A DNA stretch of 64,000 nucleotides from Nitrososphaeria archaeon (GTDB lineage: Archaea; Thermoproteota; Nitrososphaeria; Conexivisphaerales; DTJL01), in the NCBI GenBank assembly GCA_029775965.1, contig JARVJU010000001.1, positions 62,001-126,000 of the forward strand. Reading direction: 5' to 3'. A model generated the notes under the pieces. That model saw only the letters and a list, made by a program, of their open reading frames with translations. It ran no database searches and was not told the DNA's origin. A program made the translations under genes and the position numbers. Positions within the stretch are counted from its first letter, which is position 1. Every line of letters starts with the position of its first letter. Positions 1-64,000 of the stretch are shown here, piece by piece.

Positions 1-1
1 C

Positions 2-598
2 TATACTCCCACTTTCAGACCAGGCAGGGTAGGAAAAAGAGAAGCATTAGCTCTTTTGGTTGGAGCTTTACTTGTTTGGATTGTTGGTTCATCATTATTC
101 GGTTTTTCAATATTTTCTCCTGCTGGTTCTTACTATGTAATAGCAATAAACAGCGCCATATTTGTAGCTTCATTTGCTGTGCATGAATATGCTCATAAAT
201 ACGCTGCAAATTTAAACGGTTTCTGGGCAGAGTTCAAGCTGAGCATGTTTGGTGTGCTTATAACTGCGATATCTATCTTTTCCCCTTTCAAGTTTATATC
301 GCCAGGAGCCACTGTAGTGTTCGGTGCACCGGATAAAAACACCATGGGCAGGATAGCCATGTGGGGACCTATGGTGAATATAATAATTTCCTTGGTTCTT
401 TTCCCTGTAGTTCTGCTGATTCCAGGGGGAGAATTGCTTGCCCCAGCCTATCTCATAAACGGCTGGATAGCAGCTTTTAACCTGATACCTTTTGCTATGC
501 TAGATGGTAAAAAGATCTTTGACTGGAATAAAAGAATATGGCTGGCCATGATGGTCTATTCCATCGCTATAACTGCATTTGCGTTTATTGTCCTGTAG
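2..598 (+). CDS. Site-2 protease-like M50 metalloprotease, 5' end outside window
   Basis: Frame is open to the window edge (YTPTFRPGRVGKREALALLVGALL...); HEYAH (HExxH) in a TM helix; several hydrophobic segments; FNLIPFAMLDGKK resembles the NPxxxLDG motif. Confidence 0.85.
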   Translation, partial: YTPTFRPGRVGKREALALLVGALLVWIVGSSLFGFSIFSPAGSYYVIAINSAIFVASFAVHEYAHKYAANLNGFWAEFKLSMFGVLITAISIFSPFKFISPGATVVFGAPDKNTMGRIAMWGPMVNIIISLVLFPVVLLIPGGELLAPAYLINGWIAAFNLIPFAMLDGKKIFDWNKRIWLAMMVYSIAITAFAFIVL

Positions 599-1241
599 CA
601 AAAGGAATACCTATATCCTTCACAACTATTATCCCTGAAGCGTCAGGCCTCATAGACAACCCTGGCTTTGACGCATGAAGTGTAACAGTGATATCTGCCC
701 TGACGAAAAGGCCATTATCTTCTCCAGTATCCGGGTCGATTCCTGAGGGAATATCTACAGAAATTACTGAAGCTGTAGATGAGTTGATCAGCTTTATGAT
801 ACTGGCATAAGGCTCTTTTATCTCCCCTTTTATCCCTGTACCAAATATACCATCTATTATTATGTCAGCATCTTCAAACATCTTGCGAACCGTATCAGGT
901 ATATTTGTGTCTAAAACTTCTATGATTTTCATTTTTCTGCAAAGATTCTTTGCTATCCTCCACTGTGTCCTTGCCTCTTCTGTCTTTACAGCATCTACAG
1001 TGGTGCCCAAGCATATGGCAGACACATCAGCTTTGGCACAAAGGTGTCTTGCTGCAGAAATACAGTCGCCTCCGTTATTGCCCGGACCGCATACAGCAAG
1101 AATCCCTGGATTGAAAGAAGGTTCATAAATTTCTGATATTAGATCCCCTATTGCCTTCCCTGCATTCTCCATCATCAATAGCCTATTCAATCCTCCTTCT
1201 TCTGCCATTTCTTCAATCTTTTTCATTTCTTGAGATTTCAT
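585..1241 (-). CDS. nnrE: NAD(P)H-hydrate epimerase (YjeF N-terminal domain), no fused kinase domain
   Basis: MMENAGKAIGDLI, CGPGNNGGDC, DIIIDGIFGTGIKGE, SVDIPSGIDPDTGE motifs. Confidence 0.85.
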   Translation of the reverse strand: MKSQEMKKIEEMAEEGGLNRLLMMENAGKAIGDLISEIYEPSFNPGILAVCGPGNNGGDCISAARHLCAKADVSAICLGTTVDAVKTEEARTQWRIAKNLCRKMKIIEVLDTNIPDTVRKMFEDADIIIDGIFGTGIKGEIKEPYASIIKLINSSTASVISVDIPSGIDPDTGEDNGLFVRADITVTLHASKPGLSMRPDASGIIVVKDIGIPFATGQ

Positions 1242-1257
1242 GAAGCTAACCCCTCTG

Positions 1258-2097
1258 TCACCTCAGTATACCGATTGTAACAGGTTTTATCCCATGCCTT
1301 TCTATCTCATCCAGATACGCATTTATCCCTACTGAATCTCCAGGTTCATGTCCTAGAAGCAATAGATTCTTTCCATTCAAAGATTTATCCTCTCTTATCT
1401 TCTTTAGCTCCTCAAAATCTATATGCATGTAGACAAGCGTGTCGATTCCAGCCTGGAAGTATTTCTTTGCTATTTCGTATCCCCCGTTTGTTCCAGCTGC
1501 CATAGCTAGAAATGTTTTGCCTCTCTTTGCATCATGATCGCCAAGCACAACGATCGGATTGACCTTGGATAAGGTGAACTCCTTAAGAGTAGATAATGAC
1601 TTTATGACATCTGCAACTCTTGGCCCAGATTCATCTATCTTTTCCTGTATAATCTTCCTCCCAACTTCATCAAGAGGTAGATGAATATTCATAAGCGGCA
1701 TTCTCAGGTGTAGTGCAGATTCAACCACCTGGCTATATATTGAGGTATGAGCGCTCAGCATACTTTTTTCTGCCAAAAGCCGAACCTGCTGCTCGAAGTC
1801 ACTTGCCCCGACATGGGATAAAAATTCCGAATGTCTTGATATCACACTGTGGAAGTTTAGATGACTTATTCCTAAAGGGTGATGCGCTATGACACCATCG
1901 CATCCCAGCTCTCTGGCAAGCAGTATTTCTCCAACTCCTACATTAATAGCTACCAATGGCCTTTCACTATCCCCTGCAACATGAACCATGCTGTCTTCAG
2001 GCAATCTGCTTAGACCAGACATCTGCATTGCAATTTCCATCATTTCCAACATGTCCATGACTTGTGTCACTACACCGCTATCTTTTTTACCTTTCAT
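1258..2097 (-). CDS. Nif3-like (DUF34/NIF3) dinuclear-metal protein
   Basis: GVIAHHPLGISHL and LLGHEPGDSVGINAYLDEIERHGIKPVTIGILR resemble NIF3 family metal-binding motifs. Confidence 0.7.
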   Translation of the reverse strand: MKGKKDSGVVTQVMDMLEMMEIAMQMSGLSRLPEDSMVHVAGDSERPLVAINVGVGEILLARELGCDGVIAHHPLGISHLNFHSVISRHSEFLSHVGASDFEQQVRLLAEKSMLSAHTSIYSQVVESALHLRMPLMNIHLPLDEVGRKIIQEKIDESGPRVADVIKSLSTLKEFTLSKVNPIVVLGDHDAKRGKTFLAMAAGTNGGYEIAKKYFQAGIDTLVYMHIDFEELKKIREDKSLNGKNLLLLGHEPGDSVGINAYLDEIERHGIKPVTIGILR

Positions 2098-2114
2098 ACA
2101 TCATAGAGTATGAC

Positions 2115-2885
2115 TTGCTGATAGGTCTGATTACAGATTTCGGAATTCAAGACCAGTATGTCTTTCAGCTAAAAGCTGTAATACGTTCTATTACTGACTG
2201 TGAGGTAGTCGATATAACTCATCTTGTCCCCCCTTTCAGCATAGAAACTGGGGCTTTCCTCCTTCTTCAGGCTTCGAAGTATGCACCGAGAGGCTCCATT
2301 TTGGTGGGTGTGGTTGACCCGGGTGTTGGAGGCAGCAGAAAATGCATAGCTGTAAAGACAAAGCGGGAAATAATCTTCGTCGGCCCCGATAACGGTCTTA
2401 TGTGGGAGGCAATAAATCATTGTGGATATTTGGAAGCCAGGGAGATAACGTCAGAAAAATACTATATCAAAAAGGGAGGAACATTTGATGGTAGAGACGT
2501 TTTTGCTCCTGCTGCAGCTCATCTGGCTGAGGGGATGTCATTCGAAGACATAGGTCCGAAGCTACCCAGGATAGAACAGTTGAAGTTTCCAGAGCCCAAG
2601 ATTACCAAAAGTCTGCTTCATGCATATGTTCTTCATACGGATAGATTTGGAAATTCTATACTCAATATCACAGCAGAATTGTTTCACAGGTGGGCTGCGA
2701 ATGCAGAAAGATTCTGCATAAATGCTTCCGGCGAAAGTTTTTTCGCAAAGCTGTACACATCTTACTCTCAAATGAAGGGTAGAGGGCTTATAACAGGTAG
2801 TACAGGGCTGCTCGAACTGAGTTCATTCAAGCCTCAGAATGGGGGATTAAAAGGAAAACATGTTTTTATATCGAAAATGGATTAA
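2115..2885 (+). CDS. SAM hydroxide adenosyltransferase (DUF62)
   Basis: GLITDFGIQDQYVFQLKAVI, VVDPGVGGSRKCIAVKT, FVGPDNGLMWEAI, TFDGRDVFAPAAAHLAEG. ORF track opens at 2064; TTG at 2115 is the likely start. Confidence 0.88.
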   Translation: MLIGLITDFGIQDQYVFQLKAVIRSITDCEVVDITHLVPPFSIETGAFLLLQASKYAPRGSILVGVVDPGVGGSRKCIAVKTKREIIFVGPDNGLMWEAINHCGYLEAREITSEKYYIKKGGTFDGRDVFAPAAAHLAEGMSFEDIGPKLPRIEQLKFPEPKITKSLLHAYVLHTDRFGNSILNITAELFHRWAANAERFCINASGESFFAKLYTSYSQMKGRGLITGSTGLLELSSFKPQNGGLKGKHVFISKMD

Positions 2886-3436
2886 ACAAGAGAGTTACCC
2901 TGCTTGTTATATTTGATCAAAGAATGTACATCGAAGCCATTCAACTTTTTCCTGCCTCCCAGATGCACTAACTCTACTACAAATGATATGCCAGTAACTC
3001 TGGCGTTAAGGCTTTCGATCAAGGTTGCGGCAGCTTTTGCCGTTCCCCCTGTTGCAAGCAGATCATCCACCAGCAGAACGCTTTCTCCCTTGTAAAATGC
3101 ATCTTCGTGAACCTCTACAGCTTCTTTTCCATACTCTAATTCGTATTCAACTCTTTTCTTTTTCCAGGGAAGTTTTCCTGGTTTTCTTATTGGCACGAAT
3201 CCCACTCCTAACTCATATGCTAGTGGAGAACCAACGATAAAGCCTCTTGCCTCTACCCCAGCGACCACATCTATGTTTTTACCTTTGTAGTATTCTGCCT
3301 GTCTTCTTATTATGTAGCTAAACGCATTTTTGTCCTTAAAAAGGGGTGTTATGTCAAGAAATATTACACCTTTGACAGGGTAGTCCGGTAACTGTCGAAT
3401 CAGATGCTTGAGATCATCTACCTTTGATAAATTCAC
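2882..3436 (-). CDS. apt: Adenine phosphoribosyltransferase
   Basis: PRPP-binding motif SVLLVDDLLATGGTAKAA; PVKGVIFLDITPLFKD; GVEARGFIVGSPLAYELG. Confidence 0.93.
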   Translation of the reverse strand: MNLSKVDDLKHLIRQLPDYPVKGVIFLDITPLFKDKNAFSYIIRRQAEYYKGKNIDVVAGVEARGFIVGSPLAYELGVGFVPIRKPGKLPWKKKRVEYELEYGKEAVEVHEDAFYKGESVLLVDDLLATGGTAKAAATLIESLNARVTGISFVVELVHLGGRKKLNGFDVHSLIKYNKQGNSLV

Positions 3437-3471
3437 TCCAGTGTCTGTAAGATTCTTTTATTTAGGTATTG

Positions 3472-3675
3472 CTAGTTTCTGCTCTTTCTTTGTACCTTTC
3501 TTTGCAGAATGAACGTTTCAGAAAATGTCTTTCCTGTTCTTTCTTTGAAGAGCTTATCCATATACTCCTTTACTTCTTTCGGACTACTCCTGTAAAAGTC
3601 GAGTATATCCGAGAACTTCACAGCAGAATCTATATAATCCTCAATCAGGAATTTTACTTCTCCATTGAGTACCAT
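3472..3675 (-). CDS. Small hypothetical protein
   Basis: 67-aa ORF, charged and helical in composition; no recognised family. Confidence 0.35.
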   Translation of the reverse strand: MVLNGEVKFLIEDYIDSAVKFSDILDFYRSSPKEVKEYMDKLFKERTGKTFSETFILQRKVQRKSRN

Positions 3676-3760
3676 ACCATATATGACGCAGAACTCTGAT
3701 TAAAGCTATTCGCTGCCAAAAAACTCTCCGAGTATATGTTTACTTGCCATGAGAAATGAG

Positions 3761-3796
3761 TTGACTTACTTGACTTACTTGACTTACTTGACTTGC
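3761..3796. repeat. Tandem 9-bp repeat, 4 units of TTGACTTAC (last unit TTGACTTGC)
   Basis: Read directly: ttgacttac x3 + ttgacttgc. Confidence 0.95.
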
Positions 3797-3909
3797 TTAT
3801 CTGACCAAACATTCACAGTAATCCTTCCACTGAACAGCCACTGTAGCAAACTTTATAGACTTTTCAGGTTGATGTGCAGGAATACCAAATTCCTTCAGGC
3901 TGAGTTACA

Positions 3910-5079
3910 ATGATGTCAAACTTTTCAAGAAACATAAAGCTACTTACTGCTGGTAGAGTAATTTCCTCAATAGGTTTTTCATCTACAATACCATTCCTTG
4001 CAGTTTATCTTTCAGTAGAAAGGAACGTATCGCTGATCGTAGTAGGAGCCATGTACCTGGTGCAGGGTATAGCCGGGATACTATCAATGACGTTATCAGG
4101 CTTTGTTTCAGACAAAATAGGACCAAGAAGAACAATGCTGATAGGCTATCTTTTTTCGTTGCTTTCTTCTCTTATTCTTGCATTTTTAGTCTACTTCAAT
4201 ATCAACCCGCTCATAATAATAATTACTTATCCTGTCTTCTCTTTTCTCAGAGGGTTCTCTATAACTCCCACAGCAACTCTTGCCGCTGATGAAAAGACAG
4301 ACGTCATCACCAATTTCTCGCTTCTTGTCATGGCAGGTAACCTTGGATTTGCAATTGGCCCAGCCATAGGAGGTTTTGTGGTATCATTAGCAGATTATGC
4401 AGCGCTTTTCTTCTTAAACTCAGTATTCACTCTAGCAAGCGCTGTACTAGCTGTGTTAACAATGGAAGGTACTTATCATTTGGCCAGAGAAAAAGAAAAG
4501 GCAAAACCGGACATTGCAATTGCAACATTTCTTCTTTTAACCTTTCTTGGTTTTATAGTTATTGGGCAGGATATTGAACCCTTTGCTATATATTCGAGTA
4601 AGGTAATTCATGTCAGTAATCTGATCATAGGATATCTGTTCTCTTTCAGCGGTGCTATGATTGTTGCAATGCAGATCCCTGCAATGACCGTTTTGAGGCG
4701 TTATGGAATTTATGCCTGCCTTATAATAGGCTGTACGCTGGGAGCTTTGGCCTCAGTGGTGATAGCTGCAGCTACCAATGAACTGCATCTTTTGATAGGA
4801 ATGGCAATAATAACTCTGGCAGAAATATTTCTTACAGTCCCTTCACAGGTCTGGATAACTCTCAGGTCTCCAGGCTCCAGAAAAGGGGCCTATCAAGGAT
4901 ATTACTCTTCCATTCGAACTTCAGGCAGGTCAGCAGCTGCATGGCTTGGCAGTACTATGATGGGCATCTTTGTATACCCGCATAATTCCTGGTATGTTGT
5001 ATCCATGATTTCACTCCTTACAGGCATAGCCTTTTTGTATCACGAAAGGCTTTTCGCAAAGAAAGCTAACAGCACTTAA
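3910..5079 (+). CDS. MFS transporter
   Basis: About 12 hydrophobic segments; loop GFVSDKIGPRRTMLIGY matches MFS motif A. Confidence 0.88.
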   Translation: MMSNFSRNIKLLTAGRVISSIGFSSTIPFLAVYLSVERNVSLIVVGAMYLVQGIAGILSMTLSGFVSDKIGPRRTMLIGYLFSLLSSLILAFLVYFNINPLIIIITYPVFSFLRGFSITPTATLAADEKTDVITNFSLLVMAGNLGFAIGPAIGGFVVSLADYAALFFLNSVFTLASAVLAVLTMEGTYHLAREKEKAKPDIAIATFLLLTFLGFIVIGQDIEPFAIYSSKVIHVSNLIIGYLFSFSGAMIVAMQIPAMTVLRRYGIYACLIIGCTLGALASVVIAAATNELHLLIGMAIITLAEIFLTVPSQVWITLRSPGSRKGAYQGYYSSIRTSGRSAAAWLGSTMMGIFVYPHNSWYVVSMISLLTGIAFLYHERLFAKKANST

Positions 5080-5090
5080 AAAGATGCTAA

Positions 5091-6281
5091 ATGCATGCTT
5101 TGATGAATTTGAGATTAATAGCATACACGGGAAAAGGAGGTGTGGGCAAGTCAGTCCTTTCTTCAGCCACAGCACTCCGTTGTGCCGAAGAGGGTCTTGA
5201 TACTCTGGTCATGTCATCAGATCCCGCTCATACACTATCTGATGCCTTCGGTCAGCCTATAGGTTCTCATGAAACAAAAATCATGGAACATCTCTGGGGC
5301 GTGCACATAGACCCTGTGGATGAGGCTATGAGAAATTACTCTACGCTTATGGACTATATAGTTGAGATCTTCAGAGTAAAGGAGATAGATGAAACAATTG
5401 CTTATGAGCTTGCAAATCTGCCAGGCAGCACAGGAGCTGCTGCACTCTTAAAGGCTGAGTATTATGATTCGAAGGAAAGATATGACGTACTTGTGATGGA
5501 TATGGTACCGTCAGGCGAAGCTTTAAGGCTTCTCTACTTGCCATACCTTCTTGGCAGATTCAGTAGAAAATTGGTGAAACTTATAGCCCCTGCTGCAGAC
5601 CTGGGACGAATCCTGCAGCCAGTTACAGGTATGCCTATGCCATCAAAGAAGGTGATAGATAAGCAGCTCGAACTACTCGAACAGATGGAAGCTGTCAGAA
5701 GACTGCTCACAGACTTTGACAAAACAAGTGTGAGACTTGTGATGAACCCTGATACCTTCAGCATAATGAATGCGAAGAGGACATATATGCAATCCAGCAT
5801 CTACGGTATAAACACTGATTTAGCAATCGTCAACAAGATAATGCCTGATGAGGTAAAGGATCCCTACCTGACAGAGCTAAAAATATCACAAAGAGAAAAC
5901 ACCGAGGATGCAGAAAAAGATTTCAAGCCACTACCTGTTAAAAGGCTTCCACTTTATAGCCAAGAGCTCAAGGGTTTTGAACGTCTCAGAAAGGCGGCAT
6001 CAGATTTGTTTGGTGATGACGATCCTGCAAAAGTGTATTTTAAGGGGAAACCCATTGAGATAATTACAGGCGAAAAGGAGCTGGAGCTCATTCTGGCAGC
6101 CCGACTGGCTAGCAAGGAAGATGTTGAGGTGGAAAGAATAGGAGATGAACTTATAATGCACATACAGCTGGATTCAGGTAAGGCTGAGGTGCTTATCCCT
6201 CTGCCAGCTATAACATTCAAGTACAAACTAAAAGGAGCCAAGCTTATAAATGGCAGCCTGCACATCAAGTTTGGTGAGTAG
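5091..6281 (+). CDS. ArsA/GET3-family ATPase
   Basis: Deviant Walker A YTGKGGVGKSVLSSATA; SSDPAHTLSDAFGQ; VLVMDMVPSGEALRLL. Confidence 0.88.
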   Translation: MHALMNLRLIAYTGKGGVGKSVLSSATALRCAEEGLDTLVMSSDPAHTLSDAFGQPIGSHETKIMEHLWGVHIDPVDEAMRNYSTLMDYIVEIFRVKEIDETIAYELANLPGSTGAAALLKAEYYDSKERYDVLVMDMVPSGEALRLLYLPYLLGRFSRKLVKLIAPAADLGRILQPVTGMPMPSKKVIDKQLELLEQMEAVRRLLTDFDKTSVRLVMNPDTFSIMNAKRTYMQSSIYGINTDLAIVNKIMPDEVKDPYLTELKISQRENTEDAEKDFKPLPVKRLPLYSQELKGFERLRKAASDLFGDDDPAKVYFKGKPIEIITGEKELELILAARLASKEDVEVERIGDELIMHIQLDSGKAEVLIPLPAITFKYKLKGAKLINGSLHIKFGE

Positions 6282-6561
6282 TTTGGAAAGAGAAAAGGAA
6301 GCCAGGGAATCTAAGAAAGCCATCTCCTATCCTTTCATTCCAGTTCCTGTTCCTATCTTTCTTCCTTTGAGCACCAGATTTTTCGATGAATTTCTAGAAA
6401 GGGTATGGCCTAAAGAATACTATGACTCCTATATGCATTTACAAAATGCAAGAATAGAGATGCTTAAAGCTGTAGAATCTGCTATAGGTAAAAGGATAGA
6501 AACTCTGGAAAGAGCACAGAAAGAGGCTAGACCACAGAAGGAGAAGGTCAAGGTAGAATAG
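6250..6561 (+). CDS. Small hypothetical protein, start uncertain
   Basis: Overlaps the ATPase 3' end; C-terminal part is charged and helical. The real start may be downstream of 6280. Confidence 0.5.
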   Translation: MAACTSSLVSSLEREKEARESKKAISYPFIPVPVPIFLPLSTRFFDEFLERVWPKEYYDSYMHLQNARIEMLKAVESAIGKRIETLERAQKEARPQKEKVKVE

Positions 6562-6649
6562 CGCATCTCATGGCATGGATATTAAATAGCTTCAGCTTTG
6601 TTGGGCAGAATGCGGTATAATTATATATAGATTTATATATCATCGCAAT

Positions 6650-7162
6650 GTGGCGCCACGCATGCTCAGGCAAGAGACCTTTCAGCTCAGAGACAGCATA
6701 ATTGGTATCTTTGCGATGCATATGATGGAGAAGGGTCCAATCTATGGAAGTGACGTCGCGAATAGAATAAGCGAACTTACGGATAAAACTTGGAGGCCAG
6801 GGGCTGGCGCCATATACCCTACTCTTCTAAGGCTTGTCAGAAAAGGATTTGTCACCTTTGAACAGTCCGGAGAGAGAAAAAGGTACATCCTAACACAAAA
6901 GGGAAAGGAGCTCATAGACAAAACGAAATCCAGTCTAGTGATGGGGACAAAGTATACCTTTGCCTGGAGGCTGGTGCTTGATATGATAAACCCTGAGGAT
7001 AGACCCGCTTTTATATTACGAAGGTTTCAGTCAGGCATAGACGTTCTGATCAAAGCGCTCAATGATGAATCCATAGTTCGAGAAGAAAGAGCTTACCTAG
7101 CCAAGCAAGCATTCGAAGAAATGCAAAGGTCTCTCAGGAAGCTTGAAAAATTAATATCATAA
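6650..7162 (+). CDS. PadR-family transcriptional regulator
   Basis: GPIYGSDVANRISELTDKTWRPGAGAIYPTLLRLVRKGFVTFEQSGERKRYILTQKGKELI is a PadR wHTH; AT-rich promoter-like sequence just upstream. Confidence 0.88.
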   Translation: MAPRMLRQETFQLRDSIIGIFAMHMMEKGPIYGSDVANRISELTDKTWRPGAGAIYPTLLRLVRKGFVTFEQSGERKRYILTQKGKELIDKTKSSLVMGTKYTFAWRLVLDMINPEDRPAFILRRFQSGIDVLIKALNDESIVREERAYLAKQAFEEMQRSLRKLEKLIS

Positions 7163-7174
7163 GGAGGAATCTGT

Positions 7175-8827
7175 TTGATGAAACAAGTAAAGAACTGTTT
7201 ATTGCTCTGTATATCTCTTATTCTTTTGACTCTATCCTTTTCAGGCCTGCAGGCCTTCGCCCAGAGTGCGAGTTTTCAGACTGCAGCTGTTTGGGGTTCT
7301 AATACCTCGCCTTTAATAGCATCCCCAGGTGCCGCAGACCTACCGCTAACAATTACAGTTACGAACCTCGGACCTAATGTAGTACAGAATCTGACAGCTC
7401 TTTTTGTGACAAGGTATCCTCTAATACCTATCAGCGGGGAAGAACAGAATATAACCCAATATATTCCTGTTCTACCAATTGGCTCCTCGTTTTTCCTTGT
7501 TGGTTACTTTAGCATATATTCCAACGCTACTCAGGGCATATACAAAGAGACACTAAACCTGAGCTATACTGTCAACTCTGAACGCATAATTCAGAGCATG
7601 AATGTCAGTGTTCCAATACTTGGTCCTCCTGTCCCGACGCAGAGTTTTCTTGCTTCTGCCATATGGGGTTCAGATCAATCCCCCATTGTTGCATCGCCTG
7701 ATGCTAATAATCTCCCGCTGCAGATAACTATAGTCAATACAGGCCCCAGTTCAGTTTTTGACTTCTCTGCTTCATTTTATCCAGAGCAGCCCATTGCACC
7801 TGTAGCTGGAGAAGGTTCACAGCAAAGTCAGTCTGTGCCGATTTTACAACCTGGTTCTTCTGTAAAGATAATAGGATACTATAATATTCTACCAGCTGCA
7901 CAGCCTGGGATCTATAATGATTCCATCCTACTCTCCTACTCGAACGGCACAAGAACATTTACCCAGCAGATCAACGTTCAGATACCCATACTTGGTTATG
8001 CAGATATGCACATAGCTTCCTTCAACTATCTCCCATCACTAATATACCCTGGCTATCCTGAGGCAGAATTGCAGGTGACTCTGCTCAATACAGGTACATC
8101 TGCAGCCTCATCTGTCAATCTATCCCTTGAAACTTCTTATCCTGTTTCTCCGCTTTATCCTGATGCTAACACAAAATACATAGGTTATATGCCTGTAGGG
8201 CAGCCAATAACAGTAGCTTTTCCTCTGATGATAGCTAATACGACACTCCCTGAAAACACCACACTGACTCTGCTTGCTAACTATAACCATTCAAATACAT
8301 CAGTCTTTCAAATACCTTTTGTGGAATACTCAAAAGCTGTATTGCAGGCTTCTGTTATATCATCATCCTCAATAACAGTTGGTGACAGTGCAGCATTCAT
8401 TACACTGTCATTACGCAACACGGGCAATGTAGCTGCCCAGTATGCTACTCTGGCACTTGTGCCTTCCAATGTATTCCAGCCTAGCATACCGTCAAGTGCA
8501 AGCCCTCTGCTCGCACCTACATACCTTAACACAACCATAGGCACCATAGCTCCCCAGCAACAGGTGAATGTAACCTATGTAGTCTCTGTAGGCTCGAATA
8601 TCCCAGCTGGTACCTATACCATCAATTTCATAGCAACATGGACTCAGCCAGGAGCGCAGTACCCCTTTGTTCAGGAAATACCTGTGCAGGTTCACGTTGC
8701 TCAGACTATAACCCAATCTCTGGGTCAGGATTTAGTCAAACCGATCTACCTGATAATAATAGTTCTGATTATAGTACTTGTGGTTGTTGGTGCAATAGCT
8801 ATAGCTAGAGGAAGGAGGAGTAAATGA
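7175..8827 (+). CDS. Secreted, membrane-anchored protein with repeated CARDB/COG1361-like beta-sandwich domains
   Basis: N-terminal signal peptide; homologous repeats (AAVWGSNTSPLIASPGAADLPLTITVTN / SAIWGSDQSPIVASPDANNLPLQITIVN, then more diverged ones); C-terminal TM followed by RGRRSK. Confidence 0.8.
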   Translation: MMKQVKNCLLLCISLILLTLSFSGLQAFAQSASFQTAAVWGSNTSPLIASPGAADLPLTITVTNLGPNVVQNLTALFVTRYPLIPISGEEQNITQYIPVLPIGSSFFLVGYFSIYSNATQGIYKETLNLSYTVNSERIIQSMNVSVPILGPPVPTQSFLASAIWGSDQSPIVASPDANNLPLQITIVNTGPSSVFDFSASFYPEQPIAPVAGEGSQQSQSVPILQPGSSVKIIGYYNILPAAQPGIYNDSILLSYSNGTRTFTQQINVQIPILGYADMHIASFNYLPSLIYPGYPEAELQVTLLNTGTSAASSVNLSLETSYPVSPLYPDANTKYIGYMPVGQPITVAFPLMIANTTLPENTTLTLLANYNHSNTSVFQIPFVEYSKAVLQASVISSSSITVGDSAAFITLSLRNTGNVAAQYATLALVPSNVFQPSIPSSASPLLAPTYLNTTIGTIAPQQQVNVTYVVSVGSNIPAGTYTINFIATWTQPGAQYPFVQEIPVQVHVAQTITQSLGQDLVKPIYLIIIVLIIVLVVVGAIAIARGRRSK

Positions 8828-10294
8828 TTGGCTGATCAGCAGGCTAACAATAATGTCTATGATCCATCATATGCGAACAGAACGCTCATTCTTTTTGCAA
8901 CCTTTGCTATATTCGTTATGTATGTTGAATCAATGCTGACACCATCTCTTCCTACTATAGCGAACGAATTCGGTGTAACTGCTAGTCAGGTCAGCCTTAT
9001 TCTCTCTGTGTATATGGTCTCAGGGGTGGCCTTGAACCCTATAGTAGGGAAGCTGGGAGATATTCATGGCAAAAAGAAAATATTCACTTATGTGCTTGTA
9101 ATCTATGCAGGAGCTGTAACTTTATCAGGATTTGCCCCCAACTTCGAAACTTTAGTAGCTACAAGAACGATTCAAGGAATAGGTTTGACAATGTTTCCCC
9201 TAGCTATGAGCCTCGTAAGAGAAGAGTTTCCCAGGGAGTTGATACCGAGAGCTCAGGGAATACTTAGCGGAATGTTTGGGGCAGGATTTGCAATAGGGCT
9301 CCCTCTGGGTGCTTATCTTTCAAATTATTACGGATGGAGGACTACTTACCATACAGCCTTACCGTTTGCCATACTCTTTGCTTATCTTATCAGTACAAGA
9401 GTCAGAGAATCAAGGTATAGAAGACCGGAAGCCTCAATCGATATCAAGGGAGCCACCCTTCTGGGCAGCTCTTTGGCATTTATCGTTCTGGCGCTGTCAG
9501 AGGGACCGAGCTGGGGTTGGTATTCTACCAGCGTCCTAGGGCTACTATTCGTCGGTCTGATTCTCTTTATACCATTGCTCATCTTTGAAAGAAATCAGAA
9601 GGAGCCAATACTGGACCTGAAGCTTTTGAAAACAAGAAATGTGTTGATCACCAATTTGGTCATTCTTGTTTCAGGACTGGGAATGTTCCTTGCCTTTCAG
9701 ACAATAGTGTACAAGCTAGAATTACCTGCTCCTGTTGGGTACAACTTCAGCATACTGCAAACCGGTGTCTCACTAGCACCCATTGCCCTTATAATGATGA
9801 TAATTTCACCTTTGATGGGTATACTGATATCCAGGACTGGAGTTAAGCCAATAGCACTTTTTGGTATTGTAGTAGGTGCTATAGGATTCCTCATCGGTTC
9901 TGCTGAGACGACTGTTAATCAGCTGTACATAGGGATGATTGTCTTTTCATTAGGTCTAGGCTCGATGATGGTTTCCACGATAAACTTGCTTGTGCTTACA
10001 GTTGATCCCAAGGAAATGGGTCTTGCCACCTCTATGAATACAGTATTCAGGACGCTGGGAAGCAGCCTAGGTGCTCCTATAGCAGGTTCGTTGATAAGCA
10101 CCTTTACATCATATACGATGCTGGGCGAATTTGATGGAAAGCCTATATTCTTCTCCACTCCTTCCAATATAGCATTCCAGTATTCGTTTTACATAGCAGC
10201 GTTATTGTTCATAGTAGCTGGATTCATTGTGCTAGCAGCAGACGAAGTTCTTGGTTCACAGAAAAGACAGATAGAGATAAAAGCTGATACCTAG
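8828..10294 (+). CDS. MFS drug-efflux transporter, DHA2 (EmrB/QacA)-like
   Basis: FVMYVESMLTPSLPTIANEF, GKLGDIHGKKKIF, TRTIQGIGLTMFPLAMSLVREEF; about 14 TM segments; TTG start abuts the upstream stop. Confidence 0.9.
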   Translation: MADQQANNNVYDPSYANRTLILFATFAIFVMYVESMLTPSLPTIANEFGVTASQVSLILSVYMVSGVALNPIVGKLGDIHGKKKIFTYVLVIYAGAVTLSGFAPNFETLVATRTIQGIGLTMFPLAMSLVREEFPRELIPRAQGILSGMFGAGFAIGLPLGAYLSNYYGWRTTYHTALPFAILFAYLISTRVRESRYRRPEASIDIKGATLLGSSLAFIVLALSEGPSWGWYSTSVLGLLFVGLILFIPLLIFERNQKEPILDLKLLKTRNVLITNLVILVSGLGMFLAFQTIVYKLELPAPVGYNFSILQTGVSLAPIALIMMIISPLMGILISRTGVKPIALFGIVVGAIGFLIGSAETTVNQLYIGMIVFSLGLGSMMVSTINLLVLTVDPKEMGLATSMNTVFRTLGSSLGAPIAGSLISTFTSYTMLGEFDGKPIFFSTPSNIAFQYSFYIAALLFIVAGFIVLAADEVLGSQKRQIEIKADT

Positions 10295-10366
10295 CTTCTC
10301 TCACACAGACACTCATGGAGCTTTATTGAATTAGCAGCATTGCAGGAATTTATCCAAAATTAAAGA

Positions 10367-10380
10367 TGGGCCGGGGGAGA
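10367..10380. repeat. Putative attachment-site repeat (left copy), duplicate of the tRNA-Ile 3' end
   Basis: tgggccgggggaga, identical to 12027-12040 inside the tRNA-Ile gene. Confidence 0.75.
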
Positions 10381-10381
10381 C

Positions 10382-10404
10382 CTACCATCATTTGATGGTG
10401 GGCC
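10382..10404. repeat. Left arm of 23-bp inverted repeat
   Basis: accatcatttgatggtgggccgc; reverse complement matches 12005-12027 at 20/23. Confidence 0.75.
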
Positions 10405-10503
10405 GCGCCTTAAATGCAGAGGAAAACAAGAGGAATGTGAACAGGACAGATAACGGGACAAGGCCTTACCGCAGAGAATTTGGGGATTTGGTCTCAGTGG
10501 GAG

Positions 10504-11190
10504 CTAGAGCTTCCAGAAGTCTCCCGTGAGCCCCAGAGACTCGAAGTGTGCCTGAAGCTTATCCTTGGAGGGCCTTGAGTAGTCTAGATTCATCTTTGTG
10601 CTGTAAATTGGAAGGCTCAGTTTGATCGTCTGTTCGGGGGTGAGTGCTTCTCCGCCGCTTATTCCGACCCTCGATTTCCATTCATCAAGATGCTTTTGAG
10701 AACTGAAAAAGACCATATTGTTGGAGCATGTGTTGACTATGTCCTCCCACCATTTGGAAGCCGGTAGGGCCAGGTAGACGATTGCGTCCCTGGGGCTTGA
10801 GGAGACTACTTGCCTGCTTCTGATGTGAATCCGTATTTCCTCTGCGCAGTGATGACAGTACGAATTTACCTCCTCTTCCTTGTCGAGGGTCAAGTGCATG
10901 GCTATGGAATCCCAGGCACAGTTGGCGTAGTACGTCTTGCCCCCCGCTGAGACCCGGAACGGCGTGACGACACCTGAGAAGGGGAATGCCATGAGTATTC
11001 TCTGAGTTCCCCTGACAAGAGCGACATGATGTGCATCCTGAAGCTTAAGAAGGGCTTCGTAAGCGGAGGCCCTGTCGAGACCGAATTTTCGCATTATCTG
11101 CTCGACAACTGGTGGAGTCGTATTTTCTGCGATATGGTCGAAGATATACTTCCTGACCTCCGATACAATAGCGTCGGTTAGCCCGGGCAC
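10504..11190 (-). CDS. Alkylmercury (organomercurial) lyase MerB-like protein
   Basis: AFPFSGVVTPFRVSAGGKTYYANCAWDSIAMHL...YCHHCAEEIRI...WWEDIVNTCSNNMVFFSSQKHLDEW. The CxxD and the later Cys before VFFSS match the MerB catalytic Cys/Asp/Cys arrangement; N-terminal wHTH-like region as in MerB. GTG start. Confidence 0.75.
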   Translation of the reverse strand: MPGLTDAIVSEVRKYIFDHIAENTTPPVVEQIMRKFGLDRASAYEALLKLQDAHHVALVRGTQRILMAFPFSGVVTPFRVSAGGKTYYANCAWDSIAMHLTLDKEEEVNSYCHHCAEEIRIHIRSRQVVSSSPRDAIVYLALPASKWWEDIVNTCSNNMVFFSSQKHLDEWKSRVGISGGEALTPEQTIKLSLPIYSTKMNLDYSRPSKDKLQAHFESLGLTGDFWKL

Positions 11191-11212
11191 GTCTATAATT
11201 CACACCGACTCG

Positions 11213-11223
11213 ATATATATAAA
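11213..11223 (-). promoter_or_regulatory. Putative archaeal TATA box for the MerB-like gene
   Basis: Minus-strand tttatatatat about 25-35 nt upstream of the GTG start; a short or absent leader is implied. Confidence 0.5.
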
Positions 11224-11261
11224 GATTGAGAGTTGCCTGAGGGTGCGGCTAGCACTCCGTC

Positions 11262-11645
11262 TTAGGTGCCTATCTCGTCGGCGGCTTTGCTCGACCAACC
11301 TATGACTTGAGAACCCTTTGGCATTAACTCGTAACGCTTCCGTTCGCCTTCAGCGATAAGCCTGATGAGACCCCTTCCAACGAGATGTCCCAGCAGGTCT
11401 TGGCAGACGGACCAAGAGAGGTTCGCCCTGTACATGATTCGAGTAGGCCTCTCGGGGCCTTCCTTGACAGCCTCGAGTATGTCGAGCATCATTTCCTTTC
11501 TTGACCTCTTACGATAAAGCCTCTGCATGGGTTTCAGGACGCTCGAGAAGAAACATACAGAGGAGATTGTCCTCCAAAACGCCAGATTCGTCTCTCCGAT
11601 CGGAGACAAGCTCGGGACGATGATTGGGCAGGCCGATGCCTTCAT
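11262..11645 (-). CDS. Archaeal winged-HTH regulator; true start probably near 11530
   Basis: RKRSRKEMMLDILEAVKEGPERPTRIMYRANLSWSVCQDLLGHLVGRGLIRLIAEGERKRYELMPKG is a wHTH; the N-terminal ~35 residues of the ORF look non-coding. Confidence 0.7.
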   Translation of the reverse strand: MKASACPIIVPSLSPIGETNLAFWRTISSVCFFSSVLKPMQRLYRKRSRKEMMLDILEAVKEGPERPTRIMYRANLSWSVCQDLLGHLVGRGLIRLIAEGERKRYELMPKGSQVIGWSSKAADEIGT

Positions 11646-12004
11646 GAAGGGGGAGAGGAGCTTACAATATCAGCAGAACCAAGGCATGGAGGTGGACGTC
11701 GTGAGGAGGCTCAGGTTCGGATCAGGGTGAATAAGCAAGTTTGGGCTGGTGGCCTAGATTTTGCGGGTTTCGTCGAATTGATGTGCGGTGTAACTCAAGT
11801 AGCCACTCCGGGGACCCAAGCCGGATAAGGCTATTATTTGATACCTAGCCCTGTCTTTCAGAATCGGTGCGTGATGCGATTGCCGTCATCTACCAAAGCT
11901 TGCTACCCTAGAACCATCCGCATGGACATTGGTGCGTATATAGAGATCCAACGTAGTATTCGGCAGGATGACAGCTTCGAGTCAACTGTCGGACCCTGAA
12001 AAAT

Positions 12005-12027
12005 GCGGCCCACTAGCAAATGATTGT
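12005..12027. repeat. Right arm of 23-bp inverted repeat, abutting the tRNA-Ile 3' end
   Basis: gcggcccactagcaaatgattgt, inverted match to 10382-10404. Confidence 0.75.
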
Positions 12028-12118
12028 GGGCCGGGGGAGATTTGAACTCCTGACCTCGTGATTATCAGTCACGCGCTTTGGTCATTTTATACTTCTAACC
12101 ATGCTGAGCTACCGGCCC
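12027..12118 (-). tRNA. tRNA-Ile(GAU) with a 17-nt intron in the D-arm (12077-12093)
   Basis: Removing AGUAUAAAAUGACCAAA gives GGGCCGG UA GCUC AGCAUGGUUA GAGC G CGUGA CUGAUAA UCACG AGGUC AGGAG UUCAAAU CUCCC CCGGCCC A (75 nt cloverleaf). UGGUUA/UGACCA pairing forms a BHB-like motif around the splice sites. Confidence 0.9.
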
Positions 12119-12307
12119 CGACTCCCACCTTGAATAAAGTAAGTATAAGACTTTTATCAAACACTGAGGTGCATCTTTCGTTTAGAAAAATTTTCTATTC
12201 AAATAGCAATAGTCAGCATGCTTAACTGTAAATTTTAGCTGCAGCTTTTGCAATACGAAAGGCTATCAAAACAACTTTTTTAGAGGCATATACAGTCGGT
12301 GTGCCAA

Positions 12308-12380
12308 GGGCCGGTAGTTCAGTGGTAGTAACGTCCGCTTTGCAGGCGGAAGGTCCGGGGTTCAAATCCCCGCCGGTCCA
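12308..12380 (+). tRNA. tRNA-Ala(UGC)
   Basis: Acceptor GGGCCGG/CCGGUCC with G3:U70; anticodon arm UCCGC UUUGCAG GCGGA; T-arm CGGGG UUCAAAU CCCCG; discriminator A. Confidence 0.93.
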
Positions 12381-12761
12381 CTTCTATTCTGTATTAGATA
12401 GGACAGCATATGAACCATTTCGTAGCTATGATACATTTTTTATAGTTTGGGGGCATAGAAGCTTCATCCATTTCGCCACAGTATTACCTCTTCCAGCAAA
12501 GCATGCACCTGTGAAAACTTTCTGTCAAAGGTGCAGTAAGGGATATGGCACGATATTTTTTGTGACAAATTGCATTTGCAACAGGTATGAACAGAAGAGC
12601 TGGTTTATCAAATTACCGAATGCTTCATCAATCTGTCCATTTACTCAATAATAGTGAGAAGCTACAGACTGAGATATGCAAAAGATGTCACAGTGCTTCC
12701 ATAGAAGTCAAGTCAAGTAAAGTAATATAGCAGACAGAAGAGGCTGCCCAGAGAATCAATA

Positions 12762-13940
12762 TTGCTAGAGGAAAAAGCCTTTCGCTTCCTTTCCATATCA
12801 AGAATACTGAGAAGCATTACGCTTTCGTACTCCACCCTTGCTTTACCACTATACATGGAGGCATTGGGCTACAGCCCTGTAATTATAGGTTTGTCATTTC
12901 TAGGTATGACTGTATCCACTGTCTCTCTATTACTGTTCTACAGTTACCTAGGGGATAGAATAGGATATAGATTTGTACTCATAATAGCAGAATCCCTGCT
13001 GACATTTTCCGCTATTTTGCTTGCTTATACAAGCAACTTATCGATAATAATAGGTGCAGCTTCACTTGGAGGGTTTGGGGGTCAGGGAGCGGGAGGGATG
13101 AGAGGAGGTTTCGGACCAGGGTCTTCAGCCCTGGTAGCCTCACTCTACAAGGAGCAGAAGGAAAGGCTTAAGAGAATAAGCAGGCTCACGTTTATAGGAG
13201 GAATATCCTCTATAGCAGGTACAGGACTGCTCTCTCTTCATGGTCAGCTTTCTATACTGGAAGGCAATTTAGGTGCGTTTAGAATTCTGTATGCTGCATC
13301 TGCATGCATCGCTTTTGCTAGTGCAGTAATTCTGAGCTTTATTCATGAACCTCAAAGGCCAAAGAAACGCTCTATAATTCTTACAAGGCAAAGCAGTCTT
13401 TTCGTATCAAAAATAGCATTATCCAATTTTGCATCAGGTCTCGGTATAGGGCTTGCGATCCCTCTTTTGCCCCTGTGGTTCAGTGTGTTTTACAATTTTA
13501 CCCCTACTCAGATATCTGTGGTATTCACACTCTCTTCTCTTGCAAGTGCTGTAGCTTCTCTTTTTTCAAGCAGGTTTCCTTCCCCGATTATTAGTGCTTC
13601 TTTGACCAGGTTAATAAACGGACTGCTGTTAATAGCCATGGCATTCAGTCATCTTGGCTGGCTTTCAGCACTGCTTTATATTTTCAGAGGGATGAGTGCC
13701 GGGATAGGAGCTCCCAGCAGATCAGTCGTGACGTTGAGCGGAATAGGTGAAGATGAATTCGGTGCAGCAAGCAGTATCACTGCAATACCTACAAGATTAG
13801 CAATGGGTATTTCAGCTCTATCAGGCTACCTCATGCTCATTTCTCAGGAGCTGCCATTAGCTTTGGGTGGTGTACTTCAGGCTGCAGGAGGAGCATTATA
13901 CTACAGATTGCTCAAAGACTCCAGGACATCAGCAAAGTGA
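12762..13940 (+). CDS. MFS transporter
   Basis: About 12 hydrophobic segments; SYLGDRIGYRFVLI motif A-like loop. Confidence 0.85.
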   Translation: MLEEKAFRFLSISRILRSITLSYSTLALPLYMEALGYSPVIIGLSFLGMTVSTVSLLLFYSYLGDRIGYRFVLIIAESLLTFSAILLAYTSNLSIIIGAASLGGFGGQGAGGMRGGFGPGSSALVASLYKEQKERLKRISRLTFIGGISSIAGTGLLSLHGQLSILEGNLGAFRILYAASACIAFASAVILSFIHEPQRPKKRSIILTRQSSLFVSKIALSNFASGLGIGLAIPLLPLWFSVFYNFTPTQISVVFTLSSLASAVASLFSSRFPSPIISASLTRLINGLLLIAMAFSHLGWLSALLYIFRGMSAGIGAPSRSVVTLSGIGEDEFGAASSITAIPTRLAMGISALSGYLMLISQELPLALGGVLQAAGGALYYRLLKDSRTSAK

Positions 13941-13986
13941 ACTACCCCGCCCTTGCGGACGGGGTCTTCTTGCGAGATTAGATAAA
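13936..13986. repeat. 51-bp dispersed repeat with hairpin, copy 1
   Basis: agtgaactaccccgcccttgcggacggggtcttcttgcgagattagataaa, identical to 55303-55353; ACCCCG/CGGGGT stem. Overlaps the upstream MFS stop codon. Confidence 0.95.
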
Positions 13987-14009
13987 GTAATGAGGTAAAT
14001 GATTGAAGC

Positions 14010-14861
14010 TCAGCCCTGACTAGTTGTCCCTTGCTCTGTAGATTCTTCCCCCTGCTTTGCCATTTTGGTCAGGTCTTTTATACTGTATAAGCCGTATAAA
14101 GGCATGGAGTTGGTTACGCCTCCTGTAGGTATGTTTGAAGGTATTAATATCAGAGCATTTTTACCCTGCAAGCCGAGCTCATATATTATGTTCATCCATC
14201 TGAGCTGAAATGCTCTGTCGTTATTTTCATAAAGCTTTGCAGCCTCAACCATCTTGCCCGCAGCCTCATATTCCGCCAAAGCCAAGGTGACTCTAGCCCT
14301 TCTCTCCCTTTCAGCCTGAGCCTGCCTTGACATAGCTTCCTGCAGGGCTGGTGGTATACCTACGTCTCTTATTTCTACGGAAGTTACTTTTATCCCCCAT
14401 GCCTCCGTCTTGGAGTCTATTATGTTCCTAGCAATAGAACCAACCTTCTCCCTCTCTGTCAACAACTCATCGAATGTCGCTTGGCCTAATACCTCTCTCA
14501 GCGTTGTTTGGGCTGCCATCGAAGTGGCATTTAGATAGTTTTCAGCACCCAGCACCACTTTTTGAAGGTCAACAGGCTGAAAATACATAACAGCATCTAC
14601 TACAACTGGCACGTTATCCTTTGTTAAAGTCTGTTCTGTCTTGAACGAGACAACCTGCAGGCGTGTAGATATTATAAATGGAACCCTGCCTACGAACGGC
14701 ACAATATATATCACTCCTGGCCCCTTTAACCCTCTGTACCTGCCAAGCATAAGGTAAGGAGCTCTTTCCCACTCCTTCAGAATTCTTATCCCTCTTAAGA
14801 AAATCAGAAGGACGATAAGAACTATGAACACTTCTACAACTACAGTAGCTAAGTTAGCCAT
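14010..14861 (-). CDS. SPFH/band-7 stomatin-like protein (slipin)
   Basis: WERAPYLMLGRYRGLKGPGVIYIVPFV, VPVVVDAVMYFQPVD, SRQAQAERERRARV. Confidence 0.9.
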   Translation of the reverse strand: MANLATVVVEVFIVLIVLLIFLRGIRILKEWERAPYLMLGRYRGLKGPGVIYIVPFVGRVPFIISTRLQVVSFKTEQTLTKDNVPVVVDAVMYFQPVDLQKVVLGAENYLNATSMAAQTTLREVLGQATFDELLTEREKVGSIARNIIDSKTEAWGIKVTSVEIRDVGIPPALQEAMSRQAQAERERRARVTLALAEYEAAGKMVEAAKLYENNDRAFQLRWMNIIYELGLQGKNALILIPSNIPTGGVTNSMPLYGLYSIKDLTKMAKQGEESTEQGTTSQG

Positions 14862-14876
14862 AAATTCTTATAATAA

Positions 14877-16214
14877 TCACTTCCCTTTTACCTTTTCTAC
14901 TATCAACACAAGTCCTTCCCTTGCCAAGACCTTTACCTCATCTCCTGCATGTATGCTGCCAGAGCTGCTTTTAGCCTGCCAGACTATGCCAGATACTCTT
15001 ACAGTGCCAAGTGGATTTAATTCATCTATTGCAGTGCCTGTCTGCCCTATTATAGCCTCGGGACCTGTAACAGCTCTACGCATCCTTAGAGGTGTGAGGA
15101 TCCATCTTACGTAAAGCCCTATAGCTACTCCAGCAACAGCAACAGCAGCGATTATCACAGATGTTATATCGTTTATCGGCGAAGGCGAGTATTCCATATT
15201 ATAAGTCAGTAGTAAAACACCTATAGCACCAAGAATTATCCCACCCATCATGGCAAATCCATGGCCAAGCTTTAGTTCCAGTATTATCAGCACAGCGCTG
15301 ACTGCTAGTATCGCAAAGCCTAGTATTGAAGCACTTACCACTTCCGCCCCTACAAGTCCGGCTACTATTGCTATTATCCCTATAATGGTAAGTATCACTG
15401 TAGGATGATAAATATCAAGCACTATAGCGGTGATGCCTAGCAGCATCAGAATTCCATCGAGAGTGGTGTTGCTTAAAGCGCTGAGCAACTGCTCATACAG
15501 ATTCTCACTTATATTAACTGATGGCTGGTTTGAAATGCCCAGCTGTAGAAGAGCATCGTTCAATGATGGAGCAATTCCCTCTATGATATGATAGCTATAA
15601 GCTTCTTCAGCCGTGTAGGCTGTATCATACAGCACCATCTGCTCTGCCGCTGTAGTGTTCCTGTTATAATCCTGCGCAAGACCAACCATCAGTTTCAGCA
15701 TAGCAGCCTCTGTATGATTTTGCTCAAGTGCTGTTCCGCCAACAACTATAGGAGTGCTGGGTCCTATTACTGAGCCAGGCCCCATTATTATTTTATTGCT
15801 AGCCATGGCAATATAACTTCCAGCTGAAGCTGCCAGTTTCCCAGCAGGGACATAAGTATAAACAGGAATACCGCTTGAGTTGGCCTTTTGTATGGAGTTT
15901 ACAATTGAGAGCATATCGCTCAGAAGTCCTCCTGGTGTGTTCATATCAATAACTATAGCAGAAGCATTGCTCGCTATGGCCGAATCTACTGCGCGCTGCA
16001 TAAGAGCAGAAGATCCTGCATCAACAGGCACATCAAACCTTACAATAATAATATCTCTTGATTGAGCATAAGAGCTATAAGATATGTAACTGTTTACTGT
16101 AATACTAGCTAATAAAGCGATAATGAGCAAGGTCGTTCGATAAGTCATATGCCTGTGCATAACAATAGAATTCTTCGAGTTGCTATTATATCTTTGTGAA
16201 CTAACCACAAGCAT
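14877..16214 (-). CDS. NfeD-like ClpP-class membrane serine protease (stomatin operon partner)
   Basis: IDMNTPGGLLSDMLSIVNSIQ, SAGSYIAMASNKIIMGPGSVIG, TM region and C-terminal OB-like NfeD domain; adjacent to the stomatin gene. Confidence 0.9.
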   Translation of the reverse strand: MLVVSSQRYNSNSKNSIVMHRHMTYRTTLLIIALLASITVNSYISYSSYAQSRDIIIVRFDVPVDAGSSALMQRAVDSAIASNASAIVIDMNTPGGLLSDMLSIVNSIQKANSSGIPVYTYVPAGKLAASAGSYIAMASNKIIMGPGSVIGPSTPIVVGGTALEQNHTEAAMLKLMVGLAQDYNRNTTAAEQMVLYDTAYTAEEAYSYHIIEGIAPSLNDALLQLGISNQPSVNISENLYEQLLSALSNTTLDGILMLLGITAIVLDIYHPTVILTIIGIIAIVAGLVGAEVVSASILGFAILAVSAVLIILELKLGHGFAMMGGIILGAIGVLLLTYNMEYSPSPINDITSVIIAAVAVAGVAIGLYVRWILTPLRMRRAVTGPEAIIGQTGTAIDELNPLGTVRVSGIVWQAKSSSGSIHAGDEVKVLAREGLVLIVEKVKGK

Positions 16215-16268
16215 GGGCTTATGACATTGTAGACTGTTCCTTATTACGGACCAGGGCAGAAGACCACT

Positions 16269-16665
16269 TTATTCATCCTGTGGATTAAGCTCTTCCTGCT
16301 CTTGGATGTACCTCTGAATCGTCTCAGCTGAAACATCACTTGTAGTCCCCACGTAGTATGGCAGCAACAAGAGCAGACTGACACATCTTTTCTCTCAGCT
16401 CTTGGAACATCTTCTTCAGTCTCAGGCTGCTCACTCCCTTGAAGATCTTATCTTCACTATGTCTGTGGGTGAGTCTAGCATGTCCGCCTCGATGAACAGA
16501 TGGATATGATGGGCATCATCTTCTTCTCGATAATCTTGCATCACTTAGTGTCAGCTATCGTCTAGGGACTCCTTGACACTCCCGACAAGATAGGTTTGCG
16601 ATACTTGGCAACAAACTATGTATATGATAGTTGACGTTGAAGACTGCTGAACTCGCTCTCCACAT
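16269..16665 (-). pseudogene. Degenerate IS200/IS605 TnpA (Y1 HUH transposase)
   Basis: Minus-strand fragments across frames: SAVFNVNYHI, DDAHHIHLFIEADMLDSPTDIVKI (HUH motif), GVSSLRLKKMFQELREK, PYYVGTTSDVSAETIQRYIQEQEELNPQDE*. Confidence 0.8.
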
Positions 16666-16683
16666 ACGCTTAATAACATATAT

Positions 16684-17090
16684 GTGCTGTATATGTATAC
16701 ATCTATGCTCTCAGCCTTCAGATACAGGCTCTATTCAGCAGCAGAGCAGGAGAAGCGGCTCAATCGCTCCCTGCTCCTCCTCTGCAACCTCTACAACGAC
16801 TTGAAGGCTGAAGAGATTAGAAGGTATAGAGAAGAGCATATGTATGTCTACATCTCTGACAACGTTCAGGAGGCTTGCAATTGAGTTTCGCAAGCACAAT
16901 GATGAACTCCAGACAATCTACTCTCAGGTTGTTCAGAATGTAGGTGACAGAATCTATAGGCATTCAAGAACTTCTTCGAGGGAAGGGCAAGGTTCCCGAA
17001 ATGGAAGAAGCAACATAATTACAACTCTCTCTCCTATCCACAAATCTGAAGCATCACTAGAAGGTGTTGTCATCAGACCTGCTAAGTGAA
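16684..17090 (+). pseudogene. TnpB (IS605 OrfB) N-terminal fragment, frameshifted
   Basis: MLSAFRYRLYSAAEQEKRLNRSLLLLCNLYNDLKAEEIRRYREEH, then +frame SLTTFRRLAIEFRKHNDELQTIYSQVVQNVGDRIYR, then AFKNFFEGRARFPKWKKQHNYNSLSYPQ. Confidence 0.85.
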
Positions 17091-17114
17091 AATGATACAC
17101 AACAAATGCTGAAG

Positions 17115-17640
17115 CATGCAAACCATCCCATGATCAGGGCATTCGTGTCTCTATCGGATGAAGTTGGGCAGAGATCTCCGAGTAGTAGAGGGTAGGGATG
17201 GTGGCTCCTACGGCGAATAGGCCGCTGAAGCCCTCCCCAAGAGGCTTGTAGGTCTTCTTCCAGATGGCTGGGCTTGTGATATTGGCCAATTCCACTGCAC
17301 TCCAAAGCTTGTTGCAAGCTTCGTTGAGCCGTTGGTTTGCCCTGAGGATGCTGTAGATGTTGAGCCATTCTGCTTCAGGCGTGTTGGAAGAAAATTTTTC
17401 TTTGGAACCCCCCGCTAGGTCGTTGAGAGGTTTTCTAACTTACTGTCGGATGAATCGTTCGCCTGACCTCAGGAGTTTCTCTTCGACTTCGAGCAGATGT
17501 TGTCTTATTTCCTGAGCGCCAGCTGGATACGGTAGAAACTGACTGTGTATGTCGAAACCCCGCCTCAACAAAGATTCACCGTGGTCGTCCCTATCGGGGC
17601 TTACACCGCAATTACTTAAATGCATGGTAACCATTAGATC
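17115..17640 (-). pseudogene. Frameshifted ORF of unknown family
   Basis: Two minus-strand frames read as protein-like: GFDIHSQFLPYPAGAQEIRQHLLEVEEKLLRSGERFIRQ and EAEWLNIYSILRANQRLNEACNKLWSAVELANITSPAIWKKTYKPLGEGFSGLFAVGATIPTLYYSEISAQLHPIETRMP. Confidence 0.5.
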
Positions 17641-17746
17641 AAACAGCTAGGTTCGCTGTATGCCTTCAGAATCTTAATAAGGGCAAGCTCCATACAGAGC
17701 GTGTAAAGGGAACAATTGATATATTCCTGGGCGCGGAGGTTAATAC

Positions 17747-18772
17747 ATGACGCTAGAAATCTTTGCTGATGACTTGCATGAGGGTCGTTGGTTCGCAAGC
17801 CTATCGCCTCGCTTGTCGAACGTCAAGATAAAACCGATTGCAAAAAGAAGAAGCAATCCTCCGTATGTCGAACGTCTTCTTAGGTATGACAGACCAGACA
17901 TTATACTCGTGTCTGAAGGGGAACCCAGACTCGTGGTAGAAAAGACAAGGGAGGTCCCCACAGGGCATAATGTTGGTCAAAGATTCGCACGATTCGCTAA
18001 CGCAGTCGAAGAGAAAGTCATGGTTGTGTTCTTTCTTCCCTTTAAAGCCATGAAACATGGGTCATATGCTGGGATATGCTATATTCCTGCAAGGCTTTTC
18101 TTAGCGCTTGAAAAGATGGAGGAGATACACGGCATCCCTGTCCTTGCTATCAACTGGCCGTGTGATAAAGACGGCGAATTGATAGGGGACGGTTCTCAAG
18201 ATGCTGATATGCGACGGCTTGTCCATGAACTTATTCAAAGTGAATTTGATTACGGAAACGAGGTTATCAAAGAATTACGCCAGACGATGAGACGTAGTAG
18301 GAATGAGAGAATCAGAGAGCAACCTGACACAGCGGAACCTCCGCCTACTGTCAAATTCATTGATACAGAAGGTTACATAGGACAACTAAGAGGACAATTT
18401 GGAAATGAGATTAATGTGGTTCCTGACAGCTTCCATAGAAGGCCAAGAACATTGATTTACCAGCTGGGTATGACGCCAGCAAAGTGCCGCAGGGAGGATC
18501 CATACACAGGGACGCAGTTCATCTACGATTACATATGGTGCAGAAATGGTCCACATCCTTCTGAGAAGCATACAAACTTGGTTCTTGCTGTCCCGCTCGT
18601 TTCCAAGAGACGTTGGATAGAAGCAAATCCGAACGACCCCACTAGGAAGAGTGCTGTTTACTATGCGACGGCCAACCTCATAATTCTGAAAGATGGGTTA
18701 ATTGCGTGCAACACCCTGGTCGGGCCAAGGTCTACCTCAATCCTAGGACTAAATCGATTCATCAAGGGCTAA
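17747..18772 (+). CDS. Putative restriction endonuclease, PD-(D/E)XK-like
   Basis: RPDIILVSEGEPRLVVEKTREVPTGHNVGQRFARFANAVEEKV resembles a D...ExT/K nuclease core; located in an R-M island. Confidence 0.6.
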   Translation: MTLEIFADDLHEGRWFASLSPRLSNVKIKPIAKRRSNPPYVERLLRYDRPDIILVSEGEPRLVVEKTREVPTGHNVGQRFARFANAVEEKVMVVFFLPFKAMKHGSYAGICYIPARLFLALEKMEEIHGIPVLAINWPCDKDGELIGDGSQDADMRRLVHELIQSEFDYGNEVIKELRQTMRRSRNERIREQPDTAEPPPTVKFIDTEGYIGQLRGQFGNEINVVPDSFHRRPRTLIYQLGMTPAKCRREDPYTGTQFIYDYIWCRNGPHPSEKHTNLVLAVPLVSKRRWIEANPNDPTRKSAVYYATANLIILKDGLIACNTLVGPRSTSILGLNRFIKG

Positions 18773-18776
18773 GAAT

Positions 18777-19283
18777 ATGCTTAACGAGAATCAGGTCTAT
18801 CTTGCTTTAAAGCAATGGCTCCACAAAGAAGGTTGGCTGGTAGTTGGCGGTGAGCCTCCTGGCGGCACAAATGACATTCCTGTAGTTGAAATGAAGAACG
18901 CAACTCACACCATGAAAGGCAGTAAGGGTAGCAGAAAGATAGACCTAGTGGCTTTCCGAGACGGCTATTTTCTCCTCATTGAATGTAAGCCTTCCTTTTC
19001 CAAATCCGACGTTGATAAGCTGAATGAAGTCGTTAGCCAAAAGAAATGGCGAGCTGCGTTCGTGAGAGCAGTTACTGAGAAACGCATAGCCCAACGGCTT
19101 CTTTTGACATCAAAAGACCTCGCTCGGTACGTCGACCAGCCGCAACTTCTCATTAAAGCGGTCGGTTTCAGTCAATCCACCAAGAAGGGGCCAGAGGACT
19201 TCATCACCCTGTGCCTTACCAGAGAAAATGTCATTCCATATTTCGGGCGGAAAATCCCAGACGTGATAAGGAAGCTGTTTTGA
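18777..19283 (+). CDS. Putative PD-(D/E)XK nuclease
   Basis: GSRKIDLVAFRDGYFLLIECKPSFSKSDVDKL is a classical D-x(n)-ECK motif; starts 5 bp after the preceding gene. Confidence 0.68.
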   Translation: MLNENQVYLALKQWLHKEGWLVVGGEPPGGTNDIPVVEMKNATHTMKGSKGSRKIDLVAFRDGYFLLIECKPSFSKSDVDKLNEVVSQKKWRAAFVRAVTEKRIAQRLLLTSKDLARYVDQPQLLIKAVGFSQSTKKGPEDFITLCLTRENVIPYFGRKIPDVIRKLF

Positions 19284-19291
19284 ATCTGTCA

Positions 19292-20455
19292 TCAACTTTT
19301 CCTGAATATAAGGATATGTTCTGCTTTCATCTTTCCCATAGTCATCTTGTATTTACCCCTTGTTATCTGCTTTAGAAATCTGAACCCCACGTCCTCCCCT
19401 ATTTTCCTCATCTCTTCATCTAGGCGCCATATCCTCCCTCGATAAAGAGGGTTACCAATAACAACACAACAATACCTGCCAGATACGAGGACACGATACA
19501 TCTCTCTGAATGAAAGAGACATATCCCTGTAGAATCTCTCCACAGTGTCATCTCTGGATCTTTGTCCACCTATAAGAGCTGAATCTAGCTTATGTGGCTC
19601 AAAACCAAGCCACCATAGCGAAAGTTTCTGATATTCAGCGTATGGAACAGCTGCAATGTAAGGTGGGTGTGTGCAAATCATGTCTATGGACTCATCATTT
19701 AGCGCCAATCTCCTTGAGTCACCAACTGCAACCTCGGTCCTAGCGTCGGAAGCCTGTTTCTGAAAATCTGACATCCTCTGAATCATGTCCTCAACCTTGC
19801 TTTTGAATTTCTCAAACACCCTATTCTTGGGAGGGGGGCTCTTCGCTACCATAAGATTGCCGAAGCCGCTTGCTGCATTAGATACACTACGCAGGATACT
19901 GGAAAAACCGACGAGGAAGAAGTCTCGAAGATCGAGGCTTTGGATACCATCAATGTGCCGCTTGATGGTTAAGAGTTCACGGGTGACGTTAGGTTGAAAC
20001 CAAACCTTTATCCTCTCCATGTTAGGCTGAGAATCCTGAGAAGCGTCTAACCGCCTCAATACCTCCTCAGAGTAGAGTGTGATTTTAGGGATGCCTCTTA
20101 TCAAACTAATCTCGGCTTCGATTCCTTCGAATAACCGAGAAGTCTCCCTTTGGAGCAAGTGAGGATCTAGTGGCTTACTCTTTACCTTTGAAATTAGACA
20201 GGCGAGAGGATTGATGTCAATACCAATTCCAACTCTTCCGAGGAGTTCGGTTTCCACAAGTGTGGTCCCACTTCCCACAAAGCAATCAAGAATGGTGTCA
20301 CCTTCTTGAGAAAACGCCGGAATCAGATTCCTCGGTATCTGCGGGATGTATTTTGAGGAATACGGGTGGAAGTCGTGTGTAAGGTATCTGGTGTCCTCTT
20401 TTTCACATTCCCAATCTAACCTATCTAAGTCCTCAAAAGACAATCGTAAGGTCAT
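19292..20455 (-). CDS. SAM-dependent DNA methyltransferase (motif I before motif IV)
   Basis: DTILDCFVGSGTTLVETELLGRVGIGIDINPLAC; DMICTHPPYIAAVPYAEYQKLSLWWLG. Confidence 0.83.
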   Translation of the reverse strand: MTLRLSFEDLDRLDWECEKEDTRYLTHDFHPYSSKYIPQIPRNLIPAFSQEGDTILDCFVGSGTTLVETELLGRVGIGIDINPLACLISKVKSKPLDPHLLQRETSRLFEGIEAEISLIRGIPKITLYSEEVLRRLDASQDSQPNMERIKVWFQPNVTRELLTIKRHIDGIQSLDLRDFFLVGFSSILRSVSNAASGFGNLMVAKSPPPKNRVFEKFKSKVEDMIQRMSDFQKQASDARTEVAVGDSRRLALNDESIDMICTHPPYIAAVPYAEYQKLSLWWLGFEPHKLDSALIGGQRSRDDTVERFYRDMSLSFREMYRVLVSGRYCCVVIGNPLYRGRIWRLDEEMRKIGEDVGFRFLKQITRGKYKMTMGKMKAEHILIFRKS

Positions 20456-21282
20456 ACATTAGGCACCTTAGCTTCCTGAGGAACCTTCACATTCATCTCA
20501 TACGAGTGATGCATACCTAGTTCCTGCTTCCCCCACTCTACTTTTTTCTTGATAAGGGGAAGATACTGGGAGTTAATCTCGTAGAGCACGCAATTCCTGT
20601 TCAGATCACGAGCAGCTTTCATTGTAGTTCCTGTTCCGCCAAATGGGTCGAGAACTGTTTCGCCTTCAACCGTGTATAGTCTTATGATGCGCTTAGGCAG
20701 TTCCTCCGGGAAAGGTGCGGGGTGGCCTTTGGTCCTTGAGACAGGCATTTCCCAAACACTCCAGCCAACTTTCTTTATGAAGTCCTCCGGTAACCTATCT
20801 CTTTCGGTCAGGCGCAGTAGCAGTTCACCTGGTTTCTGGAATATGAGGATGTATTCGTGCATGATGTTTGCGTTAAAGTGGCATGGATATGGGAATCTCT
20901 TAAGGAACTTTGTAACTCCTCTCTGCCATAATCCTTGTGTTCCTTTCGGCTTGACCCAGATAATTTCTTTCTTGAATATGAATCCGAGCTTCCTCATGAG
21001 ATAGACCACATCTGCAGGAATCGACTCCATACCGTCGTTGGATACCGCTGTGCCGACGTTCAGGCACACGAATCTGCCAGGGCGAATTACACGTTTCACT
21101 TCAACGAGAACATCCCTAATGTTCTGTAGGTACTGGGCGTAAGCGTGGACCATATCAACGCCCTTGTCCCCGTATTCTTTAAGGTTCCAATAAGGAGGGG
21201 AGGTTACGACAAGGTCAACTGACTGGTCTGCCACCTCATCCATATGCCTTGAGTCACCTATGACTAGGAGTTGTCGGGTCAT
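20452..21282 (-). CDS. Site-specific DNA methyltransferase, beta-class (N4-C or N6-A)
   Basis: DLVVTSPPYWNLKEYG near the N-terminus; GETVLDPFGGTGTTMKAARDLNRNCVLYEI near the C-terminus. Confidence 0.9.
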   Translation of the reverse strand: MTRQLLVIGDSRHMDEVADQSVDLVVTSPPYWNLKEYGDKGVDMVHAYAQYLQNIRDVLVEVKRVIRPGRFVCLNVGTAVSNDGMESIPADVVYLMRKLGFIFKKEIIWVKPKGTQGLWQRGVTKFLKRFPYPCHFNANIMHEYILIFQKPGELLLRLTERDRLPEDFIKKVGWSVWEMPVSRTKGHPAPFPEELPKRIIRLYTVEGETVLDPFGGTGTTMKAARDLNRNCVLYEINSQYLPLIKKKVEWGKQELGMHHSYEMNVKVPQEAKVPNV

Positions 21283-21494
21283 CTCATACCCTCCGCAAGA
21301 GAATAGGTTCTGGCGGATCCTACTTTACGTGACTTGAGAAGTCCTTTGTCCTCTAAAGCCTGCAAGTAGCCCGCAAGATATACTCTATTGATTCCTACCT
21401 TCCCCGCAAGCTCGCTGACTGACTGTCCTGGCTCCTTACTAAGGGTGTTGGCTATCCGATCCGAAAGCTTGTCCGCCTTACCTCCTTTCCGCAA
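21279..21494 (-). CDS. Small winged-HTH protein, possible R-M controller
   Basis: LSDRIANTLSKEPGQSVSELAGKVGINRVYLAGYLQALEDKGLLKSRKVGSARTYSL; ATGA overlap with the methyltransferase start. Confidence 0.7.
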   Translation of the reverse strand: MRKGGKADKLSDRIANTLSKEPGQSVSELAGKVGINRVYLAGYLQALEDKGLLKSRKVGSARTYSLAEGMR

Positions 21495-21689
21495 CGTCTG
21501 TTTACCATTCTGTTATCAAATCTGTTGGCATATATAAAGCCTTCGTCTACCAAATTTCTTCCCCCAGCGGAGTGTCATCACGCACTTGCGCTATCTGATA
21601 CAGACAAGGACACTATCCCATAAGGCGTGAAAACATCTTTAAACAAAACGTAAAGAGCATAGGTGGACTGATAGACCTTGGAAGAAGGT

Positions 21690-21910
21690 AAGGTAGCGGT
21701 GATCTACTCTCTTCAAGGGTAAGGATGTCTTCTGCAAATATGTAGGCAGAGGAACGTCAAGAATCAACAAAGTAAACTCCTTTTCTATGCATCAGGCGGT
21801 CACTCGCAAGTATTAGGCGAAGCAATTATCCAGACAATAGAGTTCCTTACGCCTCAAGAAAGCGTCAAAAAATACGAGAAACGCCTATTCATCACCAGTA
21901 CCTAGGAATG
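21690..21910 (+). pseudogene. Degenerate PUA-like (DUF365-like) domain fragment
   Basis: Two frames: VIYSL...KDVFCKYVGRGTSRINK and LLFYASGGHSQVLGEAIIQTIEFLTPQESVKKYEKRLFIT. Confidence 0.45.
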
Positions 21911-22108
21911 TGGCTAGATAGGAATGTGTCTTTAGTATCTAGCCCATTTTGTTTGATATTGGTTGCCTGAAGGGTCTGCGCAGACCCTTCAGGGATGATA
22001 AGTCCCTCATTTGTTAGGATGGCGCACATGCAAGGTGCGTCAAAGGAAGCCTTTGAGAAGGCTGCCCAAATAACGTGCAGCAAGGTGTCAATCCCTTGCT
22101 CCGATAGG

Positions 22109-22973
22109 TACAACTCTCTCTACGACAAGAGGGACCTCCATCTCTCAGGCTTGCTACGTCAGAATCTTCATCCATAGACCCATGCTTGGCAATGTCAAAA
22201 GACTAACAGTCAAGCGTGAAGCAGATGAATGGTACGCCATCTTCATCACTGAGAGAGAAGTTCCACATAAGATGCAAATCAAAGAGATACCTCTCGAGAG
22301 AGTAAGGAGCGCAGACCTTGGCCTTGAGAAGTTCGCTACTTTCGATGATTCAACATCCATAGCGTATCCAGCTTTCTTAAGATTATCAGAGAAGAAGATA
22401 AGGCACTTACAGCGCTGGTTCAGTCATAAGCACAATGGTTCGAGGCGCAGCCGTGAGCTGGGCAAAAGGCTTGCAAAGCTTCATCTCCATGTTAACAGGC
22501 AGAGGGAGGACTTCCAGAACAAACTCATTAACAAAATATTCAAAGAGAACGATGCTCTAATTCTGGAGAGATTGAACACCTCTGCAATGCTGCATAACCA
22601 TTCCATTGCTAAATCTATTTCAGACGCTTCCTGGGGTAAGTTCGCAAGAAAGGCAATCTTCAAGGCAGAATCTCTTGGCAAGCAAGTGATCTTCTTGGAC
22701 CCATGGCACTACACAGTTCTGCCACAGATGCCTCCATTGGGTACCGAAGGACCTCTCTGAGAGAGAACATGTCTGCTCTAACTGTAGTGAACAACTAGCA
22801 AGAGACATGAACTCAGCTCTTCTCCTCAAAAGGCTTGGCATCCAAAGCAGCTTGGCCCAGGACGGGGGCTCGTCACCCGCAGAGCGAGGACCTCTGCCCT
22901 CCCTAAGGGGTTTGGTAAGCCCGAGCGCTGAAGCGGGAAGCCATAGGTTAAAACCGGTGGAGGACGTCACGTG
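22109..22973 (+). pseudogene. TnpB (IS605 OrfB) C-terminal fragment, frameshifted
   Basis: MLGNVKRLTVKREADEWYAIFITEREV, SADLGLEKFATFDDSTSIAYPAFLR, ALILERLNTSAML, frameshift, then HVCSNCSEQLARDMNSALLLKRLG (Zn finger remnant and RuvC motif). Confidence 0.87.
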
Positions 22974-23157
22974 AACCTGATGACTTTCTCCTGTAGATTC
23001 ACATATGTTCATAGAAGGCTTCAATACCACTTGTTCATCAATGAAGATGAGCTATGTCTCTACATAGATATATGCAACAAAAACTTCCAAAAAGTATCAG
23101 CAATTCTATTCTTCTTAAAGATCTGCCAATACAACAGCACCGAAAGATTATAACTCC

Positions 23158-24321
23158 ATGTATTTGATCCTTGTTACAGCAGAGGAAGAATATCAGATCA
23201 TGCAGAAACAGTCACCACAAAATCATATTTCTATACTGATACCTGTTTTAAGGGGAGCTGAAGGTCTAGATGCAATTCTTTCCAGACTCATTTCCTATGC
23301 TTACCCTTACAAACAGATAATTGTTGCAATAGACTGTCCAGATAATAAATCATTAGTCACTATGAAGAAGTTCAAAGATGATGTTATCTTTGATGTATCA
23401 GAATCAAGAAGAGGAAAGGTAAAAGCATTACAGGCAGCTCTGTCACATGCCACAGGGGAAGTTTATCTTTTTTTAGATTCAGACGTTGCTTTGCCAGAGT
23501 ACGATATCCTTGCTAAAGTTGAACATGAAATAAGAGATGTCGAAATGATAGAACCAAAGAAGATTATAGTTCAGAAAAGTTTCATTTCGAAAATTGTCTA
23601 CTATGAATACATAGGGATAGGAATATCTGATTCTATAATAAGCAGGAAGATGGGAAGAGCACTAGGAATAAACGGTGCTGCGTTTGCCATAAAGAGCTCC
23701 GCCTTCATCAGAATGGGTGGTTTCAGAAATGAAGTCTCAGAAGATCTGGATCTTGCGCTTCGAAGCTTTATGTCTGGTGTTTCGTTCAAATACTGTGATA
23801 GCATTGAAATTTATACAGAGGCACCGTCTAACCTGAAAGGTTGGTTGAAGCAAAGAAAGAGATGGGCTTATGGTACAGCGCTCTGGCTAAAGAAGAACAG
23901 AAGCTTACTTTTCCACATTATACGATCAAAGCCTAGTGTTGTACTCCCTTCTCTTCTGATAATATTCCCGTCAATTGTTACAGCGCTTATAATGCTGGGT
24001 TTCAGAAGGATAGCTCCTTATGAAGCATTAATATTTCTTCTCTTCTCCCTTCCTTCAAGGGCATTCCCTTTGATCGTGGTGCCCTTTCTCCCTCTGCCTG
24101 CAGTATCAATCGCTTTTATATCATTCCTAGCACTATTGGCTGGAGCAGTGCCATACTCTCTTCTTTATTTTCTCTATGCTAAAAAGCTTGGATTCAGTTT
24201 CTCCTTGCTCTGGTTTCTTATCTATTATCTATTTTACTCTCCTCTTTGGCTACTAGTTATGATCTGGGGGATAGCTAAAGTGATTCAAGGCAAGGAAATA
24301 GAAATAGACTGGAGAGCTTAG
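23158..24321 (+). CDS. Membrane glycosyltransferase family 2
   Basis: HISILIPVLRGAEGLDAIL, LFLDSDVALPE, EDLDLALRSF, KQRKRWAYGTALW (Q/RxxRW); C-terminal TM helices. Confidence 0.88.
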   Translation: MYLILVTAEEEYQIMQKQSPQNHISILIPVLRGAEGLDAILSRLISYAYPYKQIIVAIDCPDNKSLVTMKKFKDDVIFDVSESRRGKVKALQAALSHATGEVYLFLDSDVALPEYDILAKVEHEIRDVEMIEPKKIIVQKSFISKIVYYEYIGIGISDSIISRKMGRALGINGAAFAIKSSAFIRMGGFRNEVSEDLDLALRSFMSGVSFKYCDSIEIYTEAPSNLKGWLKQRKRWAYGTALWLKKNRSLLFHIIRSKPSVVLPSLLIIFPSIVTALIMLGFRRIAPYEALIFLLFSLPSRAFPLIVVPFLPLPAVSIAFISFLALLAGAVPYSLLYFLYAKKLGFSFSLLWFLIYYLFYSPLWLLVMIWGIAKVIQGKEIEIDWRA

Positions 24322-24516
24322 CTTGATTAATGAATTGCTTTGCCCTAAAAAAGGTTTCAGAATCAATAACAGAGCTTGCTGAATAGAATATATCTTTTGT
24401 TTGTACATATGTTCAGGGTTGCTGCTCATTCGTTGCGTAGCCACATAAGAAGACTCCAAGTTAGAATTAGAAAAAAAGAAATAGTTTAAATTCATCTATG
24501 TAGAAGTGCAGGTAAG

Positions 24517-25494
24517 GTGGGTCTTATGGCATACGGACTATGGAGACTAAGGTTGAGTATGCTGGGTACATTAGCGCTTGTCATAGGAGTATCTTCATTG
24601 ATAATTTCAGTATTGCTTTCCCTTATTGGAGCTTTTAGTATACTTACAATGCTTTCCATTGTCATTCTTTTCAGCATTGTGCAATGGTTAATAGCTCCAT
24701 ACATGATAAATTTCATGTACAAGGTTAAGGAGGTACCGTATGAACAGTCTCCAAAGCTGCATACAATGGTAGAAGAGGTGGCAAAAAGCGCAAATCTACC
24801 TAAACCCAAGGTTATGTACTCTCCAATAAAAGTACCAAACGCATTCGCCTATGGCTCTCCTTTAGGCGGAAGCAGGGTTTGCATCACTCAAGGTTTACTG
24901 GACAATCTAAATGAAGATGAGATTAAGGCTGTTCTGGGTCATGAACTGGGACATCTTAAGCACAAAGATGTTCAGATAATGATGTTTGTATCAGTTCTGC
25001 CTACGCTGTTCTACTGGTTGGGTTATTCTATGATGTGGAGTAGCATGTTCTCTGGAGGGAGGAACAGAAACGGAGGAAATTTGGTTCTGATAGGTCTCCT
25101 TTCACTTGCAGTCTACTTCGTGCTTAACCTGCTAGTATTAGCATTTAGCAGACAAAGAGAGCTTTATGCTGACAGGCACGGTGCCGAAGTCGTTGAGAAT
25201 GGAGCAAAGAGGCTTTCCATGGCTCTTGCAAAGCTCGATGCTTATGCACATGGCATGAAGAGAATCAATCCATCTTCTGCTAAAGTGTCAGGCTTCAAGA
25301 GTATGCTTATAATGGACCCCGATTCCACTTCAGGTATTAATCCCCGCAACCTCGATGATGATTCTTTGCTTCAGAACATAGCATCAAGAAAGATCTCTAC
25401 AGGGGAAAGAATCCTAGGTCTTTTTTCGACACATCCAAACACAGTGACAAGAATAAAGATTCTGCTATCGATTGCTAAAGCTAATGAGTATTAA
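24517..25494 (+). CDS. htpX: M48 zinc metalloprotease HtpX
   Basis: VLGHELGHLKHKDVQ (HExxH); PNAFAYGSPLGGSRVCITQGLL; LYADRHGAEV; N-terminal TMs. Confidence 0.93.
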   Translation: MGLMAYGLWRLRLSMLGTLALVIGVSSLIISVLLSLIGAFSILTMLSIVILFSIVQWLIAPYMINFMYKVKEVPYEQSPKLHTMVEEVAKSANLPKPKVMYSPIKVPNAFAYGSPLGGSRVCITQGLLDNLNEDEIKAVLGHELGHLKHKDVQIMMFVSVLPTLFYWLGYSMMWSSMFSGGRNRNGGNLVLIGLLSLAVYFVLNLLVLAFSRQRELYADRHGAEVVENGAKRLSMALAKLDAYAHGMKRINPSSAKVSGFKSMLIMDPDSTSGINPRNLDDDSLLQNIASRKISTGERILGLFSTHPNTVTRIKILLSIAKANEY

Positions 25495-25562
25495 TTTTTT
25501 TACAGCCATAAGATTTTAATAATCACCCCATTTGGCGATTTTTACCAGGAATATGATGTGTT

Positions 25563-27008
25563 TTGTCAGCCGAGGGGGAGCCGAAGCCAGCGTCTGGTCT
25601 TGGCGAAGAGACATACGGCCTGAAAAGAGAGATAGGCGTCCTAGGCTCATTCAGCATGGGTTATGCAGACGTTGGGGCTGACGTATACGTAGCTCTCGGA
25701 ATACTGGCGCTTTATGCTCAGTCTGCTGCTCCTCTTGCAATTCTTATAGCATCAATAACCTACATAAGCACTGGCCTAACCTATGCAGAACTTGCCTCAA
25801 AATATCCTGTTGCTGGAGGAGGTAACTTTTATGCAAACAAAGTATTCGGACCTATCCATGGATTTCTTGCAGGATGGGGGCTGATGCTTGACTATACAGT
25901 AGATATAGCCCTGTTCGCTCTTGCCTCATCCGGCTATGTGGGAGCTGTGGTTAAGGCGTTTTTCAACAGTAATTTTGTATTACAGGAACCTTACTATGCT
26001 CTTATTGCAATTGCTATAATACTTAGCCTTCTTTTCCTGAACATCAAGGGAATCAGCTATTCCTCAAGACTCAACATAGCAGTGGTTATAGTGAATTTGG
26101 GTACAGTAGCTCTTCTAGCAGCACTTGGATTTTATGTTGTGATTACCAGAGGTCTCTTTTCAACATGGACTACTCAGTTGCTGACAGACTTTCCAAGCCA
26201 GGGAAACTTTGCTTATGGTGTAACTCTAGCGATGGCATCTTTTATAGGAATAGAATCAATATCTCAAGCTGCAGAGGAAACCAAGGTACCATCGAAAGTT
26301 ATACCCAAATCTACAAAGCTTTCCATAATAGCTGTTCTTGTAATAGCTATATCTCTGTCTTTTCTCTCTGTCAGCGTCCTCCCATGGCAGGTAGTTGCCG
26401 GCGGTGCACAAGACCCTCTTTTCTTCTTGGCTAGAGCCATGCCTGGCATAGGTGCATTTTTTGCAATATGGATAGCATTCATGGGTATATGGATATCTTT
26501 GGTTTCTACGAACACAGGGGTGATAGGTGTCTCAAGGGTAACTTTCTCAATGGGGAGGCTGAACCTTATGCCTCATTCCTTCTCAAGGTTGCATAAAAAA
26601 TATCGAACACCCTATGTTACAATATCCATCTTTTCACTTGCTGCCATGTCGATAATAATGCTGAACATTTTTTCTCCAAGCTCTGTGCTCTTGAATTTAG
26701 TAGCATCTCTTTACAACTTCGGAGCTCTTGTGGCTTATATGTACGTCAATCTTTCTGCCATCGCTCTGAGGTTCAGAAACGATCAAAATGAAGTGTATAG
26801 ATCACCAATCAATTTTACTATAACAGTAAAAGGCAAAAAGGTAAAACTATCAGTCATTCCTTTTCTAGGTTTTATTTCATGTTTTGTTCTATGGTCTATA
26901 TTGATTATTTCGCATCCTCTTGGCAGGATAGTAGGTCTTGTTTGGTTCACCTTTGGGGTAATGCTATACTTTGCTTACAGGCGTAAGCGGAGATTACCTA
27001 TCACTTGA
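25563..27008 (+). CDS. APC-family amino acid permease
   Basis: LTYAELASKYPVAGGGNFYANKVFG; FIGIESISQAAEETKVPSKVIPKS; 12 TM pattern. Confidence 0.88.
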   Translation: MSAEGEPKPASGLGEETYGLKREIGVLGSFSMGYADVGADVYVALGILALYAQSAAPLAILIASITYISTGLTYAELASKYPVAGGGNFYANKVFGPIHGFLAGWGLMLDYTVDIALFALASSGYVGAVVKAFFNSNFVLQEPYYALIAIAIILSLLFLNIKGISYSSRLNIAVVIVNLGTVALLAALGFYVVITRGLFSTWTTQLLTDFPSQGNFAYGVTLAMASFIGIESISQAAEETKVPSKVIPKSTKLSIIAVLVIAISLSFLSVSVLPWQVVAGGAQDPLFFLARAMPGIGAFFAIWIAFMGIWISLVSTNTGVIGVSRVTFSMGRLNLMPHSFSRLHKKYRTPYVTISIFSLAAMSIIMLNIFSPSSVLLNLVASLYNFGALVAYMYVNLSAIALRFRNDQNEVYRSPINFTITVKGKKVKLSVIPFLGFISCFVLWSILIISHPLGRIVGLVWFTFGVMLYFAYRRKRRLPIT

Positions 27009-27845
27009 CGAATAATTTACCAGCTGAAGCCCATCCTTTTTAGAGATTTGCTTGCTAGACTTTAAATGGGCATGAAAATATCTTATTCGTGCTTCGCGCA
27101 TCTTCGTTCTGCTTAATCATACAGCTGAGCATAGATGCATTATCAGAGCTTGCTGGAGCATCAACCATTCTCTGGAATACAGCTAGCCATGAAAGATGAA
27201 AAGCATTATCTGAGCATATGCAAATTTCTAGCTACTGCAGAATGCATTGCTTTGAAGACAGAGGAATTCTTAAAAAATGGCAAGTGCAAAGCTCGAGCAT
27301 CACTTAAGTTATATGAATCATAGAGAAGCTTCTTTGCTTTTATGATGCTAGGAAAGAAATGAAAACTTCATCAAACATAAAGAAAGATGATCAAGCAGCC
27401 TGACTGCTAAAGAGCAATGAGAAACTTATCAGATGCCTTTATGAGAAATGATTGATGAAATATGAATGAGAATCGTATCAGCCTTCAAAGAATCTCAGAA
27501 TTCATTGCAGCTGCACCAAGCTCTGGATAGGCAGGCAAGGAGGATTAGAAGTAGTCAGAGATGAAATCAATAAAAGTCATATACTCATATTCCATTCAGG
27601 GTTCAACAGCAAGCTATGCAAAAAAGCTCAAAGAAAGCTTCTCTGGATATAGGTATCTTCTCATGTCTGAAATTAGGTATTAGCTTTAGCAGTATAATCG
27701 CAAACATTTGCTCCTGAGGTGGAACTAAAATGAATTGCTATAAATCAAGCGAATCAAGGGCAGGAATCTACATGCTTTAGCTGAGAGAGCGTCAACAAAA
27801 GATTATTTATTCATATATCTGCTAATAGCTAAGGATAGAAGACAG

Positions 27846-28730
27846 ATGAATATTGACCCTAAATCAAACAAAGAATGGGGCTGGACGAACAACCCTATTC
27901 TTCTTCCACTAGCTTATGACAGGAGAGAGTGGAATGCAGCATATATAGCAGCGCACATGGCCGAATATTGTGGTGCTAGAATAATTCTTTTTCATGTCTC
28001 TGTGAAGAATGAGGTTATTGACCAGGAATTCAGGAACAGTGTTCTTCAATTGTTCAAGAGGTTAAACGTAGAGACAAGGGAGATAAATGCAGAGCTAGCT
28101 AAAGAATCTTTTGAAGCTATATCAAAAGCTATAGTTGATACAGCTGCCAGTGAGCAATGCCAGGCAATAATAATGGCTGCACACAAAGAGAGTTTTTTCA
28201 TACATATTCTTGGAAGAGTATCAGACAGAGTAGCTAGAAAGAGTCATATTAGAACAGTACTTGTCGAAACTCCGCTATCTGGAATAAGTGTTCACGAGGC
28301 TCTTAAGAAAGTAGTGGTATTGGTGAAGCCTGGCACTGACGGGAGCGAGGCATTCGTGCTTGCTGCAGCTCTTACCAGTCTTGCTACATCAAAGGATGCG
28401 GAACTTATCGCTGCCCAAGCTATATTGCTGCCTCAGACAGTCCCCTTAGACGAGGTAGAATTTTCTAAAGAGCTTCGACAGATAGAAAGGGACTTCGCAA
28501 ATTCTATAAGCATGGGTATAAAAAATCTCGGAAGACCATTCATTCCTCGTGTTCTTGCAGCCAGGGATCTTGGCAAGGACATTGGCGAGTTTATAAAGAC
28601 CGAGCAGGCTGACCTTGTTATACTAACCGGCAGGAGGTCGGGACAACTCTCTCATGTGTTTGGTAAGGATACAGAAGACATAGTTAGAAATTCTCCGTCT
28701 GTAGCTATAGTGGTCTTCGCGCCCAAGTAA
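27846..28730 (+). CDS. Universal stress protein, two Usp-like domains
   Basis: NPILLPLAYDRREWNAAYIAAHMAEYCGARIILFHV; second half ADLVILTGRRSGQLSHVFGKDTEDIVRNSPSVAIVVF. Confidence 0.8.
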   Translation: MNIDPKSNKEWGWTNNPILLPLAYDRREWNAAYIAAHMAEYCGARIILFHVSVKNEVIDQEFRNSVLQLFKRLNVETREINAELAKESFEAISKAIVDTAASEQCQAIIMAAHKESFFIHILGRVSDRVARKSHIRTVLVETPLSGISVHEALKKVVVLVKPGTDGSEAFVLAAALTSLATSKDAELIAAQAILLPQTVPLDEVEFSKELRQIERDFANSISMGIKNLGRPFIPRVLAARDLGKDIGEFIKTEQADLVILTGRRSGQLSHVFGKDTEDIVRNSPSVAIVVFAPK

Positions 28731-28769
28731 TTGTTTTACCAATCATCTTTTATATCCAAAAGCTATAAC

Positions 28770-29183
28770 TCATCGGGTATGGAGGATATAGAAGCCATCA
28801 AGGCAAGAATGTTGAAGAAGCTGCTTGAAGAGAAGACGCAAAAGGAGCAACCCAGTCTGCCTGATAAGCCTATAGTTTTGACTGACTATACCTTCGACTC
28901 AGAAATCTCAAAGTACCCAGCTGTCGTAGTTGATTGCTGGGCTGAATGGTGTTATCCATGCAGAATAATATCACCTATAGTCGATGAGCTGGCACGTGAA
29001 TACAAGGGAAGAATAGTGTTCGCAAGGCTGAATGTAGATGAAAACCCTGCTACTAGTCAGAAGTATGAGATAATGGCTATACCGACGCTATTAATATTCA
29101 AGAACGGTAATTATGTGTCAAGGATAATTGGTGCAAAACCAAAACAAGCTATGGAAGCAGAAATAAAAATGGCTATAGCATAA
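28770..29183 (+). CDS. Thioredoxin with charged N-terminal extension
   Basis: VVVDCWAEWCYPCRIISPIVDELAREY...LNVDENPATSQKYEIMAIPTLLIFKNG. Start at or near 28770 (MEDIEAIKARML). Confidence 0.92.
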   Translation, partial: SSGMEDIEAIKARMLKKLLEEKTQKEQPSLPDKPIVLTDYTFDSEISKYPAVVVDCWAEWCYPCRIISPIVDELAREYKGRIVFARLNVDENPATSQKYEIMAIPTLLIFKNGNYVSRIIGAKPKQAMEAEIKMAIA

Positions 29184-29189
29184 GAGAGT

Positions 29190-30863
29190 TTAGTACTCTC
29201 CACCCATACCTCCGGGCATCCCTGCACCTTCTTCTCCTTCTCCGCCCTTCGGTCCCTTTCCTTCTTCTTTACCCGTACCCTTTGCAGCTATGACGTCATC
29301 TATCCTGAGGATCATAACGGCAGCTTCGGTAGCTGACTTGATTATCTGTGACTTAACTGATGTGGGTTCAAATACTTCGACCTGAGCCATGTCTCCAACC
29401 TTGCCAGCTGCAACGTTCACACCATAAGAAGTCCTTCCCTTGGCGTGCTCTGCCTTCAGTTCAACCTGCGTATCAATCGGATCCATCCCAGCATTTACAG
29501 CTAGAGTTAGAGGTATGCTCTCAACAGCATCTGCGAACGCTAAAGCAGCCAATTGCTCCCTGCCTGACAGTGTTTTGGCCCAATCTCTTATTCTCTGAGC
29601 TATCTCCGACTCGGCTGCTCCTCCTCCGGGAACTATAGATGGCTTCTCCATCACATCTTTGACAACCATTATTGCATCGTGAACTGCCCTCTCTGCTTCA
29701 TCCACTATCCTTTGTGAGCCTCCTCTGATTAGTATAGTTACAGCCTTGGGATTCTTGCAACCTTCGACATAAACCCACTTATCCTCTTCTATCTTCCTCT
29801 CTTCTACAAGTTCTGCCTGACCTAGGTCTGAGGAAGTTAGATCATCCAGATTTGTTACTACTCTACCTCCTGTAGATCTGGCAAGTCTGGACATGTCGCT
29901 CTCTTTGACACGTCTTACAGCGAGTATGCCTGCCTTTGCTAGATAGTGTTGAGCTATGTCATCGATGCCTTTCTGACAGAATACCACGTTTGCACCTGCA
30001 TTCTGAATCTTTTCTACCATAGATTTGAGCATTCTCGATTCTTCGTCCAGAAAAGCTTTCATCTGAGTTGGATCGTTAATCCTGATCTCGGCGCTTATCT
30101 CTGTCTTCTCTATTTCAAGAGGAGCGTTGAGAAGAGCTATCTTTGCGTTCTGCACCTTCTTGGGCATCCCTGCATGGACAACTTCCTTGTCCACCACAAT
30201 GCCCTTGATAAGATCTGTCTCGCTGAGTGACCTACCAGGCTTCTTTTCCACCTTGACGTTGTCAACATCAACCCTGTAGCCATCTCCTACTCTGTCGGCT
30301 ACCTGAAGGACTGCAGAGACAACAATATCTGCCAGCTGTTTCGCTTCCTGTGAAACTATCTTTGATAGCAAGCTTGTGCTTGCTACTTTCGAAAGCCATA
30401 CTCTATCTGTGGCATCTACCTTGGTAGAGATTTGGTTTAGAATCTCCAGTGCCTTTTCTGAAGCGGACATATATCCGTCCACAATGAGAGTTGGATGAAC
30501 ATTCTTGTCAAGAAGTTCTTCTGCTTTTTCAAGTAAAGAGCCTGCCAGTATAACGGCACTCGTAGTTCCGTCTCCTACTTCGCTGTCTGTTGCCTTGCTT
30601 ATTTCTACCATCATCTTGGCAGCTGGATGCTGTATATCCAGCTGTTTCAGCATAGTCGCTCCGTCGTTTGTTATTGTTACATCGCCTAGAGAATCGACAA
30701 GCATCTTATCCATGCCTCTTGGCCCAAGGGATGTCTTTACCAACTCAGCTATCAGCTTCGCTGCTTGAAGGTTGTTTCTCAGAGCTTCTCTACCTTTTGT
30801 CTCTGTTGAACCTTCCTTTAAAACTATTACAGGTTGACCACTTTGCATAGCCATATTCAACAC
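29190..30863 (-). CDS. Thermosome subunit (group II chaperonin); start probably ATG near 30854
   Basis: [62 protein letters not shown]-rich C-terminus. Confidence 0.97.
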
Positions 30864-31047
30864 CTCTAGAATGTGTAAAAATGACCTTGAGTAGGGTATA
30901 TTTATGCATTACTAATAAAAATGTGAGTGAAACACAGCATCAAATTCTATTCTATTCTGTTCTCCCTTCCTGATCTCATACATGTTAACTTAACTTAAAT
31001 TTGAACAAACGATATATTCACCCTTGATATGATAAGATAGGCTAGGT

Positions 31048-31428
31048 ATGCTCAAGCTTACAAAAACTCTTGTTACTTCTATGCTATCGTATTCCAGAGA
31101 TATGCATCCCAACGAAATGTTGCTTCTGATAAGGGCAAGGAAATCGGAGAAGGACCTTGTAGGATATCAGGCAGTATTTCCTCCATTTATGTATTCTAAC
31201 CCTCATTCTGCTACCTACAATCCTTACCATCTGCCAGTGGATTTCTCAATCCTTGGTACTGCTCATTCTCATCCATCTGGCGTAAAAATCCCTTCCCATG
31301 AGGATCTATTACATCCATATGGAAGGTTTATGCTCATCATAGGCTATCCTTATGTTTCTAGGGATGATATAGCTGCATTTAACTCAAAGGGTGAAAGGCT
31401 ACCCTGGGAAGAAATAGATGATGAATGA
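31048..31428 (+). CDS. JAMM/MPN+ metalloprotease-like protein
   Basis: GTAHSHPSGVKIPSHEDLLHPYGRFMLIIGYP matches HxHPS...SxxD. Confidence 0.82.
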   Translation: MLKLTKTLVTSMLSYSRDMHPNEMLLLIRARKSEKDLVGYQAVFPPFMYSNPHSATYNPYHLPVDFSILGTAHSHPSGVKIPSHEDLLHPYGRFMLIIGYPYVSRDDIAAFNSKGERLPWEEIDDE

Positions 31429-31972
31429 GCTCGATGAACTGGCTGAAGAAATAAAGGTATGTACTAAATGTAGACTTGCCAAAGGAAGAATTAACGCTGT
31501 ACATGGTGAGGGACCTTCAGATGCTCGAATGATGCTTATAGGTGAGGCCCCAGGAAGGTCTGAGGATCAGGCTGGAAGGCCATTCTGCGGAAGCGCTGGC
31601 AGGATACTTGATAGGGCTCTTCGCGAGGCAGGGATAAAAAGAGAAGCAGTATTCATAACAAATATTGTGAAATGCAGGCCTCCAAACAACAGGAAGCCTG
31701 TGGCTGATGAAATTAAATCCTGTTTACCTTATCTTGTAAGACAGATCAATATAATCAAGCCAGAAGTAATTGTGGCCCTCGGGTCTGTAGCAAAAGAATC
31801 CGTAGAAACTCTTTGCACCAGAGATCAAGGCAATTTAAGAATTGGAAATGCATTTGTGTTCCAGACATATCATCCAGCTGCAGTGCTGTACGGAAATAGG
31901 AAAGCATACGAGCATCTGGTATCTGAATTAGCTAAAGCAGCACAGAGCATAAATGCACAGCAACAAATTTGA
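31418..31972 (+). CDS. Family 4 uracil-DNA glycosylase (Fe-S)
   Basis: VCTKCRLAKGRINAVHGEGPSDARMMLIGEAPGRSEDQAGRPFCGSAGRILD; NIVKCRPPNNRKP; YHPAAVLY. Confidence 0.92.
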   Translation: MMNELDELAEEIKVCTKCRLAKGRINAVHGEGPSDARMMLIGEAPGRSEDQAGRPFCGSAGRILDRALREAGIKREAVFITNIVKCRPPNNRKPVADEIKSCLPYLVRQINIIKPEVIVALGSVAKESVETLCTRDQGNLRIGNAFVFQTYHPAAVLYGNRKAYEHLVSELAKAAQSINAQQQI

Positions 31973-32086
31973 CCATTCAGACCATGCGGCGAGAGGATAT
32001 TTTTGATGATAGGTTGTAAATGAACTTCGTAACACGATGCAAAATACGGAAAAATTTTTCTATTATGAATTATGTATCAAAATTAG

Positions 32087-32647
32087 ATGGTCAAGGCGCT
32101 CATAGTTGTAGATATGCAGAATGACTTTATGGATGATGGTGCACTACCTGTGCATGGTTCTGTAGCTATTATACCTGCTATAAATCGATACATCGAGCTA
32201 TTCTCATCGAAAGGGGCAAAGATAATAGCAACAAGAGACTGGCACCCTGAGAATCATATATCATTCAGGAGCAGAGGCGGTCTTTGGCCTCCTCACTGCA
32301 TACAAAATACAAAGGGTGCACAGTTCCATCCCTCATTAAGGCTTGCAAAAAATACTCTTATAGTCTCTAAAGCTACAGACCCTGACAAAGAAGCATACTC
32401 AGGATTCCAGGGTACAGGACTTGCCTATAGTCTAAAGTCAGAATCTATTGACGAATTGTATGTGTGTGGCGTTGCTACTGAATATTGTGTAAAGAATACA
32501 GCTCTGGATGCATTAGCATACTCATTCAAAGTCCATCTGCTTACAGATGCGATAAAAGGAATAGATGAAGAAGCTTCTAAGGTAGCTGTGCAGGAAATGG
32601 TGAATAAAGGAGTGCTAAAAGACAGTTTGAATGCAGTGAAGTTATGA
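32087..32647 (+). CDS. pncA: Nicotinamidase
   Basis: ALIVVDMQNDFMDDGALPVHGS; RDWHPENHISF; YVCGVATEYCVKNTALDA. Confidence 0.92.
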   Translation: MVKALIVVDMQNDFMDDGALPVHGSVAIIPAINRYIELFSSKGAKIIATRDWHPENHISFRSRGGLWPPHCIQNTKGAQFHPSLRLAKNTLIVSKATDPDKEAYSGFQGTGLAYSLKSESIDELYVCGVATEYCVKNTALDALAYSFKVHLLTDAIKGIDEEASKVAVQEMVNKGVLKDSLNAVKL

Positions 32648-32698
32648 ATTACAAATTCACCCCTCTTAGAGGGTTAAAGTTTTTAAAAATATAAATAT

Positions 32699-34381
32699 GT
32701 GATGCAAATCGCAGGCTTTGATATGGCGGTAACAGAGGTACTCGAGCAGAAAGAGGCACCAAAGAAGATCAATGTCATAAGGAAGACGCAGAGTATCTGT
32801 CCAGAATGCAATAGAATACTCCCTGCGATTGTGTTTGAGAGGGATAATAAGGTCTTTATGACAAAGACATGTCCTGAGCATGGAGAAACGGAAGAGTTGT
32901 ACTATGGCGATTATGAGATGTATCTCAAGTTCAGCTCCTACTGGAGTGATGGTAAGGGTACCCATGCTCCAAATGTGAAACTTGATAATTGCCAATGCCC
33001 AGCAAACTGTGGCCTTTGCACGAATCATCTTAGTCACACTGGCTTGGCAAACATAATAGTTACAAATAGATGTGATTTGACATGCTGGTACTGCTTCTTC
33101 TATGTCAAAAAAGGTCTTGAAGGAGCATACGTCTACGAGCCTACACAGGAACAGATACGCATGATGGTCAGGACTCTGAGGGCTGAAAGACCTGTCCCTG
33201 GCAATTCTGTACAGATTACCGGTGGTGAGCCCACACTGAGGGAGGATTTACCAGAAATAATAAGGATAATAAAGTCAGAAGGAGTGGATCATATCCAGCT
33301 GAATACCAACGGTATCAACATAGCCCTGCATCCAGAACTGGCAAAGATATACAGGGATGCTGGTGTTAGCAATCTTTACATGAGTTTTGACGGTGTAACC
33401 CCCAAGACTAACCCGAAGAATCATTGGGAAGCACCTTATGCTATTGAAGCATGCAGGCAAGCTCACCTGGGTGTAGTTCTTGTTCCCACTGTGATAAAGT
33501 CAATCAACGATCACGAACTAGGTGGGATAATAAACTTCGCAAGGCAGAATATAGATACTGTTAGAGCAGTTAATTTCCAGCCAGTCTCCCTAACTGGTAG
33601 AATGAGTAAAAAGGAGAGGGAGAAGTACAGAATAACAATACCAGATTGTATACACAGGATTGAGGAGCAGACCAATGGTGAAGTTACAGCTGATTCATGG
33701 TTCCCTGTGCCAAGCTGCTCCCCTGTGACTCACTTCATAGAAGCCATAACGAACAGACCACAGTATGAACTTTCTATACATTTCGCATGCGGGGCAGGAA
33801 CCTATGTTTATCTGGACAACAATAAGAGACTGATTCCTATAACAAGGTTTGTCGATATCAAAGGTCTTCTAGAATTCCTGGATGAAAAGGCTGATGAAAT
33901 ATACTCAGGCAGCAATAAATGGATAACTCTTGCGAAAGCAGCAACAAAGATTATGAGCTTTATAGACAAAGAGAAGCAACCAGAGGGTCTTAACATGGGT
34001 AAATTGCTCTTTGATGCGCTCGTAAGGCACGATTATTCAGCTATAGGTCAGTTCCACATGAAGAGCCTCTTCCTAGGTATGATGCACTTCCAGGATAAGT
34101 ATAACCAGGACGAAGAAAGGCTACAAAGATGCGATATACATTATTTAACCCCCGACCTCAGGATCATCCCATTCTGCAGCTTCAACGTTATACCAGAGTG
34201 GTACAGAGATAGAATTCAGAAGAAGTACGGTATACCTGTAGAGGAATGGGAAAAAGGTTCAGGTGAGAAACTTGAAGCCAAGCTTTACAGGGGCGATCTG
34301 AGGAAGCTCAAGCTAGGGCAGCGAGTAGAAATGAGCTGCTCCACATCGGAGATCTTCCAGAAGGTCAGCAACGTTCAGTAA
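32699..34381 (+). CDS. Radical SAM protein, COG1964-like (candidate tetraether lipid synthase Tes)
   Basis: CPECNRILPAIVFERDNKVFMTKTCPEHGE; CPANCGLCTNHLSHTGLANIIVTNRCDLTCWYCFF (CxxxCxxC). Confidence 0.8.
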   Translation: MMQIAGFDMAVTEVLEQKEAPKKINVIRKTQSICPECNRILPAIVFERDNKVFMTKTCPEHGETEELYYGDYEMYLKFSSYWSDGKGTHAPNVKLDNCQCPANCGLCTNHLSHTGLANIIVTNRCDLTCWYCFFYVKKGLEGAYVYEPTQEQIRMMVRTLRAERPVPGNSVQITGGEPTLREDLPEIIRIIKSEGVDHIQLNTNGINIALHPELAKIYRDAGVSNLYMSFDGVTPKTNPKNHWEAPYAIEACRQAHLGVVLVPTVIKSINDHELGGIINFARQNIDTVRAVNFQPVSLTGRMSKKEREKYRITIPDCIHRIEEQTNGEVTADSWFPVPSCSPVTHFIEAITNRPQYELSIHFACGAGTYVYLDNNKRLIPITRFVDIKGLLEFLDEKADEIYSGSNKWITLAKAATKIMSFIDKEKQPEGLNMGKLLFDALVRHDYSAIGQFHMKSLFLGMMHFQDKYNQDEERLQRCDIHYLTPDLRIIPFCSFNVIPEWYRDRIQKKYGIPVEEWEKGSGEKLEAKLYRGDLRKLKLGQRVEMSCSTSEIFQKVSNVQ

Positions 34382-34393
34382 GAAGGATTTGTT

Positions 34394-34972
34394 TTGATAC
34401 CTGCACCCTCTTCTGAAGCAGTAGCGATAGCCAAAAATACAAGATTAACTGCAATACATGTCATTCCATCGTCTAACGATATACCAGCAGACCAGAGCCT
34501 GGATGTAAAGGTAAGGTTTGCAATTGCTGGTGGCCTTTATGAAGTCTATAACAGAGACACGTGGCAAAATGCGTATGCAAAGCATGATACAACGCTCAGG
34601 ATTATATATAAGGTTGGGCTGTACAGAAAAACAACCGGTCTACTTAGCAGAACGATTATAAGGCCCATTAAATTCGTTAGAAAAGGTAAGCTCTACTGGA
34701 CAAGAAACCCTGATCTAACTGACAATACAGAAAACAGGATATGGTCATTCGTAGTCGACGAAGAGGGGCTACCAAGAATATTCGATAAAGAAATAGATGT
34801 TAAAAATGCTCTTTTCTCCTTTGAAAGGATTTTAACTGTACCAGCTGAATCGCTCAGAACGGGAAAAAATTCTATTTTAGCTAGGGTATCAGCTGAATGG
34901 TACAGGCATACGTATATAGGAAAGGGCAATCTGCATGGTACTTCGAAGCCTGTCGACATAATCGTGCATTAA
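34394..34972 (+). CDS. Hypothetical protein
   Basis: 192-aa ORF 12 bp downstream of the radical SAM gene; no recognised family. Confidence 0.65.
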   Translation: MIPAPSSEAVAIAKNTRLTAIHVIPSSNDIPADQSLDVKVRFAIAGGLYEVYNRDTWQNAYAKHDTTLRIIYKVGLYRKTTGLLSRTIIRPIKFVRKGKLYWTRNPDLTDNTENRIWSFVVDEEGLPRIFDKEIDVKNALFSFERILTVPAESLRTGKNSILARVSAEWYRHTYIGKGNLHGTSKPVDIIVH

Positions 34973-35003
34973 ACTTATATTTTCTATTTTTGGGGTCAGT
35001 TTT

Positions 35004-35150
35004 ATGGCAAAGTTTGATGGAGTTATCAACCAGGAGCTGCTAGCAGTGGAAGAGAAACCGGACGAGGTTGTGCTTATCTTTAGAGATAACAGGTATCTAT
35101 TTATAAGGCTGATAGACGGAAAGCTGGTCACAGAGAGTATACCAGAGTAG
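35004..35150 (+). CDS. Small 48-aa hypothetical protein, below the ORF-track cutoff
   Basis: ATG-TAG: MAKFDGVINQELLAVEEKPDEVVLIFRDNRYLFIRLIDGKLVTESIPE; promoter-like AT-rich stretch upstream. Confidence 0.55.
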   Translation: MAKFDGVINQELLAVEEKPDEVVLIFRDNRYLFIRLIDGKLVTESIPE

Positions 35151-35185
35151 ATAAGTTTTTACCTCTGATAGAGGGTACATGTAGT

Positions 35186-35947
35186 GTGGAACTAGCTCAG
35201 AAGACGGTCGAAGCCCTTCAAAAGCTCGGTCTTTCTGATTATGAAATAAAAGCTTACATTTCACTTCTGCAGTACGGTGCTCAGACAGCTGCAGAAGTTA
35301 GTCGTCACTCATCTGTACCATATTCGAAGGTCTACGAGGTTCTTGGAAGACTTGAAACTAAGGGATGGGTGGAAAGCGATGTCAGCAGGCCGAGCAAGTA
35401 TTATCCAAAGTCTCCTGATGCTGCGTTGCAATCATTCAGACTGCAGAGAGAGAACGAGTATAAAATGTATGAAGAGATAATAGCCAAAGAACTCATGCCA
35501 ATCTATGAAAAGAGGGATATAAAGGAGAGGCCGGAAGTATGGATAGTTAAGGGCGAGTTTAACATATATGGTAAAATCTCCGAGATGCTGTCTGATACAA
35601 AGCAAGAGCTGATGGTTGCACTGCCTGGAGACCCGGGCTCTCTATCGAAAGGGGCCATTGATCAGCTAAAAGAACTGGGAGCAAGAGGAATTAGTGTCTC
35701 GGTACTGCTGTCGGATGTAAGCATGGCCACACTTGTCAAGTCTACAATACCGCAAATTCAGGTGAGAATAAGGGATGGCATGTTCGGCGGCGGTCTTGTT
35801 TGTGACGCAAAACAGGTCATGCTCCTGCTTGGTGAAAGTCGAGAAAGAAATCCGAACCTAGCGATCTGGGCAGATCATCCAGGTCTGGCTATGATAGCAA
35901 AGAGTTATTTCGAATCCTTATGGTCTACATCAAGACCCCTAGCATAG
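35186..35947 (+). CDS. TrmB-family transcriptional regulator
   Basis: LQKLGLSDYEIKAYISLLQYGAQTAAEVSRHSSVPYSKVYEVLGRLETKGWVE, then C-terminal effector domain. Confidence 0.9.
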   Translation: MELAQKTVEALQKLGLSDYEIKAYISLLQYGAQTAAEVSRHSSVPYSKVYEVLGRLETKGWVESDVSRPSKYYPKSPDAALQSFRLQRENEYKMYEEIIAKELMPIYEKRDIKERPEVWIVKGEFNIYGKISEMLSDTKQELMVALPGDPGSLSKGAIDQLKELGARGISVSVLLSDVSMATLVKSTIPQIQVRIRDGMFGGGLVCDAKQVMLLLGESRERNPNLAIWADHPGLAMIAKSYFESLWSTSRPLA

Positions 35948-35956
35948 GGTTGTCTT

Positions 35957-36307
35957 TTGACAGAAAAAGAGCTTCAGCAGCTGTCATACGAGGTTGCCTC
36001 CATCCTAAAGATGGACAAAGAATTATTGTTACTCTATGGAAAGATGGTTGTTGAGGCGAGAGCCTTTACCAGAGAAGAAATTTTAGAACTCTCATCAGGC
36101 AGAAATAAAAATATAATAGATGAGATGCTTGCATCAGGACTGGTCATCCTGGCTAGAGATAAATATCAGCCTGTTCATCCAAGACTTGGTTTCAGCAACC
36201 TCTACAGGCTTGCTCTGCAAAAAGATATGGCAGTAAAAGCTGACAGGAACAGAATAGACACAATTATAGCCTATTTTGTGAAACGATGGGAAGAAGCACT
36301 TGGTTAG
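35957..36307 (+). CDS. Hypothetical wHTH-like protein
   Basis: Coupled to the TrmB gene; AFTREEILELSSGRNKNIIDEMLASGLVILARDKYQPVHPRLGFSNLYR resembles a wing-helix arrangement. Confidence 0.6.
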   Translation: MTEKELQQLSYEVASILKMDKELLLLYGKMVVEARAFTREEILELSSGRNKNIIDEMLASGLVILARDKYQPVHPRLGFSNLYRLALQKDMAVKADRNRIDTIIAYFVKRWEEALG

Positions 36308-36332
36308 ACAGAATCGCTTTAATAGAGGGATT

Positions 36333-36761
36333 ATGGTTGCAAGGGCAATGTCCTCTCAATTGACAGAATGCAGGCATAACGTAGTGTATGCTGGAGTAAT
36401 AAATCTGATACGCGGTTTCGGTGTAATTGGGACGATCGATGCGTGGACCTGTACTCTGTGCAATGAAATATGGTGTGATGAAAGGAGACTGGGTGTTCAG
36501 GAAATCCCCTCGGAGGTAGGACTTCCTAAAAGGATAGATGGTACAGAATGGGCCGTCATATTTTGTGATGACGGAGTGAAGACTGATTGGAATCTCGTAC
36601 AAGTAAAGAAGCGACAGGAACTTGATCATAGTTGCGCAGTATCTTCTGGATGTAATGTCAAAGTTGAAGATGATTGGAGTCTTACCTGTACAACTGAACA
36701 GCACATAACCCACAGGCTTATACTTGTCAGAAACTCACTGAACAAGAATGTATATGTATAA
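36333..36761 (+). CDS. Hypothetical protein
   Basis: Plus-strand ORF in series with its neighbours, CxxC motif TCTLCNEIWC; the opposite-strand ORF is also open. Confidence 0.45.
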   Translation: MVARAMSSQLTECRHNVVYAGVINLIRGFGVIGTIDAWTCTLCNEIWCDERRLGVQEIPSEVGLPKRIDGTEWAVIFCDDGVKTDWNLVQVKKRQELDHSCAVSSGCNVKVEDDWSLTCTTEQHITHRLILVRNSLNKNVYV

Positions 36762-36776
36762 GGGTGGCTGGAAGCT

Positions 36777-37133
36777 TTGAAAGCCAATAGCTACGCATCT
36801 ATTACTGGCATTATAGCATCATTATCATACGCATTCCTATTCGCAAATGGCATAGGCTTACCCCTAGCCTTTGTCAGTCTGCTATTCTTTGTTCTCAGAT
36901 TGATCACATCTCTCTCTTTATTTATCAACTCAAAAAAGACGATATACCTAGCTATAGTCTCCTCCTTCATCGGTCTGGCGTACCTTTTTGCAATAGTGCT
37001 GGATTCTTTTAATGTCTACCCATACATAACAATTGTGCTGGAGCTAGCATCAATAGTTTTGGCTAGCTATGCATTTACAAAGATGGGAAGAACCAAGGAA
37101 CCGAGTCCTCTTGATATGCCAGTGTATGGATAA
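36777..37133 (+). CDS. Small membrane protein
   Basis: About 4 hydrophobic segments. Confidence 0.55.
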   Translation: MKANSYASITGIIASLSYAFLFANGIGLPLAFVSLLFFVLRLITSLSLFINSKKTIYLAIVSSFIGLAYLFAIVLDSFNVYPYITIVLELASIVLASYAFTKMGRTKEPSPLDMPVYG

Positions 37134-37439
37134 GTGATGAATATGGAGATATATGTCACAGAAGCCCACATGGGTTCGGTTGCAGGTTTTCTAAAGGGAT
37201 ACATAATGATTGATGGTTCCAAATTCAGGTTTAAGGGTGTTGTATTTGGCAGGGTAGGAGGGCACAACGTAGTAATAAAGTTCATGCCATCATCATTGAG
37301 AGCTCTAAGGGAGAAGGGCATGGATGCTGAGGATCTGTCTCTTAAAGTTCAGCAGGAGATAGTTCAGGGTAACTTTGAGCCAACACCAAACGCTAGGCAT
37401 ACTGCAGACCCTACCATAGGGCCTGCCAACAAACAATAG
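37134..37439 (+). CDS. Hypothetical protein
   Basis: 101-aa ORF immediately after the membrane protein gene. Confidence 0.55.
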   Translation: MMNMEIYVTEAHMGSVAGFLKGYIMIDGSKFRFKGVVFGRVGGHNVVIKFMPSSLRALREKGMDAEDLSLKVQQEIVQGNFEPTPNARHTADPTIGPANKQ

Positions 37440-37446
37440 CCATACT

Positions 37447-37809
37447 CTAGATAGAATCTTGGGATGTTTTACTTCTACCCTTTCTTGCCTGCCTTCCAGC
37501 AGTAGCCCTCGTTCTCCTTGTTTTTCGGATCACTTGCCTTTCTTCTACTTTCGAGTCAGACTCTTGCTCATTTAGCTTAACAGATAATTCTGATGCATGT
37601 GTGATAGGAGTCTGCGCTTCCGGTACCACTTGATTTATCTCACTTATTTTTTGTTCAGCTGAATCTACAGCTATAGCTGTGTTAGTGATGGGAGCCTGTG
37701 AAATAGAAGCAACCATAGCCTTTGGTCTCACCTTTGTGAACAGTATCAATGCTACAGCTATGACAGATACCCCTAGCCCAAGTACAACATAGCCGATGAC
37801 ATCTACCAT
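37447..37809 (-). CDS. Single-TM hypothetical protein with basic C-terminal tail
   Basis: VIGYVVLGLGVSVIAVALILFTKV; C-terminus RKTRRTRATAGRQARKGRSKTSQ. Confidence 0.55.
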   Translation of the reverse strand: MVDVIGYVVLGLGVSVIAVALILFTKVRPKAMVASISQAPITNTAIAVDSAEQKISEINQVVPEAQTPITHASELSVKLNEQESDSKVEERQVIRKTRRTRATAGRQARKGRSKTSQDSI

Positions 37810-37933
37810 ATATCTTCGACCTGTTGATTGTTACTCCAGTTAAAATGCACGGAAGTCAATTCCCAATAACATAATACTCTTGGAACCTTGACGTGGGAAA
37901 CTGCCAAAAAGCTTCTTGATTACAAATTCAACT

Positions 37934-40036
37934 CTATCTGATCAGACTTAGCATTACATCTACATCATTTGTAGGCGATTCGCAACTGTGGTTCTTGCAG
38001 ACGTAGACGGTAGTTCTGTCATCCTTCTTATCAAGCTTGCTGACAAAGTCTGATGGTAGACCATCCTTTTTCAAGACTATAACAGAATTTGGTAAATATA
38101 AAGCTCTCAGCGCTTCTACGATCTTTCTTGTGGAATCATCATATATATCCCCAACTATAGCTATCTCGTAAAATTCACTAGCGTAAAGAATGAGAACATT
38201 CATAAAAAAGGTATGGCCAGTAGGTGAAGCTGCAGCGTATGGAAGGAGAAAGGAGAGCAGCTGTTCAAACTGTACACGAAGTTCTTCTTTAGCTGTTATC
38301 TTGTATAACCTCCAGAGATTGAGTGCCATTACAGAATTCCCGGACGGTATTGCCCCATCATGGGTCTCTTTTAGCCTCTTGACACCACCTTTAAGCTCAT
38401 CGCTGCTCTGGAAGTATCCACCCTCCTTTTCATCCCAGAAGTGCTGTGTTGCTAATTTATTCAGCTCTAACGCAGCATGCATGTATGACGGGTTAAATGT
38501 GGCCTCGTATAGTTCGATGCATGCCCAGATCATGTATGCATAATCATCTAAAAAACCTGGTATTGCTGCCTCATTATCAGCATATCTGTGAAATAGTTTT
38601 CCATCAAATGTCATCCTCTTATTTATAAAGTTGTAGCAATCTATCGCCCGCTTGAGATAAATATCATCGCCCAGCATACTTGATGCTCTAGCTAGAGCCA
38701 CTATCATGATAGCATTCCAATCCGCAAGGACCTTTGTATCTTTGGCTGGTCTTACTCTTCTATTTCTTGCCTTCAGCAGCAGTGCTCTTGCAGATTCTAT
38801 CATTCGAGCAATATCATCTTCACTAGCACCAAGCTCTTTGGCAAGCTCTTCAGCCTTCATTTTCCTGTGTAATATGTATCTTTCATGACTGATCAGAACC
38901 TTTTCTGCTGCCATATAGTAGTGTATGGCTACCTTTGCCATGTCATCTCCCAAAATCTCTTTTATTTCAGATTCTGTCCATAGATAGAATTTACCCTCTT
39001 CACCCTCGCTATCTGCGTCTTCGGAAGAGTAAAAGGCACCCTCCTCATTTCTCATATCTCTGAATACATATTCTGCAATCTCCCTCGCTACGAGAGCAAA
39101 TTCTTGGTTGCCAGTTGCCTTATAGGCGTCAGTATAAGCAATTATCATCAGTGCCTGATCATAAAGCATCTTTTCGAAGTGAGGAATCATCCACCTCGCA
39201 TCTGTTGAATACCTATGGAATCCGTAACCAAGCTGGTCAAATATTCCTCCTTCTCGCATCTTCTTTAGTGTTCTTTCAACCATCACCAGGGCTGCCTTAT
39301 CCTTCTTTACCTTCCAGTAAGTCAGCAGAAAAAGTATGTACGCAGGCATTGGAAACTTGGGCGAATCCCCAAAGCCTCCATGCTGATCATCAAATGTTGC
39401 AAGAAGGTCTGCGTAGGCATCCTGAACATATCTATCATATGGACCTTTAACATCAGATTTTAATTGCAGGTTTCTGCTTAGCAACTCGACAGTCCTTTCA
39501 GCCTGAGATACAACCTGCCTTCTCTTTTCCTTCCACAGCTCCTCTACCTGATTTATCAGCTCGATAATCCCCCTCATCCCCATCGTTGAAACTTTAGGAA
39601 TGTATGTGGCAGCAAAGAAAGGCTTTCTGTTCGGTGTCATTATTATGGTAAGTGGCCATCCCCCAGTTCCAGTCATCATCTGGGATACACTCATGTAATA
39701 GTTATCGATGTCAGGCCTCTCCTCCCTGTCCACCTTTATATTTACAAAGACCTTATTCATAAGTTCGGCTACTTCGGTGTCTTGAAAACATTCTTCCTCC
39801 ATCCTATGACACCAATGGCAGGCTGAATAACCTATGGAGAGGAAGATGGGCTTATCTTCCTTCATAGCCTTCTCAAATGCTTCGTCACACCAAGGATACC
39901 AGTCAACAGGGTTGTAGGCATGCTGCAGGAGATAGGGGCTTTTTTCGTTTATCAATCTGTTTGGCTTCTTCTCCTTGATATCCATAACCTGCAACATGAA
40001 GATTCTTCCCATATTAATGTATGATGGAGATATCAT
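37934..40036 (-). CDS. DUF255/YyaL thioredoxin-domain protein (SPATA20-like); start likely near 39985
   Basis: [55 protein letters not shown]. Confidence 0.93.
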
Positions 40037-40126
40037 GCAGAGTATTCAAAAAAGTTCAACTTTGGTACCTTTTATCACATAAGATTTTTATACCTATGTG
40101 TAAGAGCTTTTTTATAGGTCATTAAT

Positions 40127-40555
40127 ATGGTTCGTGAAGTTGGCTATAAGACAAAACCAATTGACCCTGCCTTTCTGCAGAAAGAGGATGAATTTCCTGT
40201 TACAGGAGAGCATTATGGTCACAAGGTTAGAGCTGAAGGAAAGGTAAGGATGGATGGTGATGGCAAGCCCTATCCTACTGCGCTGGGAATTCATGGTACG
40301 AGTGTGGCTGTAGACTGGGAGGCGTGTGCTGCTGATGGTGTATGTATGGACGTCTGCCCTGTTAACGTATTCGAATGGTTCCTCAATCCCGGCCAGGCGG
40401 GAACTGGTAAGGACAAAGTACTCCAGCCAGGTACGGATGAATATAACAAGTACAGATGTGATAAATCTGACCCGATTAGAGAACAAGATTGCATATTCTG
40501 CATGGCCTGTGAGACAAGTTGTCCCACAGGAGCCATAAAGATAACCTCTCCCTAG
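40127..40555 (+). CDS. Ferredoxin with N-terminal extension (zinc-ferredoxin-like)
   Basis: GVCMDVCPVNVFEW and CIFCMACETSCPTGAIKI; N-terminal extension containing GEHYGHKVRAEG. Confidence 0.87.
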   Translation: MVREVGYKTKPIDPAFLQKEDEFPVTGEHYGHKVRAEGKVRMDGDGKPYPTALGIHGTSVAVDWEACAADGVCMDVCPVNVFEWFLNPGQAGTGKDKVLQPGTDEYNKYRCDKSDPIREQDCIFCMACETSCPTGAIKITSP

Positions 40556-40557
40556 CC

Positions 40558-43281
40558 TTAGCCTTTATTTTCTAATAATTTTCGGAATATATACGGAAGT
40601 ATGCCTCCATTCTGATAGTAAAGTAGCTCTGTCTGGTTGTCTATTCTTGCAGTAACGTCGAACTCTGTGCTCTTTCCGTTCTTCTTCACCCTTACCTTAA
40701 GAGTTTCCTGTGGCTTGCTCATCTTTGCAATTCCTTGTATATCATAAATTTCGTCACCACTCAGCCCTAGACTCTTCCAGCTTTGTCCGTTCTGGAACTC
40801 CAATGGTAATATACCCATGGCCACAAGGTTGCTTCTGTGAATCCTCTCAAAGCTCTCTGCTATTACAGCCCTTACTCCCAGAAGTTGAGGGGCCTTTGCT
40901 GCCCAGTCTCTTGAGCTACCTGCGCCGTATTGTTTTCCTGCAAGCACTATCAGAGGAACATTCTCTTGAGCATATTTCATAGCTGCCTCATAGATGGTCA
41001 TAAGCTCTCCTGATGGAAAATGAGTAGTCCACCCTCCCTCTTTGCCTTTAGCTATTATATTCCTTAGCCTGATGTTGCTAAAGCCACCCCTGACCATCAC
41101 TTCATGATTACCTCTCCTGCTTCCGTAAGTACTGAAATCAACTATATCTATGCCATGCTCTCTCAGATATAACCCGGCAGGGCTTTCATAAGGAATGGTA
41201 CCGGCTGGGGATATGTGGTCTGTGGTCACCTTATCCTCAAATACAGCAAGCACTCTCCCATTCTTTATATCACTTTTATTTTGCTCTGCAAGATTCTGCT
41301 TGAACCATGGAGGCTGTCTTATGTATGTTGAGGTATCATCCCATGCGAAGACATCGCCTTCTACGAACCTGAGAGACTTCCATCTTTCATCCCCCTCCAG
41401 TGCATCAGAGTAGCGTTTGGTATACAGTTCTGGATTGAGCGAGGTATCAACCTTATCCTTAATCTCCTTTACAGAAGGCCATATATCTTTAAGATAGATA
41501 TCTCTACCGTCTCTTCCTCTACCCAGGGGTTGCCTGTAAAAGTCAAATGTGATTTTCCCCGCAAGAGCGTATGCGACAACAAGCATTGGAGAAGTTAGGA
41601 ATGATCCTTTTGCCAGCGGATGAATCCTTCCGTCGAAGTTTCTGTTTCCACTGAGCACTGCTACAGCGTATAGATCCCTTTGTTTGATCTCAGCCTCTAT
41701 TTCTGGTGCAAGAGGTCCGCTGTTTCCTATGCATGTGGTGCAGCCATATCCGACAACCGTAAAACCTAGCCGGTCAAGATAGGGAAGAAGACCAGAGTTT
41801 TCTAGATAATCTGTGACAACCCTGGAACCAGGAGCCATGCTTGTTTTAACATATCTCTTGGGTGCAAGCCCTAATTCTGCTGCCTTCCTAGCCATCAGTG
41901 CTGCACCAAGCATAACAGTAGGGTTAGATGTGTTTGTGCAGCTTGTAATTGCAGCTATAACCACAGAACCATCATCAATCCCATCACTTGACTTTGATAC
42001 CTGTACCTGATTGCCATAACCAACAAGTTCGAAACCGTTATCCGCTATACTAGATGCTGGGAAATTGTTGTTTCTTTTCTTCTTTCTGTACTCATTGATT
42101 ATAGCCTCTACCATAGACGGGGCGTCCTTTAGAGGAATTCTCTCGTCCGGATTTCTTGGTCCTGCGATTGATGGCTCTACCTCCTCCAATCTTATTTTGA
42201 CTACATCGGAATACTTGGGCATATGAGAATCTGGTGAGTAAAAGAATCCGAACTGTTTTGAGTATTTTTCTACAAATAAAACATGCTCCATGCTTCTTCC
42301 TGTGCCCTGAAGGTACCTCAATGTGGCGTCATCAACCGGGGCGAAGCCTACAGTTGCACCATACTCGGGTGACATATTTCCTATTGTAGCTCTGTCAGCA
42401 ACAGTAAGGTTGGAGAAGCCGTCACCAAAGTATTCCACGAACTGTCCTACCACGCCTTTCTTTCTTAATCTTTCAGTCACTGTGAGCACGAGGTCAGTAG
42501 GCGTTGCGCCTTCTTGTAGCTCGCCAGTTATCTCAACACCAACCACTGATGGTATGGGCATATGATATGGCTCTCCAAGCATAACTGCCTCTGCCTCAAT
42601 TCCTCCTACACCCCAGCCAAGCACCCCCATTCCGTTCACCATTGTAGTATGCGAATCAGTTCCTACAAGTGTGTCAGGAAAGGCAGACAGTATCCCTTCT
42701 TCATCACGAAGTGATATAACTGTTGACAGGTATTCAAGGTTGACCTGATGACATATTCCTTTACCGGGTGGGAATATTCTCATGTTTGTGAATGAGTTCT
42801 GCGCCCATCTCAGTAGAGAATACCTTTCAGAATTCCTCTCATATTCTTTTGACAGGTTGATAAAGATAGAGTCATCTCTGGCCCAGCTATCAACCTGAAC
42901 AGAATGGTCTATTATAAGGTCAACTGGTACCTTTGAATTTACTTTTCTAGGATCCAAACCCCTCTCGCTGACAGCATCCCTCAGTGCTGCCAGATCTACT
43001 ATTAGAGGTACACCAGTATAATCCTGTAAAAGTACCCTAGAAGGCATAAAGGGTAGCTCTTTCCCTACACTCTTTGGCCAGTGGATCAGTTCGTCTGCAG
43101 CCTCTCCAGCGCCGTGCACCTTACCTGAGAAGCGTAAGGCATTCTCCAGCAGAATCCTGATCGAATAAGGAAGTGAGTCTACATCCACCCCTTCTTTTTT
43201 TAACTTTGTAATATCATAGACAACAGCCTTACCTTTGTGTGTTTCCATGCTCGACTTCGTAAACTCATACCCGAATGGCAT
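40558..43281 (-). CDS. acnA: Aconitate hydratase
   Basis: FPDTLVGTDSHTTMVNGMGVLGWGVGGIEAEAVMLG; AITSCTNTSNP; VVGYGCTTCIGNSGPL; GAGSSRDWAAK. Confidence 0.97.
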   Translation of the reverse strand: MPFGYEFTKSSMETHKGKAVVYDITKLKKEGVDVDSLPYSIRILLENALRFSGKVHGAGEAADELIHWPKSVGKELPFMPSRVLLQDYTGVPLIVDLAALRDAVSERGLDPRKVNSKVPVDLIIDHSVQVDSWARDDSIFINLSKEYERNSERYSLLRWAQNSFTNMRIFPPGKGICHQVNLEYLSTVISLRDEEGILSAFPDTLVGTDSHTTMVNGMGVLGWGVGGIEAEAVMLGEPYHMPIPSVVGVEITGELQEGATPTDLVLTVTERLRKKGVVGQFVEYFGDGFSNLTVADRATIGNMSPEYGATVGFAPVDDATLRYLQGTGRSMEHVLFVEKYSKQFGFFYSPDSHMPKYSDVVKIRLEEVEPSIAGPRNPDERIPLKDAPSMVEAIINEYRKKKRNNNFPASSIADNGFELVGYGNQVQVSKSSDGIDDGSVVIAAITSCTNTSNPTVMLGAALMARKAAELGLAPKRYVKTSMAPGSRVVTDYLENSGLLPYLDRLGFTVVGYGCTTCIGNSGPLAPEIEAEIKQRDLYAVAVLSGNRNFDGRIHPLAKGSFLTSPMLVVAYALAGKITFDFYRQPLGRGRDGRDIYLKDIWPSVKEIKDKVDTSLNPELYTKRYSDALEGDERWKSLRFVEGDVFAWDDTSTYIRQPPWFKQNLAEQNKSDIKNGRVLAVFEDKVTTDHISPAGTIPYESPAGLYLREHGIDIVDFSTYGSRRGNHEVMVRGGFSNIRLRNIIAKGKEGGWTTHFPSGELMTIYEAAMKYAQENVPLIVLAGKQYGAGSSRDWAAKAPQLLGVRAVIAESFERIHRSNLVAMGILPLEFQNGQSWKSLGLSGDEIYDIQGIAKMSKPQETLKVRVKKNGKSTEFDVTARIDNQTELLYYQNGGILPYIFRKLLENKG

Positions 43282-43360
43282 GCCATCATTTAACCAACAC
43301 TCAGCATATAAACTTCTTGATAGAATAAGCTAGCCTATCATCAAAAAGGTAAAGCAATGC

Positions 43361-43645
43361 CTAGCTTTTCAGAGATTCCTCAATCGCTTTTGCCAGTCTT
43401 ATATCTCTCATCGTTATGCCTCCCTCGTCATGGCTCTGCAAAGCAAGCTTTACTGTGGTGTACCTAACATGGATATCTGGGTGATGTTCAAGCTTCTCTG
43501 CTATCTTCGCCACTTCATTTATAAATTCAATCCCATCCATAAACTCCCTGAATTTGAAGGTTTTAGTTATAAAATCTCCCTCAGTATTCCACCCCTTAAG
43601 TTCTGCAAGGTACTTTTCTAATTTATCCGCCGTCAGCTTTGCCAC
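43361..43645 (-). CDS. 4a-hydroxytetrahydrobiopterin dehydratase (PCD/DCoH)
   Basis: WNTEGDFITKTFKFREFMDGIEFINEVAKIAEKLEHHPDIHVRYTTVKLAL. Confidence 0.9.
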   Translation of the reverse strand: MAKLTADKLEKYLAELKGWNTEGDFITKTFKFREFMDGIEFINEVAKIAEKLEHHPDIHVRYTTVKLALQSHDEGGITMRDIRLAKAIEESLKS

Positions 43646-43720
43646 ACAGAAATATCTTTCTGACGTTACTTATAAGAATATCCTCACGCTTATATACCAT
43701 CTGTACCGAGATCAAGAGTT

Positions 43721-44110
43721 ATGAAGATAGGCGCAGTTGTTGACGAAGATGGAAATTTAACACCTCTTGATGCTGGTCAGAATATAGCTATAATCTTTGA
43801 AGGTAAAGTAAGAAGCCTATCAAACCCTGGCTATGGGATACCTCATGGAGGAAAGGAGCTGGCCATGGATGTGATACTGAAGAACAAAGTAGATGCTGTC
43901 GTAGTAAGACAGGGGTTTCTTTGTCCATGTTCATATAAGATGTCTTTTGGAAAGTTGAAGTATCTCTATACTAAGCATGATAACATCAATGAACTTCTGT
44001 CTGATGAATCAAGCATACCTAAAAGCCTACTCGATGAATTAGAACCCAATACCTATGCAGAAGAGCATCATCATTCGTCTAACGTGCACCTGAACCTTCC
44101 AAAAGTTTAG
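43721..44110 (+). CDS. NifX/NifB-like (dinitrogenase Fe-Mo cofactor superfamily) protein, tentative
   Basis: MKIGAVVDEDGNLTPLDAGQNIAIIFEGK... and KNKVDAVVVRQGF fold-level resemblance only. Confidence 0.4.
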   Translation: MKIGAVVDEDGNLTPLDAGQNIAIIFEGKVRSLSNPGYGIPHGGKELAMDVILKNKVDAVVVRQGFLCPCSYKMSFGKLKYLYTKHDNINELLSDESSIPKSLLDELEPNTYAEEHHHSSNVHLNLPKV

Positions 44111-46073
44111 GTCTAATATATTTTCGCGCTATCTCTTCTACCTGAGAAAGCGAGCCTGGATTGCTCACTGACCCTAAATTAATTGCATCTTCAGGCTTTT
44201 CCCCAAGCAGTATCTTCTTCACAGGTATCTCCAACTTTTTTCCGTTCAACGTCTTCGGTATATCATCAAGCACAAAGATATCATCCGGCAAAAACCTTGG
44301 AGAAACTTCCACTCTTATCTTCTGCCTTACTTTCTCCTTGAGAGAATCTGTTAAGTCTAATCCTGGCCTGAGAACTAAAAATAGAGGCATATAGGAAATT
44401 TGACCCAGTCCCTCTAGATCTACTACAAGGCTGTCCACTACTTCCGGAAGAGATTCCACAGCTCTGTAAATTTCACTACTACCAAGTCTTACCCCCATCT
44501 TCTTGATAGTCGCATCAGATCTGCCATATATTATGCATGTTCCCTTGCCTGTTATTTTTATCCAGTCTCCGTGTCTCCATACACCTGGGTAAAAAGAAAA
44601 GTAACTTTCAAAGTACTTCTTGCCATCCGGGTCATTCCAGAAGAAGACTGGCATTGATGGCATCGGTTCAGTTATTACAAGCTCTCCTACAGAATCAACT
44701 CTAGACTCGCCTTTTTCATCATAACTTTCGACTTTTGCTCCGAGGTATCTGCACTGTATTTCGCCAGGGTAAACTGGTAAGAGGTTACAGCCTCCAACAA
44801 AGGCTGTGCACATGTCTGTCCCACCGCTTATAGACGCAAGCCATACATCATCCTTCACATTCCTGTATACCCATTCGAAACCCTCCACGGATAATGGTGA
44901 ACCCGTAGACCCAATCCCGCGCAGTTTATCCAAGTTAAAGCTTTGCTTTGGCGAAATTGCAGCCTTCATACATGAATTTATATAAGCAGCACTCGTACCA
45001 AAAAAGGTAATTCCACTCTTCTCAGCAAATTCCCACAAAGAATTCATATCGGGGTGTGAAGGAGAGCCGTCGTAAAGAAGTATAGTGCTATTACCAAGCA
45101 AACCGCTAGCAAGGTAGTTCCACATCATCCACCCAGTTGAAGTGAACCAGAAGAACCTGTCTTTGGAAGAGATATCATTATGTAGCAAAACAGCTTTCAA
45201 ATGCTCGAGCAATATCCCGCCATGCGAATGCACTATAGCTTTAGGAAGACCAGTTGTACCTGAAGAGTAAAGTATCCAGATAGGATGCTCGAATTCTAGC
45301 TGGGTAAAGGACAATTTTTCTCTATTTTTTATAAAACTATCCCAAGCTTCATACCCTTTTACCTCAACTTCTGTGTTGGCATATGGGATCATAATGACCT
45401 TCTTCAGACTTGGCAAGGACTGTACCATCCTGGCTACATGTTCTGTCCTATCATACTTTTTTCCTGCATAAATGTAACCGTCCACAGTTACCAGAACTTT
45501 AGGTTCAATCTGGGAGAATCTATCCAGTGCGCTTGGAACACCAAAGTCAACAGAACAGCTAGACCAGATTGCTCCAAGGCTCGCAGTTGCCAAAAAAGCT
45601 ACCACAGCATGAGGTATGTTAGGCAGGTAAGCAGCAACTCTATCTCCCTCTCTGACACCTGCTTTTCTCAATCCTGCCGCAAACCCTTCGACTTCATCCT
45701 TCAGTTGTCTCCATAGCATCGACCTAGAGTATCCATCCTCTCTTCTGAACAGAATAGCCTCTTTTTCGGCATCATAGTTTTTGAAGACATTTTCCGCATA
45801 GTTAAGGCGAGACCCAACGAACCATTTGGCGCCGGGCATCTTTCTGGACAATAGAACTTTATCATAGTTTTGAGAAGACTTTATGTTGAAATATTCCCAT
45901 ATAGAAGACCAGAAATCCTCTATCCTGGTAACTGACCATTTCCAAAGCTCATTATTATCTCGAAATTCAATCTTATGCTCTGACTCAAGCCAATTCATAT
46001 AACGTTTCATTGACGACTTTTCAATAGTTTCATCAGAGGGCTCCCATAATGGTCTTCCATTTGTAGCTTGCAT
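44079..46073 (-). CDS. Acetoacetyl-CoA synthetase (AMP-forming acyl-CoA ligase)
   Basis: GRPLWEPSDETIEKSSMKRYMNWLE; LYSSGTTGLPKAIVHSHGG; YGRSDATIKKMGVRLGSSEIYR; SPRFLPDDIFVLDDIPKTLNGKKLEIPVKK. Confidence 0.9.
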   Translation of the reverse strand: MQATNGRPLWEPSDETIEKSSMKRYMNWLESEHKIEFRDNNELWKWSVTRIEDFWSSIWEYFNIKSSQNYDKVLLSRKMPGAKWFVGSRLNYAENVFKNYDAEKEAILFRREDGYSRSMLWRQLKDEVEGFAAGLRKAGVREGDRVAAYLPNIPHAVVAFLATASLGAIWSSCSVDFGVPSALDRFSQIEPKVLVTVDGYIYAGKKYDRTEHVARMVQSLPSLKKVIMIPYANTEVEVKGYEAWDSFIKNREKLSFTQLEFEHPIWILYSSGTTGLPKAIVHSHGGILLEHLKAVLLHNDISSKDRFFWFTSTGWMMWNYLASGLLGNSTILLYDGSPSHPDMNSLWEFAEKSGITFFGTSAAYINSCMKAAISPKQSFNLDKLRGIGSTGSPLSVEGFEWVYRNVKDDVWLASISGGTDMCTAFVGGCNLLPVYPGEIQCRYLGAKVESYDEKGESRVDSVGELVITEPMPSMPVFFWNDPDGKKYFESYFSFYPGVWRHGDWIKITGKGTCIIYGRSDATIKKMGVRLGSSEIYRAVESLPEVVDSLVVDLEGLGQISYMPLFLVLRPGLDLTDSLKEKVRQKIRVEVSPRFLPDDIFVLDDIPKTLNGKKLEIPVKKILLGEKPEDAINLGSVSNPGSLSQVEEIARKYIRPKLLEGSGAR

Positions 46074-46346
46074 TATTATGATTTAGATTATCATGGTTTT
46101 TAACCGTTAGTATTGATTGATAGGTATGTTTTGACCCCATTTGCATGCTCATATAATTTGAAGCTGAAGAGCATTCTTTTGATATCTTATCTTATATGCC
46201 GAGAAATTAGCCTGATGATGTGTAGACAAAGCACAGTTAATCCAGTTTCTACATGTTAACCTGATTTCCTTTATCTCCTACAATAGATCTATTCCAGCTT
46301 TAGATATATCAAAGAATTTGCCCAAGCCTGTGTATTTTTCTTCACA

Positions 46347-47066
46347 ATGCTCTTGCACCAAATAAAGGTCAAAAAATCTTTTATTGGAGCATCAAGATTA
46401 ATCCGAAAAATGTCTGCAGGCTATGAATATATAGGTAATATACCAGAATATCTTGTGGCGAAATGGGGAAGCCTACCAGATGATAGTGCTATTGACAAAA
46501 CTGTACAGTCTTTACAGAAGAACTCGATAAAAGCGTACATCGCAAATGATAAGGAGGAAGCGAAGAATCTGGTCGCGAGTTTCATACCGAAAGGGGCAGA
46601 GGTCTGGACCTCCACATCAATCACTCTAAGAGAAACAGGTATTATGCAGCTACTTGACGAGAGCGGAGAATATATATCTATAAGAAAAAAGGTGTTTGCA
46701 ATATCAGACCCTGTCCAGAGGCTCAATGCCAGAAGAGCAACAGCAACAACAAAGTATGTGGTTGGAAGTGTCCATGCAGTTACCCAGGACGGTGTTGTCT
46801 TAATAGCCTCTATGACCGGAAGTCAGCTACCATATTATGCCTATAGCTCTGAAAACGTCATCTGGGTAGTTGGAGCTCAAAAGATAGTCCATAGCATTAA
46901 TGATGGCTTTAAGAGAATAGAGGAATATTGCGCTCCTCTTGAGGATTTGAGGGCTAAAAAGGAATCAGGCACTGGCACATCAATAAACAAGATACTGATA
47001 ATCAAGAAAGAGAATATAGCAGATAGGCTAAAAATGATCATTGTTAAAGAGAGGCTTGGTTTTTGA
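46347..47066 (+). CDS. LUD-domain protein (LutC/YkgG-like)
   Basis: IPKGAEVWTSTSITLRETGIMQLL; GSVHAVTQDGVVLIASMTGSQLPYYAYSSENVIWVVGAQKIV. Confidence 0.82.
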   Translation: MLLHQIKVKKSFIGASRLIRKMSAGYEYIGNIPEYLVAKWGSLPDDSAIDKTVQSLQKNSIKAYIANDKEEAKNLVASFIPKGAEVWTSTSITLRETGIMQLLDESGEYISIRKKVFAISDPVQRLNARRATATTKYVVGSVHAVTQDGVVLIASMTGSQLPYYAYSSENVIWVVGAQKIVHSINDGFKRIEEYCAPLEDLRAKKESGTGTSINKILIIKKENIADRLKMIIVKERLGF

Positions 47067-47077
47067 TCCAACCATCT

Positions 47078-48070
47078 CTACAATCTGTTTATCACTTCAT
47101 AAAGCCTGGCTATTTCTTCTGACTGTTTATCAACTACCAGATGCGTTAGAAGAAGTTCATCAATTCCATCTTCCAGTAAATGTGCAATGCTATCATGAAC
47201 AACCTCCTTCTTCCCCCATATAGTTAGAGAATTTGCCAATTCACGCTTGGACTTATCATCGATTAGATCATAGCCAGCCTCTCGAAACATATTCTTGTAA
47301 AATGGCATCTGTGCGTAGAAATGAACATTTTGCATGGCTGCTTCAAGAACTTTCCTCTCATCCTCACTCATTGCTATCATCATTTCAGCTATCAAAGGAG
47401 GCTGTTGCCTTTGTCCTTTTCTGGATCCTTTCTTCAAAGCTTCAATCGCCTTAGTCCTGAGGTAGCTGGGAGGGCACATCCATGAAATGGCCCCATCGGA
47501 TATTTCACCAGCCAGTTCAAACGACTTTGGACCAAGCGCCCCCATAAGTATGGGAACCATTGCAGTTTGCTGCATGGAGAAATTGACTCTGAAATGCCTG
47601 CCGGAGAAGTCTACCTTCCCTTTACTCAGTAGATCCTTCAGCAGGTTGACATATTCCTTTATGTAGCTAAGTGGTTCCTGCATAGATATACCATATCTTT
47701 CTTCAATGATCGGCCTGTGGCTCACGCCTACACCTAGCCTGAACCTCCCTGATGCAACATCGTTGATTGCAAGAACCTGCTGGGCAGTTACAACAGGATG
47801 CCTTGTGTAGATTTGTACTATTGAAGTCCCCAGTCTTATATTGTCGATTTGTCCCGCAACAGCAGCATAAAGTGTCAGCGTATCCCTAAAACCTGAACCT
47901 GAAGAGGTCATCCAGACCTGCCTGAATCCACCCATGGATGCATTCTTTATCTTCTCTGCAGCATCATGAACATTCTCTGCCCTAATGTTTATGCCTGTAC
48001 GTTCCCTCACAGGAAGACTTCTAACAATTGATGCATCAAGAAAGACATCAGCTGCAACTGGTTTATTCAT
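47078..48070 (-). CDS. LLM-class F420-dependent oxidoreductase
   Basis: RLGTSIVQIYTRHPVVTAQQVLAINDVASGRFRLGVGVSHRPIIEERYG. Confidence 0.88.
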   Translation of the reverse strand: MNKPVAADVFLDASIVRSLPVRERTGINIRAENVHDAAEKIKNASMGGFRQVWMTSSGSGFRDTLTLYAAVAGQIDNIRLGTSIVQIYTRHPVVTAQQVLAINDVASGRFRLGVGVSHRPIIEERYGISMQEPLSYIKEYVNLLKDLLSKGKVDFSGRHFRVNFSMQQTAMVPILMGALGPKSFELAGEISDGAISWMCPPSYLRTKAIEALKKGSRKGQRQQPPLIAEMMIAMSEDERKVLEAAMQNVHFYAQMPFYKNMFREAGYDLIDDKSKRELANSLTIWGKKEVVHDSIAHLLEDGIDELLLTHLVVDKQSEEIARLYEVINRL

Positions 48071-48270
48071 TACAAAATTAACAATTAATACACTTTATAT
48101 CGGTTACGCCAGAAAGATGAACCAGAATCTGGGAATAAATGATATGATCTTTCAGAATTGGCATTAAACTGAACATGCATGGCGCTAGAGATAAGCCATC
48201 TACTTTGTTAATATCCATACAGCCCTGCAGATACCATGGTTAAATACAGTTCTATCTCGAGGCATTATGC

Positions 48271-49635
48271 ATGCCAAAGTATACTGTGCTAGCTATAACA
48301 ACTCTTGGAGCACTTATGACATCGCTCGATTCGACTATTGTGTACTTGGCAGTGCCTGCTATGCAAAAATACTTCACCGCAGGAATAGCCTACCTTACTT
48401 TGGTGATAGTAGCATACCTCATTTCTACTACCTCAACGATGATACCTAGTGGCAGCCTTGCGACTAAATTTGGAAAGAAGAATATTTACATCATAGGTTT
48501 TATCATATTTACCCTTTCATCCTTATTGATAGCTGTTTCACCTAATATAATCTCCGCAATTCTCTTTCGTGCCATTGAAGGAGTGGGCGCAGGCATAATG
48601 GGGACGGTTGGAATCCCCATACTGCTTGCTGTATTTCCACAAAATGAGCACGGCAGAGCAATAGGTATAAATTCCATAGCCTGGTCTATAGGGGCTCTTC
48701 TTGGACCTGTATTGGGTGGAATACTTGTAACCTTTGATTGGCGGTATATATTCTTGATCAACGTACCGATAGGAGTAATTGCAGGTACACTTGGTTATTA
48801 TGTAATACCTGGAGATACGGGAAACCTGACCACAAAGGTAAGTATAAAAAATATGGCAGGGTTTCTTTCGCTCATAGTGCCACTAACAGTCGGTATATCC
48901 TTTCTCAATTATTACTGGTTATTAGCTTCTCTAGCTATGGCTCCTTTTTTTGTTCTTTCTCAAAGGGGTGAAACATTGATTCCAACAAAACTACTCATGA
49001 AAAGAAGCTATATTGTTTTGCTGATATCCACATCGCTTCAAGCACTTTCCTTCTTTGCAGTAAGCTATGCTTTGAGCATATACCTGCAGAGTGACATAGG
49101 TCTCATACCCTTGGTAACTGGTATAGTGTTGGCAGCTAACCCTATAGCTTCCTTGGTTACGAGCCCCTTGAGCGGATATCTTTTTGACAGAACTCGCAGA
49201 GGTTCTGAAATAATGCTTGCAGGTCTCTTGGTACAGGGTTCTTCTATCCTTATTCTTGCGTATATGATACAAAATATTTCTGTTGTATATATCTTCGCCA
49301 TTCTGTTTGTATCAGGCATAGGTGGTACTCTGTTCTGGACCTCCTCTACAGTGCTTGCCATGAATGCTGGAGGTGAGAGCAACAGGTCTATAGCTAGCGG
49401 TACCATATTTACACTGAGGAATATAGCTCTAGTCATAGGGCTGACAAGTTTTCCGTTATTCATAGCAGGCTCTGGCGGTGGGATCGCATCCATCTTAACC
49501 TTCCAGACAGATGCAAACATATTTTTAGCAGTGAAGTATTATCTCATAGCCATAGCACTGCTTTCCTATATTTCTCTTGGTTTCACTTTCTTGTACAGAA
49601 TTATAGAACGAATTGAAAATAAGCAAGATAGTTAA
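48271..49635 (+). CDS. MFS transporter, DHA2-like
   Basis: TLGALMTSLDSTIVYLAVPAMQKYF; GSLATKFGKKNIYIIGF; FRAIEGVGAGIMGTVGIPILLAVFP. Confidence 0.9.
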   Translation: MPKYTVLAITTLGALMTSLDSTIVYLAVPAMQKYFTAGIAYLTLVIVAYLISTTSTMIPSGSLATKFGKKNIYIIGFIIFTLSSLLIAVSPNIISAILFRAIEGVGAGIMGTVGIPILLAVFPQNEHGRAIGINSIAWSIGALLGPVLGGILVTFDWRYIFLINVPIGVIAGTLGYYVIPGDTGNLTTKVSIKNMAGFLSLIVPLTVGISFLNYYWLLASLAMAPFFVLSQRGETLIPTKLLMKRSYIVLLISTSLQALSFFAVSYALSIYLQSDIGLIPLVTGIVLAANPIASLVTSPLSGYLFDRTRRGSEIMLAGLLVQGSSILILAYMIQNISVVYIFAILFVSGIGGTLFWTSSTVLAMNAGGESNRSIASGTIFTLRNIALVIGLTSFPLFIAGSGGGIASILTFQTDANIFLAVKYYLIAIALLSYISLGFTFLYRIIERIENKQDS

Positions 49636-49656
49636 AAAGTCAGAAAAACTTATTGA

Positions 49657-50094
49657 ATGCTGTATTGGATTAAAAGCCCCATGATAAATGAGGAGTTTAT
49701 CCGGAGCGTGTTTAACATACCATTAAAATGCTTTGGGCACTGTGATAAGGAAGCATCATTAAGGTTTGTGAACAGCAAAACTTTGACAGCATGCGTAACC
49801 TGTCCAGATGGTTACGTGTCCAGGGTTATAATGTACGATGCTGAGATAGCTGATATAAAGAATTTTCTGCATTCTGTTGGCGTCGATGCAAAGGATCAGG
49901 AGCTGCGTGTAGCTACAAGGCACCCATGGGACCTAGCTACCGATGCGACACTGCGAGAAGTATACTGGACGCAGAATTACAGGCGAAGCTCCGATGGAAA
50001 TCCACAGTCTCTTTTTATATGCTCTAAATGTTCCAATTTCTTCATGCAACCACTGCATTCAGGCAGCAGAGTTTGCGGAAACTGCTCAAACTAG
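49657..50094 (+). CDS. Hypothetical protein with C-terminal zinc-ribbon-like CxxC pair
   Basis: FICSKCSNFFMQPLHSGSRVCGNCSN. Confidence 0.6.
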   Translation: MLYWIKSPMINEEFIRSVFNIPLKCFGHCDKEASLRFVNSKTLTACVTCPDGYVSRVIMYDAEIADIKNFLHSVGVDAKDQELRVATRHPWDLATDATLREVYWTQNYRRSSDGNPQSLFICSKCSNFFMQPLHSGSRVCGNCSN

Positions 50095-50435
50095 TTAGAT
50101 ACTTCAGCCTTTAGCTTTTCAAATAATTCTCCGTTGACTATATTTTCAACAGCCCTTTTGGTATACTGAACACCTTCAGAATATCCTGTCAGTATGTGCT
50201 TGAAGCTTCCATCCTCATATTCCAGGAATACCTGAGGTATGATATAATCCTCAGACCAGTCTCCGTACTTCCTTACAAGTTCATCTGCCTTTTTGACTGC
50301 ATCGCTGTCTATATCGTATAGATTGCAAGGTATGCCAAGCTCAGAAGCCATCTTCTTCATAGGCTCTATTGTTGTGGGTACACAGTGAGGACACCATTTT
50401 GCATAAACAACATGTATTGCCTTTGCCCTTACCAA
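50091..50435 (-). CDS. Thioredoxin/glutaredoxin-like protein
   Basis: IHVVYAKWCPHCVPTTIEPMKKMASELGI; IIPQVFLEYEDG. Confidence 0.78.
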   Translation of the reverse strand: MVRAKAIHVVYAKWCPHCVPTTIEPMKKMASELGIPCNLYDIDSDAVKKADELVRKYGDWSEDYIIPQVFLEYEDGSFKHILTGYSEGVQYTKRAVENIVNGELFEKLKAEVSN

Positions 50436-50471
50436 CTTTATCGTATCATGTATACACTAAATTGATATAAA

Positions 50472-51764
50472 TCATACGTCAAAATCAAGGCCTTGGCTCT
50501 GAAGGAATTCACCGAATTCATTGTCATCCACCCATTCTACCCTGAGATATTCTATCAACTCTTTGTCTGTCATCCCTATCCTTTTCGCTTCCTTGATAGT
50601 TATTCTGTACGCCTCAATCTCTGTGGGGCGTTTAAAATAGCTGTATCTTTCATCAAATAGTTCCATGCCAAGCATGAACTGCTTAACATGAACCAGCTCA
50701 TGTATTATGTCAAGGTAAATGTATCTTAGATCAGCTTTTCTCAGGTAAGGTAAACTGACATGAATGTAGCCTCTTTCATCATCTACATGCATATACCCGT
50801 CTCTTGGGTCTATCACCACTTTTATATCATTCAGAAGCTCTGTAAGCTTATCACCGAAGACCTCCTTCAGCACATCAACATTGCGAAAGTCTTCGAAGAC
50901 TTTTCTAAAATCGTGTATGCCGGGTTCAACATCTCTGTTTATCTTTACACCCAGCTCCGGTTCTTCTGTGGCAGCTTTGCGATAGTTGAAAGTGAAGCTC
51001 CTTCTGCTCTTCATTTCAGCAGCATCTCCCTTCGAATAAATATCCTTTCTGTAAACGGTTTCGAAACCGAGCTTCGTATAAAAAGCTTCAACAGAATCGC
51101 TGGCAAAGTTCTGCAGAATAAGTGTCTTACCCTTGTCCAGACTGTAATTGTATGCATACCTTATAACATCTCTAGCTATTCCTTTCATCCTGAATTGTGG
51201 TAGAACACCAACACAGTATGCTCCAACAAGTTTATCAGTTTCATAGAGAGCTGTAGTCGCAACAGGAAGGCCCTGCATTCGAGCGATGATGAATCTACTT
51301 CTGCTGTCTGATGTTGCTTTCTTTGCTGATTCCTTTACAGCATCTCTGAGCATAAGGTCATCGTAGAAGGATTGAAGATAGACTCTTGTCCATTCATTCA
51401 GGCCCTTATGGTTAATAGTGTACACTTCTGCTCCAGAAGAACCTTTTAGGTTTGGCTGTTTCATCTTCATGACAATCATCTCATCATTCTTAGTATAACC
51501 CGAAGACCCAAGCTGTTGATGTATATCTTTGAATTCAGCTGTATCTGGAACGAAATAAGATAGAATTATACCCTTTCGACCAAGATCTTCTTCGATTTTT
51601 TTGCAAACCTCAATGTCAAAAGGTTTTATGAATCCGAACCTGTTGAAGAGAGGTTCTGAGTATTCTTTTGATGTGAAAAGATAACAGTTCTTATCTTGCC
51701 ATTCCAGCCTCGCCCAGTAAGACCACCACCCTATTTCATTAGCTTCAAACTCTTCCAGACCCAA
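50472..51764 (-). CDS. GNAT acetyltransferase-like domain with C-terminal HExxH metallopeptidase-like domain
   Basis: VGAYCVGVLPQFRMKGIARDVIRYAYNYSLDKGKTLILQNFASDSVEAFYTKLGFETVYR (GNAT); LDIIHELVHVKQFMLGMELFDERYSYFKRPTEIEAYRI (HExxH). Confidence 0.8.
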   Translation of the reverse strand: MGLEEFEANEIGWWSYWARLEWQDKNCYLFTSKEYSEPLFNRFGFIKPFDIEVCKKIEEDLGRKGIILSYFVPDTAEFKDIHQQLGSSGYTKNDEMIVMKMKQPNLKGSSGAEVYTINHKGLNEWTRVYLQSFYDDLMLRDAVKESAKKATSDSRSRFIIARMQGLPVATTALYETDKLVGAYCVGVLPQFRMKGIARDVIRYAYNYSLDKGKTLILQNFASDSVEAFYTKLGFETVYRKDIYSKGDAAEMKSRRSFTFNYRKAATEEPELGVKINRDVEPGIHDFRKVFEDFRNVDVLKEVFGDKLTELLNDIKVVIDPRDGYMHVDDERGYIHVSLPYLRKADLRYIYLDIIHELVHVKQFMLGMELFDERYSYFKRPTEIEAYRITIKEAKRIGMTDKELIEYLRVEWVDDNEFGEFLQSQGLDFDV

Positions 51765-52947
51765 CTAGGTCCACCCCAAGAACACTGGATACTTCGGACA
51801 AAAATCGCTTCATATCGTTTTTAGTATACGGTATACCAAAAGCAGTCTCTGTAGTGAAAATCTTCCTTATCATGCTTGCTGATCCATAGATATCCATATC
51901 ATTATCTAGAAAACCATAGAAAAGCTGAAGGAGCTTGGAAACTGTAGAAGCATCGCTCTTCTTCTCATCGTATGGTGATATAATATCTACCATTCTCTCA
52001 TACTCTTCTTTTACCATTGCAAGTTGATCTTCCTTGTAGTTCATATCGTCTCTGTAGCGTCCACTCATCATGTAGAGTCTGAGCGAGTCCACTCCGTACT
52101 TCCTGGCAGCGTTTCTTGCATAGATTATGTTTCCTTCGGATTTTGACATCTTCTTCCCATCTATCTTTACCAAGCCGCAGTGTATCCAGTACTTTACGAA
52201 AGGTCTTATACCTGTTATAGCTTCAGCTTGAGCGATCTCTGCCTCATGGTGAGGGTAGATAAGCTCATATGCTCCACCATGTATATCGTATTGGGCCCCA
52301 AACATGCTTATCGTCACCGCAGTATCTTGAATATGCCAGCCAGGCCAGCCTGAACCCCAAGGGCTTTCGTATGCCAATTCCTCCCTTGGTGCTCTTCTCC
52401 AGAGTGCAAAGTCCAGAAGGTCCTTCTTCCCTTCTGCCAGTTCAACAGGCCGCAAACGTAACCTGGAGCGACTTTCATGCGAAAGCTCTCCAAAATGTTT
52501 TGACCTGTTTGTGTCGAAATATATTATTCCGTCGCTTGTATAGGCATAACCTTTTTTCAAAAGTATTGATGTTTGCTCTATCATTTCATTTACATAATTG
52601 GAAACCTTTATGAAAGAGTTCACACTTTTTATCCTCAAAACACCAAAATCCTCCAGATAATTCGAAATTTGTCTATTGACAAAATCAGGAAGCGACATGT
52701 TCGTATCGTCGGAAGCATCAACAAGGCTTTCGTCTATGTCAGTAACATTCATTATGAAGTTGACCCGAAACCCGATTCTTTCCAGATATCTGCTTAGTAT
52801 GTCATAAAATATATAGGTCCTCGCATGGCCAATGTGCATAAGGTCTTGCACTGTAGGACCGCAGCAGAACATATTAACAGCAGGTGCCTTTAAGGGCTCA
52901 AATCTTTCTTTGTTTCCAGTCAATGTGTTGTAAACGTAAAGAGTCAT
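51745..52947 (-). CDS. cysS: Cysteinyl-tRNA synthetase
   Basis: FCCGPTVQDLMHIGHARTYIFYDILSRYL (HIGH); KIDGKKMSKSEGN (KMSKS); WHIQDTAVTI. Confidence 0.95.
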   Translation of the reverse strand: MTLYVYNTLTGNKERFEPLKAPAVNMFCCGPTVQDLMHIGHARTYIFYDILSRYLERIGFRVNFIMNVTDIDESLVDASDDTNMSLPDFVNRQISNYLEDFGVLRIKSVNSFIKVSNYVNEMIEQTSILLKKGYAYTSDGIIYFDTNRSKHFGELSHESRSRLRLRPVELAEGKKDLLDFALWRRAPREELAYESPWGSGWPGWHIQDTAVTISMFGAQYDIHGGAYELIYPHHEAEIAQAEAITGIRPFVKYWIHCGLVKIDGKKMSKSEGNIIYARNAARKYGVDSLRLYMMSGRYRDDMNYKEDQLAMVKEEYERMVDIISPYDEKKSDASTVSKLLQLFYGFLDNDMDIYGSASMIRKIFTTETAFGIPYTKNDMKRFLSEVSSVLGVDLVGSGRV

Positions 52948-52996
52948 GCCATTTCACCATATATACAGTTGTAATAGTTCTTGCGCTCCAAATGCC

Positions 52997-53359
52997 ATGT
53001 CCAAAAAAAGGTCAGATATAACTGATTCTTCGAAAAAGACTTATCAACAGCTAATTAAGAATAAAGACTTGATGGTTTACGAAGAAAGAATAGCAACTCT
53101 CGAAGAGCTGCTTAGAGAGGTCAAGATTATGGACAGTGATGCTGGAATAAGGATAGATGCAGATTACAAGGGTGAAGATGCGTTTATCTTTATAACAAGA
53201 TCCAGCCCCGGATTTGCTGTTGCTATTCATCGAAAGAAGAATGATGATGGTTTAGTCCCTGCAGAAAGAATCGAATTTATAAAAATCGATAATTATGAAA
53301 AACTGAGCGATTTTCTTTTGACAATTGTCAAAGAACCTCTTTTAGCATTCAAGTACTGA
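52997..53359 (+). CDS. Hypothetical protein
   Basis: ATG at 52997 (MSKKRSDITDSSKKTY...); no recognised family. Confidence 0.6.
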   Translation: MSKKRSDITDSSKKTYQQLIKNKDLMVYEERIATLEELLREVKIMDSDAGIRIDADYKGEDAFIFITRSSPGFAVAIHRKKNDDGLVPAERIEFIKIDNYEKLSDFLLTIVKEPLLAFKY

Positions 53360-53361
53360 GC

Positions 53362-54444
53362 TCAGAGAACAGAGATGAATCTTTCTTCCCCAGCTGATTT
53401 GCTCAGAGGCCCAACTATGGGTGTCTTATGGCCACAGAACTTGCATCTGTTATTGTTATCGAGGTTGTACTGCAATATGTAGTAGCCATACCTTTTTATG
53501 AGAACTTTGCCACATCCAGGGCAGTAAGTACTTTCTGCAGGATGGCCTGGCACATTGCCTATGTATACGTAGTTTAGACCTTCTTCTCTTGCTATTTTAT
53601 AATGCTTCTCAAGAGTCTCGACAGGAGTTTCAGGCAGATTCATCAATTTGTAGTCCGGATGAAATCTTAGAAAATGCATAGGAGTATCGGGTCCAAGGTT
53701 ATCATAAATCCATCTGGCAAGCTTTCTGGCTTGTTCCAGATTATCTCCGAGTTGCGGTACTATAAGGTCCGTAATTTCTATATGAATACTTGTCCTCTTG
53801 ATGTCTAACAGAGTCTGGAAGATCGGGTTTGCATCAGGTATACCTATGTATCTTCTTACAAAGTTAGTCTCTCCACTTCCTTTAAAATCAACCGTAATAC
53901 AATCTAGAAAATCTTTCATTACATTGACTGTTTCTGGGGTATCGTATCCGTTTGATACAAATATGTTGAAGATACCGTGCTGATGAGCTAACCTGCCTAC
54001 ATCCCTTGCATATTCTATGAATATGGTAGGCTGATTATATGTATATGCTATACCTTCGCAACCATATGAAGCTGCAAGGCTGACTATTTCGGATGGTTCC
54101 TTGTCGAGACCCTCTACCTTCCTTCTCTGGCTTATGTCGTAGTTTTGACAGTAGGCGCAGAGCCAGTTGCATCCTGTAGTGGCTATGGAGAAGATCTTTG
54201 AGCCAGGCCTGTAATGAATAACCGGCTTCTTTTCTATCGGATCTATGTGACCAGTTATCACCTTGCCATACACAAGAAGATATAGTCTTCCATTTACGAC
54301 GCCCCTCACACCGCACAAGCCTATCTGCCCTTCACCTAGCTGGCATAACCTGGCACAGGCTGTGCACTGAATTTTTCCGTTGGGTAGCCTCCGGTAGAGC
54401 TCTGCTTCCTTACCCATCGGTTTTGACAGTCTGGCTGGTAACAA
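53362..54444 (-). CDS. COG1180-type radical SAM protein (AmrS-like)
   Basis: [42 protein letters not shown] (CxxxCxxC); [41 protein letters not shown]. Confidence 0.9.
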
Positions 54445-54574
54445 TAGTTCCGTTATTTCTAAAATATACTTTGCTTTATGCTTTGCCTGAAAAAAGTTTG
54501 TGAGCTGGGCTGTAGGATAAGTCTCCTGAAAATTACAAAAAGACTAAATCGAACATGAATAAATTGATTTAGGC

Positions 54575-55240
54575 TTGGAGTTAGAAAATTGTACATTCGA
54601 TGATGATGCTTTATTGGATTTGCAAACAGATACATGGGTAAAGATAGACTCTGGTATTGCAACAGTAGGGGTAACTTCAACGCTCAGCTGGCTTTGTGGA
54701 AGACTTCAATCTGTAGTCTTTAAAGAAGAGGGCATTATCTACAACAGAGGAAAGACTATAGCTGCTATTGAAGGTCCAAAACACTTTGCAACAGTAAAGA
54801 CACCTGTCTCTGGTAAGCTGATCGAAACTAACCCCAAGTTGAGGGAGTCTCCTTGGATTCTGAACAAGGACCCTTATAATGAAGGTTGGGTAGCGAAAAT
54901 CAGACCTATCAACCTGGCAACGGAAGCTGGTTATCTAAAACGACCTTCAGAGATAAAAGAGCTTCTTAGAGATAGGCTTTCATCTCTTAAAGTAAAATGC
55001 TACAAAGAGTTCCCCGACGTGGAGCTTTTCGAAATAGGTGTCGAATGCTCTGCAGTATTGGTAAGGCTGAATGATTTGATTACACAGCTGGATGATGGTA
55101 GCGTTATTCATATTGTGTCCGATGATCCTACTGCTTCAATAGAAATGATCAGGTGGACAGATCAAACTGGTCAATCACTTGTACAATCGTTTAAGGAGGA
55201 CAGCATCTATCATTTTATAGTCAAGAAAGTAAAGCAGTGA
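54575..55240 (+). CDS. GcvH/lipoyl-carrier-like domain fused to C-terminal TusA-like domain
   Basis: N-terminal TDTWVKIDSGIATVGVTSTLSWLCGRLQSVVF...AAIEGPKHFATVKTPVSGKLIETNPKLRESPWILNKDPYNEGWVAKIRP (GcvH-like); C-terminal ELFEIGVECSAVLVRLNDLITQLDDGSVIHIVSDDPTASIEMIRWTDQTGQSLV (TusA-like). Confidence 0.78.
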   Translation: MELENCTFDDDALLDLQTDTWVKIDSGIATVGVTSTLSWLCGRLQSVVFKEEGIIYNRGKTIAAIEGPKHFATVKTPVSGKLIETNPKLRESPWILNKDPYNEGWVAKIRPINLATEAGYLKRPSEIKELLRDRLSSLKVKCYKEFPDVELFEIGVECSAVLVRLNDLITQLDDGSVIHIVSDDPTASIEMIRWTDQTGQSLVQSFKEDSIYHFIVKKVKQ

Positions 55241-55302
55241 TCGAAAGACAAAATGACTATCTACATGCAGAAAAAGAATAAGGCAGAAGATCCTGGATTA
55301 CG

Positions 55303-55353
55303 AGTGAACTACCCCGCCCTTGCGGACGGGGTCTTCTTGCGAGATTAGATAAA
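55303..55353. repeat. 51-bp dispersed repeat with hairpin, copy 2
   Basis: Identical to 13936-13986. Confidence 0.95.
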
Positions 55354-55467
55354 TGCCTTACAATTATCATACAGAATATCAAGGCTCTCCTTTACTTTCC
55401 AATAAAAATCAGAACACTTTTTTCATGTAATACATTTATCCTGAGCGTTAGCATCGAGGAGAAAGGC

Positions 55468-56328
55468 TTACTTTTCAATCGGGAACCTCACGGCATTTCC
55501 CCATTCAGTCCATGATCCATCATAGTTCCTGACATTTCCATAGCCCAGAAGATATTTCAGTACGAACCACGTATGAGATGATCTCTCTCCAATTCTGCAG
55601 TATGTTATGACTTCCTTGTCAGGTGTAACCCCTTTTTCTCTGTACAGTTTTTCAAGCTCCTCTCTTGGCTTGAACGTACCGTCAGCATCATTCACTGCTA
55701 GCGCCCAAGGTATGTTTATGGCTCCCGGAATGTGACCTCCCCTTTGTGCATGTTCATTGGGGTATTCAGGCGGAGCAGTTATCTCGCCCGTGAATTCTTT
55801 AGGACTCCTCACATCGACGAGTACTTTATCCTTGGAGTGCAGTATCTGCTTTACGTATTCTCTGTAAACTCTGAGGCTTTCGTCAGGTTCTTTCGCCTTA
55901 TATCTTGAAGGGGTGAAGCTTGGGATATCTTTTGTCAATTGTCTATCCTCAAGAAGCCACTTTTTCCTTCCACCATTCATAAGCTTAATATTTTCAACTC
56001 TGTAATATTTGAATATCCAGAATGCAAAGGCAGCGAACCAGTTGTTGAAATCCCCGTACAGTACTAATGTCATTTCTGGCGTGTAGCCAACTCTGCTTAG
56101 TAGCTGCTCCAGTGCTTCTTTGCTTAGAATATCTCTGGTAACAGGATCGTTCATATCTTTTCTCCAGTCGAACAGAACAGAGTTAGGTATATGGCCCTGC
56201 AGATAGTTCGATGATGGGTCGTAGTCAACTTCTGCTATCCTGACCTTTGGGTTGTTGATGTTATTCTGAACCCAATCTATGTCAACAAGCACTTCCGGGT
56301 GAGCATAAGAAGTTGCCTTCTGACTCAT
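55468..56328 (-). CDS. Thiosulfate sulfurtransferase/rhodanese (two rhodanese domains)
   Basis: VDIDWVQNNINNPKVRIAEVDYDPSSNYLQGHIPNSVLFDW; active loop VITYCRIGERSSHTWFVLKYLLG. Confidence 0.92.
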   Translation of the reverse strand: MSQKATSYAHPEVLVDIDWVQNNINNPKVRIAEVDYDPSSNYLQGHIPNSVLFDWRKDMNDPVTRDILSKEALEQLLSRVGYTPEMTLVLYGDFNNWFAAFAFWIFKYYRVENIKLMNGGRKKWLLEDRQLTKDIPSFTPSRYKAKEPDESLRVYREYVKQILHSKDKVLVDVRSPKEFTGEITAPPEYPNEHAQRGGHIPGAINIPWALAVNDADGTFKPREELEKLYREKGVTPDKEVITYCRIGERSSHTWFVLKYLLGYGNVRNYDGSWTEWGNAVRFPIEK

Positions 56329-56367
56329 AAATCACTTATATTTCTTCTTATATATATCTTTAACTAT

Positions 56368-57240
56368 CTATTCATTGTATAATTTTTTGGACATAGTATG
56401 AATTATGCGCCATAACTCTGCCTTATAAACTGCCTCGTAGGAAAGGAGGTCTTGTGATGTATCCTTCAGGCTTGCAATCTCTCGCTCAATATCCTGCTCC
56501 TGTCCTTTGCGTGCTTTATCTGCTATTTCTTCAACCACCTTTGCAAAAAAATTTAGCGTTTTGGCTGTATACTTATTTCTGCACTGCAGCTGGGCTATAA
56601 GCCTGGGGCTCTGAGAAAGTACAGCTCTGGAGATAACAAACTGTGTTCCAGCTATAGGTGTTATTAGACCCAAAAGCTCGGGTTTCTTTGTAGAACAGAG
56701 CATTTTGGCATATGCTACGTTGATAGCATGTGTCAGGCTTATCACCAGTGACATGGCTTCGTCATGTTTGGAGGGACTTATCAACCTGAATCTGAAGTCT
56801 GGGAACAGCATATTAGCAGTTCTTACTTCAGATTTTTTATCTTTGAAAGGTGTAATAGCAATGGTACCATCATTCGGGCTCTTCAGAGACTGGCCAAACA
56901 ATGGATGTAAAGAAACTATTGTGAAGCTACCAACCTCTAGCATCTTCAGTTGATCATGCAGAAACTTCTTCAAAGAAGATATTTCTATGATCACTCTTCC
57001 TTTCTTCATATGCATCATGGCAGTCTTGATTGTATCAAGAGTAGATTCCATCGGAACTGCAACAAGAGCAGCATCAACCGACTCTATTGAATCATAATCC
57101 ATTCCAGCATACCTGAAAAGCTTATTTCTTAATCTGGCCCTAGCAGGATCTATTCCTATTACTTTGTTCCCCTTTCTCAAAAAGTATCTTGTAAAGAACC
57201 CTCCCATAGCTCCAGAGCAGCCCAAAACTGCTATGTTCAT
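56368..57240 (-). CDS. tyrA: Prephenate dehydrogenase-like
   Basis: NIAVLGCSGAMGGFFTRYFLRKGNKVIGID; VSLHPLFGQSLKS; gene context. Confidence 0.85.
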   Translation of the reverse strand: MNIAVLGCSGAMGGFFTRYFLRKGNKVIGIDPARARLRNKLFRYAGMDYDSIESVDAALVAVPMESTLDTIKTAMMHMKKGRVIIEISSLKKFLHDQLKMLEVGSFTIVSLHPLFGQSLKSPNDGTIAITPFKDKKSEVRTANMLFPDFRFRLISPSKHDEAMSLVISLTHAINVAYAKMLCSTKKPELLGLITPIAGTQFVISRAVLSQSPRLIAQLQCRNKYTAKTLNFFAKVVEEIADKARKGQEQDIEREIASLKDTSQDLLSYEAVYKAELWRIIHTMSKKLYNE

Positions 57241-58628
57241 CGAAGCAGTTCTCCCATCTTTCTGATCCCGTCTACTATTGTTTCTTCTGAATTACCAAGG
57301 GATATTCTGAAGAAATTGGGATAATTACCAAAAGAAATACCAGGTACAACAGTAACCCCCTTTTCTTCAAGTAGTCTCCTTGAAAAATCTGTTATCTGCT
57401 CTGGAACCCTTGGGAACACGTATATCCCGCCGTCGGGTTTATAGTATTTGATTGATTTTATCCTGTCAAGCTCTTCGCAAGCTCTTTCAATCCTGGACTT
57501 CATCTCTATGGCGTTTCTCTCAACCTCTTTTTCACTTGATAAAGCTGCTATTGCTGAATACTGCAGAAATTCCGGAAGACTTGTCATTGCAAGAGACATG
57601 AAGTTAACCATCTCTTTTATGAGCTCTGGATTGCCAACAGCGAAACCGAGCCTGAAACCTGTCATTGCCCAGGCCTTCGAGAATGAGCCGATGTAAAGCC
57701 AATTCGTAAGCTCATATTCAAGAACTGAGGGTACCTCTACGTTTGAGTAGGTTGAATATATTTCATCACTTATAACAGTGACTTTTCTTTCAGATGCAAC
57801 CTTTACGATTTCTTCAAACTTCTTTTTACTTATAACCTTGCCAGTTGGGTTGCATGGATAGTTCAGAAATAAAGCTCTTGTGTCAGGCTTTATTGCCTCT
57901 TTTACTTTCTCTATCGAAGGCTCCCATTCTTCTTCTAGCTCTGTACTTACAATTATTATCCTACCTCCCAAATGCTCAACCATCTGCTTGTATGCAGGCC
58001 AGCTGGGGTCAATTATCACGCAGCTTCCACCCTTTCGAAGCAAGTATGCTAGCGCTGAATAAATGGCAAACCTTCCTCCAGGGGTGGCTACTATCTGATC
58101 ATCTCTTGCATTAAAGGAATATCTTCTCTGGATATACCTTTTGATCGATTCAATAAGCTCTGGTATACCCCTGGCTACAGTATAATGCGTCTTCTGGCTA
58201 TGCATGGATTCTATTGCTGCGTTTACAGCAGAAGTGGGAGGCTCAAAATTTGTCTCCCCAACATCAAGCCTTACCAGCTTTTTTCCTTTTTCTTCCAGAT
58301 TCTTAGCTATTGTCATTATTGCTGTAGGAGTTTCAACATTTTGCTCCCTGCGCTGTGATTCTTTGGCCTGTCTCAGTAGTAAGGAGAGAATCCAGATACC
58401 AGACTGTGGATCAAGTGAATTTTTGTTTGATTCATCTATCACCATCTTGAGAAGTTCATCCTCCACTCTGATATCATTGAGCGGAAGAGAAGCATCTGTC
58501 TTTATTTTCCCTATCTTTATGGCAACGTCTCTTCTTTTTGCAGCAAGTCTTATTATCTCTCTTGTTATATCATACACTTCTTGCCTTAAACTATCCAGCT
58601 CCATATCTGCCTCTGATTCTGTCTTCAT
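57237..58628 (-). CDS. Chorismate mutase (AroQ-type) fused to class I aminotransferase
   Basis: N-terminal LDSLRQEVYDITREIIRLAAKRRDVAIKIGKIKTDASLPLNDIRVEDELL; C-terminal VRLDVGETNFEPPTSAVNAA...YIGSFSKAWAMTGFRLGFAVG. Confidence 0.9.
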   Translation of the reverse strand: MKTESEADMELDSLRQEVYDITREIIRLAAKRRDVAIKIGKIKTDASLPLNDIRVEDELLKMVIDESNKNSLDPQSGIWILSLLLRQAKESQRREQNVETPTAIMTIAKNLEEKGKKLVRLDVGETNFEPPTSAVNAAIESMHSQKTHYTVARGIPELIESIKRYIQRRYSFNARDDQIVATPGGRFAIYSALAYLLRKGGSCVIIDPSWPAYKQMVEHLGGRIIIVSTELEEEWEPSIEKVKEAIKPDTRALFLNYPCNPTGKVISKKKFEEIVKVASERKVTVISDEIYSTYSNVEVPSVLEYELTNWLYIGSFSKAWAMTGFRLGFAVGNPELIKEMVNFMSLAMTSLPEFLQYSAIAALSSEKEVERNAIEMKSRIERACEELDRIKSIKYYKPDGGIYVFPRVPEQITDFSRRLLEEKGVTVVPGISFGNYPNFFRISLGNSEETIVDGIRKMGELLR

Positions 58629-59737
58629 TCCTTGCCCTTTCCCTTCAATACAGGTGGTATAAAACCGGCTCTAAGAGCTAGATCTGCAAGCACTATAGCA
58701 GTGGCATTTTCTACTACAGGTACTGCTCTTGGAACAACACTTGGGTCATGCCTTCCAGCCACTCTTAGCTCTACGGCCTCGTTTGTTTCGATGTCTATGG
58801 TTCTTTGTGTTGCAGCAATGGATGCTGCAGGTTTGAAAGCGACTCTGAAGATAAAAGGCATACCGTTTGACAGCCCTCCAAGCACACCTCCAGAGTTGTT
58901 TGTTTTTGTTCTTATTATTCCATTGTCTACATAAAATTCGTCATTGTTTTCCGAACCTTTTATTCTTGCTGCTTCAAAACCACGTCCAAATTCAACACCC
59001 TTTGCAGCAGGAATAGATAGCATCATCTTTGCGATTTCTGAGTCTATAGAAGAAAACACTGGTTCACCGATACCTACTGGAAGGTTAAGAACTATGCATT
59101 CAATTATTCCTCCAAGACTATCTCCTTCTCCCCTTGTCTGAACTATCCTTTTCTTCATTTCTTCTGCAGTATCTTTGTCAGGGCATCTAACTTCGTTTGT
59201 ATATCTATTTGTTCTTGCTTCTTCTAAATTCACTTCATTTATTCTGATCCCTCCAAGCTCTTTTGTGAATGCAATTATCTCTATACCAAGAGTTTCATTA
59301 AGCAGCTTCTTTGCTACAGCTCCTGCCATTACAAAGGAAGCTGTTATTCTGCCTGAAAAACGTCCACCTCCTCTCCAGTCGTTATAACCTCCATACTTTA
59401 CTCGAGCAGTAAAATCAGCATGCCCTGGCCTTGGCTTGGTTCTTATTTCTTCGTATGTGCTTGGGTCTTTGTCACTGTTCCTTATCATCATTGCTATAGG
59501 AGCCCCAGTCGTAAAGTTGTTGAATACTCCTGATAGTATCTCTACTTTATCTTCCTCCCTTCTCTGCGTGGTTACTATTGAAGTTCCCGGCTTTCTCAGG
59601 TCTAGCTCTTTTTGAACATCCTGCTCTGTAAGATAAAGCCCTGCCGGGCAACCATCTACTACTGCACCTATGCATTTACCATGGCTCTCACCGAAGCTCA
59701 TGAAGAAGAACTTCTCTCCATAACCATTTGCAGTCAT
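58625..59737 (-). CDS. aroC: Chorismate synthase
   Basis: SFGESHGKCIGAVVDGCPAGL; RPGHADFTARVKYGGYNDWRGGGRFSGRITA; GRHDPSVVPRAVPVVE. Confidence 0.96.
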   Translation of the reverse strand: MTANGYGEKFFFMSFGESHGKCIGAVVDGCPAGLYLTEQDVQKELDLRKPGTSIVTTQRREEDKVEILSGVFNNFTTGAPIAMMIRNSDKDPSTYEEIRTKPRPGHADFTARVKYGGYNDWRGGGRFSGRITASFVMAGAVAKKLLNETLGIEIIAFTKELGGIRINEVNLEEARTNRYTNEVRCPDKDTAEEMKKRIVQTRGEGDSLGGIIECIVLNLPVGIGEPVFSSIDSEIAKMMLSIPAAKGVEFGRGFEAARIKGSENNDEFYVDNGIIRTKTNNSGGVLGGLSNGMPFIFRVAFKPAASIAATQRTIDIETNEAVELRVAGRHDPSVVPRAVPVVENATAIVLADLALRAGFIPPVLKGKGKE

Positions 59738-59738
59738 A

Positions 59739-61028
59739 TTAGTTAATCCTCTCTACTTTAACTCCTATATCAGCAATGTCACGAAGGAAGTTAGGGTAAG
59801 AAATATCAGCAGTCTCCGCTCCCTCTACTTCGCATCCTCCATCTACCATCATCGAAGCAAGACAGAGAGCCATGAATACCCTATGGTCTGCATGGCTATA
59901 GAGTATTTCCTTTCTTAGCTCTTTAGCTGGCAAGATATCCAGCCCATCAGACCTTTCTTTGACCTTCACACCCAGCTTTGAAATTTCTTGAGCCATTACA
60001 GATATTCTGTCCGTTTCTTTATATCTTGCATGGGCAACCCCGTAAATACTGACTTCTCTGTCACATTTTAGTGCCAGAACGGAAAGGACTGGTAATAGAT
60101 CAGGAGAATCCCTTAGGTCGAAGCTCCCTCCGTTTAGAATTTTACCATCGCTCTCAACTATTACACTTGCACCCTGAGTGATTATTCTGCACCCCATTTT
60201 TTCAAGGATATTTAGTATTGCAGAATCAGCTTGTGGCATTCTTGTGGTAGCACCAATCAGCTCCACCCTTCCTCCTGCTATTGCCACAGCAGAGGCTATA
60301 AAAGAAGCGGAGCTAAAATCTGCAGGTATCCTTAGGTTGTTTGACTTAAATCGCTGCCCCGCCTCTACTCTGAATTTTGTATATTCTTCTCTCTCAACCT
60401 TTATGCCAAAGTAATTCAACATATGCATAGTAGCATCTATGTACGGTTTAGATGCTGCATCACTTACCAGTAGTTCTGTATCCTTCTGCGCAAGAGGTGT
60501 AGATATAAGCAATGATGATATGTACTGTGATGAAATGTCGCCCCTGATCCTGGCTAAACCTCCTCTTATTCCGCCTCCTTTAACTATTATGGGAGCACTG
60601 CCATTTCCTCTGCTTGATACAGCCCAAACACCTAGCTGCTGCAGAGCATCAAGAAGAGGTTGCATAGGTCTCTGTCTTAAACTTGCATCGCCTGTAAGGA
60701 CAGTATAGCCTTCCGGGGGTAGAGAATATATTGATGTCATAAAGCGGAGCGTAGTACCCGAGTTTTCCACGTTTACTATATCGTTCGCGCATTTTGGCAA
60801 GCAGCCTTTTACCAGCATATCATGTTCTACTGGTCTTATCTGCGCCCCCATTGCAATACAAGCATTTATAGTTGCCTTTGTGTCTCCAGATAAAAGAGGG
60901 TTTTCAATCTTTGATTCACCGTCAGCTAAAGAAGCCATCACTAAAGCTCTGTGGGTATAGCTTTTGCTTGGGGACAATGATACAATGCCATTAAGCAAGG
61001 TAGAGCAATTGATTCTAACCCTACTCAA
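59739..61028 (-). CDS. aroA: 3-phosphoshikimate 1-carboxyvinyltransferase (EPSP synthase)
   Basis: LSPSKSYTHRALVMASLADGES; NSGTTLRFMTSIYSL; DHRVFMALCLASMMVDG. Confidence 0.95.
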   Translation of the reverse strand: MSRVRINCSTLLNGIVSLSPSKSYTHRALVMASLADGESKIENPLLSGDTKATINACIAMGAQIRPVEHDMLVKGCLPKCANDIVNVENSGTTLRFMTSIYSLPPEGYTVLTGDASLRQRPMQPLLDALQQLGVWAVSSRGNGSAPIIVKGGGIRGGLARIRGDISSQYISSLLISTPLAQKDTELLVSDAASKPYIDATMHMLNYFGIKVEREEYTKFRVEAGQRFKSNNLRIPADFSSASFIASAVAIAGGRVELIGATTRMPQADSAILNILEKMGCRIITQGASVIVESDGKILNGGSFDLRDSPDLLPVLSVLALKCDREVSIYGVAHARYKETDRISVMAQEISKLGVKVKERSDGLDILPAKELRKEILYSHADHRVFMALCLASMMVDGGCEVEGAETADISYPNFLRDIADIGVKVERIN

Positions 61029-61896
61029 CAGTCATCATCTCTCCTTTTTTTGAACTTGTTCTGCATTCGATAACTCTGCTTCCATCCTTTGCCCATATCG
61101 ATTTCAATCTTCTAAGATTTTCATTGTTATCATCAAAGATTGCAGCAACAGAAGGACCCAGTCCTGACAGGCCAGCAGCCAGAGCTCCACATTCTATAGC
61201 CTGCATGCTTGGGTTTGTATCATAGCCAAAGATTATTGAACACAGCAAACCGTTCATAGTCATGGCTACCCATATATCTTTTCTGTATGCTATGTCGAAG
61301 ATAGTCTCTGCTTCCCTTGAAAAGAGACGCATATATTGAACATCAATCTTTTTCCTTTTGCAGATGGGAACTTTTATCAATACATGGTAAGAGCCAACTT
61401 CTTTGATCTGCATTACAATTCTTTTCATATTATCACAGAAGCAAGCATTACCGAGCAAGCAGGCAGTGGCATCATCTATAGCCCCTGTAATGCTTACTCC
61501 ACTTTCCAAGGAAGCATCTGCACTTATATTCAGGATACTTTTTTCATCATAGCTATCATGTCCCAGAGCAGCCATTGTTGCTAAAGCTACAGCTACAGAG
61601 CTAGATGATGAACTTTTTAGTCCTACTCCTTCTGGTATCTCTGTGGTTACATTTATTGTAGCTCCAAATTTATTTTTATGTATGCCTAGAACATTCTTTA
61701 CAGTATTTACAAGCAGCATGGACTCTCTTTGAGTGTTATTACTTGTCAGGTTCCATCTTCCATCTTCTGTTATCTCTACTGTAGCAGTGGTTCTCAAGTC
61801 TACACCCAGGCTGACCCCTTTTCCGCATATAGCACCGTTCACAATGCTCACCGCCCCATGAACTGTCGCCTTACCTATCATAATGATCAACCCCAA
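61021..61896 (-). CDS. Archaeal GHMP-type shikimate kinase
   Basis: PEGVGLKSSSSSSVAVALATMAALG; SITGAIDDATACLLG; operon context. Confidence 0.9.
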   Translation of the reverse strand: MGLIIMIGKATVHGAVSIVNGAICGKGVSLGVDLRTTATVEITEDGRWNLTSNNTQRESMLLVNTVKNVLGIHKNKFGATINVTTEIPEGVGLKSSSSSSVAVALATMAALGHDSYDEKSILNISADASLESGVSITGAIDDATACLLGNACFCDNMKRIVMQIKEVGSYHVLIKVPICKRKKIDVQYMRLFSREAETIFDIAYRKDIWVAMTMNGLLCSIIFGYDTNPSMQAIECGALAAGLSGLGPSVAAIFDDNNENLRRLKSIWAKDGSRVIECRTSSKKGEMMTVE

Positions 61897-62722
61897 GGAT
61901 GCTGAATAGTGTATTTTTCATAACCTCTAGCGGTGCATCTTTGCCTGTAAATATCCTGAAAGATTCAATTGCCTGGTAAAGGAGCATTTCATAGCCGAAG
62001 ATAATTTCTGCACCAGCTGCTCTAGCTTTGATTATCAATTTAGTATTCACAGGTCTGTATACTGCATCAAAAAAGATATCACAATTCGTCACCAGATCTT
62101 CAATCTTTTTCGGTGTTTCTGCCTTTACTGAGCCTATAGGTGTTGCATTAAAAGCCAGGTCAAATCTACCCAGTCTGGAGGCATCTACCTTTTCAAGGCT
62201 TTCTATATCCAGACTTAATCTGTCAAAAAAGACATAATCCGATAATTCCCTTGCCTTTGCTGGATCTCTTGCTATTATGACCACTTCCCTTGCTCCAAAA
62301 TTGTATGCCACATGGATAAATGACCTTGCCACACCCCCATTTCCTACAATCAGAACTCTATCCAACATTCTGTCAGCTAGGTGTAGCTTAAGGCATTCTG
62401 AAGCTCCTGTTACATCTGTGTTGAACCCAATCAGTTTATTTCCTGACCTTTTTACAGTGTTCACAGACCCTGTGATTTTTGCGTTGTCATCCAGTTCCGC
62501 TAGAAAGCCAAGAATAGCAACCTTGAATGGCATAGTTACGTTAAACCCATCGTATCCTGAGCTTCTGTTGATAGCATCCTGTATATCACTGCAGTTTTCT
62601 AATGCATACTTTGCATCAATAGCTAAATGCTCAAAAGCAGAGTTCATCATTGCAGCTGTAGGGCTGTAGCTGACATCCTTACCTATAAGGCAGTACATTT
62701 TACCGTTCATCATAGGCCACAC
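61871..62722 (-). CDS. aroE: Shikimate dehydrogenase
   Basis: CLIGKDVSYSPTAAMMNSAF; GFNVTMPFKVAIL; VLIVGNGGVARSFIHVAYNFGAREVVIIARD. Confidence 0.94.
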   Translation of the reverse strand: MWPMMNGKMYCLIGKDVSYSPTAAMMNSAFEHLAIDAKYALENCSDIQDAINRSSGYDGFNVTMPFKVAILGFLAELDDNAKITGSVNTVKRSGNKLIGFNTDVTGASECLKLHLADRMLDRVLIVGNGGVARSFIHVAYNFGAREVVIIARDPAKARELSDYVFFDRLSLDIESLEKVDASRLGRFDLAFNATPIGSVKAETPKKIEDLVTNCDIFFDAVYRPVNTKLIIKARAAGAEIIFGYEMLLYQAIESFRIFTGKDAPLEVMKNTLFSILGVDHYDR

Positions 62723-63213
62723 AGTAAAGGATGAGAGCTGAAAAGACAGGCAGTTAAGAGAATACTTTGAAAGGCAACAGCTCTTATGCCATTTAGCTCA
62801 TATTTGGCGAAATCTTTTGCATTAAATGTCTCTTTCAGCATATTATCTTTTACTCTAACGTAGAAAGGAAGACTTATTTCAGCAGCTGGATAATGCTTCT
62901 TAGCCTTAGCTTTATGCTCTTGATTGTAATAGCGCATTATGCCTGAGATGTCTGAATTATTTTTGTCATCATGTTGCTTTGCTGACTTGCCTAAAAGTTT
63001 AATGCTCTTGCAAAATGCATAAAAGATCTGGGGTAGATTTTCTGTCTCCTTCATTGCAACTTCATTTCCTTGAATAAGCAAAAATGCCTTCACTAACAAG
63101 CTTCTTATGATATTCTGTAGCAGGGTGCGATATGGATCTTCTATCTTTGCTCTCAGTTTGAAGGTATCGTTTTTAAGCTCAGTAGTAACAGGCCTTTCAG
63201 CTAGCATCATCAA
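62710..63213 (-). CDS. Hypothetical protein inside the shikimate operon
   Basis: 167-aa ORF overlapping neighbours at both ends (aroE start, aroD stop); no recognised family. Confidence 0.6.
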   Translation of the reverse strand: MMMLAERPVTTELKNDTFKLRAKIEDPYRTLLQNIIRSLLVKAFLLIQGNEVAMKETENLPQIFYAFCKSIKLLGKSAKQHDDKNNSDISGIMRYYNQEHKAKAKKHYPAAEISLPFYVRVKDNMLKETFNAKDFAKYELNGIRAVAFQSILLTACLFSSHPLLCGL

Positions 63214-63899
63214 TTCTTATCTTTCATCTCCACAACAGACCTGTACAGACTTGATATCTCCTTGATGACGTCTACACTCAGCTGTCCTGGGCTTGCAGGC
63301 ATAAATGGAAGGCAGGAATATACTATTGGGCTACCAAACATCATGCCAAGTATCCTTGATGCAACTCCTGCCTTCCCGCTGCAAAACGCTATAAGATTAC
63401 GGTCAGAGAGCTTGTACAATTTCAGTACTGACAGATTATCTTTAAAGCTCTTTGCCCTGTAAACCAGCTTTACTAAATCCCCTGTTCTGCTCATCTGCTC
63501 ATATTTTGCCTTTATCCTTGTGAATGATGGGGTAAAATTCAGGTCATGATAAGAAACTATAAGGTTATCAGCACTTCGAGCTATTTCCTTTGCCATCTTG
63601 GGAAATTTGGCTATGGTTTCCATTTCTATATCTACGTAGGCAGGGTACAGTTTACATGCTTTCTGCAGATGCTTCAGTCTGAGCAAATCATCAATCTGAT
63701 AAAAGCCGCCTTCTTCTTTGCGTCTAAATGTAAATATGCATCTATCTGTAAAACTCTTTAATTTTTCTAGGTCTTTAATCTCCTTCATGGAATCAAGCCT
63801 AAATTCAAGCAGCTCGCTTCCTAACGATACAGCTTCTTCAGCAAGTTTCATCATTCTTTCAGTAGAGCTAGCAATTATTGTTGTGCATATCTTTGTCAT
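63210..63899 (-). CDS. aroD: Type I 3-dehydroquinate dehydratase
   Basis: LLEFRLDSMKEI, CIFTFRRKEEGG, ADNLIVSYHDLNFTPS, SPGQLSVDVIKEI. Confidence 0.9.
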   Translation of the reverse strand: MTKICTTIIASSTERMMKLAEEAVSLGSELLEFRLDSMKEIKDLEKLKSFTDRCIFTFRRKEEGGFYQIDDLLRLKHLQKACKLYPAYVDIEMETIAKFPKMAKEIARSADNLIVSYHDLNFTPSFTRIKAKYEQMSRTGDLVKLVYRAKSFKDNLSVLKLYKLSDRNLIAFCSGKAGVASRILGMMFGSPIVYSCLPFMPASPGQLSVDVIKEISSLYRSVVEMKDKN

Positions 63900-63900
63900 G

Positions 63901-64000
63901 TCACAACTCTTCTATGAATTCATCTATGCTGGTACCAAAATGACGTCCTGTCTTGCTAGAGATATGAACTAACACTCTATCCTTTGGTTTGAGCTCTGTC
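63901..64000 (-). CDS. C-terminal end of archaeal-type 3-dehydroquinate synthase (DHQ synthase II), partial
   Basis: Minus-strand frame from the window edge: TELKPKDRVLVHISSKTGRHFGTSIDEFIEEL*, matching the DHQS-II C-terminal GRHFG tail; operon context. Confidence 0.72.
   Translation of the reverse strand, partial: TELKPKDRVLVHISSKTGRHFGTSIDEFIEEL

Follow-up and report, generated by a model that had tools for sequence, protein, structure and literature searches.

The tRNA-Ile(GAU) locus

The window, i.e., the whole stretch of 64,000 nucleotides that was analysed (positions 62,001 to 126,000 of contig JARVJU010000001.1), belongs to an archaeal draft genome (G000; 1.74 Mb, 55 contigs, about 93% complete). 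A tRNA-Ile(GAU) gene with a 17-nt insert within the 3' strand of the D-stem was located on its minus strand, next to a divergent tRNA-Ala(UGC) gene (Table 1). From 12118 to 12027 the minus strand reads GGGCCGG UA GCUC AGCAUGGUUA G (AAGUAUAAAAUGACCAA) AGC G CGUGA CUGAUAA UCACG AGGUC AGGAG UUCAAAU CUCCC CCGGCCC A, the intron being given in parentheses. When the insert was taken out, a 75-nt cloverleaf with the anticodon GAU was restored; its acceptor stem has 7 bp, the D-stem 4 bp, the anticodon stem 5 bp and the T-stem 4 of 5 pairs (enumeration). The A49–C65 mismatch of the T-stem is found in the window gene, in G002 and G003 (same family, other genera) and at locus L104; the intronless orthologue L058 has G49. 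A TATA-like element, TTATAC (window 12143–12148, minus strand), was noticed by eye ca. 25–30 bases upstream of the 5' end of the tRNA-Ile gene; just beyond the tRNA pair, genes for a MerB-like alkylmercury lyase and for a winged-helix regulator are located (window 10504–11645, minus strand).

Table 1: Features of the tRNA-Ile(GAU) locus (window coordinates).
Feature	Position	Strand	Basis
tRNA-Ile(GAU) gene, G1 (12118) to A73 (12027)	12027..12118	-	read directly
Exon 1, positions 1–22: acceptor 5' strand, D-stem 5' strand, D-loop, G22	12095..12118	-	sequence and cut enumeration
Intron, 17 nt, AAGUAUAAAAUGACCAA, position 22/23	12078..12094	-	cut enumeration; homologous site in relatives
Exon 2, A23 to A73; anticodon 12066–12064 (read directly); CCA not encoded	12027..12077	-	sequence, Rfam tRNA model, enumeration
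Central BHB helix, exon strand GGUU (G18–U20a)	12097..12100	-	cut enumeration
Central BHB helix, intron strand GACC	12080..12083	-	cut enumeration
5' bulge AG^A, predicted cut between 12095 and 12094	12094..12096	-	cut enumeration
3' bulge AA^A, predicted cut between 12078 and 12077	12077..12079	-	cut enumeration
tRNA-Ala(UGC), divergent neighbour	12308..12381	+	ARAGORN and Rfam; divergent Ala/Ile pair also in G003

Detection: The unspliced tRNA-Ile gene scored 27.9 bits with the Rfam tRNA model, just below the gathering score of 29 bits (adjacent tRNA-Ala(UGC): 61.6 bits), and the locus was missed by ARAGORN with and without the anticodon-intron option; the earlier note had warned that callers lacking non-canonical intron handling may misscore this gene. 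Enumeration of cloverleaf plus strict bulge-helix-bulge (BHB) solutions over 26 tRNA candidates of the genome gave the 17-nt intron as the best solution for the locus. Application of ARAGORN to all deletions of 12–22 nt was uninformative, nearly any D-arm deletion being tolerated. The RNAfold minimum of the mature 75-mer is a non-cloverleaf and was not counted as evidence; unmodified tRNA sequences often fold in this way. A self-splicing group I or II intron was rejected: the insert has 17 nt, as against the hundreds of bases and the ribozyme core expected, and no Rfam match to such an intron was found within the window.

Copy number: One match to tRNA-Ile(GAU) was found in G000 (pattern from anticodon loop to T-loop, one mismatch allowed; genome about 93% complete), so that the intact second copy named in the earlier note as speaking against the intron did not turn up in this pattern search; nor did the same kind of search give a second tRNA-Ile(GAU) in any searched genome of the window family. 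In G001, the one same-genus genome, neither the tRNA-Ile(GAU) pattern nor the 411-bp region was matched, so that it could not enter the comparison; the negative result is uninformative since G001 is ca. 85% complete.

Relatives sharing the intron site

In G002 and G003 the exons are identical to those of the window gene, and 18-nt inserts (GGCCUAAUUGGCGGCCAA and AGCCAGUCUGGCGACUUG) occupy the same site; between G002 and L083 (Thaumarchaeota archaeon Centralia_MAG_53) neither the gene nor its flank differs. An 18-nt insert at 22/23, UGUUGCACAGACGGCCAG, is present at L104 (archaeon isolate YF1.bin6; sequence also in G396), and 20-nt inserts at 22/23 were found in G021 and G024 (another family of the class). 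The intronless orthologue of G026 (L058) corresponds to the expected spliced product apart from a few substitutions; across the splice site it reads GGTTGGAGCGCGTGACTGATAATCACGAGGTC, with one substitution against the spliced product in that stretch.

The insert sequences differ among the copies, and the 4-bp helix with the exon and the 3-nt bulges are kept in each. The exon strand is near-invariant (GGUU or GGUC), the intron strand is GACC, GGCC, GACU or GGCU, and pairing is possible in all copies: GGUU with GACC, GGCC or GACU; GGUC with GGCU. Conservation of the pairing is one-sided, because the exon strand barely varies while the intron strand does, and the six copies share ancestry and hence do not amount to six independent tests of pairing. 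The pattern scan of genome contigs was too loose, returning mostly bacterial tRNA-Ile genes, since the gap could be filled by a TGGT lying upstream of a tRNA that has no intron; the relevant matches are L083, L104 and L078 only.

Other tRNA-Ile(GAU) insertions: D-arm inserts in tRNA-Ile(GAU) of G151 (L191), G326 (L192) and G199 (L189) are apparently at other positions and were left out of the comparison. In other families of the order (L030, L032, L033, L034, L045, L046) the insertions of tRNA-Ile(GAU) are in the anticodon arm, not in the D-arm; it follows that this tRNA gained introns at several positions. G396 (another family; contigs C27 and C168, loci L190 and L202) carries one tRNA-Ile(GAU) like that of the window family, with the 22/23 intron, and a different one; the contig with the first of the two may be a contaminant.

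The splice motif and the probable cut position

Cuts were enumerated under the following settings: central helix of 4 bp, 3-nt bulges cut NN^N, D-stem of 3 bp or more. Only one cut was common to 6/6 sequences, that after nucleotide 24 (G22), and it always gave a 75-nt product with a 4-bp D-stem; being the sole strict-BHB cut that fits the window gene and the five relatives, it places the intron at 12078–12094 (22/23). The strict BHB form is realized in the window gene by GGUU/GACC (4 bp) and the two bulges AG^A and AA^A, and in the same form in the five relatives. The flanking helices (hBHBh') of the window gene are nearly absent (1 bp inner, 1 bp outer; inner helix of the relatives 3–4 bp), for which reason its motif is regarded as a relaxed BHB, a form that still belongs to the class when one or both of these helices are missing. 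When the 17 intron bases were shuffled, a 4-bp central helix appeared at the right place with a chance of 4.6%. The window locus taken alone is therefore suggestive; it is the comparison with relatives that makes the intron call secure.

The earlier note had read a 17-nt D-arm intron in tRNA-Ile(GAU), the removal of which yields a 75-nt cloverleaf, and this is confirmed by the sequence, the enumeration and the relatives. Its assignment to the archaeal BHB introns holds insofar as an EndA-type D-arm intron is well supported, with the reservation that the flanking helices of 1 bp each make the motif a relaxed one. It had also set the cut after A23 (intron 12077–12093); the likeliest cut is after G22, the one-base shift arising from the A that is repeated at both junctions, and the mature product is unchanged, as the cuts at 22/23 and 23/24 yield identical tRNAs in the window gene.

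Cutting of the same intron by EndA one base later, at 23/24, within a 6-bp UGGUUA/UGACCA helix between GAA and AAG bulges, is improbable. The helix is the longer one, with six pairs, and its chance on shuffling of the 17 intron bases is 0.5%; against this, a strict BHB has 4 bp in its central helix, the additional pairs are partly lost in the relatives, 22/23 fits 6/6 copies, and the tRNA of G002 would have G23 rather than A23 if cut at 23/24.

Splicing enzymes and other introns

EndA and RtcB: Two EndA-family genes, alpha (L027) and beta (L028), were found in G000. EndA alpha is closest to the enzymes of Aeropyrum pernix and other crenarchaea (E 1.7e-39 vs A. pernix EndA); the Tyr/His/Lys triad is kept, and in the Crenarchaea-specific loop a lysine stands opposite A. 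pernix K44 in the alignment (VEKPRG vs VPKPKG). EndA beta, the structural subunit, is without the catalytic His, and its gene overlaps that of the tRNA ligase, rtcB (RtcB: PF01139, E 3.4e-133). In (alpha-beta)2 enzymes, which are able to cut relaxed motifs and do not require the full hBHBh' form, the loop lysine is reported to account for the broad specificity (PMC6379350). As to the EndA subunit type, about which the earlier note had asked, the genome encodes at the sequence level a crenarchaeal-type alpha and beta pair with the loop lysine conserved, by which the enzyme is predicted to be of broad specificity. EndA-family genes were present in 20/20 genomes of the order searched, with two genes in 17/20; the three genomes with one EndA gene are incomplete assemblies (55–86%).

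Other introns: In tRNA-Arg(CCU) of the same genome (L004:1501–1594; G000:C3:13927–14020, minus strand), a 17-nt intron, AGATTAAAATCTGCGAA, was found in the D-loop; its BHB is strict and the inner helix has 4 bp. D-arm introns had been put forward as much the rarer kind; the position of the tRNA-Ile intron is indeed non-canonical, but the case is not an isolated one, given this tRNA-Arg(CCU) and the matching splicing enzymes encoded.

The locus L019:1501–1589 (G000:C53:32322–32410) is best read as tRNA-Phe(GAA) with a 13–15-nt intron near positions 23–26; the ARAGORN call for it, tRNA-Pyl(CTA), is likely a misreading.

Interpretation and comparison with known systems

The tRNA-Ile(GAU) gene is very probably functional, its short intron being of the EndA type, placed at the non-canonical site 22/23 and spliced by (alpha-beta)2 EndA and RtcB; transcription, cleavage and ligation are inferred. 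In the precursor, GGUU of the D-loop would pair with GACC of the intron, leaving two 3-nt bulges; the tRNA-splicing endonuclease, an (alpha-beta)2 heterotetramer, would cut AG^A and AA^A, freeing 17 nt, and RtcB would ligate G22 to A23. The product would be a normal tRNA of 75 nt, reading the codons AUC and AUU.

That the gene is decaying or a pseudogene, the insertion being random and a working tRNA-Ile(GAU) residing in the unassembled part, is very improbable. The incomplete genome with its 55 contigs, the A49–C65 mismatch and a tRNA model score just under the threshold might be taken in its favour; yet two other genera have the same exons, A–C mismatch included, and a changed intron, which argues for selection on the exons, the relatives carry an insert at the same site, and no second copy was found in any searched genome of the family. 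An assembly or sequencing artefact, conceivable in a draft of 55 contigs, is scarcely credible in view of comparable inserts at the same site in independently assembled genomes and of the pairing with the tRNA-Ala(UGC) gene, which is conserved in G003.

As a further step beyond the splicing of a functional gene, the 22/23 intron of tRNA-Ile(GAU) might be old and selectively kept, common to at least two families of the class, with the pairing maintained as the sequence changes; in the window species the inner helix would have been lost and cutting would depend on the lysine loop of EndA. This extended history is regarded as rather unlikely.

Known introns: Position 22/23 is among the non-canonical archaeal tRNA intron positions listed in a review, together with 20/21, 25/26 and others (PMC4090602); the window intron is of the same class, at the same 22/23 position and with BHB-type splice sites. 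That review stresses Crenarchaeota and Nanoarchaeota, whereas the present case is a tRNA-Ile(GAU) of an uncultured lineage, the relatives of which include a Thaumarchaeota archaeon record. D-arm introns, including one at 24/25 in tRNA-Thr(GGU), are described for Candidatus Caldiarchaeum subterraneum (PMC3293823), likewise a tRNA-intron-rich archaeon of ca. 1.7 Mb; its intron differs in the tRNA, in the position and in being linked to a mobile-element insertion (PMC3293823). With tRNAscan-SE 2.0, 673 noncanonical introns were counted in 217 archaeal genomes, and 107 in Thaumarchaeota (PMC8450103); the Thaumarchaeota introns modelled there are of the same kind as that of the window. To the (alpha-beta)2 EndA of A. 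pernix with its Crenarchaea-specific loop (PDB 3p1z, 3ajv), the alpha subunit of G000 is similar over nearly the whole length, the triad and the loop lysine being kept.

The window intron is a further example of the documented class of non-canonical archaeal tRNA introns, nothing out of the ordinary in this archaeal branch, and it fits the EndA-type class in all tested respects except the full flanking helices. Annotation is affected in that the genome will be listed as lacking tRNA-Ile(GAU) by a tool that does not handle non-canonical introns. The introns of 17–20 nt at one site are a natural series for the minimal flanking helix needed by a broad-specificity archaeal EndA.
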